From Bacteroides mediterraneensis (GTDB taxonomy: Bacteria; Bacteroidota; Bacteroidia; Bacteroidales; Bacteroidaceae): a stretch of 64,000 bases of DNA. The notes under the pieces were generated by a model. It ran no database searches. It saw only the letters and a program-made list of their open reading frames with translations, and had not been told where the DNA came from. Below, one piece after another: positions 1-64,000 of the stretch (positions are counted from its first letter, which is position 1; each line of letters opens with the position of its first letter). The translations under genes and the position numbers were made by a program. The stretch is from positions 62,001 to 126,000 of the forward strand of contig NZ_JACJKA010000004.1 in assembly GCF_016900355.1 (NCBI RefSeq), written 5' to 3'.

Positions 1-3000
1 TCAATCAACCGTTCCAGGACTTCCCAGCAACACGGTATGGACCTTAATGGACGACCAAAGAGGAAATCTGTACATTGGGCATCACGAGAATGGAATGAGC
101 ATCCTGTCGTTAAAGACGAAAAAAGTCAAGAACTTCACCTACGACGGCTCGAACGAAAAAACTCTACCCAACAACAACGTACAATGTATATTCAAAGACA
201 ATACAGGAAATATATGGGTAGGCACCGGTAAAGGACTTGCTCTGTTCAACCCCGAAACTGAAGAGTTTATCCGCTTGGGTGATAAAGGTTCCCCACTCTC
301 CCATCTCATTTATGATATACAACAATTCAATGAGCATCAGTTATGGGTAGCTACTGAATTCGGAGGTATCTCCATCATAGATCTCTCCAGAAGCCTGTTT
401 AACACCACAGAAAAGATTCACCTCATACAAGCAGGTGACAATGAATACAGCCTCAACAACGCTACAGTGCGATGCTTGTTCCAAGATTCCCACCAGAATA
501 TCTGGGCAGGTACCTGGGGAGGAGGAGTCAACTTCCTCAGCTCCAATACCGCCTTATTCAAGTCGTTCAGTTACTCGTCCAGTTCACCCGGCAGCAACCT
601 GAATGCCCACATTGCCAGCGCAGTCTGCATCGACTTGCAAGGTAACCTATGGGTAGGAACAGACGGCGGAGGCATCAATGTTCTGAAAAACGGACAACGC
701 ACGGCTACCTATACCGAAGCCAACAGTGGCCTCAGCGGAAACTCCATCCAAACGGCGCTGTGTGACCGGAAAGGCAACCTGTGGTTCGGCATCTTTAATG
801 GAGGAATTATGTACTACAACATCTATTCCAGGACCTTCAAGCAAGTTTTCCCGAAAGAAGAGAGCAATCACGATGTCCGTTCGCTTTTTGAAGATCAAGA
901 AGGAATTATCTGGGTGGGAACCAGTGAGGGAGTCTTTCAAATCGACAGAGATTCCCAGAAAATCCTGCACCATTTCAATACGCCCGACAACCTGATTCGT
1001 ACGGTCATCAAGGATCAAAAAGGCCAAATATGGATAGGAAGTTTCGGAAGAGGAATTTTCCTCTATTCGGCCGATCAAAAGCATTTGAAAGACTTCAATA
1101 CTTACCTCGATTTTCCTTCCAATACCATCAACCAGATTTTTGAAGATTCCCAAGGAACCATATGGGCTGCCACCGGGGAGGGGCTGGTACAGTTTGAAAA
1201 CCAATCGCCCTGGACATATAAGGTCTACCAGCGAAACGAAGGACTTGTCAACACCTTCATTTGGGCTATTACAGAAGATGAAGCACACAACATCTGGTTC
1301 AGTACCAACCAAGGAATCAGCTGTTTGTCCAAAGACCGGAAGCGCATCTATAATTACGATTATAGAGACAATATTCCCATGGCCAGCTTTACAGGAAGAA
1401 GTGTTTGCAGGGACGTGAACAATACTATTTATTTCGGTTCTACCGACGGACTTTGTTATTTCACCCCCAGTCAGATACTGGAAAAAAAGCAATGCCCCCA
1501 AGCTATCATCGGAAAAATTACAGTCTTTGAACCCATGACATCCGACGATAGTGATGAAACAGAATATTCACTCTTCAACAAAAAGGAAATCAAACTAAAG
1601 TACGTACAAAATAATTTCAGCATCACATTCAACATACAAGACTATTCCCTGAATGAAAGAGTGGAATATGCCTATATGCTAAAAGGACTGGAAGACTCCT
1701 GGTACACCGTAAAAGATCCTAACAATGTGACTTTCCGTAACCTGCCCCCGGGAAGATATGAATTCCAGGTTAAAACCCGCATCCGGAACCAAGAATGGTC
1801 TGACGAAATCTCACAGATAGAAATCGTCATTGCTCCCCCGCTCTGGCTGTCCTGGTGGGCAAAACTTCTGTACGTGATAGCAGGAGTCGGAATTCTCATG
1901 GGAGTCTTTTCGGTTTATAAACGCAAACTAAACCTGGAATACTTGTACGAATCGGAAAAGAAAAGCCACGAACAGGAGCAGAAACTGAATGATGAACGGC
2001 TGAGATTTTTCACCAACATCACGCACGAACTGCGCACACCGCTTACCTTAATATTAGGTCCCTTGGAAGATATGGTAAAAAACAGCAGCCTGTCCGCCAA
2101 AGACCATCACCGGATTTCGGTCATCTATCAAAGTGCCGTACGCCTGCTGAACCTGATTAACCAGATTCTGGACTTCCGCAAAACGGAAACCCAGAATAAG
2201 AAACTGTGTGTCGCCAAAGGAAACCTGACCAGTGCTGTATATGAAACTGGGCTGAAATACAAGGAATTGAACAACAACCCGAATGTACAGATACTCATAG
2301 AAGTGAAAGAAGAGAACATGATTCTATTCTTTGACAAGGAAGTCATCACCATGATTCTGGACAACCTGATTTCAAACGCCCTGAAATATACCGAGAAGGG
2401 CTATGTCCGTATCCGTGCCGAATGGGTGACGGAAAATGACGTACGATACGCCCAGCTTTCCGTGGAAGATACCGGTTATGGCATCGGAAAGGAAGCACTT
2501 GCGCACGTCTTTGAACGATATTATCAGGAAAGCGGAGAGCATCAGGCCTCGGGTACAGGAATCGGACTGGCACTGGTCAAGAACTTAGTTACGCTGCATG
2601 AAGGAGACATACAGGTGAAAAGTCAGCCCGACATCGGTACCATCTTCTCCCTGCGCCTGAAAGCCAACAATACCTATCCACAGGCGTTGCATGGAGAGGA
2701 CGTACATACAGATACACCGGAAGTAAAGGAGGAGAATATAGAGAAACTGGAGGCAGCAGATTCGTCTAAAGACTCAAAACCCATCGTTCTGGTAGTAGAA
2801 GACAATGCAGACATCCGGGACTATATTGCCGATGCCTTTACGGATTTATATGAGGTAAAGACTGCTTCCAACGGCAAGGAAGGACTGAAGATTGCCACAG
2901 ACTGTGCTCCCGACATTGTGGTGAGCGACATTATGATGCCAGTCATGAACGGCATCGTAATGTGCCAGAAGCTGAAAACGGATATCCGTACCAGCCACAT

Positions 3001-3604
3001 CCCTGTCATCCTCCTGACAGCAAAAGACAGCATCACCGACAAGGAAGAAGGTTATCAGGCAGGGGCCGACTCCTACCTCACCAAACCTTTCAGTGCCAGC
3101 CTGCTGCAAAGTCGAATCAGTAACCTGCTGGCACAGAGAAGACGACTCTCGGAACGCTTCTCTATCCGGCCGGAAACCCCACAGAAGCAAAGCATGGAAG
3201 AAAAAAGAGCCATCATTACAGAATCCATGAACAAGCTGGACAAAGAATTCCTGGACAAAATAACCAACATCATCACGGAAAGTCTTTCTACTGCGGAAAA
3301 TGTGGATATTACCGTATTGTCTAATGCTTTATGCATGAGCAGCTCTACCCTCTACCGGAAGGTCAAAGCACTTACGGGCATGTCTACCAACGAGTATATC
3401 CGGAAAATCAAGATGCAGCTGGCCGAGAAATACCTGCTGGAAGGCAAATATACCATCTCTGAGGTTGCTTTCAAGGTGGGAATCAACAGCAATGTCTATT
3501 TCCGGCAGTGTTTTAAAGAGGAATTCGGAATGTCGGCTTCCGAGTACCTGAAGAAGCTGACAGGCAAATCCATCGAAGAAAATACAGACAAAAAAGAAAG
3601 CTGA
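1..3604 (+). CDS. Hybrid two-component system regulator (sensor kinase + receiver + AraC), 5' end cut off
   Basis: One-piece polysaccharide-utilisation regulator. The reading frame is open to the window edge, so the N-terminus is missing; about 1200 residues remain. Seen: about eleven Reg_prop propeller repeats of the type GNLWVGTDGGGI up to about base 1490, a Y_Y_Y-like domain to about 1840, one membrane segment (about 1850-1920), a HisKA box FFTNITHELRTPL with phospho-His at 2024-2026, an HATPase domain (DNLISNALKYTEKG, GTGIGLALVKNL), a receiver with phospho-Asp at 2927-2929 (SDIMMPVMNG), and an AraC-type helix-turn-helix to the end. Members of this family bind a glycan fragment in the periplasm and activate an adjacent utilisation locus. 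That locus is not in the window and probably lies to the left. A palindrome array starts 3 bases after the stop codon. Confidence 0.97.
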   Translation, partial: QSTVPGLPSNTVWTLMDDQRGNLYIGHHENGMSILSLKTKKVKNFTYDGSNEKTLPNNNVQCIFKDNTGNIWVGTGKGLALFNPETEEFIRLGDKGSPLSHLIYDIQQFNEHQLWVATEFGGISIIDLSRSLFNTTEKIHLIQAGDNEYSLNNATVRCLFQDSHQNIWAGTWGGGVNFLSSNTALFKSFSYSSSSPGSNLNAHIASAVCIDLQGNLWVGTDGGGINVLKNGQRTATYTEANSGLSGNSIQTALCDRKGNLWFGIFNGGIMYYNIYSRTFKQVFPKEESNHDVRSLFEDQEGIIWVGTSEGVFQIDRDSQKILHHFNTPDNLIRTVIKDQKGQIWIGSFGRGIFLYSADQKHLKDFNTYLDFPSNTINQIFEDSQGTIWAATGEGLVQFENQSPWTYKVYQRNEGLVNTFIWAITEDEAHNIWFSTNQGISCLSKDRKRIYNYDYRDNIPMASFTGRSVCRDVNNTIYFGSTDGLCYFTPSQILEKKQCPQAIIGKITVFEPMTSDDSDETEYSLFNKKEIKLKYVQNNFSITFNIQDYSLNERVEYAYMLKGLEDSWYTVKDPNNVTFRNLPPGRYEFQVKTRIRNQEWSDEISQIEIVIAPPLWLSWWAKLLYVIAGVGILMGVFSVYKRKLNLEYLYESEKKSHEQEQKLNDERLRFFTNITHELRTPLTLILGPLEDMVKNSSLSAKDHHRISVIYQSAVRLLNLINQILDFRKTETQNKKLCVAKGNLTSAVYETGLKYKELNNNPNVQILIEVKEENMILFFDKEVITMILDNLISNALKYTEKGYVRIRAEWVTENDVRYAQLSVEDTGYGIGKEALAHVFERYYQESGEHQASGTGIGLALVKNLVTLHEGDIQVKSQPDIGTIFSLRLKANNTYPQALHGEDVHTDTPEVKEENIEKLEAADSSKDSKPIVLVVEDNADIRDYIADAFTDLYEVKTASNGKEGLKIATDCAPDIVVSDIMMPVMNGIVMCQKLKTDIRTSHIPVILLTAKDSITDKEEGYQAGADSYLTKPFSASLLQSRISNLLAQRRRLSERFSIRPETPQKQSMEEKRAIITESMNKLDKEFLDKITNIITESLSTAENVDITVLSNALCMSSSTLYRKVKALTGMSTNEYIRKIKMQLAEKYLLEGKYTISEVAFKVGINSNVYFRQCFKEEFGMSASEYLKKLTGKSIEENTDKKES

Positions 3605-3606
3605 AA

Positions 3607-3732
3607 AAACGGACTTGCGTTTCAGACAAAACGCCTTTACGTTTGAATGCAAACGCCCTTGCGTTTCACCCAAAACGTAAGGGCGTTTTACTTTAAATGC
3701 ACTTGTGTTTGATACCAAACGCAAAGGCGTTT
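3607..3732. repeat. Array A: six 16-bp near-palindromes at exact 22-bp spacing
   Basis: Units start at 3607, 3629, 3651, 3673, 3695 and 3717, each 16 bp, separated by 6-bp spacers. Examples are AAACGCCCTTGCGTTT (3651) and AAACGTAAGGGCGTTT (3673, opposite orientation). The outer AAAC/GTTT arms are conserved (AAAT in the 3695 unit) while the centre varies. The array begins 3 bases after the stop codon of the hybrid regulator and ends before the secDF terminator, between two convergent genes. The same element recurs at 36514-36639. It is not a CRISPR array, because the spacers are only 6 bp and the units are self-complementary and degenerate. Confidence 0.95.
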
Positions 3733-3758
3733 TCCGGACATCGGAAAAAACCATAAAA

Positions 3759-3791
3759 AAACGGCTGCCTTCACGCGGAAAACAGCCGTTT
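3759..3791 (-). terminator. Intrinsic terminator of secDF
   Basis: A nine-pair stem, AAACGGCTG (3759-3767) with CAGCCGTTT (3783-3791), is followed on the minus strand by seven T residues. It lies 25 bases after the secDF stop codon. Confidence 0.85.
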
Positions 3792-3815
3792 CTCAAACAT
3801 TATATCAGATTCTTA

Positions 3816-6815
3816 TTATGCTTCTTCTACTTCACCTACTTGTTTCGGCATCTTGTGTCCCATAGTCAGGTAAGCTACCGGGGCAGCCACGAACAAAGAA
3901 GACAATGTACCGATTACCACACCCAGAATCATGGCGAATGCAAAGCTACGGATACTGTCACCACCCAGGATGAAGATACTCAGCAACACAATCAAGGTAC
4001 TCAAAGAAGTGTTGATGGTACGGCTCAAAGTGGTGTTCAGCGAATCGTTGAACAATTGCGTACGGTCACGTTTCGGATACAAGCCGATGAACTCACGCAC
4101 ACGGTCGAAGATAACCACCTTATCATTGATAGAATAACCGATTGCAGTTAGGATGGCTCCGATGAATGTCTGGTCTATTTCCAGAGAGAACGGCATCCAT
4201 CCGTGACACAAGGAGTATGCTCCGATAATCAGCACAGTATCTACCGTCAATGCAACCGTAGCACCAATACTGAAGGCAATGTTGTTGAAACGAACCAAGA
4301 TATACAGACCAATGGCAATCAAGGCCAGTGCCACTGACCATACAGCTGAAGTCTTAATATCATCGGCGATGCTAGGACCTACCTTCTGAGAACTGATGAT
4401 AGAACCTCCGGCACGGTTATCACGGTCGATGAAGATTTCGAGCGTAGTACCCTTGCCCAGCAAGTTACCTTCTTTCAATGCATTGTAAAGGAACTCTTCG
4501 ATTTCGGCATCGATTGTCGGAGAATCTTCGTTGATGCGGTAGTTGGTCGTCACACGGATAGTCTTTCCATCTGTACCCAAGGCAATGGCCTGTACGTTGG
4601 CATCTCCCACTTTCGGCTGCAGCAGGTCACGTACGGTTTCCGGCTGTACCACCTGTTCAAACTGAACCACGAAGTTACGTCCACCGGTGAAGTCGATACT
4701 CTGTGCCAGTCCGCGTACAAAGAAAGAAACGATACATACTACAATGATAATCGCCCAAATCGTAAACGAACGTTTGGTGATACCCATGAAGTTATAGTGT
4801 ACATTCTGCATCAGGTTCTTTGAAACGCCTGTAGTGAATGTCAGGTTCAACCATTTGTCCTTATTCATAAAGTGTTCGTAAACCAGACGAGTCAAGAACA
4901 CGGCTGAGAAGAACGAACAGAGGATACCGATAATCAAGGTAGTGGCAAAACCACGAATCGGACCGGTACCGAAGTTGAACAGGATAACACCTGTGATGAT
5001 AGAAGTCAAGTTAGAGTCGAAGATGGCAGAGAACGCGTTCTTGTAACCTTCGGCCAAAGCCTGCTTGGTTCCCTTGCCTGCACGAAGCTCTTCTTTCGTA
5101 CGTTCATAAATCAATACGTTCGCATCCACGGCCATACCCAGTGACAACACCATACCGGCGATACCAGACATCGTCAAGGCAGCCTGGAAAGAGGAAAGGA
5201 TACCCAGTGTGAAGAAGAAGTTGATGAACAACGCACCGTTGGCCACCATACCCGGAATGAATCCGTACATCACACACATGTAAGCCATCAAGACAATCAA
5301 AGCCACGATGAAGGATACGATACCCTGGTTGATAGATTCCTGTCCCAAAGACGGACCTACGATGTCTTCCTGTACGATACGAGCCGGAGCCGGCATCTTA
5401 CCGGATTTCAACACGTTGGCCAAGTCTTTTGTGACTTCCGGAGTAAAGTTACCCGTAATCTGTGAATTACCACCGGTAATTTCAGAGTTTACACGCGGTG
5501 CACTGTATACATATCCATCCAATACGATGGCGATTTCCTTACCGATGTTCTTCTTTGTCAGGGCAGCCCAACGACGAGAACCTTCTGTGTTCATTGACAT
5601 GCTGACGCACGGCTTGTTGAACTGGTCATATTCGTCTTTGGCGTCTGTTACTACATCACCTTCCAACGGCGCACGTCCGTTACGTTCAGTCGACTTGATG
5701 GCATACAATTCGAAGATACGTCCGGTCTTGTCCATATCGGAAGCTTTCACACCCCACATCAGTTTCAGGTCGCGCGGCATCACTTCCTTCACGGCCTTCA
5801 TGTTCAGAATGCGGTTCACATCCGCTGTATCTTTATAATCGGCATAACCTACGATACAACCTACTCCGCTCTGGTTCAGCTGCAGTACAGACAACAACGG
5901 ATGTTCTTTCTTCATCTGTTCCATATCTGCACTGGAAGCAGCCGGTGTCTCTCCCTTCAGGGCAGCCGTCAAGCTGTCTTTGGCAGAAACGGCAGAAGCC
6001 TGAGCCACTGCAGTCGTATCGGCTTCAGCCTGTACAGAATCAGCAGGAGCCTCGTTGTTCAGCAAGCCACGGGCACGGTTGTCGGCAGAAGCCAATACCG
6101 GCACGATATCTTTTGCTTCGAAAGTTTCCCAAAATTCCAGGTTGGCAGAACCCTGCAAGAGTTTTCTCACACGTTCCGGTTCCTTGATACCCGGCAGTTC
6201 CACCATGATACGGCCCATCTTTCCTTCCAGTGTCTGGATGTTCGGCTGAGCCACACCAAAACGGTCGATACGTGTACGCAAAACATTGTAAGAGTTGTCT
6301 ACGGCAGCTTTTACTTCCTCGCGCAATACTTTCTCAACTTCTGCATCTGTACTACGGGTATTCACTTTGTCTTTCAACTGCTGGGTGGCAAAAAGTTCAG
6401 CAAGTTTGCCTTCCGGAGCCAGTTTCTTGTATTCTCTGATAAACAGGGTCACGAAATCTTCCTGACTGTTAATCTGCAATTTGGCAGCTTCAGCCACAGC
6501 CTTGTTAAAGGCTTCATCCGGTTTGTTGTCGGCCAACGCCTTCACTACGTCCGGTACGGAAACCTCCAGAATGACGTTCATACCACCTTTCAGGTCCAAA
6601 CCCAACCCGATTTCCATCTCACGACATTGTTTCAGCGTGTAAATCCCCAACCACACCTTCTGATTCTGCATGGAATCCAGGTAATGTGCCGAACCCTTCG
6701 GGTCCTCAGCCGCCTTGTTCATCTGATAACGGGTAACGAATGAGAATGAAAGGTAAAAAGCACACGCAAGGGTCAGTAATACCGCAAAAACCTTTACAAA
6801 TCCTTTGTTTTGCAT
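3816..6815 (-). CDS. secDF: SecD-SecF fusion, protein translocase accessory subunit
   Basis: The 999-residue protein joins SecD and SecF in one chain, as is usual in Bacteroidetes. It sits in the inner membrane next to SecYEG and uses the proton gradient to pull exported proteins into the periplasm. Seen: N-terminal membrane segment, SecD motif IGLGLDLKGGMNV near residue 70, a long periplasmic P1 region that includes an Ala/Ser-rich low-complexity stretch (about 245-305), a six-segment SecD membrane bundle containing GMVLSLGMAVDANVLIYER, then a second bundle starting near residue 680 with the SecF motifs DFTGGRNFVV and AIGYSINDKVVIFDR. It is monocistronic: a -7 box lies at 6871-6878 and a terminator at 3759-3791. 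Confidence 0.98.
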   Translation of the reverse strand: MQNKGFVKVFAVLLTLACAFYLSFSFVTRYQMNKAAEDPKGSAHYLDSMQNQKVWLGIYTLKQCREMEIGLGLDLKGGMNVILEVSVPDVVKALADNKPDEAFNKAVAEAAKLQINSQEDFVTLFIREYKKLAPEGKLAELFATQQLKDKVNTRSTDAEVEKVLREEVKAAVDNSYNVLRTRIDRFGVAQPNIQTLEGKMGRIMVELPGIKEPERVRKLLQGSANLEFWETFEAKDIVPVLASADNRARGLLNNEAPADSVQAEADTTAVAQASAVSAKDSLTAALKGETPAASSADMEQMKKEHPLLSVLQLNQSGVGCIVGYADYKDTADVNRILNMKAVKEVMPRDLKLMWGVKASDMDKTGRIFELYAIKSTERNGRAPLEGDVVTDAKDEYDQFNKPCVSMSMNTEGSRRWAALTKKNIGKEIAIVLDGYVYSAPRVNSEITGGNSQITGNFTPEVTKDLANVLKSGKMPAPARIVQEDIVGPSLGQESINQGIVSFIVALIVLMAYMCVMYGFIPGMVANGALFINFFFTLGILSSFQAALTMSGIAGMVLSLGMAVDANVLIYERTKEELRAGKGTKQALAEGYKNAFSAIFDSNLTSIITGVILFNFGTGPIRGFATTLIIGILCSFFSAVFLTRLVYEHFMNKDKWLNLTFTTGVSKNLMQNVHYNFMGITKRSFTIWAIIIVVCIVSFFVRGLAQSIDFTGGRNFVVQFEQVVQPETVRDLLQPKVGDANVQAIALGTDGKTIRVTTNYRINEDSPTIDAEIEEFLYNALKEGNLLGKGTTLEIFIDRDNRAGGSIISSQKVGPSIADDIKTSAVWSVALALIAIGLYILVRFNNIAFSIGATVALTVDTVLIIGAYSLCHGWMPFSLEIDQTFIGAILTAIGYSINDKVVIFDRVREFIGLYPKRDRTQLFNDSLNTTLSRTINTSLSTLIVLLSIFILGGDSIRSFAFAMILGVVIGTLSSLFVAAPVAYLTMGHKMPKQVGEVEEA

Positions 6816-6870
6816 GTTACTTTAATTTATTATATTTACTTTTAAAATTTGATACGTTTATTCAAGGTTG

Positions 6871-6878
6871 CAAATATA
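6871..6878 (-). promoter_or_regulatory. Predicted -7 box for secDF
   Basis: On the minus strand this reads TATATTTG, a match to the Bacteroides -7 consensus TAnnTTTG, 56 bases before the secDF start codon. No clear -33 box is seen 20 bases upstream. Confidence 0.55.
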
Positions 6879-6937
6879 GTTTTTTTTCATTAGATATGCG
6901 GAAACCATTGTAAATATTTAAGCCATAGAGCCTAAAA

Positions 6938-6976
6938 AAGGAGCTATCGCTTGCAAAAATTAAGCAATAGCTCCTT
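6938..6976 (-). terminator. Intrinsic terminator after the M3 peptidase gene
   Basis: A 15-pair stem with one mismatch: AAGGAGCTATCGCTT (6938-6952) against AAGCAATAGCTCCTT (6962-6976). On the minus strand six T residues follow. It ends the operon that contains the rhomboids and the peptidase. Confidence 0.85.
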
Positions 6977-7020
6977 CTTTTATTTATAAAGTACAGGATA
7001 TTCCCTGTCTTTCAGACATT

Positions 7021-9117
7021 TTATTTCAATCCACGTGCCTCCAACAGCGGTTCAATGCTAGGCTCTGCCCCACGGAAGGTGACATACAACTTCATCGGGT
7101 CGTCGGAACCACCTTTTTCCAAGATGTTCTTGCGGAAAGAAGTGGCCGTAGCCGGATCAAACAATCCATGTTCCTTGAACGCTTCAAATGCATCCGTATC
7201 CAAACGTTCAGCCCACAGATAGCAGTAGTATCCGGCTGCATAACCACCCATGATATGATTGAAATAGGTAGAACGGTAACGAGGTGCGATTTGCGGAATC
7301 AGACCGATTTTATCCATCAGCTGCTTTTCAAACTGTAGTACGTCAAAGCCTTCCATGGTGGTCAGGCAGTGCATCTCCATATCCAGAATAGCGGCAGCCA
7401 GCAACTCGGTCGTCATGAATCCTTGGTTGAACAAGGCTTGGTTCTCAATCTTGGCAATCAAAGAATCCGGAATGGCCTCACGGGTCTTATAATGCTTGGC
7501 ATACATCTTCAGCACCTCCGGAGCCACAGCCCAGTGTTCCATAATCTGCGAAGGAAGTTCCACAAAGTCACGTGCCACCGAAGTACCGGATACGCCTTTA
7601 TACTTACACTGAGTCAGTAAACCATGCAGGGCATGTCCGAATTCATGGAACATCGTACGAGCCTCGTCAATGGTCAGCAATGACGGAATGTCACCGGCCG
7701 GTTTGGTAAAGCTGGCCACATTGTAAATCAACGGACGGACACCTTCCTGTTCTTCACGGAAGTTACTCATCCAAGCACCGCTCCGCTTGCTGGCACGAGG
7801 CATATAGTCACTGTAGAACACACCCAAAAGCGAGCCGTCCGCATCCTTCACGATGTAAGTTTTTACATCTTTGTTGTATACAGAGATAGAATCACACGGC
7901 GTAAGAGTAATGCCATACAGTTTGTTCACAACCATGCACAAACCGTTGAACACGTCTTCCTGACTGAAATAAGGCTTGATTTCGTCTTCGTTCAAACTGT
8001 ATTTTTCCTGACGGAGTTTCTCGGCATAATACCACCAGTCCCATGCTTCCAGTTTCTCACCTTTCCCTTCACGGTCCATGATTTTCTGGAGTTCTGCAGC
8101 CTCAGCCTCGGCATTCTTGATGGAATATTTCCACAATCCATACAACAAATCCAACGCATTCTGAGGCGTCTTGGCCATGTTGTCGGACAACTGGTATTCC
8201 GCATAGTTACTGAATCCCATCAGCTGTGCCTTTTCCAGACGGAGCGCCAGTACCTGCTTCAGCACGTCCTTGTTGTCGTTCGCATTGCCCCGGTTACCCA
8301 AGCTGGTATAAGCTTGATAGATATTCTTTCTCAATTCGCGGTTCTGTGCATACTGCAACAACGGCGTACGGCTGGATTCCTGCAAAGTAAATACCCATTT
8401 TCCGTCCTTTCCGTGCGCTTTTGCTTCATGAGCAGCTCCTTCAATCACTGCTTCCGGCAGACCGGCCAAGTCTTCTTTCTTGTCTACCACCAGCAAATAA
8501 TCATTGTTGTCGGCCAATACATGGTTACCGAATTCAATGGTCAGCGTAGACAGTTGTTTGTTGATTTCGCGCAGACGCTCCTGTTTCTGTGCATCCAGTC
8601 CCGCACCCGAACGGATAAATTCCTTGTAATATTTATCCAGCAAATAATGCTGCTCAGTAGTCAGCTTGATTTTGCCTGCTTCTTCCTGCGCATGTACAGA
8701 AGCCACTCGCTTATACAAATCCTGATTCAGGAAAATATTGTCACTGTGTTCCGACAACATCGGAGCGATTTTGGCTTCCAGTGCCATCAGTTCATCATTC
8801 GTATCAGCCTCGGTCAACGCAAAGAACACTCCACTAACCCGAGCCAAGATTTCCCCACTGTTGTCCAAAGCCACAATCGTATTTTCGAAAGTCGGAGCTT
8901 CGGCATTTTCCACAATAGCCTTGATTTCCTGATTTTGCTGTTCAATTCCTTTCAGGAAAGCCGGTTCATAGTGTTCCACCTTAATCCGGTCAAAATCCGG
9001 CGTGCCATAAGGCGTTTGAAATTCAGTCAGAAACGGATTGTCCGTATCAGCTGCCTGCTGTCCGCAGGCACATACCATACAACTCATAGCGGCTGCAAAA
9101 ATTAAATTCTTCATCAT
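7021..9117 (-). CDS. dcp: M3 family metallopeptidase (peptidyl-dipeptidase Dcp-like) lipoprotein
   Basis: The 698-residue protein carries the zinc motif FHEFGHALHG (HExxH) in the C-terminal half, with a downstream catalytic-core region typical of the M3 family of thimet oligopeptidase/Dcp enzymes, which remove dipeptides from peptide C-termini. The N-terminus MMKNLIFAAAMSCMVCACGQ ends in a lipobox-like VCAC, so it is probably a periplasmic lipoprotein rather than cytoplasmic like E. coli Dcp; this is inference. Two adjacent ATG codons (9117, 9114) could serve as start. It is the last gene of a minus-strand run with two rhomboids and an endonuclease-like gene, 15 bases after the latter, and is followed by a strong terminator. 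Confidence 0.95.
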   Translation of the reverse strand: MMKNLIFAAAMSCMVCACGQQAADTDNPFLTEFQTPYGTPDFDRIKVEHYEPAFLKGIEQQNQEIKAIVENAEAPTFENTIVALDNSGEILARVSGVFFALTEADTNDELMALEAKIAPMLSEHSDNIFLNQDLYKRVASVHAQEEAGKIKLTTEQHYLLDKYYKEFIRSGAGLDAQKQERLREINKQLSTLTIEFGNHVLADNNDYLLVVDKKEDLAGLPEAVIEGAAHEAKAHGKDGKWVFTLQESSRTPLLQYAQNRELRKNIYQAYTSLGNRGNANDNKDVLKQVLALRLEKAQLMGFSNYAEYQLSDNMAKTPQNALDLLYGLWKYSIKNAEAEAAELQKIMDREGKGEKLEAWDWWYYAEKLRQEKYSLNEDEIKPYFSQEDVFNGLCMVVNKLYGITLTPCDSISVYNKDVKTYIVKDADGSLLGVFYSDYMPRASKRSGAWMSNFREEQEGVRPLIYNVASFTKPAGDIPSLLTIDEARTMFHEFGHALHGLLTQCKYKGVSGTSVARDFVELPSQIMEHWAVAPEVLKMYAKHYKTREAIPDSLIAKIENQALFNQGFMTTELLAAAILDMEMHCLTTMEGFDVLQFEKQLMDKIGLIPQIAPRYRSTYFNHIMGGYAAGYYCYLWAERLDTDAFEAFKEHGLFDPATATSFRKNILEKGGSDDPMKLYVTFRGAEPSIEPLLEARGLK

Positions 9118-9132
9118 ATTGTTTTTATCAGG

Positions 9133-10191
9133 TTATAATTTCTCTACCAGGCACCACAGCGGATAATGGTCGGAAGCCGAAATGGAATTGTCCACCCGGC
9201 ACTTCAGCGGTCGGAAGCCTTTGTTCACAAACATATGGTCAATGCGGAAATACAGGAAATTCCGGTTATACGAGAACCCCGGACCCCATCCAGCCGCACG
9301 ATATGCATCGGTCAGTCCTCTTCCGATGGTACGATGCGCATACGAAATCGGCGAATCGTTGAAATCGCCGCACACCAGCAAGTATTTGGTGGCCTGTCGG
9401 ACGATGGCCTGTGCCACAGAATCAGCCTGAGGGGCACGAATCACCGCTGCATCGGCCAGTTTCCGAATCAGATACTTTCCTCCCGTCTTGACTTTCTGCT
9501 CATCCGGCGATTTCAGCAAGCCTTCATACACCTCCTTGTCATGCGCATCCAGCTTGTTCGATTCCAAATGATTACATACCACCGTCAAGGTATCTGTTTC
9601 CATTTTTAACCGAAGAAGAAAACTTCCGTTGGTGCCGCTCTCATAAGGAATCCGCTTGGCTGAAAGTATAGGAAAACGTGAAAGACATCCCATCCGGTTT
9701 CCATTTTCCACATCCAGACTCTTCACATAAGGATACATCGGAAAAGCTTCCTTCATCTGCTTCTCATCCCACCGGAATTCCTGCAAACACACCACATCGG
9801 CATCACTCTGCTGGATATAAGTCTGTATCGGATGCGACTCATCCTCCTCATCGCCCTGCATCCCCATTACATTGTAGGTCAAAAACTTCAGGACTTCTCC
9901 GTCTGCCGTCTCTTTCGCACCATGAAAAGGAGTATAAGTCATGATAGCCCCTCCACCCAATAACAGAAAGGCCAATGGAACCCATACCAGTCGTCTACGG
10001 TAAAACAACCAGACAAACACAAACGCCACTACGGCCAGCAACAAGAAAGGGAAAAACAGTCCCGCACACGACAGCACCGGATGTGCCACAGGCGACAAAG
10101 AAGAGCTATATGCACAGAACAAGAATCCCGCGCCGGCCACTATGTTACCGAACAGAAGTACTCCTTTTACGGTATGTCCCAGAATATTCAT
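9133..10191 (-). CDS. Membrane-anchored endonuclease/exonuclease/phosphatase family protein
   Basis: A 352-residue protein. The first 90 or so residues hold two or three hydrophobic membrane segments. The rest is an endonuclease/exonuclease/phosphatase fold with the metal and catalytic motifs TYNVMGMQ, VVCLQEF, VCGDFNDSPIS and SDHYPLW. Family members hydrolyse phosphodiesters in nucleic acids, phosphoinositides or sphingolipids; the substrate here cannot be told from sequence. The start codon overlaps the upstream rhomboid stop by four bases, so the two are probably translationally coupled. Confidence 0.9.
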   Translation of the reverse strand: MNILGHTVKGVLLFGNIVAGAGFLFCAYSSSLSPVAHPVLSCAGLFFPFLLLAVVAFVFVWLFYRRRLVWVPLAFLLLGGGAIMTYTPFHGAKETADGEVLKFLTYNVMGMQGDEEDESHPIQTYIQQSDADVVCLQEFRWDEKQMKEAFPMYPYVKSLDVENGNRMGCLSRFPILSAKRIPYESGTNGSFLLRLKMETDTLTVVCNHLESNKLDAHDKEVYEGLLKSPDEQKVKTGGKYLIRKLADAAVIRAPQADSVAQAIVRQATKYLLVCGDFNDSPISYAHRTIGRGLTDAYRAAGWGPGFSYNRNFLYFRIDHMFVNKGFRPLKCRVDNSISASDHYPLWCLVEKL

Positions 10192-11081
10192 TTTTTACTT
10201 GCGTCAAATAAACTCTTTTTTTCTTCTTCCGTCAGACTGTTGTATCCCGACTTCCGCAACTTATCCAGAATTCGGTCGATTTCAGCTTCCCGTTCTTTCT
10301 TGCGGGCGTTATAATCATAGTCCGCCTGACGGCCTCCGTAGTGTACCTTCATTTTAGGTTTCCGTTTCACCGGATGTTCCAGCTGCAAACACCAGTCGCA
10401 CACTCCGTTTATCCATTTTGTAGCATCGTGTCCACGCTGCAAACCCACCGCAAATACCCATCCGGCCAGTGCCCCGCCCAAATGTGCGATGTGTCCGCCT
10501 GCATTGCCTGAGGTCATGAAGAGCAAATCGAGCACGACCATAAACAAAGCCACATATTTCAGCCGCACCGTGCCGATGAACAGAAACTGTACGGGATAAT
10601 TCGGCTCGCGTACCCCCACCGCTACCACGATGGCCAGCACCGAAGCCGATGCCCCCAACAGGTAAGACGAATACACGGCATCCTGGAAATAAGGGAATAC
10701 ATTATAAGCTACCATGTACAGCACTCCTCCGCAGATACCTCCCAGGAAATACAATCCGCGCAGATGCTTGGCCGAGAAAAACATCAGGAACAGACGCCCG
10801 AACCAGAATAGCCACAGCATGTTGAACAAGATGTGCAATACCCCGGCATGCATAAACATATACGTAATCAGCGACCAGGGCTGACGGATAAACGCTTCTG
10901 TCCAGGCCGGCAGTTCCAGAAAATGCATCCACGGTGACGAAGGCACATTAAACAGGGTCAGAAAAATCTGTACCACCGTCACGACCAGAAACACCGCCAC
11001 ATTGAAGTACACCAACCGTACCGCAATATCGCCCTGCTGGAATTTCCGTTTCAAATCAGTAATAAATCCGTCCGCTGCCAT
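10188..11081 (-). CDS. Rhomboid family intramembrane serine protease (first of a pair)
   Basis: A 297-residue polytopic membrane protein of the S54 rhomboid family. Seen: HILFNMLWLFWFGR (the HxxxN oxyanion element), catalytic serine region LLGASASV and catalytic histidine region HIAHLGGALAGW. The serine motif is GASA rather than the more common GxSG. A soluble, charged C-terminal tail of about 80 residues contains a short coiled-coil-like KKEREAEIDRILDKL stretch. It follows a second rhomboid whose 3' end it overlaps by 26 bases. Rhomboids cut membrane proteins within or near the membrane; the substrate is unknown. Confidence 0.93.
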   Translation of the reverse strand: MAADGFITDLKRKFQQGDIAVRLVYFNVAVFLVVTVVQIFLTLFNVPSSPWMHFLELPAWTEAFIRQPWSLITYMFMHAGVLHILFNMLWLFWFGRLFLMFFSAKHLRGLYFLGGICGGVLYMVAYNVFPYFQDAVYSSYLLGASASVLAIVVAVGVREPNYPVQFLFIGTVRLKYVALFMVVLDLLFMTSGNAGGHIAHLGGALAGWVFAVGLQRGHDATKWINGVCDWCLQLEHPVKRKPKMKVHYGGRQADYDYNARKKEREAEIDRILDKLRKSGYNSLTEEEKKSLFDASKK

Positions 11082-11730
11082 TTTTCTTTTTCCAATACAT
11101 AATCAATATTAAACCGAACAGCATACCGCCCAAATGTGCAAAGTGTGCCACATTGTCGCTGCCGCCCAAGCCCAACACCAATTCCAAAATCACATAACCA
11201 ATCACAAAATATTTGGCCTTAATCGGCATGGGAATAGGAAATACAAACATCTGGCTGTTAGGAAATAACACTCCGAAAGCCAACAAGATACCATACACGG
11301 CTCCCGAAGCACCCACTGTGGTCAGCTGGTTCAGGAAAACATCCATCGGAATAATTCCTAATCCCGTATCAACTGAGGAATAATTCGACCACACCATCGC
11401 ATATTCAATGTACTGCACCAGTTCCTGTATCAGTCCGGCTCCGATACCGCACACCAGGTAATACGTCAGGAAACGCTTAGGCCCCCACACTTGTTCCAAT
11501 ACCCGTCCGAACATCCATACCGCAAACATATTGAAGAAAATATGTGAGAAATTGGCATGCATGAACATATAAGTGACAAGCTGTACCAGATTAAAATCTG
11601 AAGCCAGGAAAAAGTGAAGTCCGAGCAAATTTTCTATATCCACTCCGTATTTCCGGGCCACAAACATACCCAGAAAACAGAGCACATTGATAATAAGCAG
11701 GTTTTTCGTTACTGTTGGAAGATTATTCAT
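11056..11730 (-). CDS. Rhomboid family intramembrane serine protease (second of a pair)
   Basis: A 224-residue compact rhomboid, all membrane segments with no tail domain. Seen: HIFFNMFAVWMFGR, catalytic serine in VGASGAVYGILLAFG (canonical GxSG), and histidine in VAHFAHLGGMLFG. It is the first gene of a four-gene minus-strand run (rhomboid, rhomboid, endonuclease-like, M3 peptidase), with its own -7 box at 11755-11762. The pair probably arose by old duplication, since the two copies share the core motifs but differ in size and tail. Confidence 0.94.
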   Translation of the reverse strand: MNNLPTVTKNLLIINVLCFLGMFVARKYGVDIENLLGLHFFLASDFNLVQLVTYMFMHANFSHIFFNMFAVWMFGRVLEQVWGPKRFLTYYLVCGIGAGLIQELVQYIEYAMVWSNYSSVDTGLGIIPMDVFLNQLTTVGASGAVYGILLAFGVLFPNSQMFVFPIPMPIKAKYFVIGYVILELVLGLGGSDNVAHFAHLGGMLFGLILIMYWKKKNGSGRIYY

Positions 11731-11754
11731 GTTGTTAAATCATTGATTCAGTTG

Positions 11755-11762
11755 CAAATGTA
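11755..11762 (-). promoter_or_regulatory. Predicted -7 box for the rhomboid operon
   Basis: The minus strand reads TACATTTG, a full match to TAnnTTTG, 25 bases before the start of the first rhomboid gene. No matching -33 box is evident. Confidence 0.5.
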
Positions 11763-11795
11763 CAATATAAATCTGGTTTGGGCGCATCCGCATGC

Positions 11796-12464
11796 TTAAA
11801 ATTCATTGCATGCACCGACAGAGTCGCGTAGCACCAACAGACTTTCCGGTCCCATATTAAAAAGCAAATCTATCACACTCAGGTTAGGCAGGAAGCCCAA
11901 CTTCTGGTCGAACACCTGATAGTAAGGTTTCGGCACAAATGCTTTGTCCACCTCCCGGAAATCCCGTTTGGGATGAATCCTTTCTCGGAAATCATCCGCC
12001 GTTTCCGGCTCCGTCACATAATCATCGGTCGGAATCAACCGAGGCTGCATATCGATCTGTTGGCACACCCATTCACACAGTTCCAGATTAAAATCGAACA
12101 GAAACTCATACTTCTGTTCAAAGAAACGGTGAAACTCGTCCGCATAATAATCGAAAAACGGGCTGTGCTTGTAAGCCGCCACAAAGGCGTTCCAATGCAC
12201 GTGCCGCCAGTTCCCGTGGTCGGAAATGCGTATATCCTTCATCAGGCATTTCAGGTCATCCCCTTTTTCCGTCGGGATGGTCAGTGCCAACGGTCCGTCG
12301 GCCGATGCAATCACACAACGGTTCCGGTACGTCTGCTTCATGTAGTGATCATACCGTTCCACATACACCTCAGGATAAGCAAAAAGTTTGGTATAATATT
12401 CCACGGGCGCCAGATAGGCCGACCCTAAAATCACTTCCTTCTTCATTCTTTCTTTTTTAGTCAT
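11796..12464 (-). CDS. WbqC-like family protein
   Basis: A 222-residue cytoplasmic protein resembling the WbqC-like family, whose members often occur in surface-polysaccharide clusters but whose reaction is not settled. Seen: GSAYLAPVEYYTKLF at the N-terminus, followed by TIPTEKG and HVHWNAFVAAYKHSPFF, the most recognisable family stretch. The start overlaps the stop of the upstream signal-peptidase-like gene by four bases (ATGA); an in-frame ATG at 12446 is an alternative start. Its place behind dapB and lepB is not a polysaccharide cluster, so the context gives no function. Confidence 0.85.
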   Translation of the reverse strand: MTKKERMKKEVILGSAYLAPVEYYTKLFAYPEVYVERYDHYMKQTYRNRCVIASADGPLALTIPTEKGDDLKCLMKDIRISDHGNWRHVHWNAFVAAYKHSPFFDYYADEFHRFFEQKYEFLFDFNLELCEWVCQQIDMQPRLIPTDDYVTEPETADDFRERIHPKRDFREVDKAFVPKPYYQVFDQKLGFLPNLSVIDLLFNMGPESLLVLRDSVGACNEF

Positions 12465-13378
12465 TGCACCCGCTGTCCGAAACGTCCCGACCGTGAAGAA
12501 TACCAGATCAGCCAGGCCTTCCCTACCAGATGGTCTTCCGGCACCAGTCCGAACAAACGGGAGTCAAGAATATTCACCGGATCGTTCGAAGCTACCCAAT
12601 AGTAATCCTTGCGGAAGGTATAGGTATCTACGGGCTTTCCCTTTACGTACAGCGTATCGTGACGCACCTCTGCCGGCTCGTGCTCATGCGCCACAATCGT
12701 GTTGCACAGCAACGTCACATTCCACGGATAGACCTTCACCGGTACTCCCTTGGCCGGAATCACATACGGATGTGCCTCCGTACGGTTCTTCTCGTCCAAT
12801 GGAATCAGCGGAATCCGCCCTTCCAGTTTCTGCGAAAGTAAATAATATTCATACTGACTGAAACTCCGGATATATCCCCCGTCGGAAGTATATCCCACCA
12901 GCGTATTGCCTTCAATGCCCAACACTGAAAGCACCGTCAGCATCAGGTCCTCTGTCGAAACCGGATACGCATAAAGCGATTTGGCATCCGGGCTCAACAC
13001 CTTTCCGCCTACATTATTTAAATCAGCGTCCAGCATCAGCGTGTCGCCTGGCGTACCGATACAACGGCTGATAAACAATTCCCGCCATTCGATTCCCTTC
13101 TTCGGATTCTGGGGATGCGGATTGTTGAACAAGATAATATCCCCCTTCTTTGCCCGAGAAGCCGCCAGCCGGTGATAGCCGAAGAGCGAACAGAAAGGCA
13201 GACGCAACCCGTAGCTCCACTTGCTGACCAGAATCCGTTCCCCCTGATAAAGCGAGTTCTCCATGCCGGAAGAAGGAATCACACAAGTCGTCACAAGCAG
13301 CGTCCGCACCAGCCAGACGGCCAATACCGCCAGACCGGCAGCTTTCAACCACCACCATCCGGACTTTCCTTTACTCAT
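12461..13378 (-). CDS. Signal peptidase I-like (S26) protein with altered serine motif
   Basis: A 305-residue protein with one N-terminal membrane anchor (about residues 10-30) and the S26 boxes IPSSGMENSL, RAKKGDIILF, SRCIGTPGDTL and SNDPVNILDSRLFGLVPEDH. The lysine box (KKGDIILF) carries the general-base lysine. By eye alignment to E. coli LepB (IPSGSMMPTL), the nucleophile position is glycine, with serine one residue earlier. The box VASNDPVNILDSRLFG keeps SND rather than the usual GDN. It may be a specialised or non-classical signal peptidase, or a partner of the LepB encoded directly upstream. Confidence 0.88.
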   Translation of the reverse strand: MSKGKSGWWWLKAAGLAVLAVWLVRTLLVTTCVIPSSGMENSLYQGERILVSKWSYGLRLPFCSLFGYHRLAASRAKKGDIILFNNPHPQNPKKGIEWRELFISRCIGTPGDTLMLDADLNNVGGKVLSPDAKSLYAYPVSTEDLMLTVLSVLGIEGNTLVGYTSDGGYIRSFSQYEYYLLSQKLEGRIPLIPLDEKNRTEAHPYVIPAKGVPVKVYPWNVTLLCNTIVAHEHEPAEVRHDTLYVKGKPVDTYTFRKDYYWVASNDPVNILDSRLFGLVPEDHLVGKAWLIWYSSRSGRFGQRVQ

Positions 13379-13381
13379 ACA

Positions 13382-14806
13382 TCATTTGATGGAATCTACA
13401 AACTTGAACAGACGGCTCCAGCGTATCTTTCCGTTAAACCATCCGCGGTCCTGATCCAGCGACAGCCAGATAAAAATCGGCTTACCCACGATATGATCTT
13501 CCGGCACAAAGCCCCAGAAGCGGGAGTCGGCCGAGTTGTGACGGTTGTCTCCCATCATCCAGTAATAATCCATCTTAAAGGTATATTTCGTTGTTTCCTG
13601 CCCGTTGATGTAAATCTTTCCATCCTTCACTTCCAGGCGGTTGCCTTCGTAATTCCGGATCGGACGTTCATAAATCGGCAGGTTGTCCAAAGTCAAATCC
13701 ACGGTAGCCCCTTTCTTCGGAATCCATATCGGTCCGTAGTTGTCCACCGTCCAGCCCGTCAGCTTATTGTCGGGATACAGACCACCCGCATCGTCATCCG
13801 GTGCATTCTCGATGGAAGTCACCAAATCCTTCCGTGCCAACAGGGCTGCTTTTGCCTTCTCGGTCAGCGGCATGTTGTACATGGATTCTTCCGTGTAATA
13901 AGCCATCAAATCCTCCTGGCTGATGCCCAGTTCATGGCACAAATCTTCCGGCAGCATGCCTTTGGTGTGTACCAGATAACGATACTGCACGTTGTCCGGT
14001 TCCTTGTTCGGCTTGCCGTCCAGGTAGATAATCCGGTTCTTGATTTGCAATGTCTGTCCCGGCAATCCCACGCAACGCTTCACGTAATTCTCCCGGCGGT
14101 CTACCGGACGCGTAATCACCTTGCCATACAGCTGTGGGTTCTCATCGATATACTTGCGGCCCACCGTATAATAATAATCGTACACTTCACGCTGCTGTTC
14201 CACGTTCAGGCTCGCCAAGTCGATGGGCTGCGAAAGCTGCTTGCCGATGGCATAGCTCATGCGGTAGATATCCTCTGCCGGATTACCGGTTGCCACCGTA
14301 TCACCCGCCGGGAAGTTGAACACCACGATGTCGTTCAGCTGCACTTTCCCCAGTCCGGACACCCGCTTGTAGTCCCATTTCGGCCATTCCAGGTACGACT
14401 TGCAGTTGAATACCGGCAACGTATGCTGCGTCAGCGGCATGTGAAGCGGGGTCTGCGGGATACGGGCTCCATAACTCATCTTGCTCACAAACAGGTAGTC
14501 GCCCACCAGCAACGATTTCTCCAGTGAAGACGAAGGAATCACGTAATTCTGGAAGAAATACAGGTTGACGAAATAAACCGCCACCAATGCGAACACGATG
14601 GCATCCACCCAACCCATCACCGTCAGCACGGTCTTGTTGGTCGACTTCTTCCACCATGTCCAAGGAATCTTCTTGGAGATATAAGCATCAAAGATGAACG
14701 GAACCACAATCAGTCCCAGCCAGCTTTTCAACCAAATCAGGAAAATCAGGTAAAGCACCAGCACTATGCTGAACTTTATCCATTGCTTACGTGAGGCTTG
14801 TATCAT
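13382..14806 (-). CDS. lepB: Signal peptidase I, long Bacteroidetes form
   Basis: A 474-residue inner-membrane protease that removes signal peptides. Several N-terminal membrane segments are followed by S26 boxes IPSSSLEKSLLVGDYLFVSK (nucleophile serine), GKVQLNDIVVFNFPAGD, KRCVGLPGQTLQI and MMGDNRHNSADSRFWGFVPE. A large insertion lies between the catalytic boxes, so it is well above the usual length. The position of the general-base lysine (KRGDIVVF in E. coli) reads QLNDIVVF, that is Gln, with a lysine two residues earlier. I chose the ATG at 14806; an in-frame TTG at 14812 would overlap the dapB stop. It lies directly downstream of dapB. Confidence 0.93.
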   Translation of the reverse strand: MIQASRKQWIKFSIVLVLYLIFLIWLKSWLGLIVVPFIFDAYISKKIPWTWWKKSTNKTVLTVMGWVDAIVFALVAVYFVNLYFFQNYVIPSSSLEKSLLVGDYLFVSKMSYGARIPQTPLHMPLTQHTLPVFNCKSYLEWPKWDYKRVSGLGKVQLNDIVVFNFPAGDTVATGNPAEDIYRMSYAIGKQLSQPIDLASLNVEQQREVYDYYYTVGRKYIDENPQLYGKVITRPVDRRENYVKRCVGLPGQTLQIKNRIIYLDGKPNKEPDNVQYRYLVHTKGMLPEDLCHELGISQEDLMAYYTEESMYNMPLTEKAKAALLARKDLVTSIENAPDDDAGGLYPDNKLTGWTVDNYGPIWIPKKGATVDLTLDNLPIYERPIRNYEGNRLEVKDGKIYINGQETTKYTFKMDYYWMMGDNRHNSADSRFWGFVPEDHIVGKPIFIWLSLDQDRGWFNGKIRWSRLFKFVDSIK

Positions 14807-14808
14807 AC

Positions 14809-15564
14809 TCAAAACTGAAATAAATCATTCATACCCAAAAAACCGGTGTGTCCGGCTGTATATTCCGCTGCCAGTACCGCGCCCAAGGCAAATCCCTTGC
14901 GGTTCTTCGCATCGTGTGTAATCACGATGGAATCGGCTTCCGATTCGTACTTGATGGTGTGGATACCCGGCACTTCCCCTTCGCGGATGGCACTTACCGG
15001 CAATTCATCCGGCGCACAGTCGGTTGTACCTGTCACGGTTCCATCGGGAGCCGTCAGCGTACCCATCACCCATTTGTGCTTGCGGTCCAGGTTTTCCAGA
15101 ATCCCTTCAGCCAGCGTAATGGCCGTACCGCTCGGGGCATCCAGCTTGTGTACGTGATGCGTTTCCACCATCGAAACATCGTAATTCGGGAACTGGTTCA
15201 TGATTTTGGCCAGATACTTGTTGACCGCCGAAAAAATAGCCACTCCCAGGCTGAAGTTGGACGACCAGAACAAAGTTTTTCCTTCTTCCTGACACAGGCG
15301 ACGCATTTCCTCCCCGTGTTCAGCCATCCATCCGGTACTGCCTGAAACCACCTTCACGCCCTGCTTGAACGCCTCCAGACAGTTGCCGTAAGCCACTGAA
15401 GGAGCCGTAAATTCAATGGCCACATCGGCCGAGCGGAAAGCCTCCGAAGCAAAATCTTCCCGATTATTTATATCAATGATACTCACAATTTCATGACCTC
15501 TGGAAAGGGCAATTTTTTCAATTTCCTTTCCCATCTTTCCATATCCAATTAATGCAATTTTCAT
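14809..15564 (-). CDS. dapB: 4-hydroxy-tetrahydrodipicolinate reductase
   Basis: A 251-residue cytoplasmic enzyme of lysine and diaminopimelate synthesis, reducing 4-hydroxy-tetrahydrodipicolinate with NAD(P)H. Seen: nucleotide-binding motif MKIALIGYGKMGKEI, substrate-region FTAPSVAYGN, SGSTGW, the DapB signature ETHHVHKLDAPSGTAI and the tail region GFALGAVLAAEY. It is the first gene of a minus-strand run with the two S26 peptidases and the WbqC-like gene. A -7 box lies at 15588-15595. Confidence 0.97.
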   Translation of the reverse strand: MKIALIGYGKMGKEIEKIALSRGHEIVSIIDINNREDFASEAFRSADVAIEFTAPSVAYGNCLEAFKQGVKVVSGSTGWMAEHGEEMRRLCQEEGKTLFWSSNFSLGVAIFSAVNKYLAKIMNQFPNYDVSMVETHHVHKLDAPSGTAITLAEGILENLDRKHKWVMGTLTAPDGTVTGTTDCAPDELPVSAIREGEVPGIHTIKYESEADSIVITHDAKNRKGFALGAVLAAEYTAGHTGFLGMNDLFQF

Positions 15565-15587
15565 AATTCTGATGATAATTTTATTCG

Positions 15588-15595
15588 CAAAGATA
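15588..15595 (-). promoter_or_regulatory. Predicted -7 box for dapB
   Basis: The minus strand reads TATCTTTG, a full match to TAnnTTTG, 24 bases before the dapB start codon. Confidence 0.55.
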
Positions 15596-15647
15596 GTGTT
15601 TTTCAGTATTAATCATTACATTTACCCAACATTTACAGCTCGTTAAC

Positions 15648-16919
15648 ATGGAACATCTACTCCAGTTTGTATGGAAGCACAAGCTTTTTCCGCTCACTCC
15701 GCTGCATACCACGCAAGGACAAACCGTGGAAGTCATTGACCCCGGACTCCCCAATCCCGATGCAGGACCCGACTTTTTCAATGCGAAAATCAAGATAGAC
15801 GGCATTCTGTGGGTGGGAAATGTAGAAATCCACGTGCACGCTTCCGACTGGAAACGCCACCACCATCATCAGGACCGTGCCTACGACTCTGTAATTCTGC
15901 ATGTGGCTTCCGACATCGATGCAGAGACCTTCCGTACGGATGGCGAACCCATCCCGCAAATGGAACTGCACTACCCGCCCTACCTGTTGGAAAACTACCG
16001 CGAACTGATTGAAACCAGTCACTACCCGGCCTGCTACCGCCTCATCCCCCAACTGCCCAAACTCCTGCTCCACAGCTGGCTCTCCAGCTTGCAAACGGAA
16101 CGCTTCGAGCAGAAAACAAAGCGTATCCAGGCCCAGCTCACCCAAAGCAAAGGCGACTGGGAACAAGCCTTCTTTCTCACCCTGGCCCGCAACTTCGGTT
16201 TCGGCACCAACAGCGATGCTTTCGAACAATGGGCCCAGACCATTCCCTTACAGGCGGTCAACAAACACCGTGACAACCTTTTCCAGATAGAAGCGATTTT
16301 CTTCGGACAAGCCGGCCTGCTACAGGAGCTCCCTTCCGACGAGTATTCTGCCCAGCTTACCAAGGAATATGCTTACCTGGCCCATAAATTCGAACTGCAT
16401 CCTTCCGAACACCTTCGCTGGAAGATGCTCCGCATGCGTCCGGGCAATTTCCCGCACGTACGCATTGCCCAACTGGCCAACCTCTATCACCATTCCCAAG
16501 GGATGCTTTCCCAGCTCCTGCTGGCTCCTACCGTGAAAGAGCTGCGCGACCTGTTGCGGGGAGGCACCTCCCTCTACTGGCTCACTCACTACGTGTTCGG
16601 TGAACCGTCGCCTGCCCGTCCGAAGACTCTCAGCGACGCTTCCATCGACCTCCTGATTATCAACACCGTGGTGCCTTTTCTTTATGCCTATGGCAAGCAC
16701 AAAGGGGAAGAACGGCTCATTGAACGGGCCAGTAACCTGCTGGAACAACTGAAACCGGAAAATAATTACATTATCCGCCTGTGGAAGGAATGTGGCCTCT
16801 CCGCCGCCCATGCCGGCGACAGCCAGGCTCTTATCCAGCTCAAGAAGAACTACTGCGACCCGAAGAAATGCCTGTTCTGCCGCATCGGGTATGAATATTT
16901 CAAGAAGAAAGAGATTTGA
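15648..16919 (+). CDS. DUF2851 family protein
   Basis: A 423-residue protein of a family conserved in Bacteroidetes with no settled function. The N-terminal half has the family pattern LPNPDAGPDFFNAKI, GNVEIHVHASDWKRH and AYDSVILHV, which resembles a beta-rich fold with conserved His and Asp residues. The C-terminus has a cysteine group, ECG about 22 residues before CDPKKCLFC, which could hold a metal or an iron-sulfur cluster; that is inference. It is divergent from dapB and converges with dus (6-base gap). Confidence 0.85.
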   Translation: MEHLLQFVWKHKLFPLTPLHTTQGQTVEVIDPGLPNPDAGPDFFNAKIKIDGILWVGNVEIHVHASDWKRHHHHQDRAYDSVILHVASDIDAETFRTDGEPIPQMELHYPPYLLENYRELIETSHYPACYRLIPQLPKLLLHSWLSSLQTERFEQKTKRIQAQLTQSKGDWEQAFFLTLARNFGFGTNSDAFEQWAQTIPLQAVNKHRDNLFQIEAIFFGQAGLLQELPSDEYSAQLTKEYAYLAHKFELHPSEHLRWKMLRMRPGNFPHVRIAQLANLYHHSQGMLSQLLLAPTVKELRDLLRGGTSLYWLTHYVFGEPSPARPKTLSDASIDLLIINTVVPFLYAYGKHKGEERLIERASNLLEQLKPENNYIIRLWKECGLSAAHAGDSQALIQLKKNYCDPKKCLFCRIGYEYFKKKEI

Positions 16920-16925
16920 ACTACA

Positions 16926-17864
16926 TCACCGCAACGCCTCTTCCACTGCCCGCAGATACCCGTCCAGACGATTGCTCTTCAAGATGGCCTTCCGCCGTTT
17001 CTTGTCCAGCTCCGGCAACAGGTACTCCCAGCAGGTCTTCAGCTTGGCCAGCAGCTGCGCTTCTCCCCCCTCTATCACCCGATGGTAATACAGATACATC
17101 AGCCGGTGCATCTGAGCTACACGACCTTTTAACTCGCCCTCCGACAGTTCTCCTTCCCGAAAAGCAAGGGCCAATGACGGATTGGCCAACAAGCCTCTTC
17201 CTAACATCACCCCTTTCAGCCGAGGGAATGCTTCCAACACCTCCCGGATGTCGGACACCGTCTGCAGATCGCCATTATAGACCAACGGTAGCTCACAAGC
17301 CTCATAGAACGCCCGGAACGCCTCCCGGTCGACCGTTCCCTTGTATTGCTGCTTCCCGATACGCGGATGCAACGTAACTTGAGTCACACACGAACCGTTG
17401 AGCAACGGCACTAACGCTCTCCACTCGTCGGGTTCCTGTCCTCCTAATCTCATCTTCACCGAGAAACGTATTTCCGGAAAGGTTTTCATCGTCTCCAACA
17501 AAGCCGCCACTTTCTCCGGAGAGGACAAGATACCCGCTCCTTTTCCACGGCGGACAATCAGCGGGAACGGACAGCCCATGTTCACATCCAGCTCCCGATA
17601 GCCCAGTCCTGCCAGGAAATCCGTCAGCTGCCGCAATTCCTCCGGCTCCGAGGCAATTACTTGGGGAATCAGCCGGGGCACCGTATTCTCGTCGGGCGAC
17701 ACGTCACGCCTGTCCTTGTTGCGGATGACTCCCTTTTCCAACCGCACAAAAGGTGTGTAATAAGCCTCCACTCCTCCAAAACACTGCGCATGGGCATTGC
17801 GCCACGCCGCTTCCGTAAAGCCCTGCAAAGGGGCCGCATAAATTACCGGTACATTCTCTTTCAT
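16926..17864 (-). CDS. dus: tRNA-dihydrouridine synthase
   Basis: A 312-residue FMN-dependent TIM-barrel enzyme that reduces uridine to dihydrouridine in tRNA. Seen: IYAAPLQGFTEAAWR (FMN-binding start of the barrel), ELDVNMGCPFPL with the catalytic-cysteine-type MGCP, FSVKMRLG, VTLHPRIGKQQYKG, LVYNGDLQT and GVMLGRGLLANP. I place the start at ATG 17864 (MKENVPVIYAAPL), where family homology begins. A longer in-frame start at 17918 would overlap the divergent promoter region. With a -7 box ending 6 bases before this ATG, the mRNA may be leaderless. Confidence 0.95.
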   Translation of the reverse strand: MKENVPVIYAAPLQGFTEAAWRNAHAQCFGGVEAYYTPFVRLEKGVIRNKDRRDVSPDENTVPRLIPQVIASEPEELRQLTDFLAGLGYRELDVNMGCPFPLIVRRGKGAGILSSPEKVAALLETMKTFPEIRFSVKMRLGGQEPDEWRALVPLLNGSCVTQVTLHPRIGKQQYKGTVDREAFRAFYEACELPLVYNGDLQTVSDIREVLEAFPRLKGVMLGRGLLANPSLALAFREGELSEGELKGRVAQMHRLMYLYYHRVIEGGEAQLLAKLKTCWEYLLPELDKKRRKAILKSNRLDGYLRAVEEALR

Positions 17865-17870
17865 ATTCCG

Positions 17871-17878
17871 CAAATATA
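17871..17878 (-). promoter_or_regulatory. Predicted -7 box for dus
   Basis: The minus strand reads TATATTTG (full consensus). Only six bases separate it from the preferred dus start codon. Confidence 0.5.
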
Positions 17879-17890
17879 GGAATAATTCCT

Positions 17891-17898
17891 TATCTTTG
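17891..17898 (+). promoter_or_regulatory. Predicted -7 box for the thioesterase-dprA operon
   Basis: TATCTTTG, full match to TAnnTTTG, 24 bases before the start codon at 17923. It is back to back with the dus promoter. Confidence 0.55.
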
Positions 17899-17922
17899 TA
17901 GAAATACATAAATCCCACTCAC

Positions 17923-18327
17923 ATGGAGAATTACATCTTTGAACTGAAAATGAAGGTCCGCGACTATGAATGTGACCTGCAAGGAATCGTCAACAACGCA
18001 AATTACCAGCACTACATCGAGCATACCCGCCATGAGTTCCTGACCTCCGTCGGTGTCAGTTTCGCCCAGCTCCACGAGCAAGGCATCGACCCCGTGGTAG
18101 CCCGCCTGAACATGGCCTTCAAAACCCCGCTGACCAGCGGCGACGAGTTCATTTCCAAGCTGGCTCTCCGCAAGGAAGGCATCAAATACGTCTTTGTGCA
18201 GGACATCTACCGCCTGCCCGACCTGAAACCCGTCATCAAATCAACCGTAGAAACCGTGTGCGTCATCCACGGACGACTGGGAGACAGTCCTCTCTTCAAT
18301 GAAATCTTTGCACCTTACCTGAAATGA
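17923..18327 (+). CDS. Acyl-CoA thioesterase, 4-hydroxybenzoyl-CoA thioesterase (hot-dog) family
   Basis: A 134-residue single hot-dog domain. The catalytic region CDLQGIVNNANYQHYIEHTR contains the family pattern D-x-x-G-I-V-x-N-x-x-Y. Such enzymes hydrolyse acyl-CoA or acyl-ACP thioesters; the acyl group is not predictable. The stop overlaps the dprA start by four bases (ATGA), so the two are probably translated as a coupled pair. Confidence 0.93.
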   Translation: MENYIFELKMKVRDYECDLQGIVNNANYQHYIEHTRHEFLTSVGVSFAQLHEQGIDPVVARLNMAFKTPLTSGDEFISKLALRKEGIKYVFVQDIYRLPDLKPVIKSTVETVCVIHGRLGDSPLFNEIFAPYLK

Positions 18328-19436
18328 ACGAAAAAGAACTCCTCTGCCGTCTGGCCCTGCCCCTTCTGCCCGGCATCGGTCTGGTAAGTGCTCGCCACCT
18401 CATTCAGGCTGCCGGAAGTGCCACCATGCTTTTCGAGCATACCCGCGAACTGCCGGCCCTCATCCCCGGCCTGTCGCCCAAGATAGCTACCGCCTTCCAG
18501 CACACCGAAGTGTTCCGCGTGTGCGAGGCCGAACTGTCGTTTGCGCAGAAACACCAGATTCAATGCCTGACCGAAGACGACGAAGCTTACCCTTCCCGCC
18601 TCCGCGAATGTCCCGATGCTCCGCTCGTGCTGTTCTACAAAGGCTCGGCCAACCTGAACTGCCGCCACATCCTGAGCATCGTGGGTACGCGCAACGCCAC
18701 CGATTACGGCAAATCGCTCTGCCAGCGGTTCATGCAGGAACTCAGTACTCTGCTGCCCGACACGCTGATTGTGAGCGGACTGGCTTACGGCATTGACATT
18801 CATGCCCACCGGGAAGCTCTCTCCCGCGGCTTCGACACCGTAGCCGTACTGGCTCACGGACTGGACCGCATCTATCCCGCCGTACACCGCCGCACGGCTA
18901 CCGAGATGCTGACACAGGGCGGACTGCTCACCGAGTTCATGAGCGGCACCAATCCCGACCGGCAGAACTTCGTGAAGCGCAACCGCATCGTGGCCGGCCT
19001 CAGCGATGCCACCCTCGTGGTGGAATCCGGTCCCAAAGGAGGTTCTTTAATTACCGCGGAAATTGCCGAAAGCTACCAGCGCGACTGTTTCGCCTTTCCG
19101 GGCCGTGTGGGCGATACCTACTCCACGGGCTGCAACGTGCTGATACAAAAAAACCGCGCTGCCTTGATACAGAGCGCGGAAGACGTAGTAAAAGCCATGA
19201 ACTGGGACCATGCCCCTGTCGTGCCGCAGGTAGTCCAGCGACAGCTTTTCCCGGAACTAAGCCCCGAAGAAGAACAGGTAGTCACCCATTTAAAGAAACA
19301 CCCCGACGGCATTCAGGTCAACACACTCGTGGTGGAGACCAACATCGCCATCAACCGTATGACCAGCCTGCTGTTCAATTTAGAGATGAAGGGCGTGGTT
19401 CGTGCTTTGGCTGGAGGAGTTTACAAGTTAGCCTGA
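18324..19436 (+). CDS. dprA: DNA-processing protein DprA
   Basis: A 370-residue protein that binds single-stranded DNA and loads RecA during natural transformation; in non-competent bacteria it may act in recombination. Seen: N-terminal helix-hairpin-helix-like region (LPGIGLVSARHLI), the Rossmann-like DprA core with SIVGTRNATDYG, VSGLAYGIDIHAHREAL, GLDRIYP, FVKRNRIVAGLSDATLVVE and KGGSLITAEIA, and a C-terminal winged-helix domain (about residues 305-368). It is the second gene of a plus-strand pair and converges with the AAA ATPase gene (7-base gap). Confidence 0.97.
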   Translation: MNEKELLCRLALPLLPGIGLVSARHLIQAAGSATMLFEHTRELPALIPGLSPKIATAFQHTEVFRVCEAELSFAQKHQIQCLTEDDEAYPSRLRECPDAPLVLFYKGSANLNCRHILSIVGTRNATDYGKSLCQRFMQELSTLLPDTLIVSGLAYGIDIHAHREALSRGFDTVAVLAHGLDRIYPAVHRRTATEMLTQGGLLTEFMSGTNPDRQNFVKRNRIVAGLSDATLVVESGPKGGSLITAEIAESYQRDCFAFPGRVGDTYSTGCNVLIQKNRAALIQSAEDVVKAMNWDHAPVVPQVVQRQLFPELSPEEEQVVTHLKKHPDGIQVNTLVVETNIAINRMTSLLFNLEMKGVVRALAGGVYKLA

Positions 19437-19443
19437 GGGAGTA

Positions 19444-21054
19444 TTACATCCCCCAAACCATAATTTTCTTTCCGCCAAACGACTCCTCGCGATGCCAGAT
19501 TTTATCGTCCCAGCTCACTCCCTTATCACGATTGAAAAGGATAAAATGCCCCTCGTTGATGGTGCCGCCACACTTGTCCATATACGCTGCGGTCTGTTCC
19601 AATCCTTTACGGATGATACCTTCTTGTTCACCCCGCTTGATTTTGAGTTCCATCACCACACGTTGCATTGGGCCACCATAATGATTTGTCAGAGGTTTCG
19701 TTATCAGCAAATCCGTACGACCACGGCCAAGGCCATACTCGCGGTCAATATAACCACCACCATTCACCACACGCTGCAAGAAAGCCTGAAGCAACAGCTG
19801 TGGCCCGCTCTCCTTATAATCAAAACGTTCAATCCACGAATCCGCATTCTGACGAAAGAAATCTTGAAAATCAAGTAACAGCTTTTCCATGTTGATGCTG
19901 TTATCAGGGTTCATATACCACGCAGACTGCTGCACCAGCGTCTGCTGACGTGCCCATGTCAATTCGCGCGGAATCACCTCACGATAAATGGCATTTGCAA
20001 TACGCAGAGGCTTGTCACGCACCACTAAGCCCATATCCACCACATATTGGATGTCATCGTCTTTCAGGTGTTGCTCCACCTCTCCGTCCTCGTTGGCCAG
20101 AATCGGAGCGATTACATTTCTCACCCTCTCTTCCCGGAGTTTGTCTATCAGTATATCGATGTGCGTGTCACGACGGTAAATCAGCCGCTCCTGCGCACGA
20201 TACATCATTTCCGGTATAATCCGCACACTCCGGTCACGATTCTCACGCATGTTCATTGTCACCTCATAGCCCAACGCATTCACCAGCCACGGCTGCCCCT
20301 CTGTGGCTTCCCATATCTGCGGGAAACAAGCCTCGTCAAATACCTGGCCCGTAGCCGCCGTATGCTGCATATAAAGCTGATGAATTTCTTCACGGGAGAA
20401 ATTCCCCAAACGAAGCGATTCAGCCTTGATGTTAAACGCAGAACCACCCGTCACAATATCCTGATTCGACAACACAATCCGATAGTCACGCACATCGCGT
20501 ACCCCACACAGAATAATACTTTGCGGAAATGCCTGAGGCCGCAAGTCGTATCCACTGCGAAGCTGACGCAACACGCTCACCAGCGAATCGCCTACCAGTG
20601 CATCAATCTCGTCTATAAACAAGAGTAAGGGTTTGTCCAATTTCTGGCAAAGCAATGACAAATATTCCGTGAGCTTCACTGAAGCCGCACTATTCCGTTT
20701 CACTTGTGAAGCCAATATCTTCGGCATTTCCTCTTTCAGAATCATCTGGAGCTGAAAGCTGATGATGTCTATCACTCCATCAATCACCTCCTCCACCTGA
20801 TTTCTCATCGCCTGCCCCCCTTCCACATTGGCATACACGGCATAAAATTCCCCCTGCTTGTTGATGTAGTCACGCAAGGCCAGCAGACACGAAGTCTTCC
20901 CCGTCTGGCGTGGCGCATGAAGAATGAAATACTTGTTCTGCCGGATGAGCGACTCTATTTCCTCCAAGTCAAAGCGTGTCAGCGGGTCAATGCAGTAATG
21001 CAGCTCCGGCTTCATCGGGCCGGCCGTATTAAAAAATTTGGGAACAGGTTTCAT
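19444..21054 (-). CDS. AAA+ ATPase with C-terminal PD-(D/E)XK nuclease-like domain
   Basis: A 536-residue protein of a type found in several copies in many Bacteroidales genomes, with unknown role. Seen: Walker A variant APRQTGKTS (first glycine replaced), Walker B LLLFIDEIDALVGD, and an arginine-rich ATPase lid. In the C-terminus GRTDLLI and VVMELKIKRG form the D...ExK pattern of PD-(D/E)XK nucleases. I place the start at ATG 21054 (MKPVPKFF), 21 bases after a full -7 box; the longest frame would start at 21138 inside the upstream gene. It may act in DNA handling or defence; the sequence alone does not decide. Confidence 0.85.
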   Translation of the reverse strand: MKPVPKFFNTAGPMKPELHYCIDPLTRFDLEEIESLIRQNKYFILHAPRQTGKTSCLLALRDYINKQGEFYAVYANVEGGQAMRNQVEEVIDGVIDIISFQLQMILKEEMPKILASQVKRNSAASVKLTEYLSLLCQKLDKPLLLFIDEIDALVGDSLVSVLRQLRSGYDLRPQAFPQSIILCGVRDVRDYRIVLSNQDIVTGGSAFNIKAESLRLGNFSREEIHQLYMQHTAATGQVFDEACFPQIWEATEGQPWLVNALGYEVTMNMRENRDRSVRIIPEMMYRAQERLIYRRDTHIDILIDKLREERVRNVIAPILANEDGEVEQHLKDDDIQYVVDMGLVVRDKPLRIANAIYREVIPRELTWARQQTLVQQSAWYMNPDNSINMEKLLLDFQDFFRQNADSWIERFDYKESGPQLLLQAFLQRVVNGGGYIDREYGLGRGRTDLLITKPLTNHYGGPMQRVVMELKIKRGEQEGIIRKGLEQTAAYMDKCGGTINEGHFILFNRDKGVSWDDKIWHREESFGGKKIMVWGM

Positions 21055-21075
21055 AGGCTTTGCGTATGTATATAG

Positions 21076-21083
21076 CAAAGATA
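21076..21083 (-). promoter_or_regulatory. Predicted -7 box for the AAA ATPase gene
   Basis: The minus strand reads TATCTTTG (full consensus), 21 bases before the preferred start at 21054 and just past the stop codon of the upstream gene. It is the reason for preferring the shorter start. Confidence 0.5.
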
Positions 21084-21094
21084 CGAAAATCTGC

Positions 21095-22051
21095 TTACAG
21101 TGCCGCAATCTCCTCCCGAATCTTTGCGTAAGGCGCATCCTTCAGCAGCACCTTCTTCGAGCCGTCCAGCAGATACAGTGAAGGCATCGCTTTCAGGTCG
21201 TACAAGGCCCCCTGCTTCACCGTCTCGTGGTCACTGCCCACCGTCCATCCCTGAGGCAAATCACTCAGCGTACGCTTCCATACCTCCTGATTCCCTTCGG
21301 TGTACACCGCCAATATCGTCAGCTTCCCGGCCTTTACTGCTTCCGCCAGCAGCCCGTCGGCCACCATCTCCAGCATCGTTTCGTGACAGCTCGGGCACTC
21401 CGGATCGTAGAACACCAACAGCAGACGGTTGTTCTTTGCCCGTGTCTGTGCCAGCGACCGCTTGCTGCCATCCGGCAGGAAATACACAAAGTCCGTCGCT
21501 CTCTTCCCCGGGCAGTTCCGACTAATCAGATCCAAGCTGAACTTCAGCGAACTCTTCCGTGCCTCGTCCACGTATTCACTTTTCAACATCCGCTCCAGGA
21601 ACAAGGCATACAAGGCCTCGTTGTGGTAAGGCGAATTCGGGTTATACAGGTAGTCCTCCATCATCTGTAAGAACACCTTCCGTGCATGTTCCTGCACCTC
21701 CATTCCTTTGCAGAAACCATCCAGACTACCTTTCACTTGCTCCTCAGTGAGCGTACCGTCGGCCAGTATGGCCAAGTAATTGGCTGCCCCTTGCTCCGAT
21801 ACATTCCGGTTGTTCACCAATGCCGTATCCGCGAAGTTGAAGTTATCCCAGTAGTGCGCCATGAGATATGCTTTCCGTTCGTCCGGCTGGGTGAGCATGG
21901 TGGGGATTTCTGGAAAAGGGAACTTGGCTTCCGAGACGGCTTGAGGGTTTTCTACCGTTGCAGAAGTTTCCGCTTGCTTCTGCTTGGAAGGATTTCCGCA
22001 GGCAGAAAATAATAAGATTATAAATACCAATACTACATATCTATTTCTCAT
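21095..22051 (-). CDS. DUF5106/thioredoxin-like lipoprotein
   Basis: A 318-residue predicted lipoprotein (signal peptide ending in lipobox FSAC). The N-terminal part resembles DUF5106 (KAYLMAHYWDNFNFADTAL). The C-terminal part is a thioredoxin fold with redox motif DPECPSCHE (CPSC). Family members are thought to be periplasmic thiol-disulfide or peroxiredoxin-like proteins; the substrate is unknown. A weak -7 box (TATATTTA) lies about 20 bases upstream. It sits between the fimbrial terminator and the AAA ATPase gene. Confidence 0.85.
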   Translation of the reverse strand: MRNRYVVLVFIILLFSACGNPSKQKQAETSATVENPQAVSEAKFPFPEIPTMLTQPDERKAYLMAHYWDNFNFADTALVNNRNVSEQGAANYLAILADGTLTEEQVKGSLDGFCKGMEVQEHARKVFLQMMEDYLYNPNSPYHNEALYALFLERMLKSEYVDEARKSSLKFSLDLISRNCPGKRATDFVYFLPDGSKRSLAQTRAKNNRLLLVFYDPECPSCHETMLEMVADGLLAEAVKAGKLTILAVYTEGNQEVWKRTLSDLPQGWTVGSDHETVKQGALYDLKAMPSLYLLDGSKKVLLKDAPYAKIREEIAAL

Positions 22052-22088
22052 ACCACATAAAACCTGATTGTAAATATATTACAAAAAC

Positions 22089-22134
22089 AGCCTTCATTTC
22101 AACACTTTACTTATTTTGTGCCAAAATGAAGGCT
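22089..22134 (-). terminator. Intrinsic terminator of the fimbrial operon
   Basis: An 11-pair stem, AGCCTTCATTT (22089-22099) with AAATGAAGGCT (22124-22134), followed on the minus strand by five T residues. It lies just after the last fimbrial gene. Confidence 0.8.
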
Positions 22135-22157
22135 ATTATAGAACTTGAATTCAGATA

Positions 22158-25100
22158 CTATTTAACATCACGGACACAACGAACTTTACCAGCAATATTA
22201 TCTCCTGAAGGTTCCCACTCGCGTTTGTCTGCATTCCACCCCCATGCTACACTTGTCAATATCAAATTAATACCAGAGGTCCCAAAACCAGGTCGTTCCG
22301 CATTATAAAGAGTCTGATTGTTACTATAACTAAATTGAGTTGAAGACCAATAAGAGTCAGACCATGGGACATTGTACCCATTGTTTTCATTTAAGGACGT
22401 ATACATCAACATTAATTCACGTTGATTAGGAACACGATATCCGGGAGGACAAAGGTTACTATTGCCACCGTAATTCATCATCGATTTAAGCCCTATAGCA
22501 CTAGTACCATCATAATCCTTCCACCTCCTAGCAGTAGCACCATCTCCGTGAGGCGTAATCAACACCTCAAATGCAGTATAAGGCATATTCAGATAATCAG
22601 TACCTCGTTCATAATGTATAGGAAGCTCAAGCCCACTATCCTGCAAATCACGTTTAGCAGCATTCGACAAACGAGAAACATCAATACGATAACTTGTCCC
22701 GTACGAAGAGACTTCAGGGGTGGCTGATGTTACTTGTACATAATCAGTTGGAGTAGCATCCACATTGTCTAAGCTTATGCCTAAATAACGAATACAACGA
22801 TAAGTATAATCACGCCCTTTTGTTTCCTTATTTGTATAACTTCCATCATTATATTGTCCACGGGATGCACCTTCTTCTGCCCATATAATCCATGGAGTAG
22901 TACGGGCATCATCATAGGATCCAGAACTACTTGCCATGTGCTCCATGTAACTTCCATCTCCCTTATATAATTTAGCGGTTTGAGGCAAAGCATTTTCACC
23001 AATCCACAAATCTGTCAATTCATCAATTGAAGCTAAACACCAACGAACTTCTTCCGGATCAATCACATTATCTCCATCCAAATCACGATTACGTGTCATA
23101 CAAGCATACCAAGTATTTCGATAATTCGTATTCAATTCATGCTCGCCACCTTCTACTTCTGCTGCATCTCGACTTAAAACTGCTGTCCAACTAGTACCAT
23201 TGGTAACATAATTATTCCCCCCTTGTTGTTTGACAAAAAAGGCCAATGTATTTTTCCGGCCGTTGTTCATTGTCAAAGTATACGAAGGAATATGAGATGT
23301 AGTAGCTGCTAATGGTCCGGTTTCTAAAATACTTTCTGTCCCCCACGCAGAATTTACTTTCGAGGCATCATACATACTATAAATTGGAGTTTGTCGGAAA
23401 GTCACCACGCTATTTGACCATGAAGTATCTCCATCGGGACTATATTGTGCGCCTTTAACACATATATGCATCATTCGTTCTGAGCCATTAACCACTGCCT
23501 TCCATAATAACAAGCGTTTTGGATCTGTTATCCCAGCTACTGGAGCTTGATATTCTTCGTTACGAGGATCATAATTATACATATACTCATCTACAAAAGC
23601 GGTGACATATACCACTTCGTCACCATTCTCATCAACCTCAAAAATCGTATTATCCGTATTATCATCCTTCCGAAGTGCCTGAGTTTCCAAATGATTTATC
23701 AACTGATTCACATCACGCAGACATGCATCATCTGACAAATCGTTCAAATATTGATAATAATATGCATCCGTTGACATACGATTTTTCCATATTTCTTTTC
23801 CATTAGAAGTACCATTTCCCTCATCACTTGACGCATTTGTTTGTGTGGTTAATGTTCTCGCTCCGCCATCATATGCATCATATCCCGGAAATTTAACCAT
23901 ATTCGAATTATTAGGGCTATTAGTTGCATCCTTATTAAGCCCAAATTCTTTGTTTACGGCAAACAAAATCCACTTATAATCTTTAATACTATTTTCATTA
24001 CTAGTATGCAATTTCATACCTTTGTCAAAAGGAGTTTGGACAATCCAAGAAAGCCCCCCTCTCAATGCCTCACGCGTAAACTTAATTCGCGTACGCGCAA
24101 AATGACTATCAATAGCCTTTACCTGGTCACCAGCAATAATGACATCTCCTTCCATACCAGGACGTACCTCTTGATCAGACTCCACTTCAGCCTGATATGA
24201 ATCAATACCAGTTAATGTAATAGTATATGTGTAATGCGTGTTACGCCTTACCATATAATTATTAACATATTCCTCATTATCACAATCTGAAGCCTCTCTT
24301 GTTTCTCCTAAATGTATCGTATAGCGAGCTGAGACATTGACATACTCAGTGACTTTAGATTTATTATTCTCGCGTTCATAAGATAATTCACCTGTAATTT
24401 CCACAGAAGTAGCATGCTCAGGAGCATATACATAATTGCCTGTATTCTGCTCTGTCATTCCAGGATGAGCTGCATCTTCTTCTCCTAATTGAGATTTCTC
24501 CTCTTTTTCTCGCAGAGCATACATACTTTCTGCTGCATGTTTATCCCGTTCTGTTGCATCAATCCATTTGCCACTTCCACCTTCAGCCCCTCTAACAGGC
24601 GGAGCCACATTATTCTCAAACATATAAAAGTTAAAGGAGGATTCTGTTTCTCCCACCTTATCAAAGTTGGTGACTTTCATATCTTCAGTCATCGACTTAT
24701 AAATTATATCTGACGAATTTTCTTTTGCTTCAGCCACCCTAGCTGAAAGAGGCAACTGTTTCACTAAAAAACTTTTAGGTATAAATTTCACAGTTCCTGA
24801 GATAGCCCCATCAATCTTAGTTTTAATTTCAAACGTAATCTTGGCATCCAATCTTTTCATTTGTAATGTTACATTGCCCCCATCTGCAGTTACCTCTCCA
24901 CGTTCTGAAACAGTCACCCCTTCTTCTTTACCTAACATAAAAAAAGAGTATCTATTCAGGGTAATCCGTTCATCCGCAATTTTTACAGTCAAATCTTTTA
25001 AATCCTCTATACGATTAATCTCATCCAAAGATTTTGATAATGTAAAATTTGCATTATCGTAATTAACCAAAGCATACAATGTCTGGTTACTTCCAGACAG

Positions 25101-25433
25101 CACATTAAATCCAGACAATGTGCCTGTAAATGAATCATTTACATACGAGCCTGTCAAACCCTTCTGACTATTAAAAGCCTGTCCACCCGTTTTATCTCCA
25201 TTGCTGTTAAAAGCAAATAAATACACAGAAGATACATTATATTCTGTTTCTCCAGGCTGCTCCACACGAGACTGTATAGTTTGTGAACTTGTCGAGAAGT
25301 TTAAGGAGATTGTAGTAGGAACACCTTCTTTGACATTTCCCGTTCTCACGCCCCAATCATCATTACATGCAGATACTCCAAATAGAATGAGCAATATCAA
25401 GCATAACGAATATATTTTAGCAAATTGTTTCAT
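22158..25433 (-). CDS. Large fimbrial lipoprotein, DUF4906 family (probable tip or accessory subunit)
   Basis: A 1091-residue predicted lipoprotein (lipobox VSAC, then NDDWG). The N-terminal part resembles fimbrillin N-domains (LNFSTSSQTIQSR, SSVYLFAFNSNGD). A DUF4906-type central region follows. The C-terminus has the pattern CPPGYRVPNQRELML, YWSSTQFS and GKVRCVRDVK, typical of C-type-lectin-like/FISUMP domains, which suggests an exposed binding tip; that is inference. It is the last gene of the fimbrial run. Its DNA is visibly more AT-rich than the flanking housekeeping genes. Confidence 0.85.
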   Translation of the reverse strand: MKQFAKIYSLCLILLILFGVSACNDDWGVRTGNVKEGVPTTISLNFSTSSQTIQSRVEQPGETEYNVSSVYLFAFNSNGDKTGGQAFNSQKGLTGSYVNDSFTGTLSGFNVLSGSNQTLYALVNYDNANFTLSKSLDEINRIEDLKDLTVKIADERITLNRYSFFMLGKEEGVTVSERGEVTADGGNVTLQMKRLDAKITFEIKTKIDGAISGTVKFIPKSFLVKQLPLSARVAEAKENSSDIIYKSMTEDMKVTNFDKVGETESSFNFYMFENNVAPPVRGAEGGSGKWIDATERDKHAAESMYALREKEEKSQLGEEDAAHPGMTEQNTGNYVYAPEHATSVEITGELSYERENNKSKVTEYVNVSARYTIHLGETREASDCDNEEYVNNYMVRRNTHYTYTITLTGIDSYQAEVESDQEVRPGMEGDVIIAGDQVKAIDSHFARTRIKFTREALRGGLSWIVQTPFDKGMKLHTSNENSIKDYKWILFAVNKEFGLNKDATNSPNNSNMVKFPGYDAYDGGARTLTTQTNASSDEGNGTSNGKEIWKNRMSTDAYYYQYLNDLSDDACLRDVNQLINHLETQALRKDDNTDNTIFEVDENGDEVVYVTAFVDEYMYNYDPRNEEYQAPVAGITDPKRLLLWKAVVNGSERMMHICVKGAQYSPDGDTSWSNSVVTFRQTPIYSMYDASKVNSAWGTESILETGPLAATTSHIPSYTLTMNNGRKNTLAFFVKQQGGNNYVTNGTSWTAVLSRDAAEVEGGEHELNTNYRNTWYACMTRNRDLDGDNVIDPEEVRWCLASIDELTDLWIGENALPQTAKLYKGDGSYMEHMASSSGSYDDARTTPWIIWAEEGASRGQYNDGSYTNKETKGRDYTYRCIRYLGISLDNVDATPTDYVQVTSATPEVSSYGTSYRIDVSRLSNAAKRDLQDSGLELPIHYERGTDYLNMPYTAFEVLITPHGDGATARRWKDYDGTSAIGLKSMMNYGGNSNLCPPGYRVPNQRELMLMYTSLNENNGYNVPWSDSYWSSTQFSYSNNQTLYNAERPGFGTSGINLILTSVAWGWNADKREWEPSGDNIAGKVRCVRDVK

Positions 25434-25452
25434 ATATCAATCCTCCTTTTTC

Positions 25453-26478
25453 TTAATTAAACCCAGGAACCTCTACAGTTGCTGTACCCCAAGGCAGAAC
25501 TTCATAATCTAACATAGAAATTGTAACTTCTTTTTGTAAATCAATTGTTGCATTGATTCTTAATAAACTATTACGGGGAATCTCCGTCTGAGAAATAAAA
25601 CTTTTAGCCACACTTAGACTTTCAAACCATGCAGCAGTCAACGCTATACTAAAATCTTCAGACGTATCCACCTTTGGCTCAAACATATAGAATACAAGTA
25701 CCTTCTGAAAATTTGACATATTTGCATGCAGAGAAATGCCAGTAAATCCATTCGGCTCATCGTATTGAAGATTTGAAATAGTTGTGCCCTCAGGTAAGTT
25801 AACAGATTTCCCTTCAGCATCTGGATAATCATCAAACAAATAAGTTGCATTTGGAACAAACTTTCCAAACGTTATTGCTGATATAGGACACGGGACATTC
25901 ATCAAATTTTTAATGTTCAATTCCACCTTTATCACTGTATGTACACACGGAATTGTAAAAGTATTATTTGTCTCATTTAAATCAACTGCTATCATTCCTG
26001 TTGCCGGGACTCCATTTTCAATGTTCGAATACATTCTTGGAAAATAAGTATCAGTGGTAGTATTCTGAATGACTTTAGAAGTAAAATCAGAAGGCAAAAC
26101 CGTATTTATTCCATTCAAATAATTAAATAATCCTATACTCTTCTCATTAATCACCACATAGAACTTCTTTATACCGGCTTCCAATCCCATGATGGTCAAA
26201 GTCTTTGAGGCAGTTAATGTTCCTTCTGAAGAGTAATCTCTCCAAATATTATCAATTACCTGATTATTCTCATCTGTAATAATTATACGTAAAGTCCTAA
26301 TACCCTCTCCCTCATCAATAGCCACAGATTCACTATCTCCCACACGAGTATCGAAATTCAAAGTCACATTTACCTTCTCAGAAGAGGTATCCGATAATCT
26401 CTCCTTACCGCACGAGCACACCATCCCTGTCAGCAGCACAAGCAGGACAATTCCTAAATATCTTTCTAATTTCCTCAT
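25453..26478 (-). CDS. Minor fimbrial subunit lipoprotein
   Basis: A 341-residue lipoprotein (lipobox VCSC after a hydrophobic segment). The N-domain has the fimbrial pattern VNVTLNFDTRVG and TLRIIITDENNQVIDN, and the C-terminal end DYEVLPWGTATVEVPG resembles the terminal strand of type V pilins. It probably is a minor or accessory subunit, comparable in place to FimC/Mfa3-type genes between the anchor and the tip. I do not assign a closer family. AT-rich like the tip gene. Confidence 0.75.
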   Translation of the reverse strand: MRKLERYLGIVLLVLLTGMVCSCGKERLSDTSSEKVNVTLNFDTRVGDSESVAIDEGEGIRTLRIIITDENNQVIDNIWRDYSSEGTLTASKTLTIMGLEAGIKKFYVVINEKSIGLFNYLNGINTVLPSDFTSKVIQNTTTDTYFPRMYSNIENGVPATGMIAVDLNETNNTFTIPCVHTVIKVELNIKNLMNVPCPISAITFGKFVPNATYLFDDYPDAEGKSVNLPEGTTISNLQYDEPNGFTGISLHANMSNFQKVLVFYMFEPKVDTSEDFSIALTAAWFESLSVAKSFISQTEIPRNSLLRINATIDLQKEVTISMLDYEVLPWGTATVEVPGFN

Positions 26479-26496
26479 ACGTCTCTCTCTTTAAGG

Positions 26497-27450
26497 TTAA
26501 TTCCAGTCCGGTTGTCCATCCACAATTATCCAATCCGGAAGTTTAATTTCCACATCCACTCCATGGAACTCAATAGAGATAGGCAATTCAGCCTCTTGTT
26601 TCGTCACGTCAATGGCATCCGCATTGCGCACCAGATAATTGTACAGATTACCACGGATAAGTTCCTGGTTGGTATTCTTATCTACAAGAACCAACTCATG
26701 CTCGCAATAGTCCGCACTCAGTTCTCCCGTCTCGTCGTCCAGGCGGAAAAGGGCCAGGTTTTGTGTGCGGTAGCACTGGTTCTCACTATCGTAAACCAAA
26801 TCAGGGTAAATGGTACCTTTCTGATCCAGATTGATTTCATTTTCAAAAGAAGTCTGGGCATTCGAATGTTCGAAGCTCAGCTGATAAGATATTCCGGCAT
26901 CCTGACGCGAAGCATCCGGAGCGGGAAGGCCATGAATTTCCACATCTACTTTGATGTGTGCACTGTAAAGTGTGACTGTATCACGATACATCACTCCCTC
27001 TTGACTGGGCATCACAAACTCCTGCTGGCCCAGATAATTGTAATCATGATTGGTTACAGGTACCTCCGGGTCAGTCCATGCCGAGTCCTGTAAATAAATG
27101 TTTGCAAAATCTGTTTCGGTAGTGTGGTTTACCACCTCTGTATGGTCATAGGCATTCCCTACTGCCACCACCTTATAACGCTGTCCTGCTTTGAGTCTGA
27201 AAGACGGGACAGCCTCAAAATTAGTTAATTCGTCCTGATTGTATGAGCCGACTCCCAGTATATGGCCACTCTCATCGAAAACATACAGGTCTACCTTGCT
27301 CATATACTGGTGTAACACGTCCTTATCGCCGTCGGCGAGATACTGGAAGTAAATGGTCACATTGTCGCAATCATCCAGATCTTCTTTAATACAGCTGGTC
27401 GTCAGGACGGCAGCGAACAGCATCATTAATATGTATCTAATTGATTTCAT
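26497..27450 (-). CDS. FimB/Mfa2 family fimbrial anchor lipoprotein
   Basis: A 317-residue lipoprotein with the typical start CIKEDLDDCDN right after the lipobox (LTTSC), then FQYLADGDKD and KVDLYVFDESGHILG. FimB/Mfa2 proteins anchor the fimbrial shaft in the outer membrane and limit its length. It lies directly after the main subunit gene, separated by a 13-pair hairpin. Base composition is closer to the genome background than its two AT-rich neighbours. Confidence 0.92.
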   Translation of the reverse strand: MKSIRYILMMLFAAVLTTSCIKEDLDDCDNVTIYFQYLADGDKDVLHQYMSKVDLYVFDESGHILGVGSYNQDELTNFEAVPSFRLKAGQRYKVVAVGNAYDHTEVVNHTTETDFANIYLQDSAWTDPEVPVTNHDYNYLGQQEFVMPSQEGVMYRDTVTLYSAHIKVDVEIHGLPAPDASRQDAGISYQLSFEHSNAQTSFENEINLDQKGTIYPDLVYDSENQCYRTQNLALFRLDDETGELSADYCEHELVLVDKNTNQELIRGNLYNYLVRNADAIDVTKQEAELPISIEFHGVDVEIKLPDWIIVDGQPDWN

Positions 27451-27491
27451 TATTGTTTGTTTAAGGATTTTGTTTACTGTATGTTTGGAAT

Positions 27492-27520
27492 ATCTTGGCG
27501 GAGAATATCTCCGCCAAGAT
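27492..27520 (-). other. Intercistronic 13-pair hairpin between major pilin and anchor genes
   Basis: ATCTTGGCGGAGA (27492-27504) pairs perfectly with TCTCCGCCAAGAT (27508-27520) around a 3-base loop. No T tract follows on either strand, so it is not a normal terminator. It probably stabilises or processes the mRNA end of the major subunit, or causes partial termination, to give more shaft than anchor protein. Confidence 0.8.
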
Positions 27521-27542
27521 GAAACTTTTATTATTCAATTCA

Positions 27543-28637
27543 TCAATTCCATACTACTGTTCCTTCAGCAATTGTCCAAGATTTAACAGTAACATAAGCT
27601 ATTACATGGATATCTTCACCACCTTGCCAACCTTGACCAATCGCTTCATCAGGAATTGCAAGAGATTTCACCTGATAAATGTAACCTGCTGGAAATTTTG
27701 TAATATTACCTTCTCCGTTAACTCCGAAAGCAGTAGCATATTGACTTGAATTTGCTGTCAATTTATAATTTTTCACAGTAGCATAACCCACGCGCTCTGG
27801 ATTCCATGCAATCACTCCTCCACCAGTTAGATTACTCTTAATACTAATGTTACTAAAACAAACTTTCAGAATAGGAAGATCTCCACTCTCAATAGGAGCA
27901 ATATTATAAGCATAGCACTGATTATTTTCAGGCCATGAGGGAGTCCAACCGGTATCAGCAGAACCTGTAGCCTCAGTAAAGTCTTCATTAATAGTATTAC
28001 TCATCGAATTGCTTGCATCCCACTCTTCAACCTGAGTAACATTCGTAACACCATCTAAAATCACGCCATCAATTTTTATAGTTTGGAATATACAGTCTTT
28101 CCCCTCAGTATCTACATGAGCAATACCGCCAAACTCTAAACGAGCCATTGTATGTGCTGGTTCCAAAGTTACTTTGTATTCATCAATACCATCCGTGTCT
28201 GTATCACCTTGATTTACAAATGTAGTTGAAGATGCATATAAAGGTTCTGCCAATCCTGCAGCCATAAATTCACTAGAAGTCCATCCAGATGACTTATCCG
28301 TATTGATATAGACTTCCATCTTTGACGGATTACGAACACCCGTAAATTGAAATTCATTCACAGCATCTAATAAATCTTGACGGCTATCATAATCGCCCAA
28401 GTTAAAAGTCTTTTCACTTCCTCCTGTCTGAGCAGTCAGAACCAATCTAATACGATTCAAGGTCACATCAGTTGATGCCGTATAGCCAGCAACAGCACGA
28501 CTTAATGCAGGATCACTAATCTTTACACCAACAACTGCATTACCCTGCACACCTCCATTTTCATTTACATCTTCATTAGAGCATGCGAACAAACCCAAGC
28601 CCGCAAATGCCAAAAATAAACCTTTAGAAAATTTCAT
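27543..28637 (-). CDS. Major fimbrial subunit, Mfa1/FimA-like lipoprotein
   Basis: A 364-residue predicted lipoprotein (LGLFAC, then SNEDVNENGG). Its mature N-domain (VVGVKISDPALSRAV), the linked two-domain beta layout and the C-terminal VKSWTIAEGTVVWN resemble major type V pilins, which are exported as lipoproteins, trimmed near an Arg or Lys by an outer-membrane protease and polymerised by strand exchange. A basic residue for trimming could be the Arg in ALSRAV; this is inference. The high position in the operon and the hairpin after it fit a highly expressed shaft subunit. Confidence 0.85.
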   Translation of the reverse strand: MKFSKGLFLAFAGLGLFACSNEDVNENGGVQGNAVVGVKISDPALSRAVAGYTASTDVTLNRIRLVLTAQTGGSEKTFNLGDYDSRQDLLDAVNEFQFTGVRNPSKMEVYINTDKSSGWTSSEFMAAGLAEPLYASSTTFVNQGDTDTDGIDEYKVTLEPAHTMARLEFGGIAHVDTEGKDCIFQTIKIDGVILDGVTNVTQVEEWDASNSMSNTINEDFTEATGSADTGWTPSWPENNQCYAYNIAPIESGDLPILKVCFSNISIKSNLTGGGVIAWNPERVGYATVKNYKLTANSSQYATAFGVNGEGNITKFPAGYIYQVKSLAIPDEAIGQGWQGGEDIHVIAYVTVKSWTIAEGTVVWN

Positions 28638-28689
28638 AATCCATAAAATTTAAATTACACATATTCTTTTCTTATTCTCTATCCTGCTT

Positions 28690-30153
28690 TTATTCTGCCA
28701 TATATTCCATATACTGCTTCAGCTGCGACAGATTCTCCCCTGCTTGCGGATAGCCCTTGGCCTGGGCCTCGGAGAAAGCCTGCACGGCTTTTTCCAGCTC
28801 GCCTGCCTTAATATAAACCACTCCCCTCATGTTCAACAGTTCCCCTTCGGCCGGCGCATTGTCCAGCAGGCGGATGGCTTCGTCTGTGCGGTTAGCTTCC
28901 ATCAGGGCCAGTGCGGCATTATTTACGGCCGTCACATCGTTCGGATAAGCCTGTGCACCGCGCACCAAGCAATCTACGTATTCAGGACTCCCCTTTCCAT
29001 AACTGTCGGCCACCTGCTGAATCTCGCTCACGCTCATCAGTTCCGGATGGGTCTTGATCATCTCCCTGCCTTCGGCCACGGTGAAATGACGCACGTTGTA
29101 TTCTATACGGTATTCGTTGCGACGGACTGCCGGATACATCTCGTTCAGCAAACGCTGATAGATTTCAGGCGGTACCAGCGCTTTCAACTGCTCTTCGCAC
29201 GCATCCTTGTCGTCTCCGCAGTGATCAATGATAGCCAATACTTCTTCACTCTTCAGCAGTTTAGGGTGCTTCACCACCTCCTCGCGCAAGCCAACCCAGT
29301 CTTCACCCTTCCAGTCTACATGGTACACCTGCGGATCCACCTCTTTCAGGTCATCCTTCATGTACTCCGTAAAGGCCCTGGCACGGCGTTCAGACAGCTT
29401 CATGTTGTAATCGAAAGTTCCTTCCGGTGAGGCATAACCCGTCACGTAAATGCCCGTAATGGTCAAATCGTTATTGTTTTCCACCAACGCAATGGAGTTG
29501 CGCACCGTATCCAGTTCCGCCCGATTGTTCTTATACCTCGGATCGATGCGGTGGCTGTCCTGACGGAACTGCAGACGGGCAGACCGTGTTTCAGAACGGC
29601 GCTTCACCATCTCTTCTTTCGGCTGGATAAACGGAGAATAGTAAGCCGGATTCATCGGTGGGAAAATATCGCCCGTAGTGGCCGTTTCATCCCCGTCATT
29701 ACACTGGGCACAGCCTGTCACATAGCCCCGAAGCTGAAGATTGCCCCCAATCATCCAGCGCTTGAAGGGAACGGATGCATCGTAATCGAGAGTCTGGGAC
29801 GTACCGTTCTTGCGGCGCACTTTCGCCACAGCCCCCGGATGGAGGTCAGTATGTTCAAAAGCCTCCGTACGCTGCTGCACCTTGTCGCGCACCTTTCCGT
29901 TCACCACAAAAGAAGGCAGCTCCTGCTCCTGCGTTCCGTCGACAGAAAGAATCACCGGTACCACGCACAGCGAATGCTGGTTCTTGATGTCCAGCTCGTC
30001 CAGACTCACCGTCATCTTCACACGGGCCTGACGGTCGGCTGTCTTTGCCACTTCGCGGTCCACAATCTTGATTTCACTCAAATAAGAAGTCTGGCCCCAC
30101 ACGGGAATGCCGGCAGCCAGCACAAATACGAGAGAGATAATATATTTTTTCAT
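28690..30153 (-). CDS. DUF3868/OmpA-like outer-membrane-associated protein with TPR-like end
   Basis: A 487-residue secreted protein. Signal peptide to VWG, then mature Gln (QTSYLSE). The N-terminal DUF3868-type region is followed by an OmpA-like peptidoglycan-binding-type region (VTGYASPEGTFDYNMKLSERR) and C-terminal TPR-like helices (about residues 390-485). I prefer the start at 30153 because a GGAGG motif stands 8 bases before that ATG and the signal peptide starts there; 30171 is an in-frame alternative overlapping the upstream stop. Such genes sit in front of Bacteroidales fimbrial subunit genes. Confidence 0.88.
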   Translation of the reverse strand: MKKYIISLVFVLAAGIPVWGQTSYLSEIKIVDREVAKTADRQARVKMTVSLDELDIKNQHSLCVVPVILSVDGTQEQELPSFVVNGKVRDKVQQRTEAFEHTDLHPGAVAKVRRKNGTSQTLDYDASVPFKRWMIGGNLQLRGYVTGCAQCNDGDETATTGDIFPPMNPAYYSPFIQPKEEMVKRRSETRSARLQFRQDSHRIDPRYKNNRAELDTVRNSIALVENNNDLTITGIYVTGYASPEGTFDYNMKLSERRARAFTEYMKDDLKEVDPQVYHVDWKGEDWVGLREEVVKHPKLLKSEEVLAIIDHCGDDKDACEEQLKALVPPEIYQRLLNEMYPAVRRNEYRIEYNVRHFTVAEGREMIKTHPELMSVSEIQQVADSYGKGSPEYVDCLVRGAQAYPNDVTAVNNAALALMEANRTDEAIRLLDNAPAEGELLNMRGVVYIKAGELEKAVQAFSEAQAKGYPQAGENLSQLKQYMEYMAE

Positions 30154-30167
30154 CCTGCGTTCCTCCA

Positions 30168-30728
30168 TCATTTAATTATATAAATCAAGGATATGGCTGC
30201 CTTGGTCAGGCCGAAATAATCTTTCTTGTCGCTTCCGCGCCATTCCCCGCAATGCGGACAGTCGTACTGGTCGTAGTTGGCACGTATCCACCCGGCTCCG
30301 ATTTCCAGCCCCAAGTTCCAGTGTTTGGACAGCACAAACTGATAACCGTAACCGATACCGGCTCCGTACATACCCCCCTGATAACGGTAATCCTTAAAAG
30401 AAGGGAAAATCTTGAGATCCATATTTGCCACATTAAATTGTCCGCCCAATGCATGAAGTGCCAGGAAATGCCCGTTAAACGCTTCACAGAACCAGTAACG
30501 CACCTCGGGCTGCACCAGCCAGTGTCTCATCTTGCGGTCGTTTCCCAAATTGAAAGGATTGTAATTACCCGACAAATCAATGGTCCACTTCGGAGCTACG
30601 CGAAACTCTGTACCAAGATTCAACGTAGTAGTCACGTCATAAAGCAGGTTTGTTTTCACGGCTATTTTCTGAGCAGAGCCCCCTAAGCAAACAAACAGAA
30701 ATATCATCCACAGAAAAAATCTTTTCAT
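30168..30728 (-). CDS. DUF3575 family protein
   Basis: A 186-residue exported protein. The signal peptide ends in GSA followed by Gln (QKIAVKTNLLYD), which fits the Bacteroidetes preference for Gln after signal peptidase I cleavage. The remainder has beta-barrel-like alternation (GGMYGAGIGYGYQF, NLGLEIGAGW) and a CPHC pair. It probably is a small outer-membrane barrel that pairs with the following OmpA-like protein. It is the first gene of the fimbrial transcript, with a -7 box at 30771-30778. Confidence 0.9.
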   Translation of the reverse strand: MKRFFLWMIFLFVCLGGSAQKIAVKTNLLYDVTTTLNLGTEFRVAPKWTIDLSGNYNPFNLGNDRKMRHWLVQPEVRYWFCEAFNGHFLALHALGGQFNVANMDLKIFPSFKDYRYQGGMYGAGIGYGYQFVLSKHWNLGLEIGAGWIRANYDQYDCPHCGEWRGSDKKDYFGLTKAAISLIYIIK

Positions 30729-30770
30729 AGTAAGAATACCTTAACCTTTATACTCATTTCATTTCGGCTA

Positions 30771-30778
30771 CAAAAATA
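30771..30778 (-). promoter_or_regulatory. Predicted -7 box for the fimbrial operon
   Basis: The minus strand reads TATTTTTG (full consensus), 42 bases before the DUF3575 start codon. No flanking inverted repeats that would suggest an invertible promoter are seen. Confidence 0.45.
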
Positions 30779-30829
30779 TATACAAATTATATACAGCGAA
30801 AAGCTAAGAATTCCCATATAATCACAACA

Positions 30830-30870
30830 AATTCCCATTTTGTCAAGAACATTCTTACAAAATGGGAATT
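30830..30870 (-). terminator. Perfect 14-pair hairpin after the fimbrial regulator gene
   Basis: AATTCCCATTTTGT (30830-30843) pairs with ACAAAATGGGAATT (30857-30870). A third partial copy, GAATTCCCAT, lies just upstream near 30809. The T tract on the minus strand is weak (TTTGTTG), so this could be a terminator or a regulatory inverted repeat in front of the fimbrial promoter. Confidence 0.6.
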
Positions 30871-30930
30871 CTTTATAATAGTCTATTCATCAAATAGAAA
30901 TGACCAATTTACGTATGATTCTATCCACAT

Positions 30931-32577
30931 TCAAGACAAAGTTTTACGGAAACTGTTGGGGCTGATGCCGTATTTGTCTTTAAACAAGCGATAAAAAGTA
31001 GAAATGCGAGGAAGGGCACTTTCTTCGGCCACTTTATTAATACTCCAGTCTGGATGTTCGCGAAACAAAGTGACCGAATGTTCCAGACGAAGGTCATTGA
31101 GATAAGTGCTCAGGTTATTGGAGGTAAACTTTTTCAAAATGGCAGCAAAACGATTTCGATCCACTCCCATCAGCTGCGCATAATCATCTCTTCCTAACTG
31201 ATAATTCAAATACAGTTTCTGCTCCTTTACCTGCCAGTCGAATCTGAAAAACAGCTGCTCATCTGTATCTTTCCCCTCTCTCTCTTCTTCCTTCCATTCC
31301 AGTTCACTTTCTACTGACTGGATTTCACTGCGCTGGTTGTCCAATTGCAAAACCAGCTCTGCCATTTTCCGGTTTTTCCGACGAATCACGCGCAGCGTAC
31401 GCCAAAGACCGCCAAACAAGACCAGCAACACCAACGTCACAACCAACAAAGCGGAAATGACATAGCGCTGGACCTTCAGCTCATAATCGGCCTTTTCCAA
31501 CCGATATTGACGGGCCACCGCTTCCGTCACATCTGCCAACTGGAATATCTGGCTGCGCTCACGGTTAGTAGCCATCTGCTGGGAAATCTGATGCACCTGA
31601 AGCATCGCAAGATACGCATGTACATAATCTCCCAAGGCACGGTAGGCCTGACTACTCTGCTCCAGTGTTCGAAGACGCATGAGATTCAGTGAATCGGCTT
31701 CACTCACCAGACCCAGATAGGCCTCGTTATGGCGCAACACCTCCTCGTAACGACCCACCTTCAACAAATAATTGTTTATCTCAAGCATCCCTCTCTGGGT
31801 CTTGGAAAAATTGGTTGCATAGAATTTACTGAGATAAGCCTCAGACAGCCCACCTTTTTTCAGCTTATAAGCCAGATAAGCCATCTTACTGTAGAAGAAA
31901 CCTTTCTGCCGGTCCAGCACATGGGCATCTTCGGTCAGGCATTTCTCCCATGCGGCAAGCACTTCTTCCCGACGCTGACCGACCTCCCAAGCCTTCTGCA
32001 ACTGATTATCCGTGATATAATAGGACATCAGGTAACCCATGCTGTCGGAAAGCAAGAGATAATCTTCCTGCGTCCTAGCTTCCGAAAGCAATGCCACAGC
32101 CTCTGTGACGCATTCATAGCTTTTAGGCAGGATTCCCATCTTACGGTAAAGGTCGCCCTCCAGCTGCAGCATACTGGCCTGCAGGCCCAAATTATGGCAC
32201 TTCAAGGCATAACTTTTTCCTGCAGCTATCACCTTGGCTGCCTCTTTTAACTGAAAGGACATGATGGATGACTTGGCCCACAGCGTATACGCATAAGGAA
32301 GCAATACTGTATCCCGCTGCAGGCCTTTTGTCTCGAACGCACGCCGCACATAATACACGGACATGTAATACTGTGACTGTGTGTGATAGGACAAAGCCCG
32401 CAAATAATCTATCTGATAGGAAGAATAGGCCGAATCAGTCTCCAGACTATCCAGCGATGCTAACGAGCCCAAAGGGTCGTAGGCTATCCTCTCGCGCATA
32501 TCATCAAAAGATAACGCTGCCCCGTGAAGAAAGGTAATGAACAAACCCAACCAAATACAAACTATAAACCGCTTCAT
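30931..32577 (-). CDS. Membrane-bound TPR/AraC-type transcriptional regulator of the fimbrial locus
   Basis: A 548-residue protein. Seen: signal or anchor sequence at the N-terminus, TPR-like helices across residues 30-370 (ALSYHTQSQYYMSVYYVRRA and similar), a membrane segment near 375-395 (VISALLVVTLVLLVLFGG), a coiled coil, then an AraC-like helix-turn-helix (SINKVAEESALPRISTFYRL, KYGISPNSFRKTL). It has no kinase or receiver. The layout implies a periplasmic sensor that controls transcription from the membrane. Its place directly upstream of the fimbrial genes, same strand, suggests that they are its target. Confidence 0.88.
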   Translation of the reverse strand: MKRFIVCIWLGLFITFLHGAALSFDDMRERIAYDPLGSLASLDSLETDSAYSSYQIDYLRALSYHTQSQYYMSVYYVRRAFETKGLQRDTVLLPYAYTLWAKSSIMSFQLKEAAKVIAAGKSYALKCHNLGLQASMLQLEGDLYRKMGILPKSYECVTEAVALLSEARTQEDYLLLSDSMGYLMSYYITDNQLQKAWEVGQRREEVLAAWEKCLTEDAHVLDRQKGFFYSKMAYLAYKLKKGGLSEAYLSKFYATNFSKTQRGMLEINNYLLKVGRYEEVLRHNEAYLGLVSEADSLNLMRLRTLEQSSQAYRALGDYVHAYLAMLQVHQISQQMATNRERSQIFQLADVTEAVARQYRLEKADYELKVQRYVISALLVVTLVLLVLFGGLWRTLRVIRRKNRKMAELVLQLDNQRSEIQSVESELEWKEEEREGKDTDEQLFFRFDWQVKEQKLYLNYQLGRDDYAQLMGVDRNRFAAILKKFTSNNLSTYLNDLRLEHSVTLFREHPDWSINKVAEESALPRISTFYRLFKDKYGISPNSFRKTLS

Positions 32578-32644
32578 AAATCCCCAGTTTTATATAAAGC
32601 TGCCTCGAAAATACCAACTTTTTCTTTTTCTACAAAAAAACGGG

Positions 32645-32711
32645 CAAAAAAAATGGGAGAACGCTTTCTCCCAACCTTGTTAACCTTAAATCTAATACTA
32701 TGAAAAAAATC
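32645..32711 (-). ncRNA. Candidate short RNA or attenuated leader ending in a strong terminator
   Basis: On the minus strand a good promoter (32718-32749) is followed after about 40 bases by an 8-pair stem, TGGGAGAA (32654-32661) with TTCTCCCA (32666-32673), and then a run of eight T residues. The expected transcript is about 65 bases. It ends about 70 bases before the fimbrial regulator, for which I find no other promoter, so it could be an attenuator. I do not recognise an RNA family. Confidence 0.5.
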
Positions 32712-32717
32712 ACGTTG

Positions 32718-32749
32718 CAAATGTAAGAATAACACTTATTCTGTGCAAG
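32718..32749 (-). promoter_or_regulatory. Predicted promoter (-33 and -7) upstream of the fimbrial regulator
   Basis: The minus strand reads CTTG (32749-32746), 20 bases, then TACATTTG (32725-32718). Both boxes and the spacing fit the Bacteroides housekeeping promoter. Confidence 0.65.
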
Positions 32750-32803
32750 TATTCACACCTTGATTTTCAGCTTTTTAAAACTATTTAGCAATAGAAAAAA
32801 ACA

Positions 32804-32838
32804 ATTCGCCCCGAAACACTTTCTGCTCCGGGGCGAAT
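32804..32838 (-). terminator. Intrinsic terminator of the sdh/frd operon
   Basis: A ten-pair GC-rich stem, ATTCGCCCCG (32804-32813) with CGGGGCGAAT (32829-32838), is followed on the minus strand by seven T residues. Confidence 0.9.
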
Positions 32839-32865
32839 CTTGGTTTATTCAGGAATAGTTGACAA

Positions 32866-33621
32866 TTAGTCTTTCAGTTTGGCCTTGATGAAATCGCGGT
32901 TCAAACGAGCGATGTTGCTGATAGAAACGCATTTCGGGCATTCTGCTTCGCATGCACGGGTGTTGGTACAGTTACCGAAGCCCAGTTCGTCCATCTTGGC
33001 AATCATGGCCTTTGCACGGCGCAAAGCTTCCGGCTTACCTTGAGGCAACAGGTTCAACTGGCTCACCTTGGCAGAAACGAACAGCATGGCTGAACCGTTC
33101 TTGCAAGCAGCTACACAGGCACCGCAACCGATACAAGTAGCGGCATCCATGGCTTCGTCAGCAATAGGCTTCGGAATCAGGATGGCGTTGGCGTCCTGAG
33201 GAGCACCTGTACGCACGCTGATGAAACCACCTGCCTGCATGATTTTATCGTAAGCCGAACGGTCTACCATCAAGTCCTTGATAACCGGGAAACCGGCAGA
33301 ACGCCACGGTTCTACAGTGATTACATCGCCGTCATTGAAACGACGCATGTAGATCTGGCAGGTAGTAGCACCTTTTGCAGGTCCGTGAGGATGTCCGTTG
33401 ATGTACAAAGAACACATACCGCAGATACCTTCACGACAGTCATGGTCGAATACAATCGGTTCTTTTCCTGATTCAATCAGCTGTTCGTTCAAGATATCCA
33501 GCATTTCCAGGAAAGAAGTATCGCCCGGGATATCCTTCATCTGGAATGTATCGAAATGACCTTTTTCCTTAGGTCCGTTCTGACGCCAAATTTTCAGCGT
33601 AAATGATATATTTTTATCCAT
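32866..33621 (-). CDS. frdB: Succinate dehydrogenase/fumarate reductase iron-sulfur subunit
   Basis: A 251-residue electron-transfer subunit that passes electrons between the flavoprotein and the membrane quinone site. Seen: [2Fe-2S] cysteines [12 protein letters not shown], [4Fe-4S] group [15 protein letters not shown] and a further cysteine group [15 protein letters not shown] for the [3Fe-4S] cluster. In gut Bacteroides this complex works mainly as fumarate reductase in anaerobic respiration. Last gene of a three-gene minus-strand operon. Confidence 0.97.
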
Positions 33622-33656
33622 TTTACTTAGATTCTTTAATTGTTTAACTTCACTGA

Positions 33657-35639
33657 TTAGCTCTTGTAGTTACGAGTCTGTACTTTGATAGCTTCGTAAA
33701 CCAGCGGTTCTTTGTACAATACCGGAGCCTTGTCGTCGCTTCCCTGGTATTCCCAGCAAGCTACGTAGAAGAAGTGTTCGTCATCACGTTTTGCTTCACC
33801 TTCTTCTGTCTGGTATTCTTCACGGAAGTGACCACCGCAAGATTCGTTACGGTTCAATGCATCGTAAGCAATCAGCTCACCCATTGTGATGAAGTCGTTC
33901 AGACGGATAGCCTTATCCAGCTCGATGTTCATGCCTTCCTTAGAACCCGGGATGAACAGTTCAGTTTCGAATTCCTTACGGATTTCTTTCAACTTAGCCA
34001 GACCAGTCTTCAAGCCTTCTGCCGTACGTCCCATTCCGACGTATTCCCACATTACACGACCCAATTCCTTGTGGATAGAATCAACTGACTTCTTACCCTT
34101 GATGTTCATCAGGTGATCAATCTTCGCTTTCACAGCGTTTTCTGCCTCTTCAAATTCAGGCAGGTCAGTAGAGAAGCGAGGAACCGTAATCTGGTCAGCC
34201 AGGTAGTTCTGGATAGTGTAAGGCAATACGAAGTAACCGTCGGCCAGACCCTGCATCAATGCAGAAGCACCCAGACGGTTGGCACCGTGGTCAGAGAAGT
34301 TACATTCACCGATGGCGAACAGACCCTTGATGGTAGTCTGCAATTCGTAGTCTACCCAGATACCACCCATAGTATAGTGGATAGCCGGATAAATCATCAT
34401 CGGATTATAATATTTCACGCCATTGATTTCTTTTCCTACTTCACCCGGATTGACGTCAGTGATTTCTTCGTACATATCGAAGAGGTTACCGTAACGCTGA
34501 CGAACTACATCCAAGCCCAGACGTTCGATACATTCAGAGAAGTCCAGGTAAACAGCCAGACCGGTGTTGTTTACACCATAACCGTGGTCGCAACGTTCCT
34601 TGGCAGCACGTGAAGCAACGTCACGCGGAACCAGGTTACCGAATGCCGGATAACGACGTTCCAAGTAGTAGTCACGGTCTTCTTCAGGGATATCGGTCGG
34701 CTTCATGGTACCAGCCTGCAATGCTTTGGCATCTTCCAGTTTCTTCGGAACCCAGATACGACCATCGTTACGCAGAGACTCAGACATCAAAGTCAGCTTA
34801 GACTGCTTGTCACCGTGTACCGGAATACAGGTCGGGTGAATCTGTACGTAAGCCGGGTTAGCAAACAAGGCACCTTTACGGTAGCAAGACATGGCAGCTG
34901 TACAGTTACAAGCCATTGCGTTGGTAGACAGGAAGTAAGTGTTACCGTAACCACCGGTAGCAATAACTACTGCATGAGCAGCGAAGCGTTCCAATTTACC
35001 AGTTACCAGGTTCTTGGCAATGATACCGCGGGCACGACCGCCGATGAGGACGATGTCTTCCATTTCATAACGAGTGTACAGTTTTACAGTACCTGCACCT
35101 ACCTGACGGCTCAATGCAGAGTAAGCACCCAACAACAGCTGCTGACCAGTCTGACCTTTGGCATAGAAAGTACGTGATACCTGTGCACCACCGAATGAAC
35201 GGTTAGCCAGTGTACCACCGTATTCACGAGCGAAAGGAACACCCTGTGCCACGCACTGGTCGATGATGTTGTTTGACACTTCGGCCAGACGGTATACGTT
35301 AGCTTCACGTGCACGGTAGTCACCACCTTTCACTGTATCATAGAACAGACGGTAGATAGAGTCACCATCGTTCTGGTAGTTTTTGGCTGCGTTGATACCA
35401 CCCTGTGCAGCGATAGAGTGTGCACGACGCGGAGAATCCTGGATACAGAAGTTGAATACGCGGAATCCCATTTCACCGAGAGAAGCAGCTGCAGAAGCAC
35501 CTGCCAAACCAGTACCTACTACGATGATGTCCAGACGACGTTTGTTAGCCGGGTTCACCAGTTTCTGGTGAGCTTTATAATTGGTCCATTTCTCAGCTAT
35601 CGGGCCTTCAGGAATCTTAGAATCAAGTATCTTAGTCAT
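33657..35639 (-). CDS. frdA: Succinate dehydrogenase/fumarate reductase flavoprotein subunit
   Basis: A 660-residue FAD-bearing catalytic subunit. Seen: dinucleotide motif [20 protein letters not shown], the covalent-flavin histidine region [28 protein letters not shown], substrate-binding [11 protein letters not shown], and [17 protein letters not shown]. It interconverts succinate and fumarate. It lies 35 bases upstream of the iron-sulfur subunit gene and downstream of the cytochrome gene. Codon use is strongly biased, consistent with high expression. Confidence 0.98.
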
Positions 35640-35672
35640 AATGTTTTTTCTATTTAATCAGTTATACTTAAA

Positions 35673-36362
35673 TTAGCAAGCACCGCAACCCATCAAACTC
35701 TTGATGAAGAATACCACAGCTACCAGCATGAAGCACAGTACGATAATGGTAGAATAGATGTTAGAGATGCATTTCCAGCGGTTAATCCAGATGGTGTTGT
35801 TCCAACCCAGTGTCTGCATAGCGCTCCAGAAACCGTGAGTCAAGTGGAACCACAAGGCAATCAGCCAGATGATGTACAGTACAAAGAACACCGGATTAGA
35901 GAATGTCTGCAGGATGTAGCCATAACCGTCGGCTGCATCAAGACCTCCCATCATCGGGTTGCCTACAATTTCAGCAAACTGCATTTTGCTCCAGAAGTTC
36001 ACGAAGTGAAGAACCAGACCCAAAATTACGATGATACCCAGTACCAGCATGTTCTGAGAAGCCCATTCTACCGTTTTCGGTTTTGATGTCACTGCATAAC
36101 GTTCGTGACCGCGTGCGGCACGGTTCAGCATCGTCAGCCAGAAAGCGTAGATGATGTGAATTACAAACAGGGCAGCCAGTCCGACAGTAGCTACCAGTGC
36201 ATACCAGTTAGCGCCGAGGAACTCACAGACCATGTTGTATGCCTCGCCCGAGAACAATGCAACAAGGTTCATCGCCATGTGAAATGTCAGAAACAGGACA
36301 AGGGCGATACCTGTGACGCTCATCACCACTTTCCTTCCAATAGATGAATTACTTAACCACAT
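35673..36362 (-). CDS. sdhC: Succinate dehydrogenase/fumarate reductase cytochrome b subunit
   Basis: A 229-residue membrane protein with five hydrophobic segments, of the single-subunit cytochrome b558 type. Candidate haem-ligand histidines lie in FLTFHMAMNLVAL, FVIHIIYAF, LVLHFVNFW and FHLTHGFWSAMQ. It anchors the flavoprotein and iron-sulfur subunits to the inner membrane and exchanges electrons with menaquinone. First gene of the operon; a promoter with both boxes lies at 36432-36463. Confidence 0.95.
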   Translation of the reverse strand: MWLSNSSIGRKVVMSVTGIALVLFLTFHMAMNLVALFSGEAYNMVCEFLGANWYALVATVGLAALFVIHIIYAFWLTMLNRAARGHERYAVTSKPKTVEWASQNMLVLGIIVILGLVLHFVNFWSKMQFAEIVGNPMMGGLDAADGYGYILQTFSNPVFFVLYIIWLIALWFHLTHGFWSAMQTLGWNNTIWINRWKCISNIYSTIIVLCFMLVAVVFFIKSLMGCGAC

Positions 36363-36431
36363 AAATGATTGAATTTAAATTATTTAATTGTTAGAACTAT
36401 AAATTCGTACCCCACGGTCTAAATTATGATG

Positions 36432-36463
36432 CAAAATTAGAAGTTTTCTTCAGATAATACAAC
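36432..36463 (-). promoter_or_regulatory. Predicted promoter (-33 and -7) of the sdhC-frdAB operon
   Basis: The minus strand reads GTTG (36463-36460), 20 bases, then TAATTTTG (36439-36432). The start codon is about 70 bases downstream. Palindrome array B lies about 50 bases upstream of the -33 box. Confidence 0.65.
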
Positions 36464-36513
36464 AGATTATGGAAAAAATTCTGTAATCGGGAGCTGGATT
36501 CGGAGGTCTAAAA

Positions 36514-36639
36514 AAACGCAAGTGCGTTTGAAACAAAACGCCGAAGAGTTTTGATCCAAACGCACTTGCGTTTTAGGGAAAACGTCCTTGCGTTTTACTT
36601 GAAACGTACTTGCGTTTCAGGACAAACGCACTTGCGTTT
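36514..36639. repeat. Array B: six 16-bp near-palindromes at exact 22-bp spacing
   Basis: Units start at 36514, 36536, 36558, 36580, 36602 and 36624. Two are identical, AAACGCACTTGCGTTT (36558 and 36624). Others differ mainly in the centre, for example AAACGTACTTGCGTTT (36602). The array begins 8 bases after the ctpA stop codon on the minus strand. The last unit in that direction is followed by seven T residues, so it could also act as the ctpA terminator. Number of units, unit length and period equal those of array A. Confidence 0.96.
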
Positions 36640-36647
36640 TTCCGGGC

Positions 36648-38237
36648 CTATCTTTTAGGGAAATTCATGCCGGGCTGGCGCAGCAGTTCCAGTGCCTTTT
36701 TCATGCTGTCGCTCAGCGTATTAATCACCTGGAAGTACTCGTTCATGTCCCAGATGTCGCGGGCCAGCAGGGCCTTCAGCTGGGTCTTTATCAGCGGCAG
36801 GGCGGTCTGGAACTGGGCTTCGTCATACTTCACGCCCAGCGAAGTACCTTGTGCCACCAGCTCGTCGAGCATCTCCTTGGTCACTTCAAACTCGCGGTTG
36901 AAACGGTCGAAGGTCTTGTAACGCTTGAGCCATTCCTGCCGGTGACGGTCGATGAGCTTGATGTTCAGCTGTACCATGGCTCCCTTGTCGCGCAGAGCCA
37001 GGTAGTAGTCGGTGTACATCGTGGTATCGATGGGCACAAAATAGTCGGGCATGATGCCTCCACCGCCATACACGGTACGTCCTAACTTCAGGGTCTTGGC
37101 CTTGAGCGAATCGGGGAAATGGATGCTGTCGGCACTCATCATCTCGCCGCGGTTGTAGCGGTCAATCAAATCCTGGTTGTATTTTTCGATGCTCTCGTAA
37201 GGTTTCTGGATGCAACGGCCCGAAGGAGTGTAGTAGCGGGCTACGGTCAGGCGGATCATGGAACCGTCGGGCAGGTCGATGGGACGCTGCACCAGTCCTT
37301 TTCCAAAGGTACGCCGACCGACCACGATACCGCGGTCCCAGTCCTGGATGGCTCCGGTGACAATCTCACTGGCCGAAGCGGAATATTCGTCGACCAGTAC
37401 CACCAAACGACCTTGCTGGAAATCCCCGTCGCCTTTGGCCTCAAATTCCGACCGCGGGTTGCGGCGGCCTTCGGTGTAGACAATGAGTTCCTTTGCTCCC
37501 AATATCTGGTCGCACAGGCTGATGGCCGCATTCAGGTAACCGCCGCCGTTGCCTTGCAAGTCGAGTATCAGGTCTTTCATGCCTTGTTTCTGCAATTTAT
37601 GCAGGGCATCCGTGAATTCCTTGGCGGTAGTGGCCGCAAAACGGTTCACGCGGATGTAGCCAATCTGTCCTTCCACCATGTAGGAAGCGTCGAGACTGTA
37701 TACGGGAATCTTGTCGCGCTTGATGGTGAACGGCAGGAGTTCCTTCACCCCGGCACGCAGCACTTTCACCGTCACCGTGGAGCCTTTCGGTCCGCGCAGA
37801 CGGCGCATCACTTCGTCGGTGTTCATCTTCACGCCGGCAATCACCGTGTCGTTCACTTCAATGATGCGGTCGCCAGCCAGGATACCGACCTTCTCGGAAG
37901 GTCCTCCCGATACGGGCTGGATGACAAACAGGGTATCGGTGGCCATGTTGAACTGGATGCCGATACCGTCGAAATTTCCCTGAAGGGGTTCATTGAGGCG
38001 TTTCACTTCTTCCGGGTCGGAATAGGTGGAATGCGGGTCGAGCTCTTCGAGCATGCTGACAATGGCGGTTTCCACCAACTTGTCTTCGTCTACTTTATCT
38101 ACATAAAGATTGGAAATGGCAAACTCCGCCAACTGCAACTTGCGCGAAGGGGAGTCGAGCAGTCTGTTCTGTGCAGGCAGGGCCGTCCAGGCAGCCAGTC
38201 CGCAACAGAACGCCAAAACATATTTGCTGATTTTCAT
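36648..38237 (-). CDS. ctpA: C-terminal processing peptidase, S41 family
   Basis: A 529-residue periplasmic serine protease. Signal peptide to LPA, then Gln (QNRLLDSP). Seen: PDZ domain with FDGIGIQFN and GPSEKVGILAGDRIIEVND, then the S41 catalytic core with serine in VLVDEYSASASEIVTGA and lysine in RRTFGKGLVQRP. Such enzymes trim exported proteins at their C-terminal ends. It is the last gene of a minus-strand run (GNAT-like, parE, coaD, ctpA), 12 bases after coaD, and has palindrome array B directly behind its stop codon. Confidence 0.96.
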   Translation of the reverse strand: MKISKYVLAFCCGLAAWTALPAQNRLLDSPSRKLQLAEFAISNLYVDKVDEDKLVETAIVSMLEELDPHSTYSDPEEVKRLNEPLQGNFDGIGIQFNMATDTLFVIQPVSGGPSEKVGILAGDRIIEVNDTVIAGVKMNTDEVMRRLRGPKGSTVTVKVLRAGVKELLPFTIKRDKIPVYSLDASYMVEGQIGYIRVNRFAATTAKEFTDALHKLQKQGMKDLILDLQGNGGGYLNAAISLCDQILGAKELIVYTEGRRNPRSEFEAKGDGDFQQGRLVVLVDEYSASASEIVTGAIQDWDRGIVVGRRTFGKGLVQRPIDLPDGSMIRLTVARYYTPSGRCIQKPYESIEKYNQDLIDRYNRGEMMSADSIHFPDSLKAKTLKLGRTVYGGGGIMPDYFVPIDTTMYTDYYLALRDKGAMVQLNIKLIDRHRQEWLKRYKTFDRFNREFEVTKEMLDELVAQGTSLGVKYDEAQFQTALPLIKTQLKALLARDIWDMNEYFQVINTLSDSMKKALELLRQPGMNFPKR

Positions 38238-38249
38238 GTGCTGAAAGTT

Positions 38250-38711
38250 TTATTTGTCGTCTATATCCATTCCTTCGGGCAGGAACGCCGACACGTCCTT
38301 GCCATACTGCAACAGCTCGCGTACGATGGTGGAGCTGATGGCGGTCAGTTCCGGCTCGGTAAAGAGCAGGATGGTTTCCACACCGGCCAGCTTGCGGTTG
38401 ATGTCGGCAATGGTTTCTTCGTATTCAAAATCGTGTACGGTACGGATGCCGCGGATAATGAATCCGGCTCCCCGTTCGCGGGCAAAATCCACCGTAAGGT
38501 TATCGTAGGCCTCGACGGTGATGCGGGGTTCGTCGGCATAGAGTTTCCGGATCATCTCCACACGCTTCTCGGTGGGGAACCAGGTTTTCTTCTTGTCGTT
38601 CACTCCGATGCCGATGACGATTTCGTCCATAAAAGTCAGGGCACGCTTCACCACGGAATAGTGGCCGATGGTAAACGGGTCGAAGGTGCCCGGGAATATT
38701 GCTTTTTTCAT
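38250..38711 (-). CDS. coaD: Phosphopantetheine adenylyltransferase
   Basis: A 153-residue enzyme of coenzyme A synthesis that transfers AMP to 4'-phosphopantetheine. Seen: nucleotidyltransferase motif [36 protein letters not shown] and the ISSTIVREL stretch. I use the ATG at 38711; a GTG at 38714 is in frame just before it. Located between parE and ctpA. Confidence 0.97.
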
Positions 38712-38746
38712 CACTGATAATTGACAGTCGATACTTATTTAATGAT

Positions 38747-40687
38747 TCATTCTTCTTCCTTGATCAGGTCTTCTTCCACCACCAGGTTGTCGATGATGAA
38801 GTTCTGGCGTTCCATGGTATTCTTGCCCATGTAGAACTCCAGCAGTTCCTTCACGGCGTCGGTCTTGCGGAGGGTGACCTGCTCCAGACGCATGTCCTTG
38901 CCGATAAAATGGCGGAACTCGTCGGGCGAGATTTCTCCCAGTCCTTTGAATCGGGTGATTTCCGGATTGGGGCTCAGCTTCTCGATGGCGGCCAGACGTT
39001 CTTCGTCCGAATAGCAGTAGATGGTTTCGTAAACACCTTTCTTGCGGTTTCGCACGCGAAACAACGGGGTCTGCAAAATATAGACATGACCTTTCTTAAT
39101 CAGGTCGGGGAAGAACTGCAGGAAGAAAGTAATCATCAGCAGACGGATGTGCATACCGTCCACATCGGCATCGGTGGCCACGATTACCTTATTATACCGG
39201 AGTCCGTCGAGTCCGTCTTCGATGTTCAGGGCTGCCTGCAAGAGGTTGAACTCTTCGTTCTCGTAGACCACCTTCTTGGTCAGGCCGAACGAGTTCAACG
39301 GCTTACCGCGCAAGCTGAACACGGCCTGGGTGTTGACATCGCGGCTCTTCGTGATGGAACCGCTGGCCGAATCTCCCTCGGTAATGAAGATGGAGCTTTC
39401 CAAACGCGGGTCGTCCTCGTCGTCTTTCTTACCGCCCTTCTGGTCATTGAGGTGGATGCGGCAATCGCGCAGCTTGCGGTTGTGCAGGTTGGCTTTCTTG
39501 GCACGCTCGCGGGCAATCTTCGTCACGCCGGCAATGGCCTTGCGCTCTTTCTCGGATTCCTGAATTTTTTGCAACAGGATTTCGGCTACATCGGGATGCT
39601 TGTGGAGATAGTTGTCTACCTGCTCTTTCACAAAGTCGCCCACAAACTTGTTCACGCTGACACCCGACAGCGGATAGGGATTCCCGTCGGAGTCTTTTTC
39701 GGGGGCCATGGTGAGCGAACCGAGCTTGATTTTGGTCTGACTCTCGAAAGTAGGCTCAATCACGTTGATGGCAATGGCAGCCACCAGTCCGTTACGGATG
39801 TCCTGGTATTCGAGGTTCTTCCCGTAGAATTCCTTGATGGTGCGGGCAATGTGTTCCTTGAAGGCACTCTGGTGAGTTCCTCCCTGGGTGGTGTGTTGTC
39901 CGTTGACAAACGAATAGTATTCTTCGCCATACTGGGCACTGTGGGTAAAGGCTATCTCAATGTCCTCGCCCGTGAGGTGCACGATGGGATACAGTCCCGG
40001 GGCCGTCATGTTATCGTTCAGCAAGTCCTCCAGTCCGTTACGGCTCACGATGCGGTGGCCGTTGTAATAAATGGAAAGACCTGTGTTCAGATAGGTATAG
40101 TTACGGAGCATGGTCTCGATGAACTCCGGACGGAAGCGATAGTTCAGAAACAGGGTGTCGTCGGGTTCAAAGAAGATATAGGTACCGTTCTCCTCGTCGG
40201 TAGCGCAGGTTTCGTCGCTGATCAGTTCTCCACGTTCGAAGACGGCCTTGCGCATCTGTCCGTCGCGGGCACTCCAGGCTACAAAATGCGAACTCAGGGC
40301 ATTGACCGCCTTGGCACCTACTCCATTCAGTCCCACACTTTTCTTGAAGGCCTTGGTGTCGTACTTACCTCCGGTGTTCAGCATGGAGACGGCATCGACC
40401 AGACTTCCCAAAGGGATGCCTCGCCCATAGTCGCGCACGGACACACGCAAGTTGTCTTCCAGCTGAATCTCGATGCGCTTTCCGGCGCCCATCTTGAACT
40501 CGTCGATGCTGTTGTCCACCACTTCCTTGAGCAGTACATAGATACCATCTTCGGCCTGTGAACCGTCGCCCAGTCGTCCGATGTACATACCGGGACGAGT
40601 GCGCACGTGCTCCATGTCGCTCAGGTGACGAATGTTCTCTTCCGTATAGTTGGCGGAAGAAACGGTGTGTTCGTTAATTTCCTCCAT
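38747..40687 (-). CDS. parE: DNA topoisomerase IV subunit B
   Basis: A 646-residue type IIA topoisomerase ATPase subunit. Seen: [18 protein letters not shown]-binding [17 protein letters not shown] and [11 protein letters not shown], then the TOPRIM domain with [20 protein letters not shown] and [14 protein letters not shown]. The length and absence of the large GyrB insertion favour ParE over GyrB. It decatenates daughter chromosomes together with ParC, which is not in this window. Second gene of the run that ends with ctpA. Confidence 0.93.
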
Positions 40688-40709
40688 TATATAAATCCCC
40701 TTTCTGACA

Positions 40710-41840
40710 TTAAATCATTTTCTTATAAGCCCGACGACGTTTGTGCTGTACCGATTCAAAGGCACTCCACTGTGCCTGCACTTTCTTGTTGAGCTCCAGT
40801 TCCGGGTTGCTCTCACCGTACTCAAATCCCATCTGCTGGAAGATAGGTACCAAATCGTAGAACAGCAGGGCATTGACTCCCTTGCTCTGGTATTCGGGCT
40901 TCACGCCTACCAGCAACAAATCGAGGATGCGAGGCCGCTTGATGAACAGGGCTTTCAGCAAATAATACCAACCGAAAGGCAGCATCTTGCCCTTGGCTTT
41001 CTGCAAGGCAACAGACAACGAAGGCATGGCAATACCCACGGCTACCAGATTGCCTTCTTCGTCTTCTACCAACGACACCATGCGCAAATCGATGAGTGGG
41101 AGATACATCTTGACATACTGGTCAATCTGTCCCTGGGTCATCTGTGAATAGCCATACAATGGCGCGTAGGCTTCATTAATCAAATCGAAGATTTTCTGCC
41201 CGTAATTTCCTTTTTTGATGTCACCCCGTTTGAGTTTCTTGATTTTCAGTTTGTATTTCTGCAGGATGATTTCAGAGATACGCACAAACTTGTCGGGAAG
41301 CTGGTGCGGCACAGTGAGCTTGTATTCCACCCAGTCGGCTTCTTTCTCAAAGCCCAACTGCTCCATGTGTTCGGGATAGTAAGAATAGTTATAAATGGTA
41401 GCCATCGTACCCAACTGGTCGTACCCTTCTACCAGCATGCCTTCGGCATCCATATCGGTAAACCCCAGCGGACCCACCATGGCTTCCATTCCTCGTTCCT
41501 TTCCCCATTTGGCCACCGCATCGAGCAAGGCTGCCGACACTTCTTCTTCGTCAATGAAGTCAATCCAGCCGAAGCGCACTTCCTTCTTGTGCCAGGTGTC
41601 GTTGGCCCGGTGATTGATGATGGCAGCCACACGGCCTACAATCTCATCCCCCCGATAGGCCAGAAAATAATCGGCCTCACAAAACTCAAACGCTGCATTC
41701 TTCTTCGGGTTGAAGGTGTTGAGCATGTCATCGTACAAATCGGGGACAGAATAAGGATTATTTTTATAAAGTTCGTAATTGAAACGTATGAACTTCTTCA
41801 GTTCTGCTTTCGTCGTAACTTTTTGAATCGAGATAGTCAT
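40710..41840 (-). CDS. GNAT-fold-like conserved Bacteroidetes protein
   Basis: A 376-residue cytoplasmic protein. The pattern [18 protein letters not shown] near residue 65 and [15 protein letters not shown] near 265 look like acetyltransferase (GNAT) strands, perhaps in two lobes, and such proteins are annotated as N-acetyltransferases in Bacteroides. Substrate and activity are unknown. First gene of a minus-strand run with parE, coaD and ctpA (22-base gap to parE). A near-consensus -7 box (TATCTTTA) lies at 41891-41898. Confidence 0.7.
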
Positions 41841-42153
41841 TGCGGTATAATTTTCTTTCGTTCGCTAAGAGTTTAGAAAAATTAAGGCTGTAAAGATAAT
41901 GCTTTTTCTCCGAAAATGCGGTCTATTTACTGATTTTCACACTTTAAGCCCGGACGGGAAAAAACCGAGACGGCTCTCTGTGGCCTATTGTGGGGATGCA
42001 TTTTAACGATTCTTTTCATTTGTTTCCAGATTGCCAAGCCTCCAAAACCGATAAGTCACTATCCTACAACAAAATACGTCACTTTTCCCTCACGAGAATC
42101 GAAAATTTATTCACCGCCCGACGAGTGGACGTGAATTTTACATTCTCACAAAC
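41841..42153. other. Intergenic stretch of 313 bases without a recognisable gene
   Basis: Between the DUF3810 gene and the GNAT-like gene, both on the minus strand. It holds one near-consensus -7 box (41891-41898, minus strand). A 72-codon frame on the plus strand (41990-42208) runs into the DUF3810 gene and shows no protein-like features. I see no tRNA, clear hairpin or repeat. Confidence 0.7.
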
Positions 42154-43203
42154 TCATTTCCACCAGTCGGCGGGTAATGACAAGACCATGGCGATGACCT
42201 CCCCATAGTTTTTCTGCCCGGACGGAATCTGATTGCCCTTCAGGTACCATTCGTAAATCTGCTCCTGTATCCGTCCGACCCACGGACTGTATCTTTCTTC
42301 CCAATACGCCTGCTTCTCCCGAAGAGTCTGAATGACCTCCGGACGGATGGACTGGAGCAGCTGACGGTAAGCATCGTCATCCAGCAAACCGGCCGCATTG
42401 GAAAGTACATAAGGGAGCAATCCGAAGTAACCGGCATAACGGACAGCCGGCGACTGGGAACGGATGCAAATCTGATAGGCCCAGAAATTGGCTTCGGCCT
42501 CACTGCTTACTCCCAACAGGTGGGCATATTCATGCGCATAGGTAAAAGGCCATTGCAAAGGAGGCAACTCACGGTTCAACTGCGATTCGGCAAAGAAAGG
42601 TCCCATGTAGCCCAAGACTCCCACACCGGAATAGAGGGCGTTGAAAGCTACCGGCTTGGGATGCTGGTAGCTGCGAGGAGACGACAAACCGAAACGGGAG
42701 GGTACCTGCGCATAGAGTTGTTTCACTTCCTGCTCGATTTCATCGTGGGCGGGAAGCGACAGGGTGGTATAGGCCGCATTCAGGCTGTCGGTATAAGTAG
42801 TCAGGAAACGATGGAAATCTTCTTCCACATAGGCCACCGGTTCGATGGCCGACCGATTGAAAAAGTCTTTCCGGAAATAATTGATGCCCCACCCCCAATA
42901 GAACCAAAGATAGACGACCACGAGGACTTCGGCTTCGGCACGCAACGTCCACTTCCAGCCTTTTTTCTTCCTGCGTGCCCAAAACGGCAGCCCGATGAAA
43001 AGGGCACAAAAAGCGATGACCAGCCATTCTTCCACCGAAAATGGAATCCATGCCACCAGGGCAGACAGCACGGTGGAACACACGGGATAGACGTAACGGG
43101 CATACGCCTCTCCCGCCGCCGGCCAATAACGGCAGAGAATTACCAGCACCAGCAAAAAGGCTTCTATGCCCCAACGGACAAAACGTAACGGAAAACTTTT
43201 CAT
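42154..43203 (-). CDS. DUF3810 family membrane zinc-peptidase-like protein
   Basis: A 349-residue protein with two or three N-terminal membrane segments (FLLVLVILCRYW and following) and a zinc-peptidase motif HEYAHLLGVSSEAEANFWAY (HExxH plus a downstream glutamate). The family is common in Bacteroidetes and its substrate is unknown. I place the start at ATG 43203 (MKSFPLRF); the longest frame would begin at 43272. A full -7 box ends only 5 bases before this ATG, so the transcript may be leaderless. Confidence 0.87.
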   Translation of the reverse strand: MKSFPLRFVRWGIEAFLLVLVILCRYWPAAGEAYARYVYPVCSTVLSALVAWIPFSVEEWLVIAFCALFIGLPFWARRKKKGWKWTLRAEAEVLVVVYLWFYWGWGINYFRKDFFNRSAIEPVAYVEEDFHRFLTTYTDSLNAAYTTLSLPAHDEIEQEVKQLYAQVPSRFGLSSPRSYQHPKPVAFNALYSGVGVLGYMGPFFAESQLNRELPPLQWPFTYAHEYAHLLGVSSEAEANFWAYQICIRSQSPAVRYAGYFGLLPYVLSNAAGLLDDDAYRQLLQSIRPEVIQTLREKQAYWEERYSPWVGRIQEQIYEWYLKGNQIPSGQKNYGEVIAMVLSLPADWWK

Positions 43204-43208
43204 ACACA

Positions 43209-43216
43209 CAAAGTTA
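43209..43216 (-). promoter_or_regulatory. Predicted -7 box for the DUF3810 gene
   Basis: The minus strand reads TAACTTTG (full consensus), 5 bases before the preferred start codon at 43203. Confidence 0.5.
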
Positions 43217-43258
43217 TATGTTTTCAAAGAAGGTGAAGGTAGTGACGAAGAAAATATA

Positions 43259-43266
43259 TACTTTTG
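43259..43266 (+). promoter_or_regulatory. Predicted -7 box for the nucleoside-gate gene
   Basis: TACTTTTG, full match to TAnnTTTG, 37 bases before the start codon at 43304. It could drive the whole downstream run. Confidence 0.5.
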
Positions 43267-43303
43267 TAACACAGATTAATCATGAATTATACTTAGACAG
43301 AAA

Positions 43304-44536
43304 ATGGCATTAAACTACATCTGGATTGCATTCTTTCTGCTGGCCTTCGGGGTGGCCCTTGTGAAACTGGTGTGCTTTGGCGACACGACGGTTTTTCCAA
43401 CCATCATCAACTCTACTTTCGACTCGTCGAAGACGGCTTTCGAGATTTCTTTGGGACTGACCGGTGTACTTTCGCTTTGGCTCGGCATCATGAAGATTGG
43501 TGAGAAGGGAGGCGTGATCCAGCTCTTTGCCCGGCTGCTCAGTCCGCTGTTTTCAAAACTGTTTCCGGACATCCCGAAAGGACATCCGGTGACGGGTAGT
43601 ATTTTCATGAACTTAGCGGCCAACATGCTGGGGCTGGACAACGCAGCCACTCCGCTCGGACTGAAAGCCATGGAAGGACTGCAAGAACTGAACCCGAAAA
43701 AAGACACGGCGAGCAACCCGATGATTATGTTTTTAGTGCTGAACACTTCGGGGCTGACCTTGATTCCTATCAGCATCATGGTGTATCGGGCGCAGTTAGG
43801 AGCGGCCCAACCCACCGATGTGTTTGTACCCATCCTGTTGGCTACGTTCTTTTCAACCTTGGCCGGCATTCTTGCAGTCAGCCTGTACCAACGCATCAAC
43901 TTGCTGAACCGTACCATCCTCCTGTTCTTGGGAGGAGCCAGCCTTTTCATCGCGGGCATCATCTATTTCTTCCACCTGCTTACCCGGCAGCAGATTGACC
44001 TGTACTCTACCACCTTTGCCAATGTCTTCCTGTTTCTGATTATCATCGGTTTCATCGTGGCCGGCGTACGGAAAAAGGTCAATGTGTACGATGCCTTTGT
44101 GGAAGGGGCCAAAGAGGGTTTCTCCACTGCCGTACGAATCATCCCGTATCTGGTGGCCATCTTAGTTGCCATCGGAGTGTTCCGGGCTTCGGGTGCCATG
44201 GATTTTCTGATACAAGGTATCGCCACCTTGGTGAGAGGCTGCGGACTGGACGACCAGTTTGTGGGGGCATTACCTACCGCCCTGATGAAACCGTTGAGCG
44301 GAAGCGGGGCCCGTGGACTGATGGTGGATGCCATGACGACCTACGGGGCTGATTCTTTCGTGGGACGGCTGGCCTGCATTTTCCAAGGTTCCACCGATAC
44401 CACGTTCTACATCTTGGCAGTCTACTTTGGCAGTGTGAGCGTAACGCGCACCCGGCACGCCGTGCCTTGCGGACTGATTGCCGACTTTGCCGGTATTCTG
44501 GCTGCCATCTTTATCGGATATTTATTTTTCAATTAA
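43304..44536 (+). CDS. Nucleoside recognition (Gate) domain membrane protein, SpmA-SpmB-like fusion
   Basis: A 410-residue inner-membrane protein with about ten hydrophobic segments. Two Gate-type domains are seen: one near residues 40-150 (GLTGVLSLWLGIMKIGEKGG, NMLGLDNAATPLGLKAM) and a second near 270-395 (PYLVAILVAIGVFRASGAMD, MKPLSGSGARGLMVDAM). They match the spore-maturation proteins SpmA and SpmB joined in one chain. The organism is not a spore former; the family is related to nucleoside transporters, but the substrate is unknown. It leads a plus-strand run with ybeY 9 bases downstream. Confidence 0.9.
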   Translation: MALNYIWIAFFLLAFGVALVKLVCFGDTTVFPTIINSTFDSSKTAFEISLGLTGVLSLWLGIMKIGEKGGVIQLFARLLSPLFSKLFPDIPKGHPVTGSIFMNLAANMLGLDNAATPLGLKAMEGLQELNPKKDTASNPMIMFLVLNTSGLTLIPISIMVYRAQLGAAQPTDVFVPILLATFFSTLAGILAVSLYQRINLLNRTILLFLGGASLFIAGIIYFFHLLTRQQIDLYSTTFANVFLFLIIIGFIVAGVRKKVNVYDAFVEGAKEGFSTAVRIIPYLVAILVAIGVFRASGAMDFLIQGIATLVRGCGLDDQFVGALPTALMKPLSGSGARGLMVDAMTTYGADSFVGRLACIFQGSTDTTFYILAVYFGSVSVTRTRHAVPCGLIADFAGILAAIFIGYLFFN

Positions 44537-44545
44537 CATACCATT

Positions 44546-44968
44546 ATGATCACTTATCAAACGGAAGGCGTGGAAATGCCCGCCATCAAGCAGCGTGAAA
44601 CCACCGCATGGATCAAAGCCGTAGCAGAAACCTACGGAAAAAGAGTGGGCGACATTGCCTATATTTTCTGCTCGGACGAGAAGATTCTGGAAGTGAACCG
44701 CCAGTACCTGCAGCACGATTATTACACGGATATCATCACCTTCGACTACTGCGAAGGGAAACGGCTGTCGGGCGACCTGTTCATCAGCCTGGACACCGTA
44801 CGCACCAATGCCGTGCAGTTTGAAGCGCCGTATGAGACGGAACTTTTCCGGGTTATCATCCACGGTGTACTGCACTTGTGCGGCATCAACGACAAGGGTC
44901 CCGGCGAACGCGAAATCATGGAGGCCGCCGAAAACAAGGCCCTGGAAATGCGGAAAGATTTCATGTAA
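44546..44968 (+). CDS. ybeY: Endoribonuclease YbeY
   Basis: A 140-residue metal-dependent RNase for 16S rRNA 3' maturation and ribosome quality control. Seen: QHDYYTDIITFDY and GDLFISLDTV of the family, and the zinc region HGVLHLCGINDKG. The usual motif is HxxxHxxxxxH; the third position here is Asp instead of His. Asp can bind zinc, so the enzyme may be active. Located between the gate-protein gene and mnmG. Confidence 0.94.
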   Translation: MITYQTEGVEMPAIKQRETTAWIKAVAETYGKRVGDIAYIFCSDEKILEVNRQYLQHDYYTDIITFDYCEGKRLSGDLFISLDTVRTNAVQFEAPYETELFRVIIHGVLHLCGINDKGPGEREIMEAAENKALEMRKDFM

Positions 44969-44972
44969 TTCG

Positions 44973-44980
44973 TATTTTTG
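44973..44980 (+). promoter_or_regulatory. Predicted -7 box for mnmG
   Basis: TATTTTTG, full match to TAnnTTTG, 26 bases before the mnmG start codon. Confidence 0.5.
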
Positions 44981-45006
44981 CAAAAGAAATAAAAACATAA
45001 AAACGA

Positions 45007-46878
45007 ATGGATTTCAAGTATGATGTAATCGTAATCGGAGCCGGTCATGCCGGATGCGAGGCCGCAGCGGCCGCCGCCAACTTGGGTTCAAAGACCTGCC
45101 TGATTACCATGGACATGAACAAAATCGGACAGATGAGCTGCAACCCGGCCGTCGGAGGTATTGCCAAGGGACAAATCGTGAGAGAGATTGATGCCTTAGG
45201 CGGATACATGGGACTCGTGACCGACAAGACGGCTATCCAGTTCCGCATGCTGAACCGTTCCAAGGGTCCGGCCATGTGGAGCCCGCGTGCGCAATGCGAC
45301 CGTGGCAAGTTTATCTGGGCCTGGAGAGAGGTGCTCGAGAATCTGCCGAACCTGCATATCTGGCAGGACACCGTAGAGGAACTGCTGGTAGAAAACGGAG
45401 AAGTGACGGGACTGGTGACTTGCTGGGGCGTGACGTTCCATGCCAAATGTATCGTACTCACCGCGGGTACGTTCTTGAACGGACTGATGCACATCGGCCA
45501 CAAGATGCTGCCCGGCGGACGCTGTGCGGAACCGGCATCGTATCATCTCACCGAATCCATCACCCGCCACGGCATTACGGCCGGGCGAATGAAGACGGGT
45601 ACACCGGTCCGCATCGACGGCAAGAGCGTTCACTTCGACTTGATGGACACCCAGGACGGAGAAAATGATTTCCACCGTTTCTCGTTCATCAGCGAGCCGC
45701 GTCACCTGAAGCAACTGCAATGCTGGACGTGCTTCACCAACGAGGAAGTGCATGCCACCTTGCGGAAAGGACTGGCCGACTCTCCCCTTTTCAACGGACA
45801 AATCAAGAGCATCGGACCACGTTACTGCCCGAGCATCGAGACCAAAATCGTGACCTTCCCCGACAAACCGCAACACCAGCTTTTCCTGGAACCGGAAGGG
45901 GAAACGACCCGCGAACTTTACCTGAATGGATTCTCTTCTTCGCTGCCGATGGAGATTCAGTTAGAGGCTTTGAAGAAGATTCCGTGCTTCAAAGATCTGG
46001 TAGTATACCGTCCGGGATATGCCATCGAATACGACTATTTCGACCCGACCCAGCTGAAGCATACACTGGAATCGAAGGTGGTGAAGAACCTGTTCTTTGC
46101 CGGACAGGTGAACGGTACGACCGGATACGAAGAAGCCGGCGGACAAGGAATCATTGCCGGTATCAACGCCCACCTGAACTGCCATGGCGGAGAGCCTTTC
46201 GTATTAGGACGTGATGAAGCGTACATCGGCGTATTAATTGACGACTTGGTAACGAAGGGTGTGGACGAGCCGTACCGTATGTTTACCTCAAGAGCCGAAT
46301 ACCGTATCCTGCTTCGTCAGGACGATGCCGACATGCGACTGACAGAACGTGCTTATCAATTAGGATTGGTAAAAGAAGACCGGTATGCCATCTTCCAAAA
46401 GAAGCGGGAAGCCATCGACCATCTGGTAGACTTCGTGAACAACTTCTCGGTAAAGGCCGACAAGATTAATGACGCGCTGGAAAGCCTGGGCACGGCCCGA
46501 CTTACTCATGGATGCAAGCTGGTGGATTTAATCAGTCGCCCACAGATTACCATCGAAAACATTGCGCCACACATCGCCGCGTTCCAGGCCGAGCTGGACA
46601 AGATTGAAGACCGGAAAGAAGAGATTATAGAGGCCGCCGAAATCCGTATCAAGTACAAAGGCTACATTGACAGGGAGCGAACCATTGCCGACAAGATTCA
46701 CCGGTTGGAGACCATCCGCATCAAGGGCCGGTTCGACTACGCCAACCTCCAATCCCTGTCGACCGAAGCACGCCAGAAGCTCGTGAAGATAGACCCAGAG
46801 ACCCTGGCACAAGCCAGCCGTATCCCAGGCGTTTCGCCCAGCGACATCAACGTGCTGCTCGTGCTGTTAGGGCGTTAA
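45007..46878 (+). CDS. mnmG: tRNA uridine-5-carboxymethylaminomethyl modification enzyme MnmG
   Basis: A 623-residue FAD enzyme that works with MnmE to modify the wobble uridine of several tRNAs. Seen: FAD motif VIVIGAGHAGCEAAAAAANL, MSCNPAVGGIAKGQIVREID, SKGPAMWSPRAQCDR, the second signature GQVNGTTGYEEAGGQGIIAG, TSRAEYRILLRQDDADMRLT, and a C-terminal helical domain that ends in ASRIPGVSPSDINVLLVLL. Classical gidA is origin-proximal in many bacteria; a parS-type site 8 bases after the stop codon supports that here. Confidence 0.98.
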   Translation: MDFKYDVIVIGAGHAGCEAAAAAANLGSKTCLITMDMNKIGQMSCNPAVGGIAKGQIVREIDALGGYMGLVTDKTAIQFRMLNRSKGPAMWSPRAQCDRGKFIWAWREVLENLPNLHIWQDTVEELLVENGEVTGLVTCWGVTFHAKCIVLTAGTFLNGLMHIGHKMLPGGRCAEPASYHLTESITRHGITAGRMKTGTPVRIDGKSVHFDLMDTQDGENDFHRFSFISEPRHLKQLQCWTCFTNEEVHATLRKGLADSPLFNGQIKSIGPRYCPSIETKIVTFPDKPQHQLFLEPEGETTRELYLNGFSSSLPMEIQLEALKKIPCFKDLVVYRPGYAIEYDYFDPTQLKHTLESKVVKNLFFAGQVNGTTGYEEAGGQGIIAGINAHLNCHGGEPFVLGRDEAYIGVLIDDLVTKGVDEPYRMFTSRAEYRILLRQDDADMRLTERAYQLGLVKEDRYAIFQKKREAIDHLVDFVNNFSVKADKINDALESLGTARLTHGCKLVDLISRPQITIENIAPHIAAFQAELDKIEDRKEEIIEAAEIRIKYKGYIDRERTIADKIHRLETIRIKGRFDYANLQSLSTEARQKLVKIDPETLAQASRIPGVSPSDINVLLVLLGR

Positions 46879-46886
46879 ACGAGCGA

Positions 46887-46902
46887 TGTTTCACGTGAAA
46901 CA
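46887..46902. promoter_or_regulatory. parS: parS-type centromere site (ParB binding)
   Basis: TGTTTCACGTGAAACA is a perfect 16-bp palindrome and matches the known parS consensus TGTTNCACGTGAAACA at every position. ParB binds parS and, with ParA and SMC, segregates the replication origin. It lies 8 bases after the mnmG stop codon and before apt. I saw no second copy in the window. Confidence 0.92.
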
Positions 46903-46935
46903 ATTTATTTAAAGATTACATATAAAACACTGGAT

Positions 46936-47460
46936 ATGAACAAAGAAACATTAAAGAAAAACCTCCGAGAAATTCCTGATTTTCCCAAGCCAGGCATCTT
47001 GTTCTACGATGTCACTACCCTCTTCAAAAATTCGGAATGTTTGCAGGGCATGATAGACGAACTTTACGAGATGTACAAGGACAAAGGCATCACCAAAGTA
47101 GTGGGAATCGAATCGAGAGGATTTATCTTAGGAGGGGCTCTGGCAGCCCGTTTAGGAGCAGGCTTCATCATGGCCCGCAAGCCGGGTAAACTGCCGGCTG
47201 AAGTGATTGAAGAAACCTATGCAAAGGAATACGGCACCGATACCATCCAGATTCATAAAGATGCCATCAGCCCTGACGACGTGGTGCTGTTGCACGACGA
47301 CCTGTTAGCAACGGGAGGCACCATGGCAGCCGCTCACCGACTGGTGAAACGATGCGGAGTGAAGCAAGCATACGTCAACTTTGTCATCGAACTGGAAGGA
47401 CTGAACGGCCGGAAAGCATTCGACGAAAACGTAGAAGTCACTACCCTGCTGAAGCTGTAA
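46936..47460 (+). CDS. apt: Adenine phosphoribosyltransferase
   Basis: A 174-residue salvage enzyme that joins adenine to PRPP to form AMP. Seen: N-terminal REIPDFPKPGILFYDVT, VVGIESRGFILGGALA, RKPGKLPAEV and the PRPP-binding loop VVLLHDDLLATGGTMAAA. The length is that of bacterial Apt. It follows mnmG and the parS site; a hairpin at 47491-47540 lies behind it. Confidence 0.97.
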   Translation: MNKETLKKNLREIPDFPKPGILFYDVTTLFKNSECLQGMIDELYEMYKDKGITKVVGIESRGFILGGALAARLGAGFIMARKPGKLPAEVIEETYAKEYGTDTIQIHKDAISPDDVVLLHDDLLATGGTMAAAHRLVKRCGVKQAYVNFVIELEGLNGRKAFDENVEVTTLLKL

Positions 47461-47490
47461 AAATCGCTTCGGCGTAATACAAAAAAATCC

Positions 47491-47540
47491 AAGCAGCCTT
47501 CTTTGCGAGGAGCGGAAAGCCCCTGCAGGGAAGGCTGCTT
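47491..47540 (+). terminator. Probable terminator or intercistronic hairpin after apt
   Basis: An 11-pair stem, AAGCAGCCTTC (47491-47501) with GAAGGCTGCTT (47530-47540), and a short T run just after it. The distal arm ends 20 bases before the uvrC start, so termination may be partial. Confidence 0.65.
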
Positions 47541-47560
47541 TTCAACCCTAAAAAGCAACC

Positions 47561-49393
47561 ATGGAAGAGGTAGAAAAGAAAGAAAATACCCGCGAATACC
47601 TGAAGGGAATTGTGCTGAACCTGCCGGACGGTCCGGGCATTTACCAATACTTGAACAAGGAGGGAGTCATCATTTATGTAGGGAAAGCCAAGAACCTGAA
47701 ACGGAGGGTGTACTCTTATTTTTCCAAGGACCACCAGTCGGCCAAGACGCGGATGCTGGTGTCGAAGATTGCGGACATCCGCTACATCGTAGTCAACACG
47801 GAAGAGGATGCCCTGCTGCTGGAGAACAACCTCATCAAGAAATACAAGCCGCGCTATAATGTGCTGTTGAAAGACGACAAGACCTACCCTTCCATCTGCG
47901 TCAGCAACGAGTATTTTCCGCGTATCTACAAGACCCGGAAAATCATTCGCGACGGGTCTACCTACTACGGTCCTTACAGCCATATTCCTTCAATGGTAGC
48001 CATCCTGGAACTGATCAAGAAGTTATATCCGCTACGCACCTGCCACCTCGCCCTGACGCCTGAAAACATCGCACAGGGGAAGTTCAAGGTATGTCTGGAA
48101 TACCACATCAAGAACTGCCTGGGTCCCTGCATCGGCCAGCAGTCGCACGAGGAATACATGCAACACATCGCACAGGCAAAAGAATTGTTGAAGGGAAACA
48201 CACAGGCCGTAAGCAACGCCCTAATGGAAGAGATGAAGCGACTGGCCGGCGAAATGCGGTTTGAGGAAGCACAGAAAATCAAAGAGCAATACCTGCTTAT
48301 TGAAAGCTACCGAGCCAAGAGCGAAGTGGTCAGTGCGACCCTGCACCAGATTGATGTGTTCTCAATAGAAACGGATGAAAACACGGCTTACATCAATTAC
48401 CTGCACATCACCAACGGATGCATCAACCAAGCCTTCACCTTTGAATACAAACTGCGAATGAACGAAAGCAAAGAAGAGCTGCTTTCGCTCGGTATCGTGG
48501 AAATGAGGGAGCGTTACAAGAGTACCTCCAAGGAAATTATCGTACCGTTCGAGCTGGATATGGAAATGAACGGGGTAACATTCACCGTACCCCAGCGAGG
48601 CGAAAAGAAACACCTGCTCGATCTTTCGTTGATGAATGTGAAGCAATATAAGGTAGACCGGTTGAAACAGGCAGAAAAGCTGAATCCAGAACAACGGAGT
48701 GTACGCTTGATGAAGGAAATCCAGGCACAGCTCCACCTGGAGAAAATGCCCAACCACATCGAATGTTTCGATAACTCTAACATCCAAGGTTCGGATGCTG
48801 TGGCGGCCTGCGTGGTGTTCAAAAAGGCCAAGCCCAGCAAAAAGGATTACCGCAAATACCTTATCAAAACCGTGGTGGGTCCCGACGATTATGCCTCCAT
48901 GCAGGAGGTGGTGCGACGCCGCTATTCCCGCATTCTGGAAGAACAAGGCGAACTGCCCGACCTGATTCTGACCGACGGTGGAAAGGGACAAATGGAAGTC
49001 GTACGAGAAGTCATAGAAGATGAACTGCACCTGCAAATTCCCATTGTGGGACTGGCCAAGAACAACCGGCATCGGACCTCTGAGATTCTATATGGATTTC
49101 CACCACAGACGCTCGGCATCAAACAAGGTACTCCCCTGTTCCACTTATTGGAAAACATACAGGACGAGGTACACCGTTTTGCCATCACATTCCATCGCGA
49201 CAAGCGAAGCAAGAGTCAGATAGCTTCGGCACTCGACACCATCAAAAGCATCGGAGAGAAACGGAAAACCGCCCTGCTGAAGAAATTCAAAAGCGTGGCC
49301 CGCATCCGCCAGGCAACCTTGGAGGAAATTGCAGAGGTCGTCGGAGAAAGCGCGGCGAAAAGCGTCAAGGAATCGCTGTCGGAATCCAAATAA
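47561..49393 (+). CDS. uvrC: Excinuclease ABC subunit C
   Basis: A 610-residue nuclease of nucleotide excision repair that cuts on both sides of a DNA lesion bound by UvrAB. Seen: GIY-YIG nuclease start GPGIYQYLNKEGVIIYVGKA, cysteines CLEYHIKNCLGPC, UVR motif near residue 205-240 (EEMKRLAGEMRFEEAQKIKE), the RNase H-like C-terminal nuclease with FDNSNIQGSDAVAACVVF and LILTDGGKGQ, and a helix-hairpin-helix tail (TIKSIGEKRKTALLKKF). Confidence 0.98.
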   Translation: MEEVEKKENTREYLKGIVLNLPDGPGIYQYLNKEGVIIYVGKAKNLKRRVYSYFSKDHQSAKTRMLVSKIADIRYIVVNTEEDALLLENNLIKKYKPRYNVLLKDDKTYPSICVSNEYFPRIYKTRKIIRDGSTYYGPYSHIPSMVAILELIKKLYPLRTCHLALTPENIAQGKFKVCLEYHIKNCLGPCIGQQSHEEYMQHIAQAKELLKGNTQAVSNALMEEMKRLAGEMRFEEAQKIKEQYLLIESYRAKSEVVSATLHQIDVFSIETDENTAYINYLHITNGCINQAFTFEYKLRMNESKEELLSLGIVEMRERYKSTSKEIIVPFELDMEMNGVTFTVPQRGEKKHLLDLSLMNVKQYKVDRLKQAEKLNPEQRSVRLMKEIQAQLHLEKMPNHIECFDNSNIQGSDAVAACVVFKKAKPSKKDYRKYLIKTVVGPDDYASMQEVVRRRYSRILEEQGELPDLILTDGGKGQMEVVREVIEDELHLQIPIVGLAKNNRHRTSEILYGFPPQTLGIKQGTPLFHLLENIQDEVHRFAITFHRDKRSKSQIASALDTIKSIGEKRKTALLKKFKSVARIRQATLEEIAEVVGESAAKSVKESLSESK

Positions 49394-49399
49394 AATGCG

Positions 49400-49407
49400 T
49401 ATTTTTG
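49400..49407 (+). promoter_or_regulatory. Predicted -7 box for dtd
   Basis: TATTTTTG, full match to TAnnTTTG, 19 bases before the dtd start codon and 6 bases after the uvrC stop codon. Confidence 0.5.
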
Positions 49408-49426
49408 TAGAAAGAAAACGAATATC

Positions 49427-49879
49427 ATGAGAGTAGTTATACAACGTGTGACGCGTGCCTCCGTGACCATCAACGGGACATGCAAATCGGCCATAAAAGA
49501 GGGCTTCATGGTACTGGTCGGCATTGAGGAAGCCGACACCCAGGAAGATGCCGACTGGCTCTGCAAGAAGATTGTCAACCTGCGCGTGTTTGACGATGAA
49601 AACGGAGTGATGAACAAATCGATTCTGGATGTGCAAGGGGAAATTCTGGTCATCAGCCAGTTTACCTTGATGGCTTCGACCAAGAAAGGAAACCGTCCTT
49701 CCTACATCCGGGCGGCAGGACATGAAACAGCGATTCCTCTTTACAATTACTTCTGTAACGAACTGAGCATCGCCCTCGGAAAAGAGGTAGGAACCGGTGA
49801 ATTCGGAGCCGACATGAAAGTAGAACTGATCAATAACGGACCGGTAACCATCTGCATGGATACCAAAAACAAAGAATAA
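49427..49879 (+). CDS. dtd: D-aminoacyl-tRNA deacylase
   Basis: A 150-residue enzyme that hydrolyses D-amino acids wrongly attached to tRNA. Seen: start MRVVIQRVTRASVTI, LVGIEEADT, the active-site stretch LVISQFTLMAS with downstream KKGNRPSY, and the Gly-cisPro region NNGPVTICMDT. First of three closely packed plus-strand genes with the MazG-like gene and deoC. Confidence 0.97.
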   Translation: MRVVIQRVTRASVTINGTCKSAIKEGFMVLVGIEEADTQEDADWLCKKIVNLRVFDDENGVMNKSILDVQGEILVISQFTLMASTKKGNRPSYIRAAGHETAIPLYNYFCNELSIALGKEVGTGEFGADMKVELINNGPVTICMDTKNKE

Positions 49880-49881
49880 CT

Positions 49882-50202
49882 ATGACACTGGAAGAAGCAC
49901 AGAAAACGGTAGATACGTGGATCAAGACGTATGGAGTGAGATACTTCAGTGAACTGACCAACATGGCCGTGCTCACCGAAGAAGTGGGAGAACTGGCCCG
50001 CATCATGGCACGGACCTACGGCGACCAGTCGTTCAAGACCGGAGAAAAGACGGACTTAGGCGATGAAATGGCGGATGTGCTCTGGGTTCTACTCTGCCTG
50101 GCCAACCAGACGGGAGTGGACCTGACCGAGGCTTTCCGCAAGAATCTGGAGAAAAAGACAAACCGTGACAAAGACAGACATAAAAACAACCCTAAACTAT
50201 AA
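49882..50202 (+). CDS. MazG-like nucleotide pyrophosphohydrolase
   Basis: A 106-residue single MazG-fold domain. The metal-binding pattern is seen in LTEEVGELARIMARTYG and DLGDEMADVLWVLLCLAN (EExxE...ExxD). Such enzymes hydrolyse dNTPs or NTPs to monophosphates and help to keep the pool clean. It starts 2 bases after the dtd stop codon and ends 7 bases before the deoC start. Confidence 0.92.
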   Translation: MTLEEAQKTVDTWIKTYGVRYFSELTNMAVLTEEVGELARIMARTYGDQSFKTGEKTDLGDEMADVLWVLLCLANQTGVDLTEAFRKNLEKKTNRDKDRHKNNPKL

Positions 50203-50209
50203 TAAGAGT

Positions 50210-51163
50210 ATGGAACATTATCGCGAACATGGGGACGGATATGGATACAACCCCGAGGACGAAAGAGAAAACCCGAACCAGACCAGCAAGTATGACGAAG
50301 CATTGCACAAGTACAATACGAAGCTGAATGACGATGAAATCGCTGAAAAGACAGCAAAGCTCATCGAAAAGCATCTGGAAGAAAACAACACCCTGGAGGT
50401 AAAGAAATTCCTTTTCAACTGCATCGACCTGACCACGCTGAAATGCACGGACAGTGAAACGAGCGTGATGAAGTTTACCGAAAAAGTGAATGAATTTGTA
50501 GACCGCTATCCGGACCTGAAGAACGTGGCCGCCATCTGCGTCTACCCCAACATGGCCGAGATTGTCAATGATACTCTGGAAGCAGATGATGTCAAGATTG
50601 CCTGCGTATCGGGAGGATTCCCTTCCTCACAGACGTTCATCGAAGTAAAGGTAGCTGAAACCGCCATGGCACTGCATGCCGGCGCCGATGAAATCGATAT
50701 CGTGATTTCAGTGGGCAAATTCTTGAGCGGAGACTACGAAGGCATGTGCGATGAAATCGAAGAACTGAAAGAAGTGTGCGGTGACAAACACCTGAAGGTA
50801 ATCCTGGAAACAGGTGCCTTGGGCAGTGCGTCGAACATCAAGAAAGCTTCCATCCTTTCCATGTATTGCGGAGCAGACTTCATCAAGACTTCTACTGGAA
50901 AAGAAAAACCGGCAGCCACTCCGGAAGCGGCTTATGTGATGTGCCAAGCCATCAAGGAATACTTCCTGGAAACAGGCCGGAAAGTAGGCTTCAAACCGGC
51001 AGGCGGCATCAACTCCGTACACGATGCGTTGGTTTATTATACCATTGTGAAAGAACTGTTGGGTGAAGAATGGCTGACCAACGAACGATTCCGTTTGGGC
51101 ACCAGCCGTCTGGCCAATCTCCTGCTTTCAGAGATTGTAGGCAGTGAAACCAAGTTCTTCTAA
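50210..51163 (+). CDS. deoC: Deoxyribose-phosphate aldolase
   Basis: A 317-residue class I aldolase that splits 2-deoxyribose-5-phosphate into glyceraldehyde-3-phosphate and acetaldehyde. Seen: CIDLTTLKCTDS, CVYPNMAEIVND, DEIDIVISVGKFLSGDYE, KVILETGALG and the Schiff-base lysine in FIKTSTGKEKPAATPE. An N-terminal extension of about 70 charged residues makes it longer than many DeoC proteins. I use ATG 50210 (MEHYREHG); a start at 50165 would overlap the MazG-like gene. Confidence 0.96.
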   Translation: MEHYREHGDGYGYNPEDERENPNQTSKYDEALHKYNTKLNDDEIAEKTAKLIEKHLEENNTLEVKKFLFNCIDLTTLKCTDSETSVMKFTEKVNEFVDRYPDLKNVAAICVYPNMAEIVNDTLEADDVKIACVSGGFPSSQTFIEVKVAETAMALHAGADEIDIVISVGKFLSGDYEGMCDEIEELKEVCGDKHLKVILETGALGSASNIKKASILSMYCGADFIKTSTGKEKPAATPEAAYVMCQAIKEYFLETGRKVGFKPAGGINSVHDALVYYTIVKELLGEEWLTNERFRLGTSRLANLLLSEIVGSETKFF

Positions 51164-51183
51164 AGGACACATAAAAAAACAGG

Positions 51184-51230
51184 AAATGCCCCTTTCTATC
51201 GCGGGAAAACCGCAGCAGAAAGGGGCATTT
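51184..51230. terminator. Bidirectional terminator between deoC and the polyprenyl synthase gene
   Basis: A 14-pair stem, AAATGCCCCTTTCT (51184-51197) with AGAAAGGGGCATTT (51217-51230). On the minus strand a seven-T run follows a few bases after the stem; on the plus strand ATTTATT follows. The flanking genes converge. Confidence 0.88.
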
Positions 51231-51250
51231 ATTATGATTGGTAGTATGAA

Positions 51251-52231
51251 CTACTTATTTCGCTCGATGACGTAATCAATATAAGCAGTGAGTGAAGTAC
51301 GAATCGCCTCATCGGTAGAAGCCGGCAGAAGTGAAAGAGCCTTCTCGCGGAACTCATACATTTTCTGCGTAGCATACTCAATGCCTCCCTCCTTCTTCAC
51401 CGTCTCCACAAACTGGGCAATCTCTTCTTTCGATGCATGCAAAGCGCGTATCTGCAACGCCAGTTCCTTCAAGGAAGCATCGTGCAGCTTGTTCAACACA
51501 TACAACGCCGGCAACGTCAGCTTACCTTCCAGCATGTCGTTACCTGTCGGCTTACCTAACTCAGGACTTTCAAAATAATCGAAGATATCATCTTTTATCT
51601 GAAAAGCGATTCCTATCATTTCACCAAAAAGTGCCGCTTTCATCGACTCTTCTGAAGAGGCTCCTACAGATACCGCCCCACTTTGCGCACTGGCCTTGAA
51701 CAAGGCGGCTGTTTTCTTCCGTATAATATCAAAGTAGGTGTCTTCCGCAAAATCTTCCTTGCCGGTGTTTCCCAACTGAAGAATCTCCCCTTCCGAAAGC
51801 TCTTGTCCCAGACAAGCCACCAGTTCCACCAACTCTACCTTACCGGTATGAGCCGCATGCTTCAGACTTGTAGCCAGCATGTAATCGCCCACCAGCACAG
51901 ATACTTTATTATTATAGATTGCATTGACTGAGGACTGTCCACGGCGTTTGTCACTTTCGTCTACCACGTCATCGTGAATCAGACTGGCCGTATGAAGCAA
52001 CTCGAGCGACAAGGCCGCATGAAAGGTAGAATCGTTTAATGTACCGAACAACTTCGCCATCAGCATCACCAGTATCGGACGCATCATCTTTCCACTCCGT
52101 TTCTTTACGTACGACAGCACTTCTCCCAGTAAAGGGTCTGTACTGGTCAAAGAACTCTCAAAAAGCGTTCTGAATTCTTCCAATTCCTTTTCTACAGGCT
52201 GCTTTATTAACTCAATTTTGTTCATGTACAT
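51251..52231 (-). CDS. Polyprenyl synthetase (octaprenyl/solanesyl diphosphate synthase type)
   Basis: A 326-residue all-helical isoprenoid chain elongation enzyme. First aspartate motif in LIHDDVVDESDKRRGQ (DDxxxD), second in FQIKDDIFDYFE (DDxxD), plus GEILQLGNTG. It probably makes the side chain of menaquinone, which the sdh/frd complex uses; the chain length is not predictable by eye. ATG at 52231 and 52225 are both possible starts. A -7 box lies at 52245-52252. Confidence 0.94.
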   Translation of the reverse strand: MYMNKIELIKQPVEKELEEFRTLFESSLTSTDPLLGEVLSYVKKRSGKMMRPILVMLMAKLFGTLNDSTFHAALSLELLHTASLIHDDVVDESDKRRGQSSVNAIYNNKVSVLVGDYMLATSLKHAAHTGKVELVELVACLGQELSEGEILQLGNTGKEDFAEDTYFDIIRKKTAALFKASAQSGAVSVGASSEESMKAALFGEMIGIAFQIKDDIFDYFESPELGKPTGNDMLEGKLTLPALYVLNKLHDASLKELALQIRALHASKEEIAQFVETVKKEGGIEYATQKMYEFREKALSLLPASTDEAIRTSLTAYIDYVIERNK

Positions 52232-52244
52232 TCATTTAAGCCCA

Positions 52245-52252
52245 CAAAAGTA
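52245..52252 (-). promoter_or_regulatory. Predicted -7 box for the polyprenyl synthase gene
   Basis: The minus strand reads TACTTTTG (full consensus), 13 bases before the start codon at 52231. Confidence 0.5.
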
Positions 52253-52319
52253 ATAATAAAAGACCGAATACCGTATTTTTTTGTACTTTTACATGAAAAA
52301 TCTTAATATTTTTACACGA

Positions 52320-55088
52320 ATGGAGAAACTATTTCTATTAGACGCTTATGCACTGATTTACCGTGCCTACTACGCCTTTATCAAGAATCCCCGTATCAAT
52401 TCCAAAGGGCTGAATACCTCGGCCATCCTGGGATTTGTCAACACACTGGAAGAGGTCTTGCGAAAAGAAAACCCGACACACATCGGTATTGCTTTCGACC
52501 CTGCGGGACCTACGTTTCGCCACGAAGCTTATGAAGCCTACAAAGCTCAGCGGGAAGAAACGCCGGAAGCCATCCGGCAGTCTGTCCCTATCATCAAAGA
52601 TATTATCCGTGCCTACAATATTCCTATTCTGGAGGTGCAAGGCTATGAAGCCGACGACGTAATCGGCACACTGGCTACCGAAGCCGGAAAGAAAGGTATC
52701 CCCACTTACATGATGACCCCCGACAAAGATTATGGTCAGCTGGTGAGCGACTGTGTATTTATGTACCGTCCGAAATACGGCGACAAAGATTTCGAGGTCA
52801 TGGGAGTCAAGGAAGTCAAAGCTAAATTCGACATCGAGTCTCCCCTACAGGTCATCGACATGCTGGGGCTGATGGGAGATACAGCCGACAACATTCCCGG
52901 CTGTCCCGGCGTAGGAGAAAAAACCGCCCAGAAACTGATTGCGCAATTCGGGAGCATCGAGAACCTGTTAGCGCATACTGACGAACTGAAAGGAGCTCTT
53001 AAAAAGAAGGTAGAAGAAAACAAGGAACAGATTACGTTCTCCAAATTCCTGGCAACCATCAAAACGGATGTGCCCATTGCCCTCGACATGGAAGCACTAA
53101 AAAGGGAAGCCCCCAACGAAGAAGAGTTACGCCGTTTATTCGAAATGCTGGAATTCCGGACCCTGATTGACCGGGTACTCAAAACCGAACAGAAGGCTCC
53201 TTCTTCCTCCGCCGCTCAACCCGATCTCTTTGGCTTATTTGCGCAGGAAGATACGGGCGATGCCAAAAATTCAACTCTCACGAGGTTAGAATCTCTCTCC
53301 TACGACTACCAACTGATTGACAATCAAAAAGAAATGGAGATTTTAGCCCAAAAATTACTTGCTCAAGATTTTTTCAGTTTAGACACGGAAACCACAGGAG
53401 TAGACCCTATCACCGCCGAACTGGTGGGAATGAGCTTCAGTTTTGCCGAAAATCAGGCTTTTTATGTACCTGTACCGTCCAATCGTGAAGAAGCTCTTAA
53501 AATTGTGAATATATTTAAACCCGCCTTTGAAAATCCCCATTCGCTCAAAATCGGGCAGAACATCAAGTATGACCTGAATGTGCTGGCACATTACGGAGTA
53601 ACCCTGCAAGGAAAGATGTTCGACACCATGATTGCCCATTATGTACTGCAGCCTGAACTGCGCCACGGCATGGACTACCTGGCAGAAGTGTACTTGCACT
53701 ACGAAACCATCAAGATTGAAGAACTCATCGGTCCGAAAGGAAAGAAACAGGGCAACATGCGAGACCTGCCTCCGGTGGATGTCTACAAATACGCTTGTGA
53801 GGATGCCGATGTCACCCTCAAGTTGAAACACGTACTTGAGAAGGAACTGGTGGAAAACGGAGTCGAGAAATTGTTTGAGGAAATTGAAATGCCCCTTATG
53901 CCGGTACTGGCCTACATGGAACGTACAGGAGTCCGTATCGATCCGGAAGCCTTGAAAGAGACTTCCCGTCATTTTACAGCCCGCATGAACCAAATCGAGA
54001 AAGAGGTATATCAACTGGCCGGAATGGAATTCAATATCGCTTCTCCCAAACAAGTTGGTGAGGTGCTCTTCGACCGCTTGAAGATTGTGGAAAAAGCCAA
54101 GAAAACCAAAACAGGGCAATACGTCACTTCGGAAGAAGTACTGGAAAGCCTGAAAGGCAAGCACGAGATTGTTGAAAAAATCTTAGAACACCGAGGCCTG
54201 AAAAAGTTGTTAGGCACTTACATTGATGCCCTCCCCCAACTGATCAATCCGGCAACGGGACGTATTCACACCTCTTTCAACCAGACGGTCACAGCCACCG
54301 GACGATTGAGTTCCAGCAATCCGAACTTACAGAACATTCCTATTCGCAACGAGGACGGAAAAGAAATCCGCAAAGCCTTTATCCCCGATGAAGGATGTGA
54401 ATTTTTCTCGGCCGACTATTCTCAGATTGAATTACGCATCATGGCTCACCTGAGTGGTGACCCTCACATGATAGAAGCTTTCCAGAAAGGACAGGACATT
54501 CATGCAGCCACCGCAGCTAAAATATATAAGGTAAAACTGGAGGACGTGACCCGCGAACAACGCAGCAAGGCCAAAACCGCCAATTTCGGCATTATTTACG
54601 GTATTTCAGTCTTTGGATTGGCCGAACGCCTGAACGTCGACCGGAAAGAAGCCAAGGAACTGATTGACGGTTACTTTGAGAACTATCCAAAAGTGAAGGC
54701 TTACATGGATGAAAGTATCCGTCAGGCACGAGAGAAAGGTTACATCGAAACCATCTTCAAGCGCAAACGCTATCTGCCCGACATCAACTCCAAAAATGCG
54801 GTAGTCAGAGGCTATGCTGAACGAAATGCAATCAACGCCCCGATTCAAGGGAGTGCAGCTGATATTATTAAGGTAGCCATGATCCGAATTTACCGCCGCT
54901 TCCAAGAAGAAGGTATCCGTTCAAAGATGATTCTCCAAGTACACGACGAACTCAATTTCAGCGTCTTGCCTGAAGAAAAAGAAAAAGTACAGCAAATTGT
55001 GATATCCGAAATGGAAGCAGCTTACAAAATGAAAGCTCCACTGCGTGCAGACTATGGTTGGGGACAAAATTGGCTGGAAGCACACTAA
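52320..55088 (+). CDS. polA: DNA polymerase I
   Basis: A 922-residue three-domain repair and replication polymerase. Seen: 5' nuclease domain (LFLLDAYALIYRAYYAF, EADDVIGTLA, GDTADNIPGCPGVGEKTA) to about residue 290; 3'-5' proofreading domain with all exonuclease motifs present (SLDTETTGVDP, NIKYDLNVL, YACEDADVTLKL); polymerase domain with FFSADYSQIELRIMAHLSGD, the O-helix RSKAKTANFGIIYG and LQVHDELNFSV. I use ATG 52320 (MEKLFLLDAY); a longer frame starts at 52281 but adds no homology. Confidence 0.97.
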   Translation: MEKLFLLDAYALIYRAYYAFIKNPRINSKGLNTSAILGFVNTLEEVLRKENPTHIGIAFDPAGPTFRHEAYEAYKAQREETPEAIRQSVPIIKDIIRAYNIPILEVQGYEADDVIGTLATEAGKKGIPTYMMTPDKDYGQLVSDCVFMYRPKYGDKDFEVMGVKEVKAKFDIESPLQVIDMLGLMGDTADNIPGCPGVGEKTAQKLIAQFGSIENLLAHTDELKGALKKKVEENKEQITFSKFLATIKTDVPIALDMEALKREAPNEEELRRLFEMLEFRTLIDRVLKTEQKAPSSSAAQPDLFGLFAQEDTGDAKNSTLTRLESLSYDYQLIDNQKEMEILAQKLLAQDFFSLDTETTGVDPITAELVGMSFSFAENQAFYVPVPSNREEALKIVNIFKPAFENPHSLKIGQNIKYDLNVLAHYGVTLQGKMFDTMIAHYVLQPELRHGMDYLAEVYLHYETIKIEELIGPKGKKQGNMRDLPPVDVYKYACEDADVTLKLKHVLEKELVENGVEKLFEEIEMPLMPVLAYMERTGVRIDPEALKETSRHFTARMNQIEKEVYQLAGMEFNIASPKQVGEVLFDRLKIVEKAKKTKTGQYVTSEEVLESLKGKHEIVEKILEHRGLKKLLGTYIDALPQLINPATGRIHTSFNQTVTATGRLSSSNPNLQNIPIRNEDGKEIRKAFIPDEGCEFFSADYSQIELRIMAHLSGDPHMIEAFQKGQDIHAATAAKIYKVKLEDVTREQRSKAKTANFGIIYGISVFGLAERLNVDRKEAKELIDGYFENYPKVKAYMDESIRQAREKGYIETIFKRKRYLPDINSKNAVVRGYAERNAINAPIQGSAADIIKVAMIRIYRRFQEEGIRSKMILQVHDELNFSVLPEEKEKVQQIVISEMEAAYKMKAPLRADYGWGQNWLEAH

Positions 55089-55183
55089 CCCATTCAATTT
55101 GTTAACAAATGCTTAATTCGTGACATTTTGCTAATTTATCGCATTTTTTCGCGGTAAACCATACAACATATCAAAGCTTTTAC

Positions 55184-55191
55184 TACATTTG
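55184..55191 (+). promoter_or_regulatory. Predicted -7 box for the DUF3836 gene
   Basis: TACATTTG, full match to TAnnTTTG, 49 bases before the start codon at 55241. A 14-bp palindrome, ATTTGTTAACAAAT, lies further upstream at 55097-55110 just after polA. Confidence 0.5.
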
Positions 55192-55240
55192 CACTGTCAA
55201 AAGGAACAAAAAGTAAGTAAAACCTTAAAATACAAAAGAT

Positions 55241-55627
55241 ATGAAAAAGACAAGTTTAGCAAAGTGTTTGGTTGTTTTGGTTATGACTTTCATCGCAAGT
55301 GTATCAACTTACGCTGAAAAGATGAATAATAATTTGATTTACAATGCAGAAGAAGTAAACGGATTAAAAGTTTCTGAAACTGTATATAAGAAAGATGGCA
55401 ACATGCTGACAAACTATATGAGATATAGTTACAAGTATAATGCCAATAACCAAATGACAGAAAATATGTCGCAGAAATGGGATGCAAGCGACAACTGCTG
55501 GGAAAATGATTTGTGTATCCGGTATACTTACGACAACAAGAGTGTAACTACTGAATACTACAAATGGAATTCCAAGAAGAACGATTTCATTCTGATTCCT
55601 GAAATGACCGTTACCATGGATAAATGA
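55241..55627 (+). CDS. Small secreted DUF3836 family protein
   Basis: A 128-residue protein with signal peptide MKKTSLAKCLVVLVMTFIA and probable cleavage after STYA. The mature part is rich in Asn, Lys and Tyr and has two or three short beta-repeat motifs (MRYSYKYNANNQMTE, CIRYTYDNKSVTTEYYKWN), typical of DUF3836. The function is unknown. It has its own promoter-like box and is followed by a terminator, so it is likely monocistronic. Confidence 0.88.
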   Translation: MKKTSLAKCLVVLVMTFIASVSTYAEKMNNNLIYNAEEVNGLKVSETVYKKDGNMLTNYMRYSYKYNANNQMTENMSQKWDASDNCWENDLCIRYTYDNKSVTTEYYKWNSKKNDFILIPEMTVTMDK

Positions 55628-55660
55628 TTAAATAAAAAATTCATAAACTCTCTTTCTTTA

Positions 55661-55693
55661 CAAAGAGGCGCTTCGTGAGGAAGCGCCTCTTTG
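55661..55693 (+). terminator. Terminator after the DUF3836 gene
   Basis: A 14-pair stem, CAAAGAGGCGCTTC (55661-55674) with GAAGCGCCTCTTTG (55680-55693), followed by TATTTAT. The loop is 5 bases. Confidence 0.82.
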
Positions 55694-55799
55694 TATTTAT
55701 GCTCCCAGCTTGGACAGAAGGTGGTGTGCGGCTTTTCCCATCTTTACAGAAGACAGGAGGCGCCTCGGCATAGCCAAATTCAGAAAACTGCGTTTTCTA

Positions 55800-55831
55800 T
55801 TTGCCTCTGCGCAAGGCTTTCACTATCTTTG
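55800..55831 (+). promoter_or_regulatory. Predicted promoter (-33 and -7) of ychF
   Basis: TTTG (55800-55803), 20 bases, then TATCTTTG (55824-55831). Both boxes match the Bacteroides consensus. The start codon is at 55884. Confidence 0.75.
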
Positions 55832-55883
55832 CAGAAAATTAGAGGATTATCTGTAGAAATAGATTAAAAACAAACAATAAATT

Positions 55884-56987
55884 ATGGCATTACAATGTGG
55901 TATCGTCGGTTTGCCGAACGTCGGAAAATCGACACTCTTCAACTGCCTGTCCAACGCGAAAGCGCAGGCAGCCAATTTCCCATTCTGTACTATCGAACCG
56001 AATGTAGGAGTCATCACCGTACCCGATGACCGCCTCAACAAACTGGCCGAATTGGTGGATCCGGACCGCATCGTTCCTACTACGGTAGAAATTGTGGACA
56101 TCGCCGGACTGGTGAAAGGAGCCAGCAAAGGAGAAGGACTGGGCAACAAGTTCCTGGCCAACATCCGTGAAACGGATGCCATCCTGCACGTGTTGCGTTG
56201 CTTTGACGATGAAAACGTGACCCATGTGGACGGAAGTGTAGACCCTGTGCGCGACAAGGAAATCATCGACACAGAGCTTCAGCTGAAAGACCTGGAAACC
56301 ATTGAAAGCCGTATCCAGAAGGTGCAGAAACAAGCACAGACCGGCGGTGACAAGGTGGCCAAACAAACCTACGAAGTATTGGTACGCTACCGCGATGCCC
56401 TGCTGCAAGGAAAATCGGCCCGCACCGTACAGTTTGAATCAAAGGACGAACAGAAAATCGCACACGACCTCTTCCTGCTGACCTCCAAACCGGTACTGTA
56501 TGTCTGCAACGTGGACGAAGGCAGTGCAGTAAGTGGCAACAAATACGTAGAGCAGGTACGCGAAGCGGTCAAAGACGAAGGAGCTGAAATCCTGATTGTG
56601 GCCGCCAAAACGGAAGCCGATATTGCCGAACTGGAAACCTACGAAGACCGCCAGATGTTCCTGCAGGAAGTCGGGCTGGAAGAATCGGGCGTGAGCCGAC
56701 TGATACGGGCTGCCTACAAGCTACTGAACCTGGAGACTTACTTCACGGCCGGAAAGATGGAAGTCCGCGCATGGACCTTCCACAAAGGCTGGAAAGCTCC
56801 GCAGTGTGCCGGTGTCATCCACACCGACTTTGAAAAAGGCTTTATCCGCGCCGAGGTCATCAAGTATGACGACTTCATCCACTACGGTTCAGAAGCTGCC
56901 GTACGCGAGGCCGGAAAACTCAATGTGGAAGGTAAGGATTACATCGTGGAAGACGGTGACATCATGCACTTCCGCTTCAATGTATAA
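55884..56987 (+). CDS. ychF: Redox-regulated ribosome-binding ATPase YchF (OLA1 family)
   Basis: A 367-residue P-loop protein of the OBG-like family that prefers ATP to GTP and binds ribosomes. Seen: Walker [27 protein letters not shown], Walker [21 protein letters not shown], the altered G4 region [12 protein letters not shown], and the C-terminal TGS domain ([21 protein letters not shown]). Monocistronic, between a full promoter and a terminator. Confidence 0.98.
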
Positions 56988-56999
56988 AACTCATTACCT

Positions 57000-57035
57000 C
57001 AGCACGGGACTTCCACGGTTCCGTGCTGTTTTTTT
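57000..57035 (+). terminator. Intrinsic terminator of ychF
   Basis: CAGCACGG (57000-57007) pairs with CCGTGCTG (57021-57028), followed directly by seven T residues. Confidence 0.9.
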
Positions 57036-57057
57036 ATCCCGCTAAATTGATTACACC

Positions 57058-57969
57058 ATGAACTATCTCATCATCGGAACAGGCGGTGTAGGAGGATGCA
57101 TCGCCGGATTTCTTGCCTTGGCAGGCAAGGAAGTCACTTGCATTGCCCGAGGAAAGCACTTGGAGGCCATCCGCCATCAGGGACTGCATTTGAAATCGGA
57201 TTTGAAAGGCGAACATTTTCTCCCCGTGAAAGCCTGTACCGCCGAAGAATTTCAGGGAAAGGCCGACGTAATCTTTGTCTGTGTGAAAGGCTATTCCATC
57301 GACTCCATCAAGGACGTGCTGGAACGGGCTTCCACTCCCGACACACTGGTGATCCCTATCCTCAATGTGTATGGCACTGGTCCCCGTATCGGACGCCTTG
57401 TTCCGTCGGTCCAGGTACTCGACGGCTGTATTTACATCGTAGGATTCGTATCCGGTGAAGGAGAAATCAGCCAGATGGGAAGCATCTTCCGCCTGGTATT
57501 TGGAGCCAGACCGGAGCAGCATGTCGCCCCCGAACGGCTGGAAGCCATTGCCGAAGAACTCCGTGCATGCGGTATCAAAGTGGACGTATCGGACGATATC
57601 AACCGTGATACCTTCATCAAATGGTCGTTCATCTCTGCCATGGCCTGCACAGGAGCTTATCACGATGTGCCGATGGGAGAAGTGCAACACGAAGGTGAAG
57701 TACGTGATACCTTCATCGGCCTGTCGCGTGAAAGCGCACAGATAGGTGAGAAATTAGGCATCCACTACCCCCACGACCCGGTTGCTTACAACCTGATGGT
57801 CATCGACAAACTCGACCCACACAGCACGGCTTCCATGCAGAAAGATATCGCCCGCGGTCATGAATCGGAAATTCAGGGCCTGCTCTTCGACATGATTGCC
57901 TTGGGAGAACAGTTACACATCGACATGCCTACCTACCGAAAAGTGGCTCAGAAATTCAAACCTGCATGA
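57058..57969 (+). CDS. Ketopantoate reductase-like (PanE/ApbA family) protein
   Basis: A 303-residue NADPH-dependent reductase of the ApbA/PanE family. Seen: dinucleotide-binding start [33 protein letters not shown] and the C-terminal helical domain with [16 protein letters not shown], the region of the catalytic lysine. It may reduce 2-dehydropantoate in pantothenate synthesis, but the family contains other ketoacid reductases. Its stop overlaps the next gene by four bases, so the two are probably coupled. Confidence 0.88.
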
Positions 57970-58616
57970 AACACCTGATTGACATTGACACCTGGGAACG
58001 GAAGGACAATTATCTCTTCTTCCGTGACTTCCATAACTCATGGATTGCCATCACCAGCGAAGTGGACTGTACCGAAGCTTACGCCGAAGCCAAGGCCAAA
58101 GGGCATTCCTTTTTCCTGTATTACCTGTATGCCGTACTCCGTGCTGCAAATGAAATCAAGGAGTTCCGCTACCGATGGGACAAGGACGGCCAGGTGGTCT
58201 ACCATGACATGGTAGACATCACCACCCCGATTGCCGTCCCCGGAAAGACCTTCTACACCGTACGTATCCCCTGGCAAAGCGATTTCAAGGCCTTCTACGA
58301 AGAAGCCCGGCGCATCATCACGTCCATTCCGGAAGATGGAGACCCGTACGGCACCGACAAGGAAATTGCCACGCAGGGAGATTTCGACGTCATCCTGCTC
58401 AGCGCGACTCCGAAATTGTATTTCACGTCTGTTTCCTACACACAGTATGCCCCCGGCCATCCGTTGGATTACCCGCTGATGAACGCAGGAAAGGCCGTCA
58501 AGCGGGAAGGAAGGCTGGTAATGCCCATTGCCCTGACAGTGAGTCATGCGTTCGTGGACGGAGCCCACATCTCCCAGTTTTTTGAGAAAGTAGCACAATA
58601 CCTGAAAGAAAGATAA
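57966..58616 (+). CDS. Chloramphenicol acetyltransferase-fold acyltransferase
   Basis: A 216-residue protein of the type A chloramphenicol acetyltransferase family. Seen: [20 protein letters not shown] in the position of the CAT trimer core and the catalytic motif [16 protein letters not shown] (HxxxDG), so the catalytic His and Asp are present. It is coupled to a panE-like gene, not to resistance genes or mobile DNA. Many such chromosomal proteins act on unknown acceptors, so I do not call it a resistance gene. Confidence 0.85.
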
Positions 58617-58675
58617 GAAAACACAGGTACTTTTCCTGGAAAAGGCCTCGTTCTTTTTTACGCTTTCCGGCGCGG

Positions 58676-58731
58676 AAACGTACGTTTTCCTTACGCGAAA
58701 CGTATGTTTCCGCACCGAGAAACATATGTTT
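58676..58731. repeat. Array C: three 12-bp palindromes at 22-bp spacing, with decayed flanking units
   Basis: AAACGTACGTTT (58676), AAACGTATGTTT (58698) and AAACATATGTTT (58720) start exactly 22 bp apart; each is a perfect or near-perfect palindrome flanked by short GGA/TCC-like arms. A decayed unit, AAACCTAAAACA, lies one period further at 58742, and a partial arm one period earlier at 58654. The phase equals that of arrays A and B but the core is 4 bp shorter. It lies between the CAT-like gene and the membrane regulator gene. Confidence 0.88.
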
Positions 58732-58835
58732 CCTGACTGGGAAACCTAAAACAAGTAAGCGCACTTTTTCATGGATACTGTTACGTTTTTGAATTCCCGC
58801 TTTTTTTCGTTTAATTTGCCCTCAAAGAAGTTGTC

Positions 58836-59822
58836 ATGAAAAAAAGAACTACCACACTCCTGTTTGCCGCCGTTTTTTTCCTTGCCTGCATTGCCATCTG
58901 CGACATCGCCTTCCGCTGTAGCCGGACACAGGTACACACGGCCATCAACAAGGCTTTGCGGGAAGCCGAACGCTTACATTATGAGGACCGTCTAAATACT
59001 TTTCAGACAGACAACAGACTATTCGTAGACCCTGCGCTCAAGGCCTATCTTCTTGCTCCCATTGCCAATCGGAAAATCAAGAGCTATACCCTCCAGACCT
59101 TGGAGAAAAAAACGACTTATGTATTTCAGGACAGTATTCCGGAAGCCACTGCCCGGAAACTGCTGAATGAATACTTGTTAGATGATATTCTGCCAGTCAA
59201 TGCCGAACAAATCAACCAGCTGTTCCAGGCACAACTTGCCCAAAGACACATCAGTGGAATGGCCGGAGTGTTTTATATCCACACGCAGGCCCGCACCCAA
59301 ACACGGGCAGGCATCCTGCCGACAGCCTCAGCTTATCGAACGCCCGTCTATCAGCTCGACCTGACGCACAATCTCCAGCTGCAAGGATGGGCAGACTACG
59401 ACTTCCTTACGCTGCTGCGCTATGTCCCTGTGGCTTATTATAGTACCTTTTTCCTGGTGCTGCTTGTCGGAGGCATACTTCTTTATCTGCGATACAAAAA
59501 ACGGCAGAAAAAGCCTGCAAAAGGCCTCTACATCGACCTGATGCATCAGGCCCTCCTCATCGACGGCATACAATGTGCCATCTCCCGCCTGGATTTACAG
59601 ATTCTCCATCAGTTGTGGACGAAGAATGGAGAATGCGTCAATCGGGAAGAAATTACAGCCACTTGCTGGCCAGATGATGCCGAAGCCAACGAAAAACTCG
59701 AAACCCATATACAAACCATCCGGAAAGTCCTACAGGACTTCCCGGATTATCGGATTGTCACCGTCAAGGGACGGGGATATTATCTGAAGTGTACGCTTAC
59801 TGCGGACAATGTTTCAAATTAA
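58836..59822 (+). CDS. Membrane-bound winged-helix (ToxR/OmpR-type) regulator without receiver
   Basis: A 328-residue protein. Seen: N-terminal membrane segment ([17 protein letters not shown]), a periplasmic region of about 170 residues, a second membrane segment ([18 protein letters not shown]), then a cytoplasmic OmpR-type winged helix at the C-terminus ([40 protein letters not shown]). There is no receiver or kinase, so signalling would be direct from periplasm to DNA. The target is unknown. Array C lies 105 bases upstream. Its 3' end overlaps the convergent rdgB gene by 4 bases. Confidence 0.85.
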
Positions 59823-60409
59823 GAAGGCTGTCCGTTCAGGTATTCACACAAATGCTGTACGGCCCTTGCCCGGTGGCTGATTTTATTTTTCTCTTCTGCT
59901 CCCATCTCGGCAAAAGTCTCGGTATAACCTTCGGGTACAAACACCGGATCGTAACCAAAGCCTGAGGCTCCCCGTTTCTCCCGGATGATTTCACCTTTTA
60001 CGATGCCTTCAAACAAGTGCGACTGACCGCCTTCTATCAAGCAGATGGCCGTACGGAACTGTGCCTTCCGGTTGTCTTTTCCCTCCAGCTCAGCCAGCAA
60101 TTTCTTCATGTTGGCCTCCGAATCGTGTCCCTCACCGCCCGCATAGCGTGCTGAATACACTCCAGGAGCTCCATTCAGTGCTTCCACTTCCAGACCCGTA
60201 TCGTCTGCAAAGCAATCCATACCGTAGTGCTGATAAATATACTCCGCCTTGAGTGCCGCATTTCCCTCCAAGGTGTCTGCCGTTTCAGGAATATCTGCCT
60301 CACAATGAATATCTTTCAGGCTCAAGATATCTACCTTATCTCCCAAGATGGCCCGTATTTCGTCCAACTTATGGGCATTGTTTGTCGCAAAAACCAGTTT
60401 CTTCTTCAT
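59819..60409 (-). CDS. rdgB: XTP/dITP diphosphatase
   Basis: A 196-residue house-cleaning enzyme that converts dITP, XTP and similar faulty nucleotides to monophosphates. Seen: substrate-binding start [59 protein letters not shown] and the terminal KISHRARA. A full promoter with both boxes lies upstream. It converges with the winged-helix regulator gene. Confidence 0.97.
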
Positions 60410-60437
60410 ACAAACTTCCTAATCAAATTTACAGGTA

Positions 60438-60469
60438 CAAAGATACATACCAACCCTTTAGTATTCAAA
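60438..60469 (-). promoter_or_regulatory. Predicted promoter (-33 and -7) of rdgB
   Basis: The minus strand reads TTTG (60469-60466), 20 bases, then TATCTTTG (60445-60438). Both boxes and the spacing are an exact match to the Bacteroides consensus. The start codon is 28 bases further. Confidence 0.75.
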
Positions 60470-60490
60470 CTGTATCCCTAAAAACTACAT

Positions 60491-60526
60491 AAAAAAGGTC
60501 CAGCTTCCTTCTCAGGAAACCAGACC
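60491..60526 (-). terminator. Intrinsic terminator after the GH20 gene
   Basis: GGTC (60497-60500) with GACC (60523-60526) and an inner TTCCT/AGGAA stem form a hairpin that is followed on the minus strand by six T residues. Confidence 0.8.
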
Positions 60527-60554
60527 CCATCGTTATAAAAGAACTGTCAATATA

Positions 60555-62891
60555 TTAGTTCAATACGATTTCATCCACAAACAGATAGCCCGGATTGCCT
60601 TTTCCTCCATGCCATGCCGGAATGTTCTTTTCAGACAAAGCGGTTACCTTCACATAACGGGCCTTCACCGGCGTAAACTTCAGCGTATGCGTATAAATCT
60701 GGTTGGCATCCTTCTCGGTCATGGCCGGATAGGTTTCAGAAGCCACTTTCTTGAAGGTCTTGTTGTCATCGGATACTTCTACCGTGATTCCTCTGGCATC
60801 AAAAATCCAGTCACCTTTTTCCACGCAGGTACGCAGGGTCATGGAACTGATTTCAGTCTCTTCCTTCAAATCAATTACCGCTTCCATGTCGTTCTTGTAG
60901 AACGCAATCCAACGGCCGGTCTTGTAGTTCCGGTTACCGGTCATACCGTCTACCAACGTCACCGCTCCCTTGAACTCGTAAGGTTTGTTGATGGGTTGCA
61001 GCATTGTAATCGGTTTCGCCGTAGACTTACTGAATGAGATGCTGTCGAGTGTCACACGGGAATTGCCTTCCGGACGTACCGCCATCATGCGCAAAACACA
61101 GGCTGCATCAATGCTCAGACTGCCTTCAAACTTGGTAGAAGAAGCCGTCGGTTCAGTTCCATCCAGGGTGTAATATATCGGAGCCTCATCAATCGTAGCC
61201 GCACTGACATCCAGTTTACCGGTTTCCGAATTCGGCACAATATTCACGTTCACATCAAAGATATGAGTCGCATAGTTCCATCCCTTCAACTGATAAATCT
61301 TGGTCAGACGAGCCGTACGTTTCAGGAATCCCTGATAATCTTTCTTCTTTTCAGGAGCACTCCACTGGGTTTCGCAGAGGGCAGCCATACGCGGCAATAC
61401 CATGTACTGTGCCTGTGCAAGCGTAGGAATGTATTCCGTCCACAGATTAGCCTGTACACCCGTGATGTATTTCTGTTCTTCCGGAGAAAGTGCAGCAGGC
61501 ATCGGTTCGTAGCTATACACTCTTTCAATCGGCAGATAACCACCAATAGCCAGCGGTTCATTGTCGGTATCCTTCGCCTGATAATAGTCAAAATACAGGT
61601 AAGTGTTCGGTGTCATAATGACATTGTGCTTCTGGTGAGCGGCTTCAATACCTCCTGCTTCGCCTCTCCAAGACATTACCGTAGCATTCGGAGCCAGTCC
61701 ACCTTCCAGGATTTCATCCCACCCAATCATGTTCCGTCCATGCTCAGTGAGGAACTTCTCAGCTTCATGAATCACATAGCTCTGCAAATATTCTTCCTTG
61801 GAGTGCTTGCTGTCGCCCTTGATACCCAAGGCCTTGATACGGGCCTGACATTTCGGACAAGTCTCCCACTTCACTTTCGGGCATTCGTCGCCACCCACAT
61901 GAATGTATTTAGACGGGAAGATTTCGATAATTTCAGCCAGCACATCCTTGATAAACTGGATGGTCTTGTCGTTTCCGGCACAAAGCACATTGTCGGAGAT
62001 ACCCCACATACGCCATACTTCATACGGACCACCTGTACATCCCAGTTCCGGATAAGCCGCCAAAGCGGCCTGCATGTGTCCCGGCATGTCGATTTCCGGA
62101 ATGACCGTGATGTAACGTTCTGCCGCGTATGCCACAATTTCCTTAGCCTGTTCCTGGGTATAGAAACCACCGTAAGGCTTACCGTCGTATTCGCCCGAGT
62201 TGCGTCCGATAACCGTTTCACTACGCTTGGAACCGATTTCGGTCAGCTTCGGATATTTCTTGATTTCAATACGCCACCCCTGGTCTTCAGAAAGATGCCA
62301 GTGGAAACGGTTGATGTTATGCAACGCCAGCATGTCGATGTACGTCTTAATCTCATCTACCGTAAACATGTGACGGCCTACATCGAGCATCATTCCACGA
62401 TAGCTGAAGCGCGGACTGTCGTTGATTTCTACTGCGGGCAATTCAATGGCACCCCCTCCTTCATGCACAGATACAGACTTACGTAAAGTCTGGATACCAT
62501 AGAACACACCAGCTTCCGAAGGAGCGGCAATCACCACTTTCTTTCCGTCCACCGTCAAACGATATGCTTCCGGAGAATTGGCTTCCAGACCCAGCTTCAG
62601 CACAATTCCCTCTTCTTTCTCTCCTTCTTGTGTCTTCAACGTAATCCCCGTCTGTTCTTTGATAAAAGTAGCCAGGAATTCCGCATTCTTTTTCATTTTT
62701 TCGTTTCCGGCAGGATAATAGACCGTTTCTCCACTCTTCAGCAGAAACGATCCCTGTGATGCCGCTGTAATTTCCAATGGCATAGGTACCACCTGATAGT
62801 CTGCCACTGCGGTCGGACTATCCGTACACGAAGTGATCAGCATTCCAGCCAATGCCAACCCCAAACAATTCATTTTTGAAAATGGTTTCAT
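60555..62891 (-). CDS. Beta-N-acetylhexosaminidase lipoprotein, glycoside hydrolase family 20
   Basis: A 778-residue surface or periplasmic lipoprotein (lipobox ITSC, residue 22) that removes terminal GlcNAc or GalNAc from glycans. Seen: N-terminal GH20b domain (YQVVPMPLEIT), catalytic barrel with FSYRGMMLDVGRHMF, HWHLSEDQGWRIEIKKYP and the catalytic Asp-Glu pair HVGGDECPK near residue 333, WTEYIPTLAQAQYMVLPR, then a chitobiase-like C-terminal region (PIYYTLDGTEPTASS) and a final F5/8-type carbohydrate-binding-like domain (about 640-778). I use ATG 62891 (MKPFSKMN); upstream in-frame codons add only a hydrophobic run. Downstream of a beta-mannosidase-like gene (16-base gap). Confidence 0.95.
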   Translation of the reverse strand: MKPFSKMNCLGLALAGMLITSCTDSPTAVADYQVVPMPLEITAASQGSFLLKSGETVYYPAGNEKMKKNAEFLATFIKEQTGITLKTQEGEKEEGIVLKLGLEANSPEAYRLTVDGKKVVIAAPSEAGVFYGIQTLRKSVSVHEGGGAIELPAVEINDSPRFSYRGMMLDVGRHMFTVDEIKTYIDMLALHNINRFHWHLSEDQGWRIEIKKYPKLTEIGSKRSETVIGRNSGEYDGKPYGGFYTQEQAKEIVAYAAERYITVIPEIDMPGHMQAALAAYPELGCTGGPYEVWRMWGISDNVLCAGNDKTIQFIKDVLAEIIEIFPSKYIHVGGDECPKVKWETCPKCQARIKALGIKGDSKHSKEEYLQSYVIHEAEKFLTEHGRNMIGWDEILEGGLAPNATVMSWRGEAGGIEAAHQKHNVIMTPNTYLYFDYYQAKDTDNEPLAIGGYLPIERVYSYEPMPAALSPEEQKYITGVQANLWTEYIPTLAQAQYMVLPRMAALCETQWSAPEKKKDYQGFLKRTARLTKIYQLKGWNYATHIFDVNVNIVPNSETGKLDVSAATIDEAPIYYTLDGTEPTASSTKFEGSLSIDAACVLRMMAVRPEGNSRVTLDSISFSKSTAKPITMLQPINKPYEFKGAVTLVDGMTGNRNYKTGRWIAFYKNDMEAVIDLKEETEISSMTLRTCVEKGDWIFDARGITVEVSDDNKTFKKVASETYPAMTEKDANQIYTHTLKFTPVKARYVKVTALSEKNIPAWHGGKGNPGYLFVDEIVLN

Positions 62892-62907
62892 GTCGATAAT
62901 ATAAAGG

Positions 62908-64000
62908 TTAATAATTAGAAGTAATATCACTCAATTGATGAATATGGACCGTAATATCCTCCAAAGGACTTCCATCGGCCGAAGAGACCGTCACTTTCTT
63001 GGTCACTCCCGGCAGCAAATCAAAGAAGTTATCGGAAAAACGTACCCCTTGCACCGGTATCTCGATAAATACATCCCGCGCCAGTTGATTGGATTTCAAG
63101 GTTAGCTCGTAAACTCCTTTCTTAGGCGTTTTCTTGCAAGAAATCTTCGCCTTAGGCAGACGCTGGTATTTGGGATATACCGGATAGTAGACTTCATCCG
63201 AGAGTATCTTCCGGCTTTGATGCCCTTTTAAGGTCATACGCAGGAAAGAAGCCGTCGTATCACAGGCTGCAAAAGCCTTCTGCCAATCCTCTTCATAGAG
63301 TACCTCCGAAGCATTGACCGGCAAGTTGCCGTCTATTTGCTGCCGACGATGTACCTTTCCCTGAAAGTCAGTCCATTCCAGTTGCAAGGTCACTTTTTCC
63401 GTTTTCAGGCAATCCGACAACACATACACACGCAGTTTATCTCCTTCCCGGATGGCATTGATCAGCACCGGAGCAAAAGCTCTTTGGGTCTGGTACTGCA
63501 TGGCTTTCCAGTTGCCATAATAATCAATGGCCGACCAGGACACGACCGGCCAACTATCATTCAGCTGCCAAGGCAGACTTCCCATACAATACGGGCGATT
63601 CCGGCGATGTGCCTCCATACCATGACGCATGCCCTGTCCTTGCAAGACAAGACCAGCATACACCAAATCTTCAAATTTCTCCGGCACTGGATAATAGAGG
63701 GCCATCGTCTTTTTTATCAAGGCATTCCCGATGGTACTCTTTTGATGTGCGTTCATCACCGGCGATTCCAGTGCATAATCTTCCGGAGAGGCAAACGTAC
63801 GGATAGTTTTCATTTCCGGGAAGGCCTGGAACCCGTATTCACTCATAAAGCGGGGAATCTCCTTGTCGAGACTCTCGAAAGGTTTCTGGCCGTACCAAGT
63901 ACCCCAGTTATGGCTGTCGGCAATCTTCCAGCTTTCCGGTCTTCCCCAGTTGGCTTCATACGGAGAGCCCTCCAGATAGAACCGACCTGGATCCAACTCT
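62908..64000 (-). CDS. Glycoside hydrolase family 2 beta-mannosidase-like protein, 5' part outside the window
   Basis: The C-terminal 364 residues of a larger protein; the reading frame is open to the right edge. Seen: FMSEYGFQAFPEMKTI, which carries the probable catalytic nucleophile glutamate, GSLPWQLNDSWPVVSWSAID, typical of family 2 mannosidases, and a C-terminal beta-sandwich. The acid/base glutamate (NE motif) would lie upstream outside the window. It probably trims mannose from host or plant glycans together with the GH20 enzyme encoded 16 bases downstream. Confidence 0.9.
   Translation of the reverse strand, partial: ELDPGRFYLEGSPYEANWGRPESWKIADSHNWGTWYGQKPFESLDKEIPRFMSEYGFQAFPEMKTIRTFASPEDYALESPVMNAHQKSTIGNALIKKTMALYYPVPEKFEDLVYAGLVLQGQGMRHGMEAHRRNRPYCMGSLPWQLNDSWPVVSWSAIDYYGNWKAMQYQTQRAFAPVLINAIREGDKLRVYVLSDCLKTEKVTLQLEWTDFQGKVHRRQQIDGNLPVNASEVLYEEDWQKAFAACDTTASFLRMTLKGHQSRKILSDEVYYPVYPKYQRLPKAKISCKKTPKKGVYELTLKSNQLARDVFIEIPVQGVRFSDNFFDLLPGVTKKVTVSSADGSPLEDITVHIHQLSDITSNY

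Follow-up and report, generated by a model that had tools for sequence, protein, structure and literature searches.

Phased arrays of 16-bp near-palindromes with a 22-bp period, mostly at gene ends, in Bacteroides mediterraneensis and its relatives

Short palindromes phased for cooperative dimers are known from the met boxes of MetJ, the ARG boxes and the TyrR boxes, which belong to few operators and lie at promoters; CRISPR arrays consist of near-identical repeats (~23-50 bp) with unique spacers, and are accompanied by cas genes. Among dispersed palindromic repeats, the REP/BIME class is defined, in the available part of its source, by an unpaired GTAG or CGTC tetranucleotide at the foot of the palindrome (PMC3733652). 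Atypical REPs were reported for Bacteroidetes enzymes of the TnpA-REP subclass 2.6, according to the accessible portion of that account (PMC6006769). BrickBuilt, as far as the available text of its report describes it, is a minisatellite MITE of Porphyromonas gingivalis, built from a 23-nt direct repeat with no spacers and having a leader and a tail with terminal inverted repeats (PMC4596501).

We analysed a window of 64,000 nucleotides of Bacteroides mediterraneensis DNA, which contains two arrays of short near-palindromes (arrays A and B). The arrays and their neighbours are as follows:

47-3604, plus strand: gene of a hybrid two-component regulator (Reg_prop, HisKA, HATPase, Response_reg and AraC-type HTH domains; start as given by the ORF tool)
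3607-3732, no strand assigned: array A, six 16-bp near-palindromes at a 22-bp period, five of the six with exact arms
3756-3794, minus strand: hairpin with a T tract, the probable secDF terminator
3816-6815, minus strand: SecDF translocase gene, convergent to the hybrid regulator and facing array A
35673-36362, minus strand: gene with a weak Sdh_cyt match (25.4 bits against a cut-off of 25.8), its start 151 bases from array B
36514-36639, no strand assigned: array B, six units at a 22-bp period, five of the six exact
36648-38237, minus strand: S41-family peptidase gene, its stop 8 bases from array B, which lies on its 3′ side

The initial annotation had described array A as six units of the form AAACG(n6)CGTTT at an exact 22-bp period. 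Direct reading of the window places the unit starts at 3607, 3629, 3651, 3673, 3695 and 3717, which confirms the period; the form holds exactly for five units, but the fifth (3695) reads AAATG-CACTTG-TGTTT, with two mismatches. The TGA of the hybrid regulator occupies 3602-3604 and array A begins 2 bases later, not 3 bases after the stop as first annotated. Array B, which was absent from that annotation, has one arm mismatch in its unit at 36536. With at most one mismatch allowed, the window holds 12 unit matches against a shuffle mean of 2.48 (largest 6), and 11 of these 12 fall in the arrays (five in A, six in B). A consensus terminator scan of 3560-3830 gave two hits, the minus-strand hairpin at 3756-3794 and a plus-strand hairpin at 3617-3634 formed by array A itself; apart from the latter, this one scan found no plus-strand terminator with a T tract 3′ of array A, in agreement with what had been noted before. 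A relative with no array at the secDF site (G311) has a hairpin similar to that at 3756-3794 there. Array A matched Rfam families only below the gathering score. The one Rfam match at the gathering score in the window lies away from the arrays, at 32643-32713 on the minus strand, and belongs to the FopS family of paralogous Bacteroidetes sRNAs (69.2 bits, cut-off 56).

Similar to the operator arrays of MetJ, ARG and TyrR, the arrays repeat short palindromes in phase, with conserved inverted half-sites that vary independently; they differ in numbering dozens per genome, in lying mostly at gene 3′ ends and in that their protein is putative. Unlike CRISPR arrays, they consist of variable 16-bp palindromes with 6-bp gaps. 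Intrinsic bidirectional terminators are likewise inverted repeats, flanked by runs of A and T and located between convergent genes, but the arrays show no excess of compensated changes inside units, avoid perfect symmetry (in seven species sets) and in some cases lie between divergent genes. With the REP/BIMEs (such as the BIMEs of E. coli) they share the features of high-copy, intergenic (extragenic), clustered palindromes of lineage-specific sequence, often at gene ends; they have, however, a rigid 22-bp lattice where REP/BIMEs have variable linkers, and their presence follows clades in the genus tree. No conserved foot tetranucleotide, GTAG or CGTC, was seen in the arrays, whose spacers follow only a loose pattern (BRNNYV, see below), and a RAYT/Y1 gene flanked by the repeat, as in GTAG REPs, was not found in eight array-rich genomes. 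BrickBuilt resembles the arrays as a dispersed tandem repeat of nearly equal length in Bacteroidales, but the arrays have a period of 22 and a sequence unrelated to its published consensus, the two being compared by eye (PMC4596501). Searches of the open-licence literature, by description and with six literal unit sequences, returned nothing describing the element by title or abstract, and the earlier view that it is not a described element holds within that literature.

The motif is abundant well beyond the window. In G000, the 3.53-Mb genome to which the window belongs, searched as a whole, there are 250 exact AAACG-N6-CGTTT units against 10 for the reversed control, and 242 two-unit 22-bp windows (at most one mismatch) against 0, an excess over chance in the kind of search that the initial annotation had proposed. 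From these unit and window counts we estimate roughly 50 arrays, and array A is confirmed as a genuine array, one of many in its genome. Six units are present in 14 of the 26 distinct G000 arrays read, five in 11 and four in one; this sample comprises loci retrieved by pattern searches together with the two arrays of the window, is not a random draw, and includes two arrays near contig starts.

The fixed spacing, which had also been proposed as a check, recurs at other loci. Among unit steps of up to 70 bp at the G000 loci, 109 of 110 equal 22 bp; the corresponding counts are 237 of 246 in the named loci (the others being 21, 43, 44 or 8 bp), 44 of 45 in G334 and 74 of 74 in G324, all of them biased, since most of these loci were retrieved with 22-bp patterns. 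In an unbiased set, 400 kb of G224 chosen regardless of arrays, 22 of 22 steps are 22 bp, and 15 of the 44 units, counted from 9 of 10 matching arm letters upwards, are solitary. When ~777 kb were scanned openly, with periods of 17-33 allowed, three strict palindromes in a row turned up only at 22 and at its harmonic 33. Steps of 44 bp, in which an inner unit has fewer than 9 of 10 arm matches, are rare, so that there are few decayed inner units. Six base pairs separate the two arms of a unit, and six separate neighbouring units, so that the arrays form an 11-bp lattice of alternating inverted half-sites. One genome, G261, has 29 single units (control 7) and yet only one two-unit 22-bp window, that is, units outside a lattice.

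Comparison of orthologous arrays revealed identity at 483 of 507 arm positions (95%, a figure inflated by the recognition of units through their arms), 251 of 306 core positions, 173 of 237 spacer positions (73%) and 628 of 789 flank positions (80%, some of the flank bases being coding). This count covers 11 orthologue comparisons at six loci, in which G000 was set against G224, G336 or P. plebeius; the locus pairs L038, L041 and L007, in which unit-to-unit orthology is doubtful, were omitted. Conserved outer arms with drifting centres, as originally described, are supported by these loci. Orthologues differ in length by whole units (6, 6, 2 and 0 units at the secDF site; 4, 5, 6 and 5 at another locus). 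G311, the sister of G336 on the tree, has no array at two loci, one of which is secDF; at the other, an 83-bp gap with a canonical hairpin takes the place of the six units of G000 and G224.

The cores and spacers follow rules of their own. Only one of 437 exact-arm units, over seven species sets, has a perfectly palindromic core, against ~82 expected from half-word frequencies; this avoidance is not universal, as G112, the MAG DGSN and G518 have palindromic cores. Other species keep the arms and the period, but core words, which members of a species share, change from one species to the next (G112, for example, has TCCGTT, and G196 has CTTCGG). Spacers loosely obey BRNNYV (not A, purine, N, N, pyrimidine, not T), which is met by 63% of them in G000, against 12% expected from flank composition, and by 51-90% over the seven species sets. 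Within arrays of the G000-like group unit orientation looks random (102 adjacent pairs alike, 92 opposite), and in the same group we observed no pattern of orientation relative to transcription.

Gene positions were taken from a custom hexamer-based ORF caller rather than from standard annotation, and the p values given throughout are nominal, per single test. Among 108 arrays with gene calls, four overlap a called gene, 10 lack one neighbour and 94 have both; 29 of these 94 lie between convergent genes, 50 between codirectional and 15 between divergent ones, and arrays lie at a median distance of 53 bp from stops and 160.5 bp from starts. The background, from a single species, was 400 kb of G224, in which 176 gaps are 60 bp or longer (28 convergent, 101 codirectional, 47 divergent). 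Compared with it, the 44 arrays of the G000-like group (17 convergent, 25 codirectional, 2 divergent) are enriched between convergent genes (p 0.0016) and depleted between divergent ones (p 0.0009); the 49 arrays of G324 and G334 (23, 17 and 9, respectively) are enriched between convergent genes as well (p 3e-5), and the 25 arrays of G196 and DWVR (3, 15 and 7) show no convergent bias. The array lies within 40 nt of the stop at 76 of 171 gene-end sides, and a canonical terminator precedes it at 31 of the 91 sides with a gap of 40-400 nt. The proposal that copies would be almost always intergenic and 3′ of stops thus holds in part: the arrays are mostly intergenic and often just past stops, but the divergent gaps are an exception to it.

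The two-unit pattern is present in 29 of the 61 genomes of the genus, and a match to the reversed control in none. Array presence follows clades: on an unrooted secDF tree of 30 genomes (the best 30 of the 61 by BLAST match; branch support moderate, 69/90), the label "arrays" (15 genomes with at least 9 windows) needs one change, against 10.4 in shuffles. Outside the genus, an even draw of 301 genomes of the family gave counts mostly near or below those of the controls. A carrier scan found at least 90 stretches, and each of the 80 listed has a Bacteroidota name; the named carriers among the matches listed include B. mediterraneensis, Phocaeicola plebeius, P. barnesiae, Bacteroides caecigallinarum, Prevotella veroralis and the flavobacterium Kaistella chaponensis. 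With a looser frame, four AAA-N10-TTT units 22 bp apart and one mismatch allowed, 20 of 247 genomes of the order gave hits. The reversed control of this frame was unclean (e.g., 22 vs 11 in G002, 8 vs 3 in G434, 39 vs 0 in G503), so the assignments rest on inspection by eye: nine are AT-rich noise, palindromic words were seen in G000, G002, G365, G377, G396, G414, G434, G518 and G569, and G502 and G574 fell outside the inspection. When 20 regions of this kind were refetched, the array scan recovered arrays in all but L388, L389 and L392; of these 17 arrays, three overlap a called ORF and that of G434 (L393) is doubtful. Along contig C1 of G224, the array places listed look crowded at 1.0-2.25 Mb and sparse at 2.25-3.1 Mb, and with GC skew in 20 stretches we found no simple relation that would indicate an origin-terminus pattern.

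We propose, with a probability of about 0.45, that the arrays are platforms on which a putative dimeric protein may bind cooperatively at gene ends. Inverted half-sites (AAACG and its complement) would then be offered every 11 bp in alternating orientation, on approximately one face of the helix, and copies of this one protein would occupy them side by side. The resulting nucleoprotein block would sit mainly at gene 3′ ends, between convergent genes in several species, and could be an architectural or boundary element, e.g., a roadblock separating neighbouring transcription units. Rows of protein-binding DNA sites agree better than RNA hairpins do with half-sites that are conserved and vary independently, with the strict helical phase and with the avoidance of perfect hairpins in most sets, and the places of the arrays suggest a boundary or architectural task. 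Cooperative binding of a dimer had been put forward in the initial annotation; arm conservation, drifting centres, strict phase and gene-end position, all read from the sequences, are consistent with it, and the hairpin alternative offered there survives as hints. Several observations argue against a protein platform: only 3 of 25 arrays are convergent in G196 and DWVR, unit-to-unit complementarity is in excess in the 3-unit species although a simple row of binding sites needs none, and in the seven sets the core vocabularies are species-specific and avoid symmetry, which an indifferent gap would not do. The two G311 loci with no array, one with a canonical hairpin instead, and the changes and T runs described next also speak against it.

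Bidirectional transcription terminators, or RNA elements of the 3′-UTR, would account for the arrays if the transcribed units folded into consecutive hairpins with a T tract after them; we consider this improbable. The arrays are close to stop codons, with an A run before and a T run behind; of the 76 sides within 40 nt of a stop, 44 have an array that scores as a terminator in the sense direction, and at the G311 locus a canonical hairpin replaces the array of G000 and G224. Folded as RNA, five arrays reach z scores of -5.4 to -11.5 against dinucleotide shuffles; G000 arrays, however, gain nothing in stability over arrays with a shuffled vocabulary, as 55 of 60 shuffles were equally stable. 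We read the arrays between genes of one direction in transcript sense (65 arrays, 270 units, excluding JAFYWH and CALUPA as likely duplicates of G324 and G334) and found no overall bias to G-U over A-C at pairs 1-6 inside units (79 vs 92, p 0.36); between nearly complementary units the counts run against pairing (105 vs 148, p 0.008). Arm pairs 1-5 taken separately do tend towards G-U (30 vs 16, p 0.054); of the 65 arrays, 33 have a T run downstream that is longer than their upstream A run, and 19 the opposite. Over the seven species sets, the units with both arms changed do not exceed expectation (5 against 8.3), and three of these five units are compensated, too few to judge. T tracts are frequent, and there is no sign of selection of the hairpin type inside the units; with perfect palindromes avoided in seven sets, 15 of 94 arrays divergent and a terminator already ahead of the array at about a third of the spaced gene ends (31/91), a run of RNA hairpins is not supported as the general role. 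Complementarity at the scale of the array is the further hint of an RNA role. Full 16-nt reverse-complement unit pairs occur in 10 of 24 arrays of G334 (1.3 expected) and 10 of 15 of G196 (4.8 expected), and in 5 of 36 of G324 (5.8 expected), where cores alone give 15 against 9.5 (p 0.027). As a general rule it fails, holding in the 3-unit G334 and G196 and partly in G324, but not in G000, G224, DWVR or CAMFND; fold energies split in the same way. Replacement of terminators by arrays was examined at convergent genes: another terminator is present in 15 of 45 convergent array gaps and in 17 of 34 controls (p 0.17), a difference in favour of a terminator role that is suggestive only.

The arrays could also be a dispersed, non-autonomous MITE- or BIME-like repeat, copied whole by a putative mobilising enzyme or by recombination, the palindromes being its recognition sites rather than of use to the host. 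We hold this to be rather unlikely, with the lineages giving different answers. Near-identical 60-bp arrays with unrelated flanks (judged by eye) occur in G334 and G196, and similar array pairs are in excess in G334 (15 of 276, 1.2 expected), G324 (23 of 435, 5.4 expected) and G196 (5 of 105, 0.7 expected); most of the nine G518 arrays resemble copies of one four-unit element. In G000, in contrast, similar pairs are not beyond chance (0 of 325, 1.6 expected in shuffles), and there is little excess in DWVR (3 of 66, 1.8 expected). The G324 near-copies L259 and L262 have one flank in common, and in none of the array pairs inspected was a target duplication visible. Several arrays hold orthologous places among species, and presence follows clades. 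The exact three-unit pattern occurs in one viral contig. A BLAST search of plasmid and phage collections with a 151-base array A query gave no match, which is weak evidence, the query being short and divergent. PF01797 (Y1_Tnp) was found in 6 of the 61 genus genomes, one of which (G303) carries a few arrays, and in none of the eight array-rich genomes checked (G000, G224, G336, G196, G304, G324, G311 and G334, two or more of them incomplete). Among genomes of other families, 6 of 10 have a Y1 transposase. A frame scan of 26 Y1 loci, which misses some arrays (e.g., L076), found no AAA-TTT array at 22 bp, and a RAYT/Y1 transposase is thus unsupported as the driver in the genus. Whole-array spread in some lineages, together with complementarity in the 3-unit species, indicates that copying plays a part and keeps this explanation alive. 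Highly improbable, finally, is a reading in which the units are oriented sites on which a site-specific recombinase acts, or some other enzyme needing symmetric arms around an asymmetric 6-bp core. Asymmetric cores in 436 of the 437 exact-arm units (seven species sets), and core words shared within and differing between species, would agree with such sites; but 5-bp arms are short for known tyrosine recombinases, the 22-bp spacing would leave no room for neighbouring synapses, orientation within arrays of the G000-like group looks random and other species have palindromic cores.

Tandem repeats were looked for at 7 of the 26 Y1 loci; three have periods of 33 (L269), 42-43 (L355) and 66 nt (L358), and in the other four no longer repeat was seen. 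The atypical REPs of TnpA-REP subclass 2.6 resemble the arrays in phylum, in weak palindromes lacking GTAG and in further genomic copies, as far as the available part of the source goes (PMC6006769), but the periods at the Y1 loci differ and the 22-bp array at L358 has other arms. At L269 (516-1309, G293) the 33-nt repeat carries an AACCTC-AAA-GAGGTT-like hairpin and is possibly an atypical REP of this subclass. At L358 (2145-2205, G518), three GTTGA-N6-TCAAC palindromes lie 22 bp apart near the Y1 transposase gene, with an identical 5-6-5-6 geometry and quite different arms. An empty-site comparison for the G196 array L145 was abandoned, the intergenic region being too diverged; adjoining this array, 2395-2680 of L145 is ~85-98% identical across many genomes of the genus and is perhaps a structured RNA.

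A wider form of the protein-platform reading, which we regard as doubtful, is that chromosome-wide 5-6-5-6 lattices of phased half-sites are present in many Bacteroidales, and in one species or more of the Flavobacteriales, and that a putative, fast-evolving architectural protein marks gene boundaries through them. Geometry and outer bases are kept over orders and the inner words rewritten in each species, which would suit a DNA-binding protein of this kind. If it is true, the lattices would represent a chromosome-organising or transcription-insulating system in bacteria with no described relative. Even binding of a protein to the arrays would mean that common gut bacteria hold a dense, overlooked layer of chromosome organisation or of transcription boundary control; if the arrays are mobile, they would be a palindromic repeat class that spreads in the absence of the RAYT enzyme to which such spread is usually ascribed. 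In either case a natural contrast is at hand within a single genus, between the clades with arrays (15 genomes) and those lacking them (15 genomes).

Two longer rows carry a record of their own growth. In L391 (1478-1691, G414), a ten-unit array contains a block of units repeated in identical order, a trace of local multi-unit duplication. In L043 (11525-11790), an IMG/VR contig, a row of ~12 units at 22 bp has its unit types in successive blocks, as if multiplying locally.
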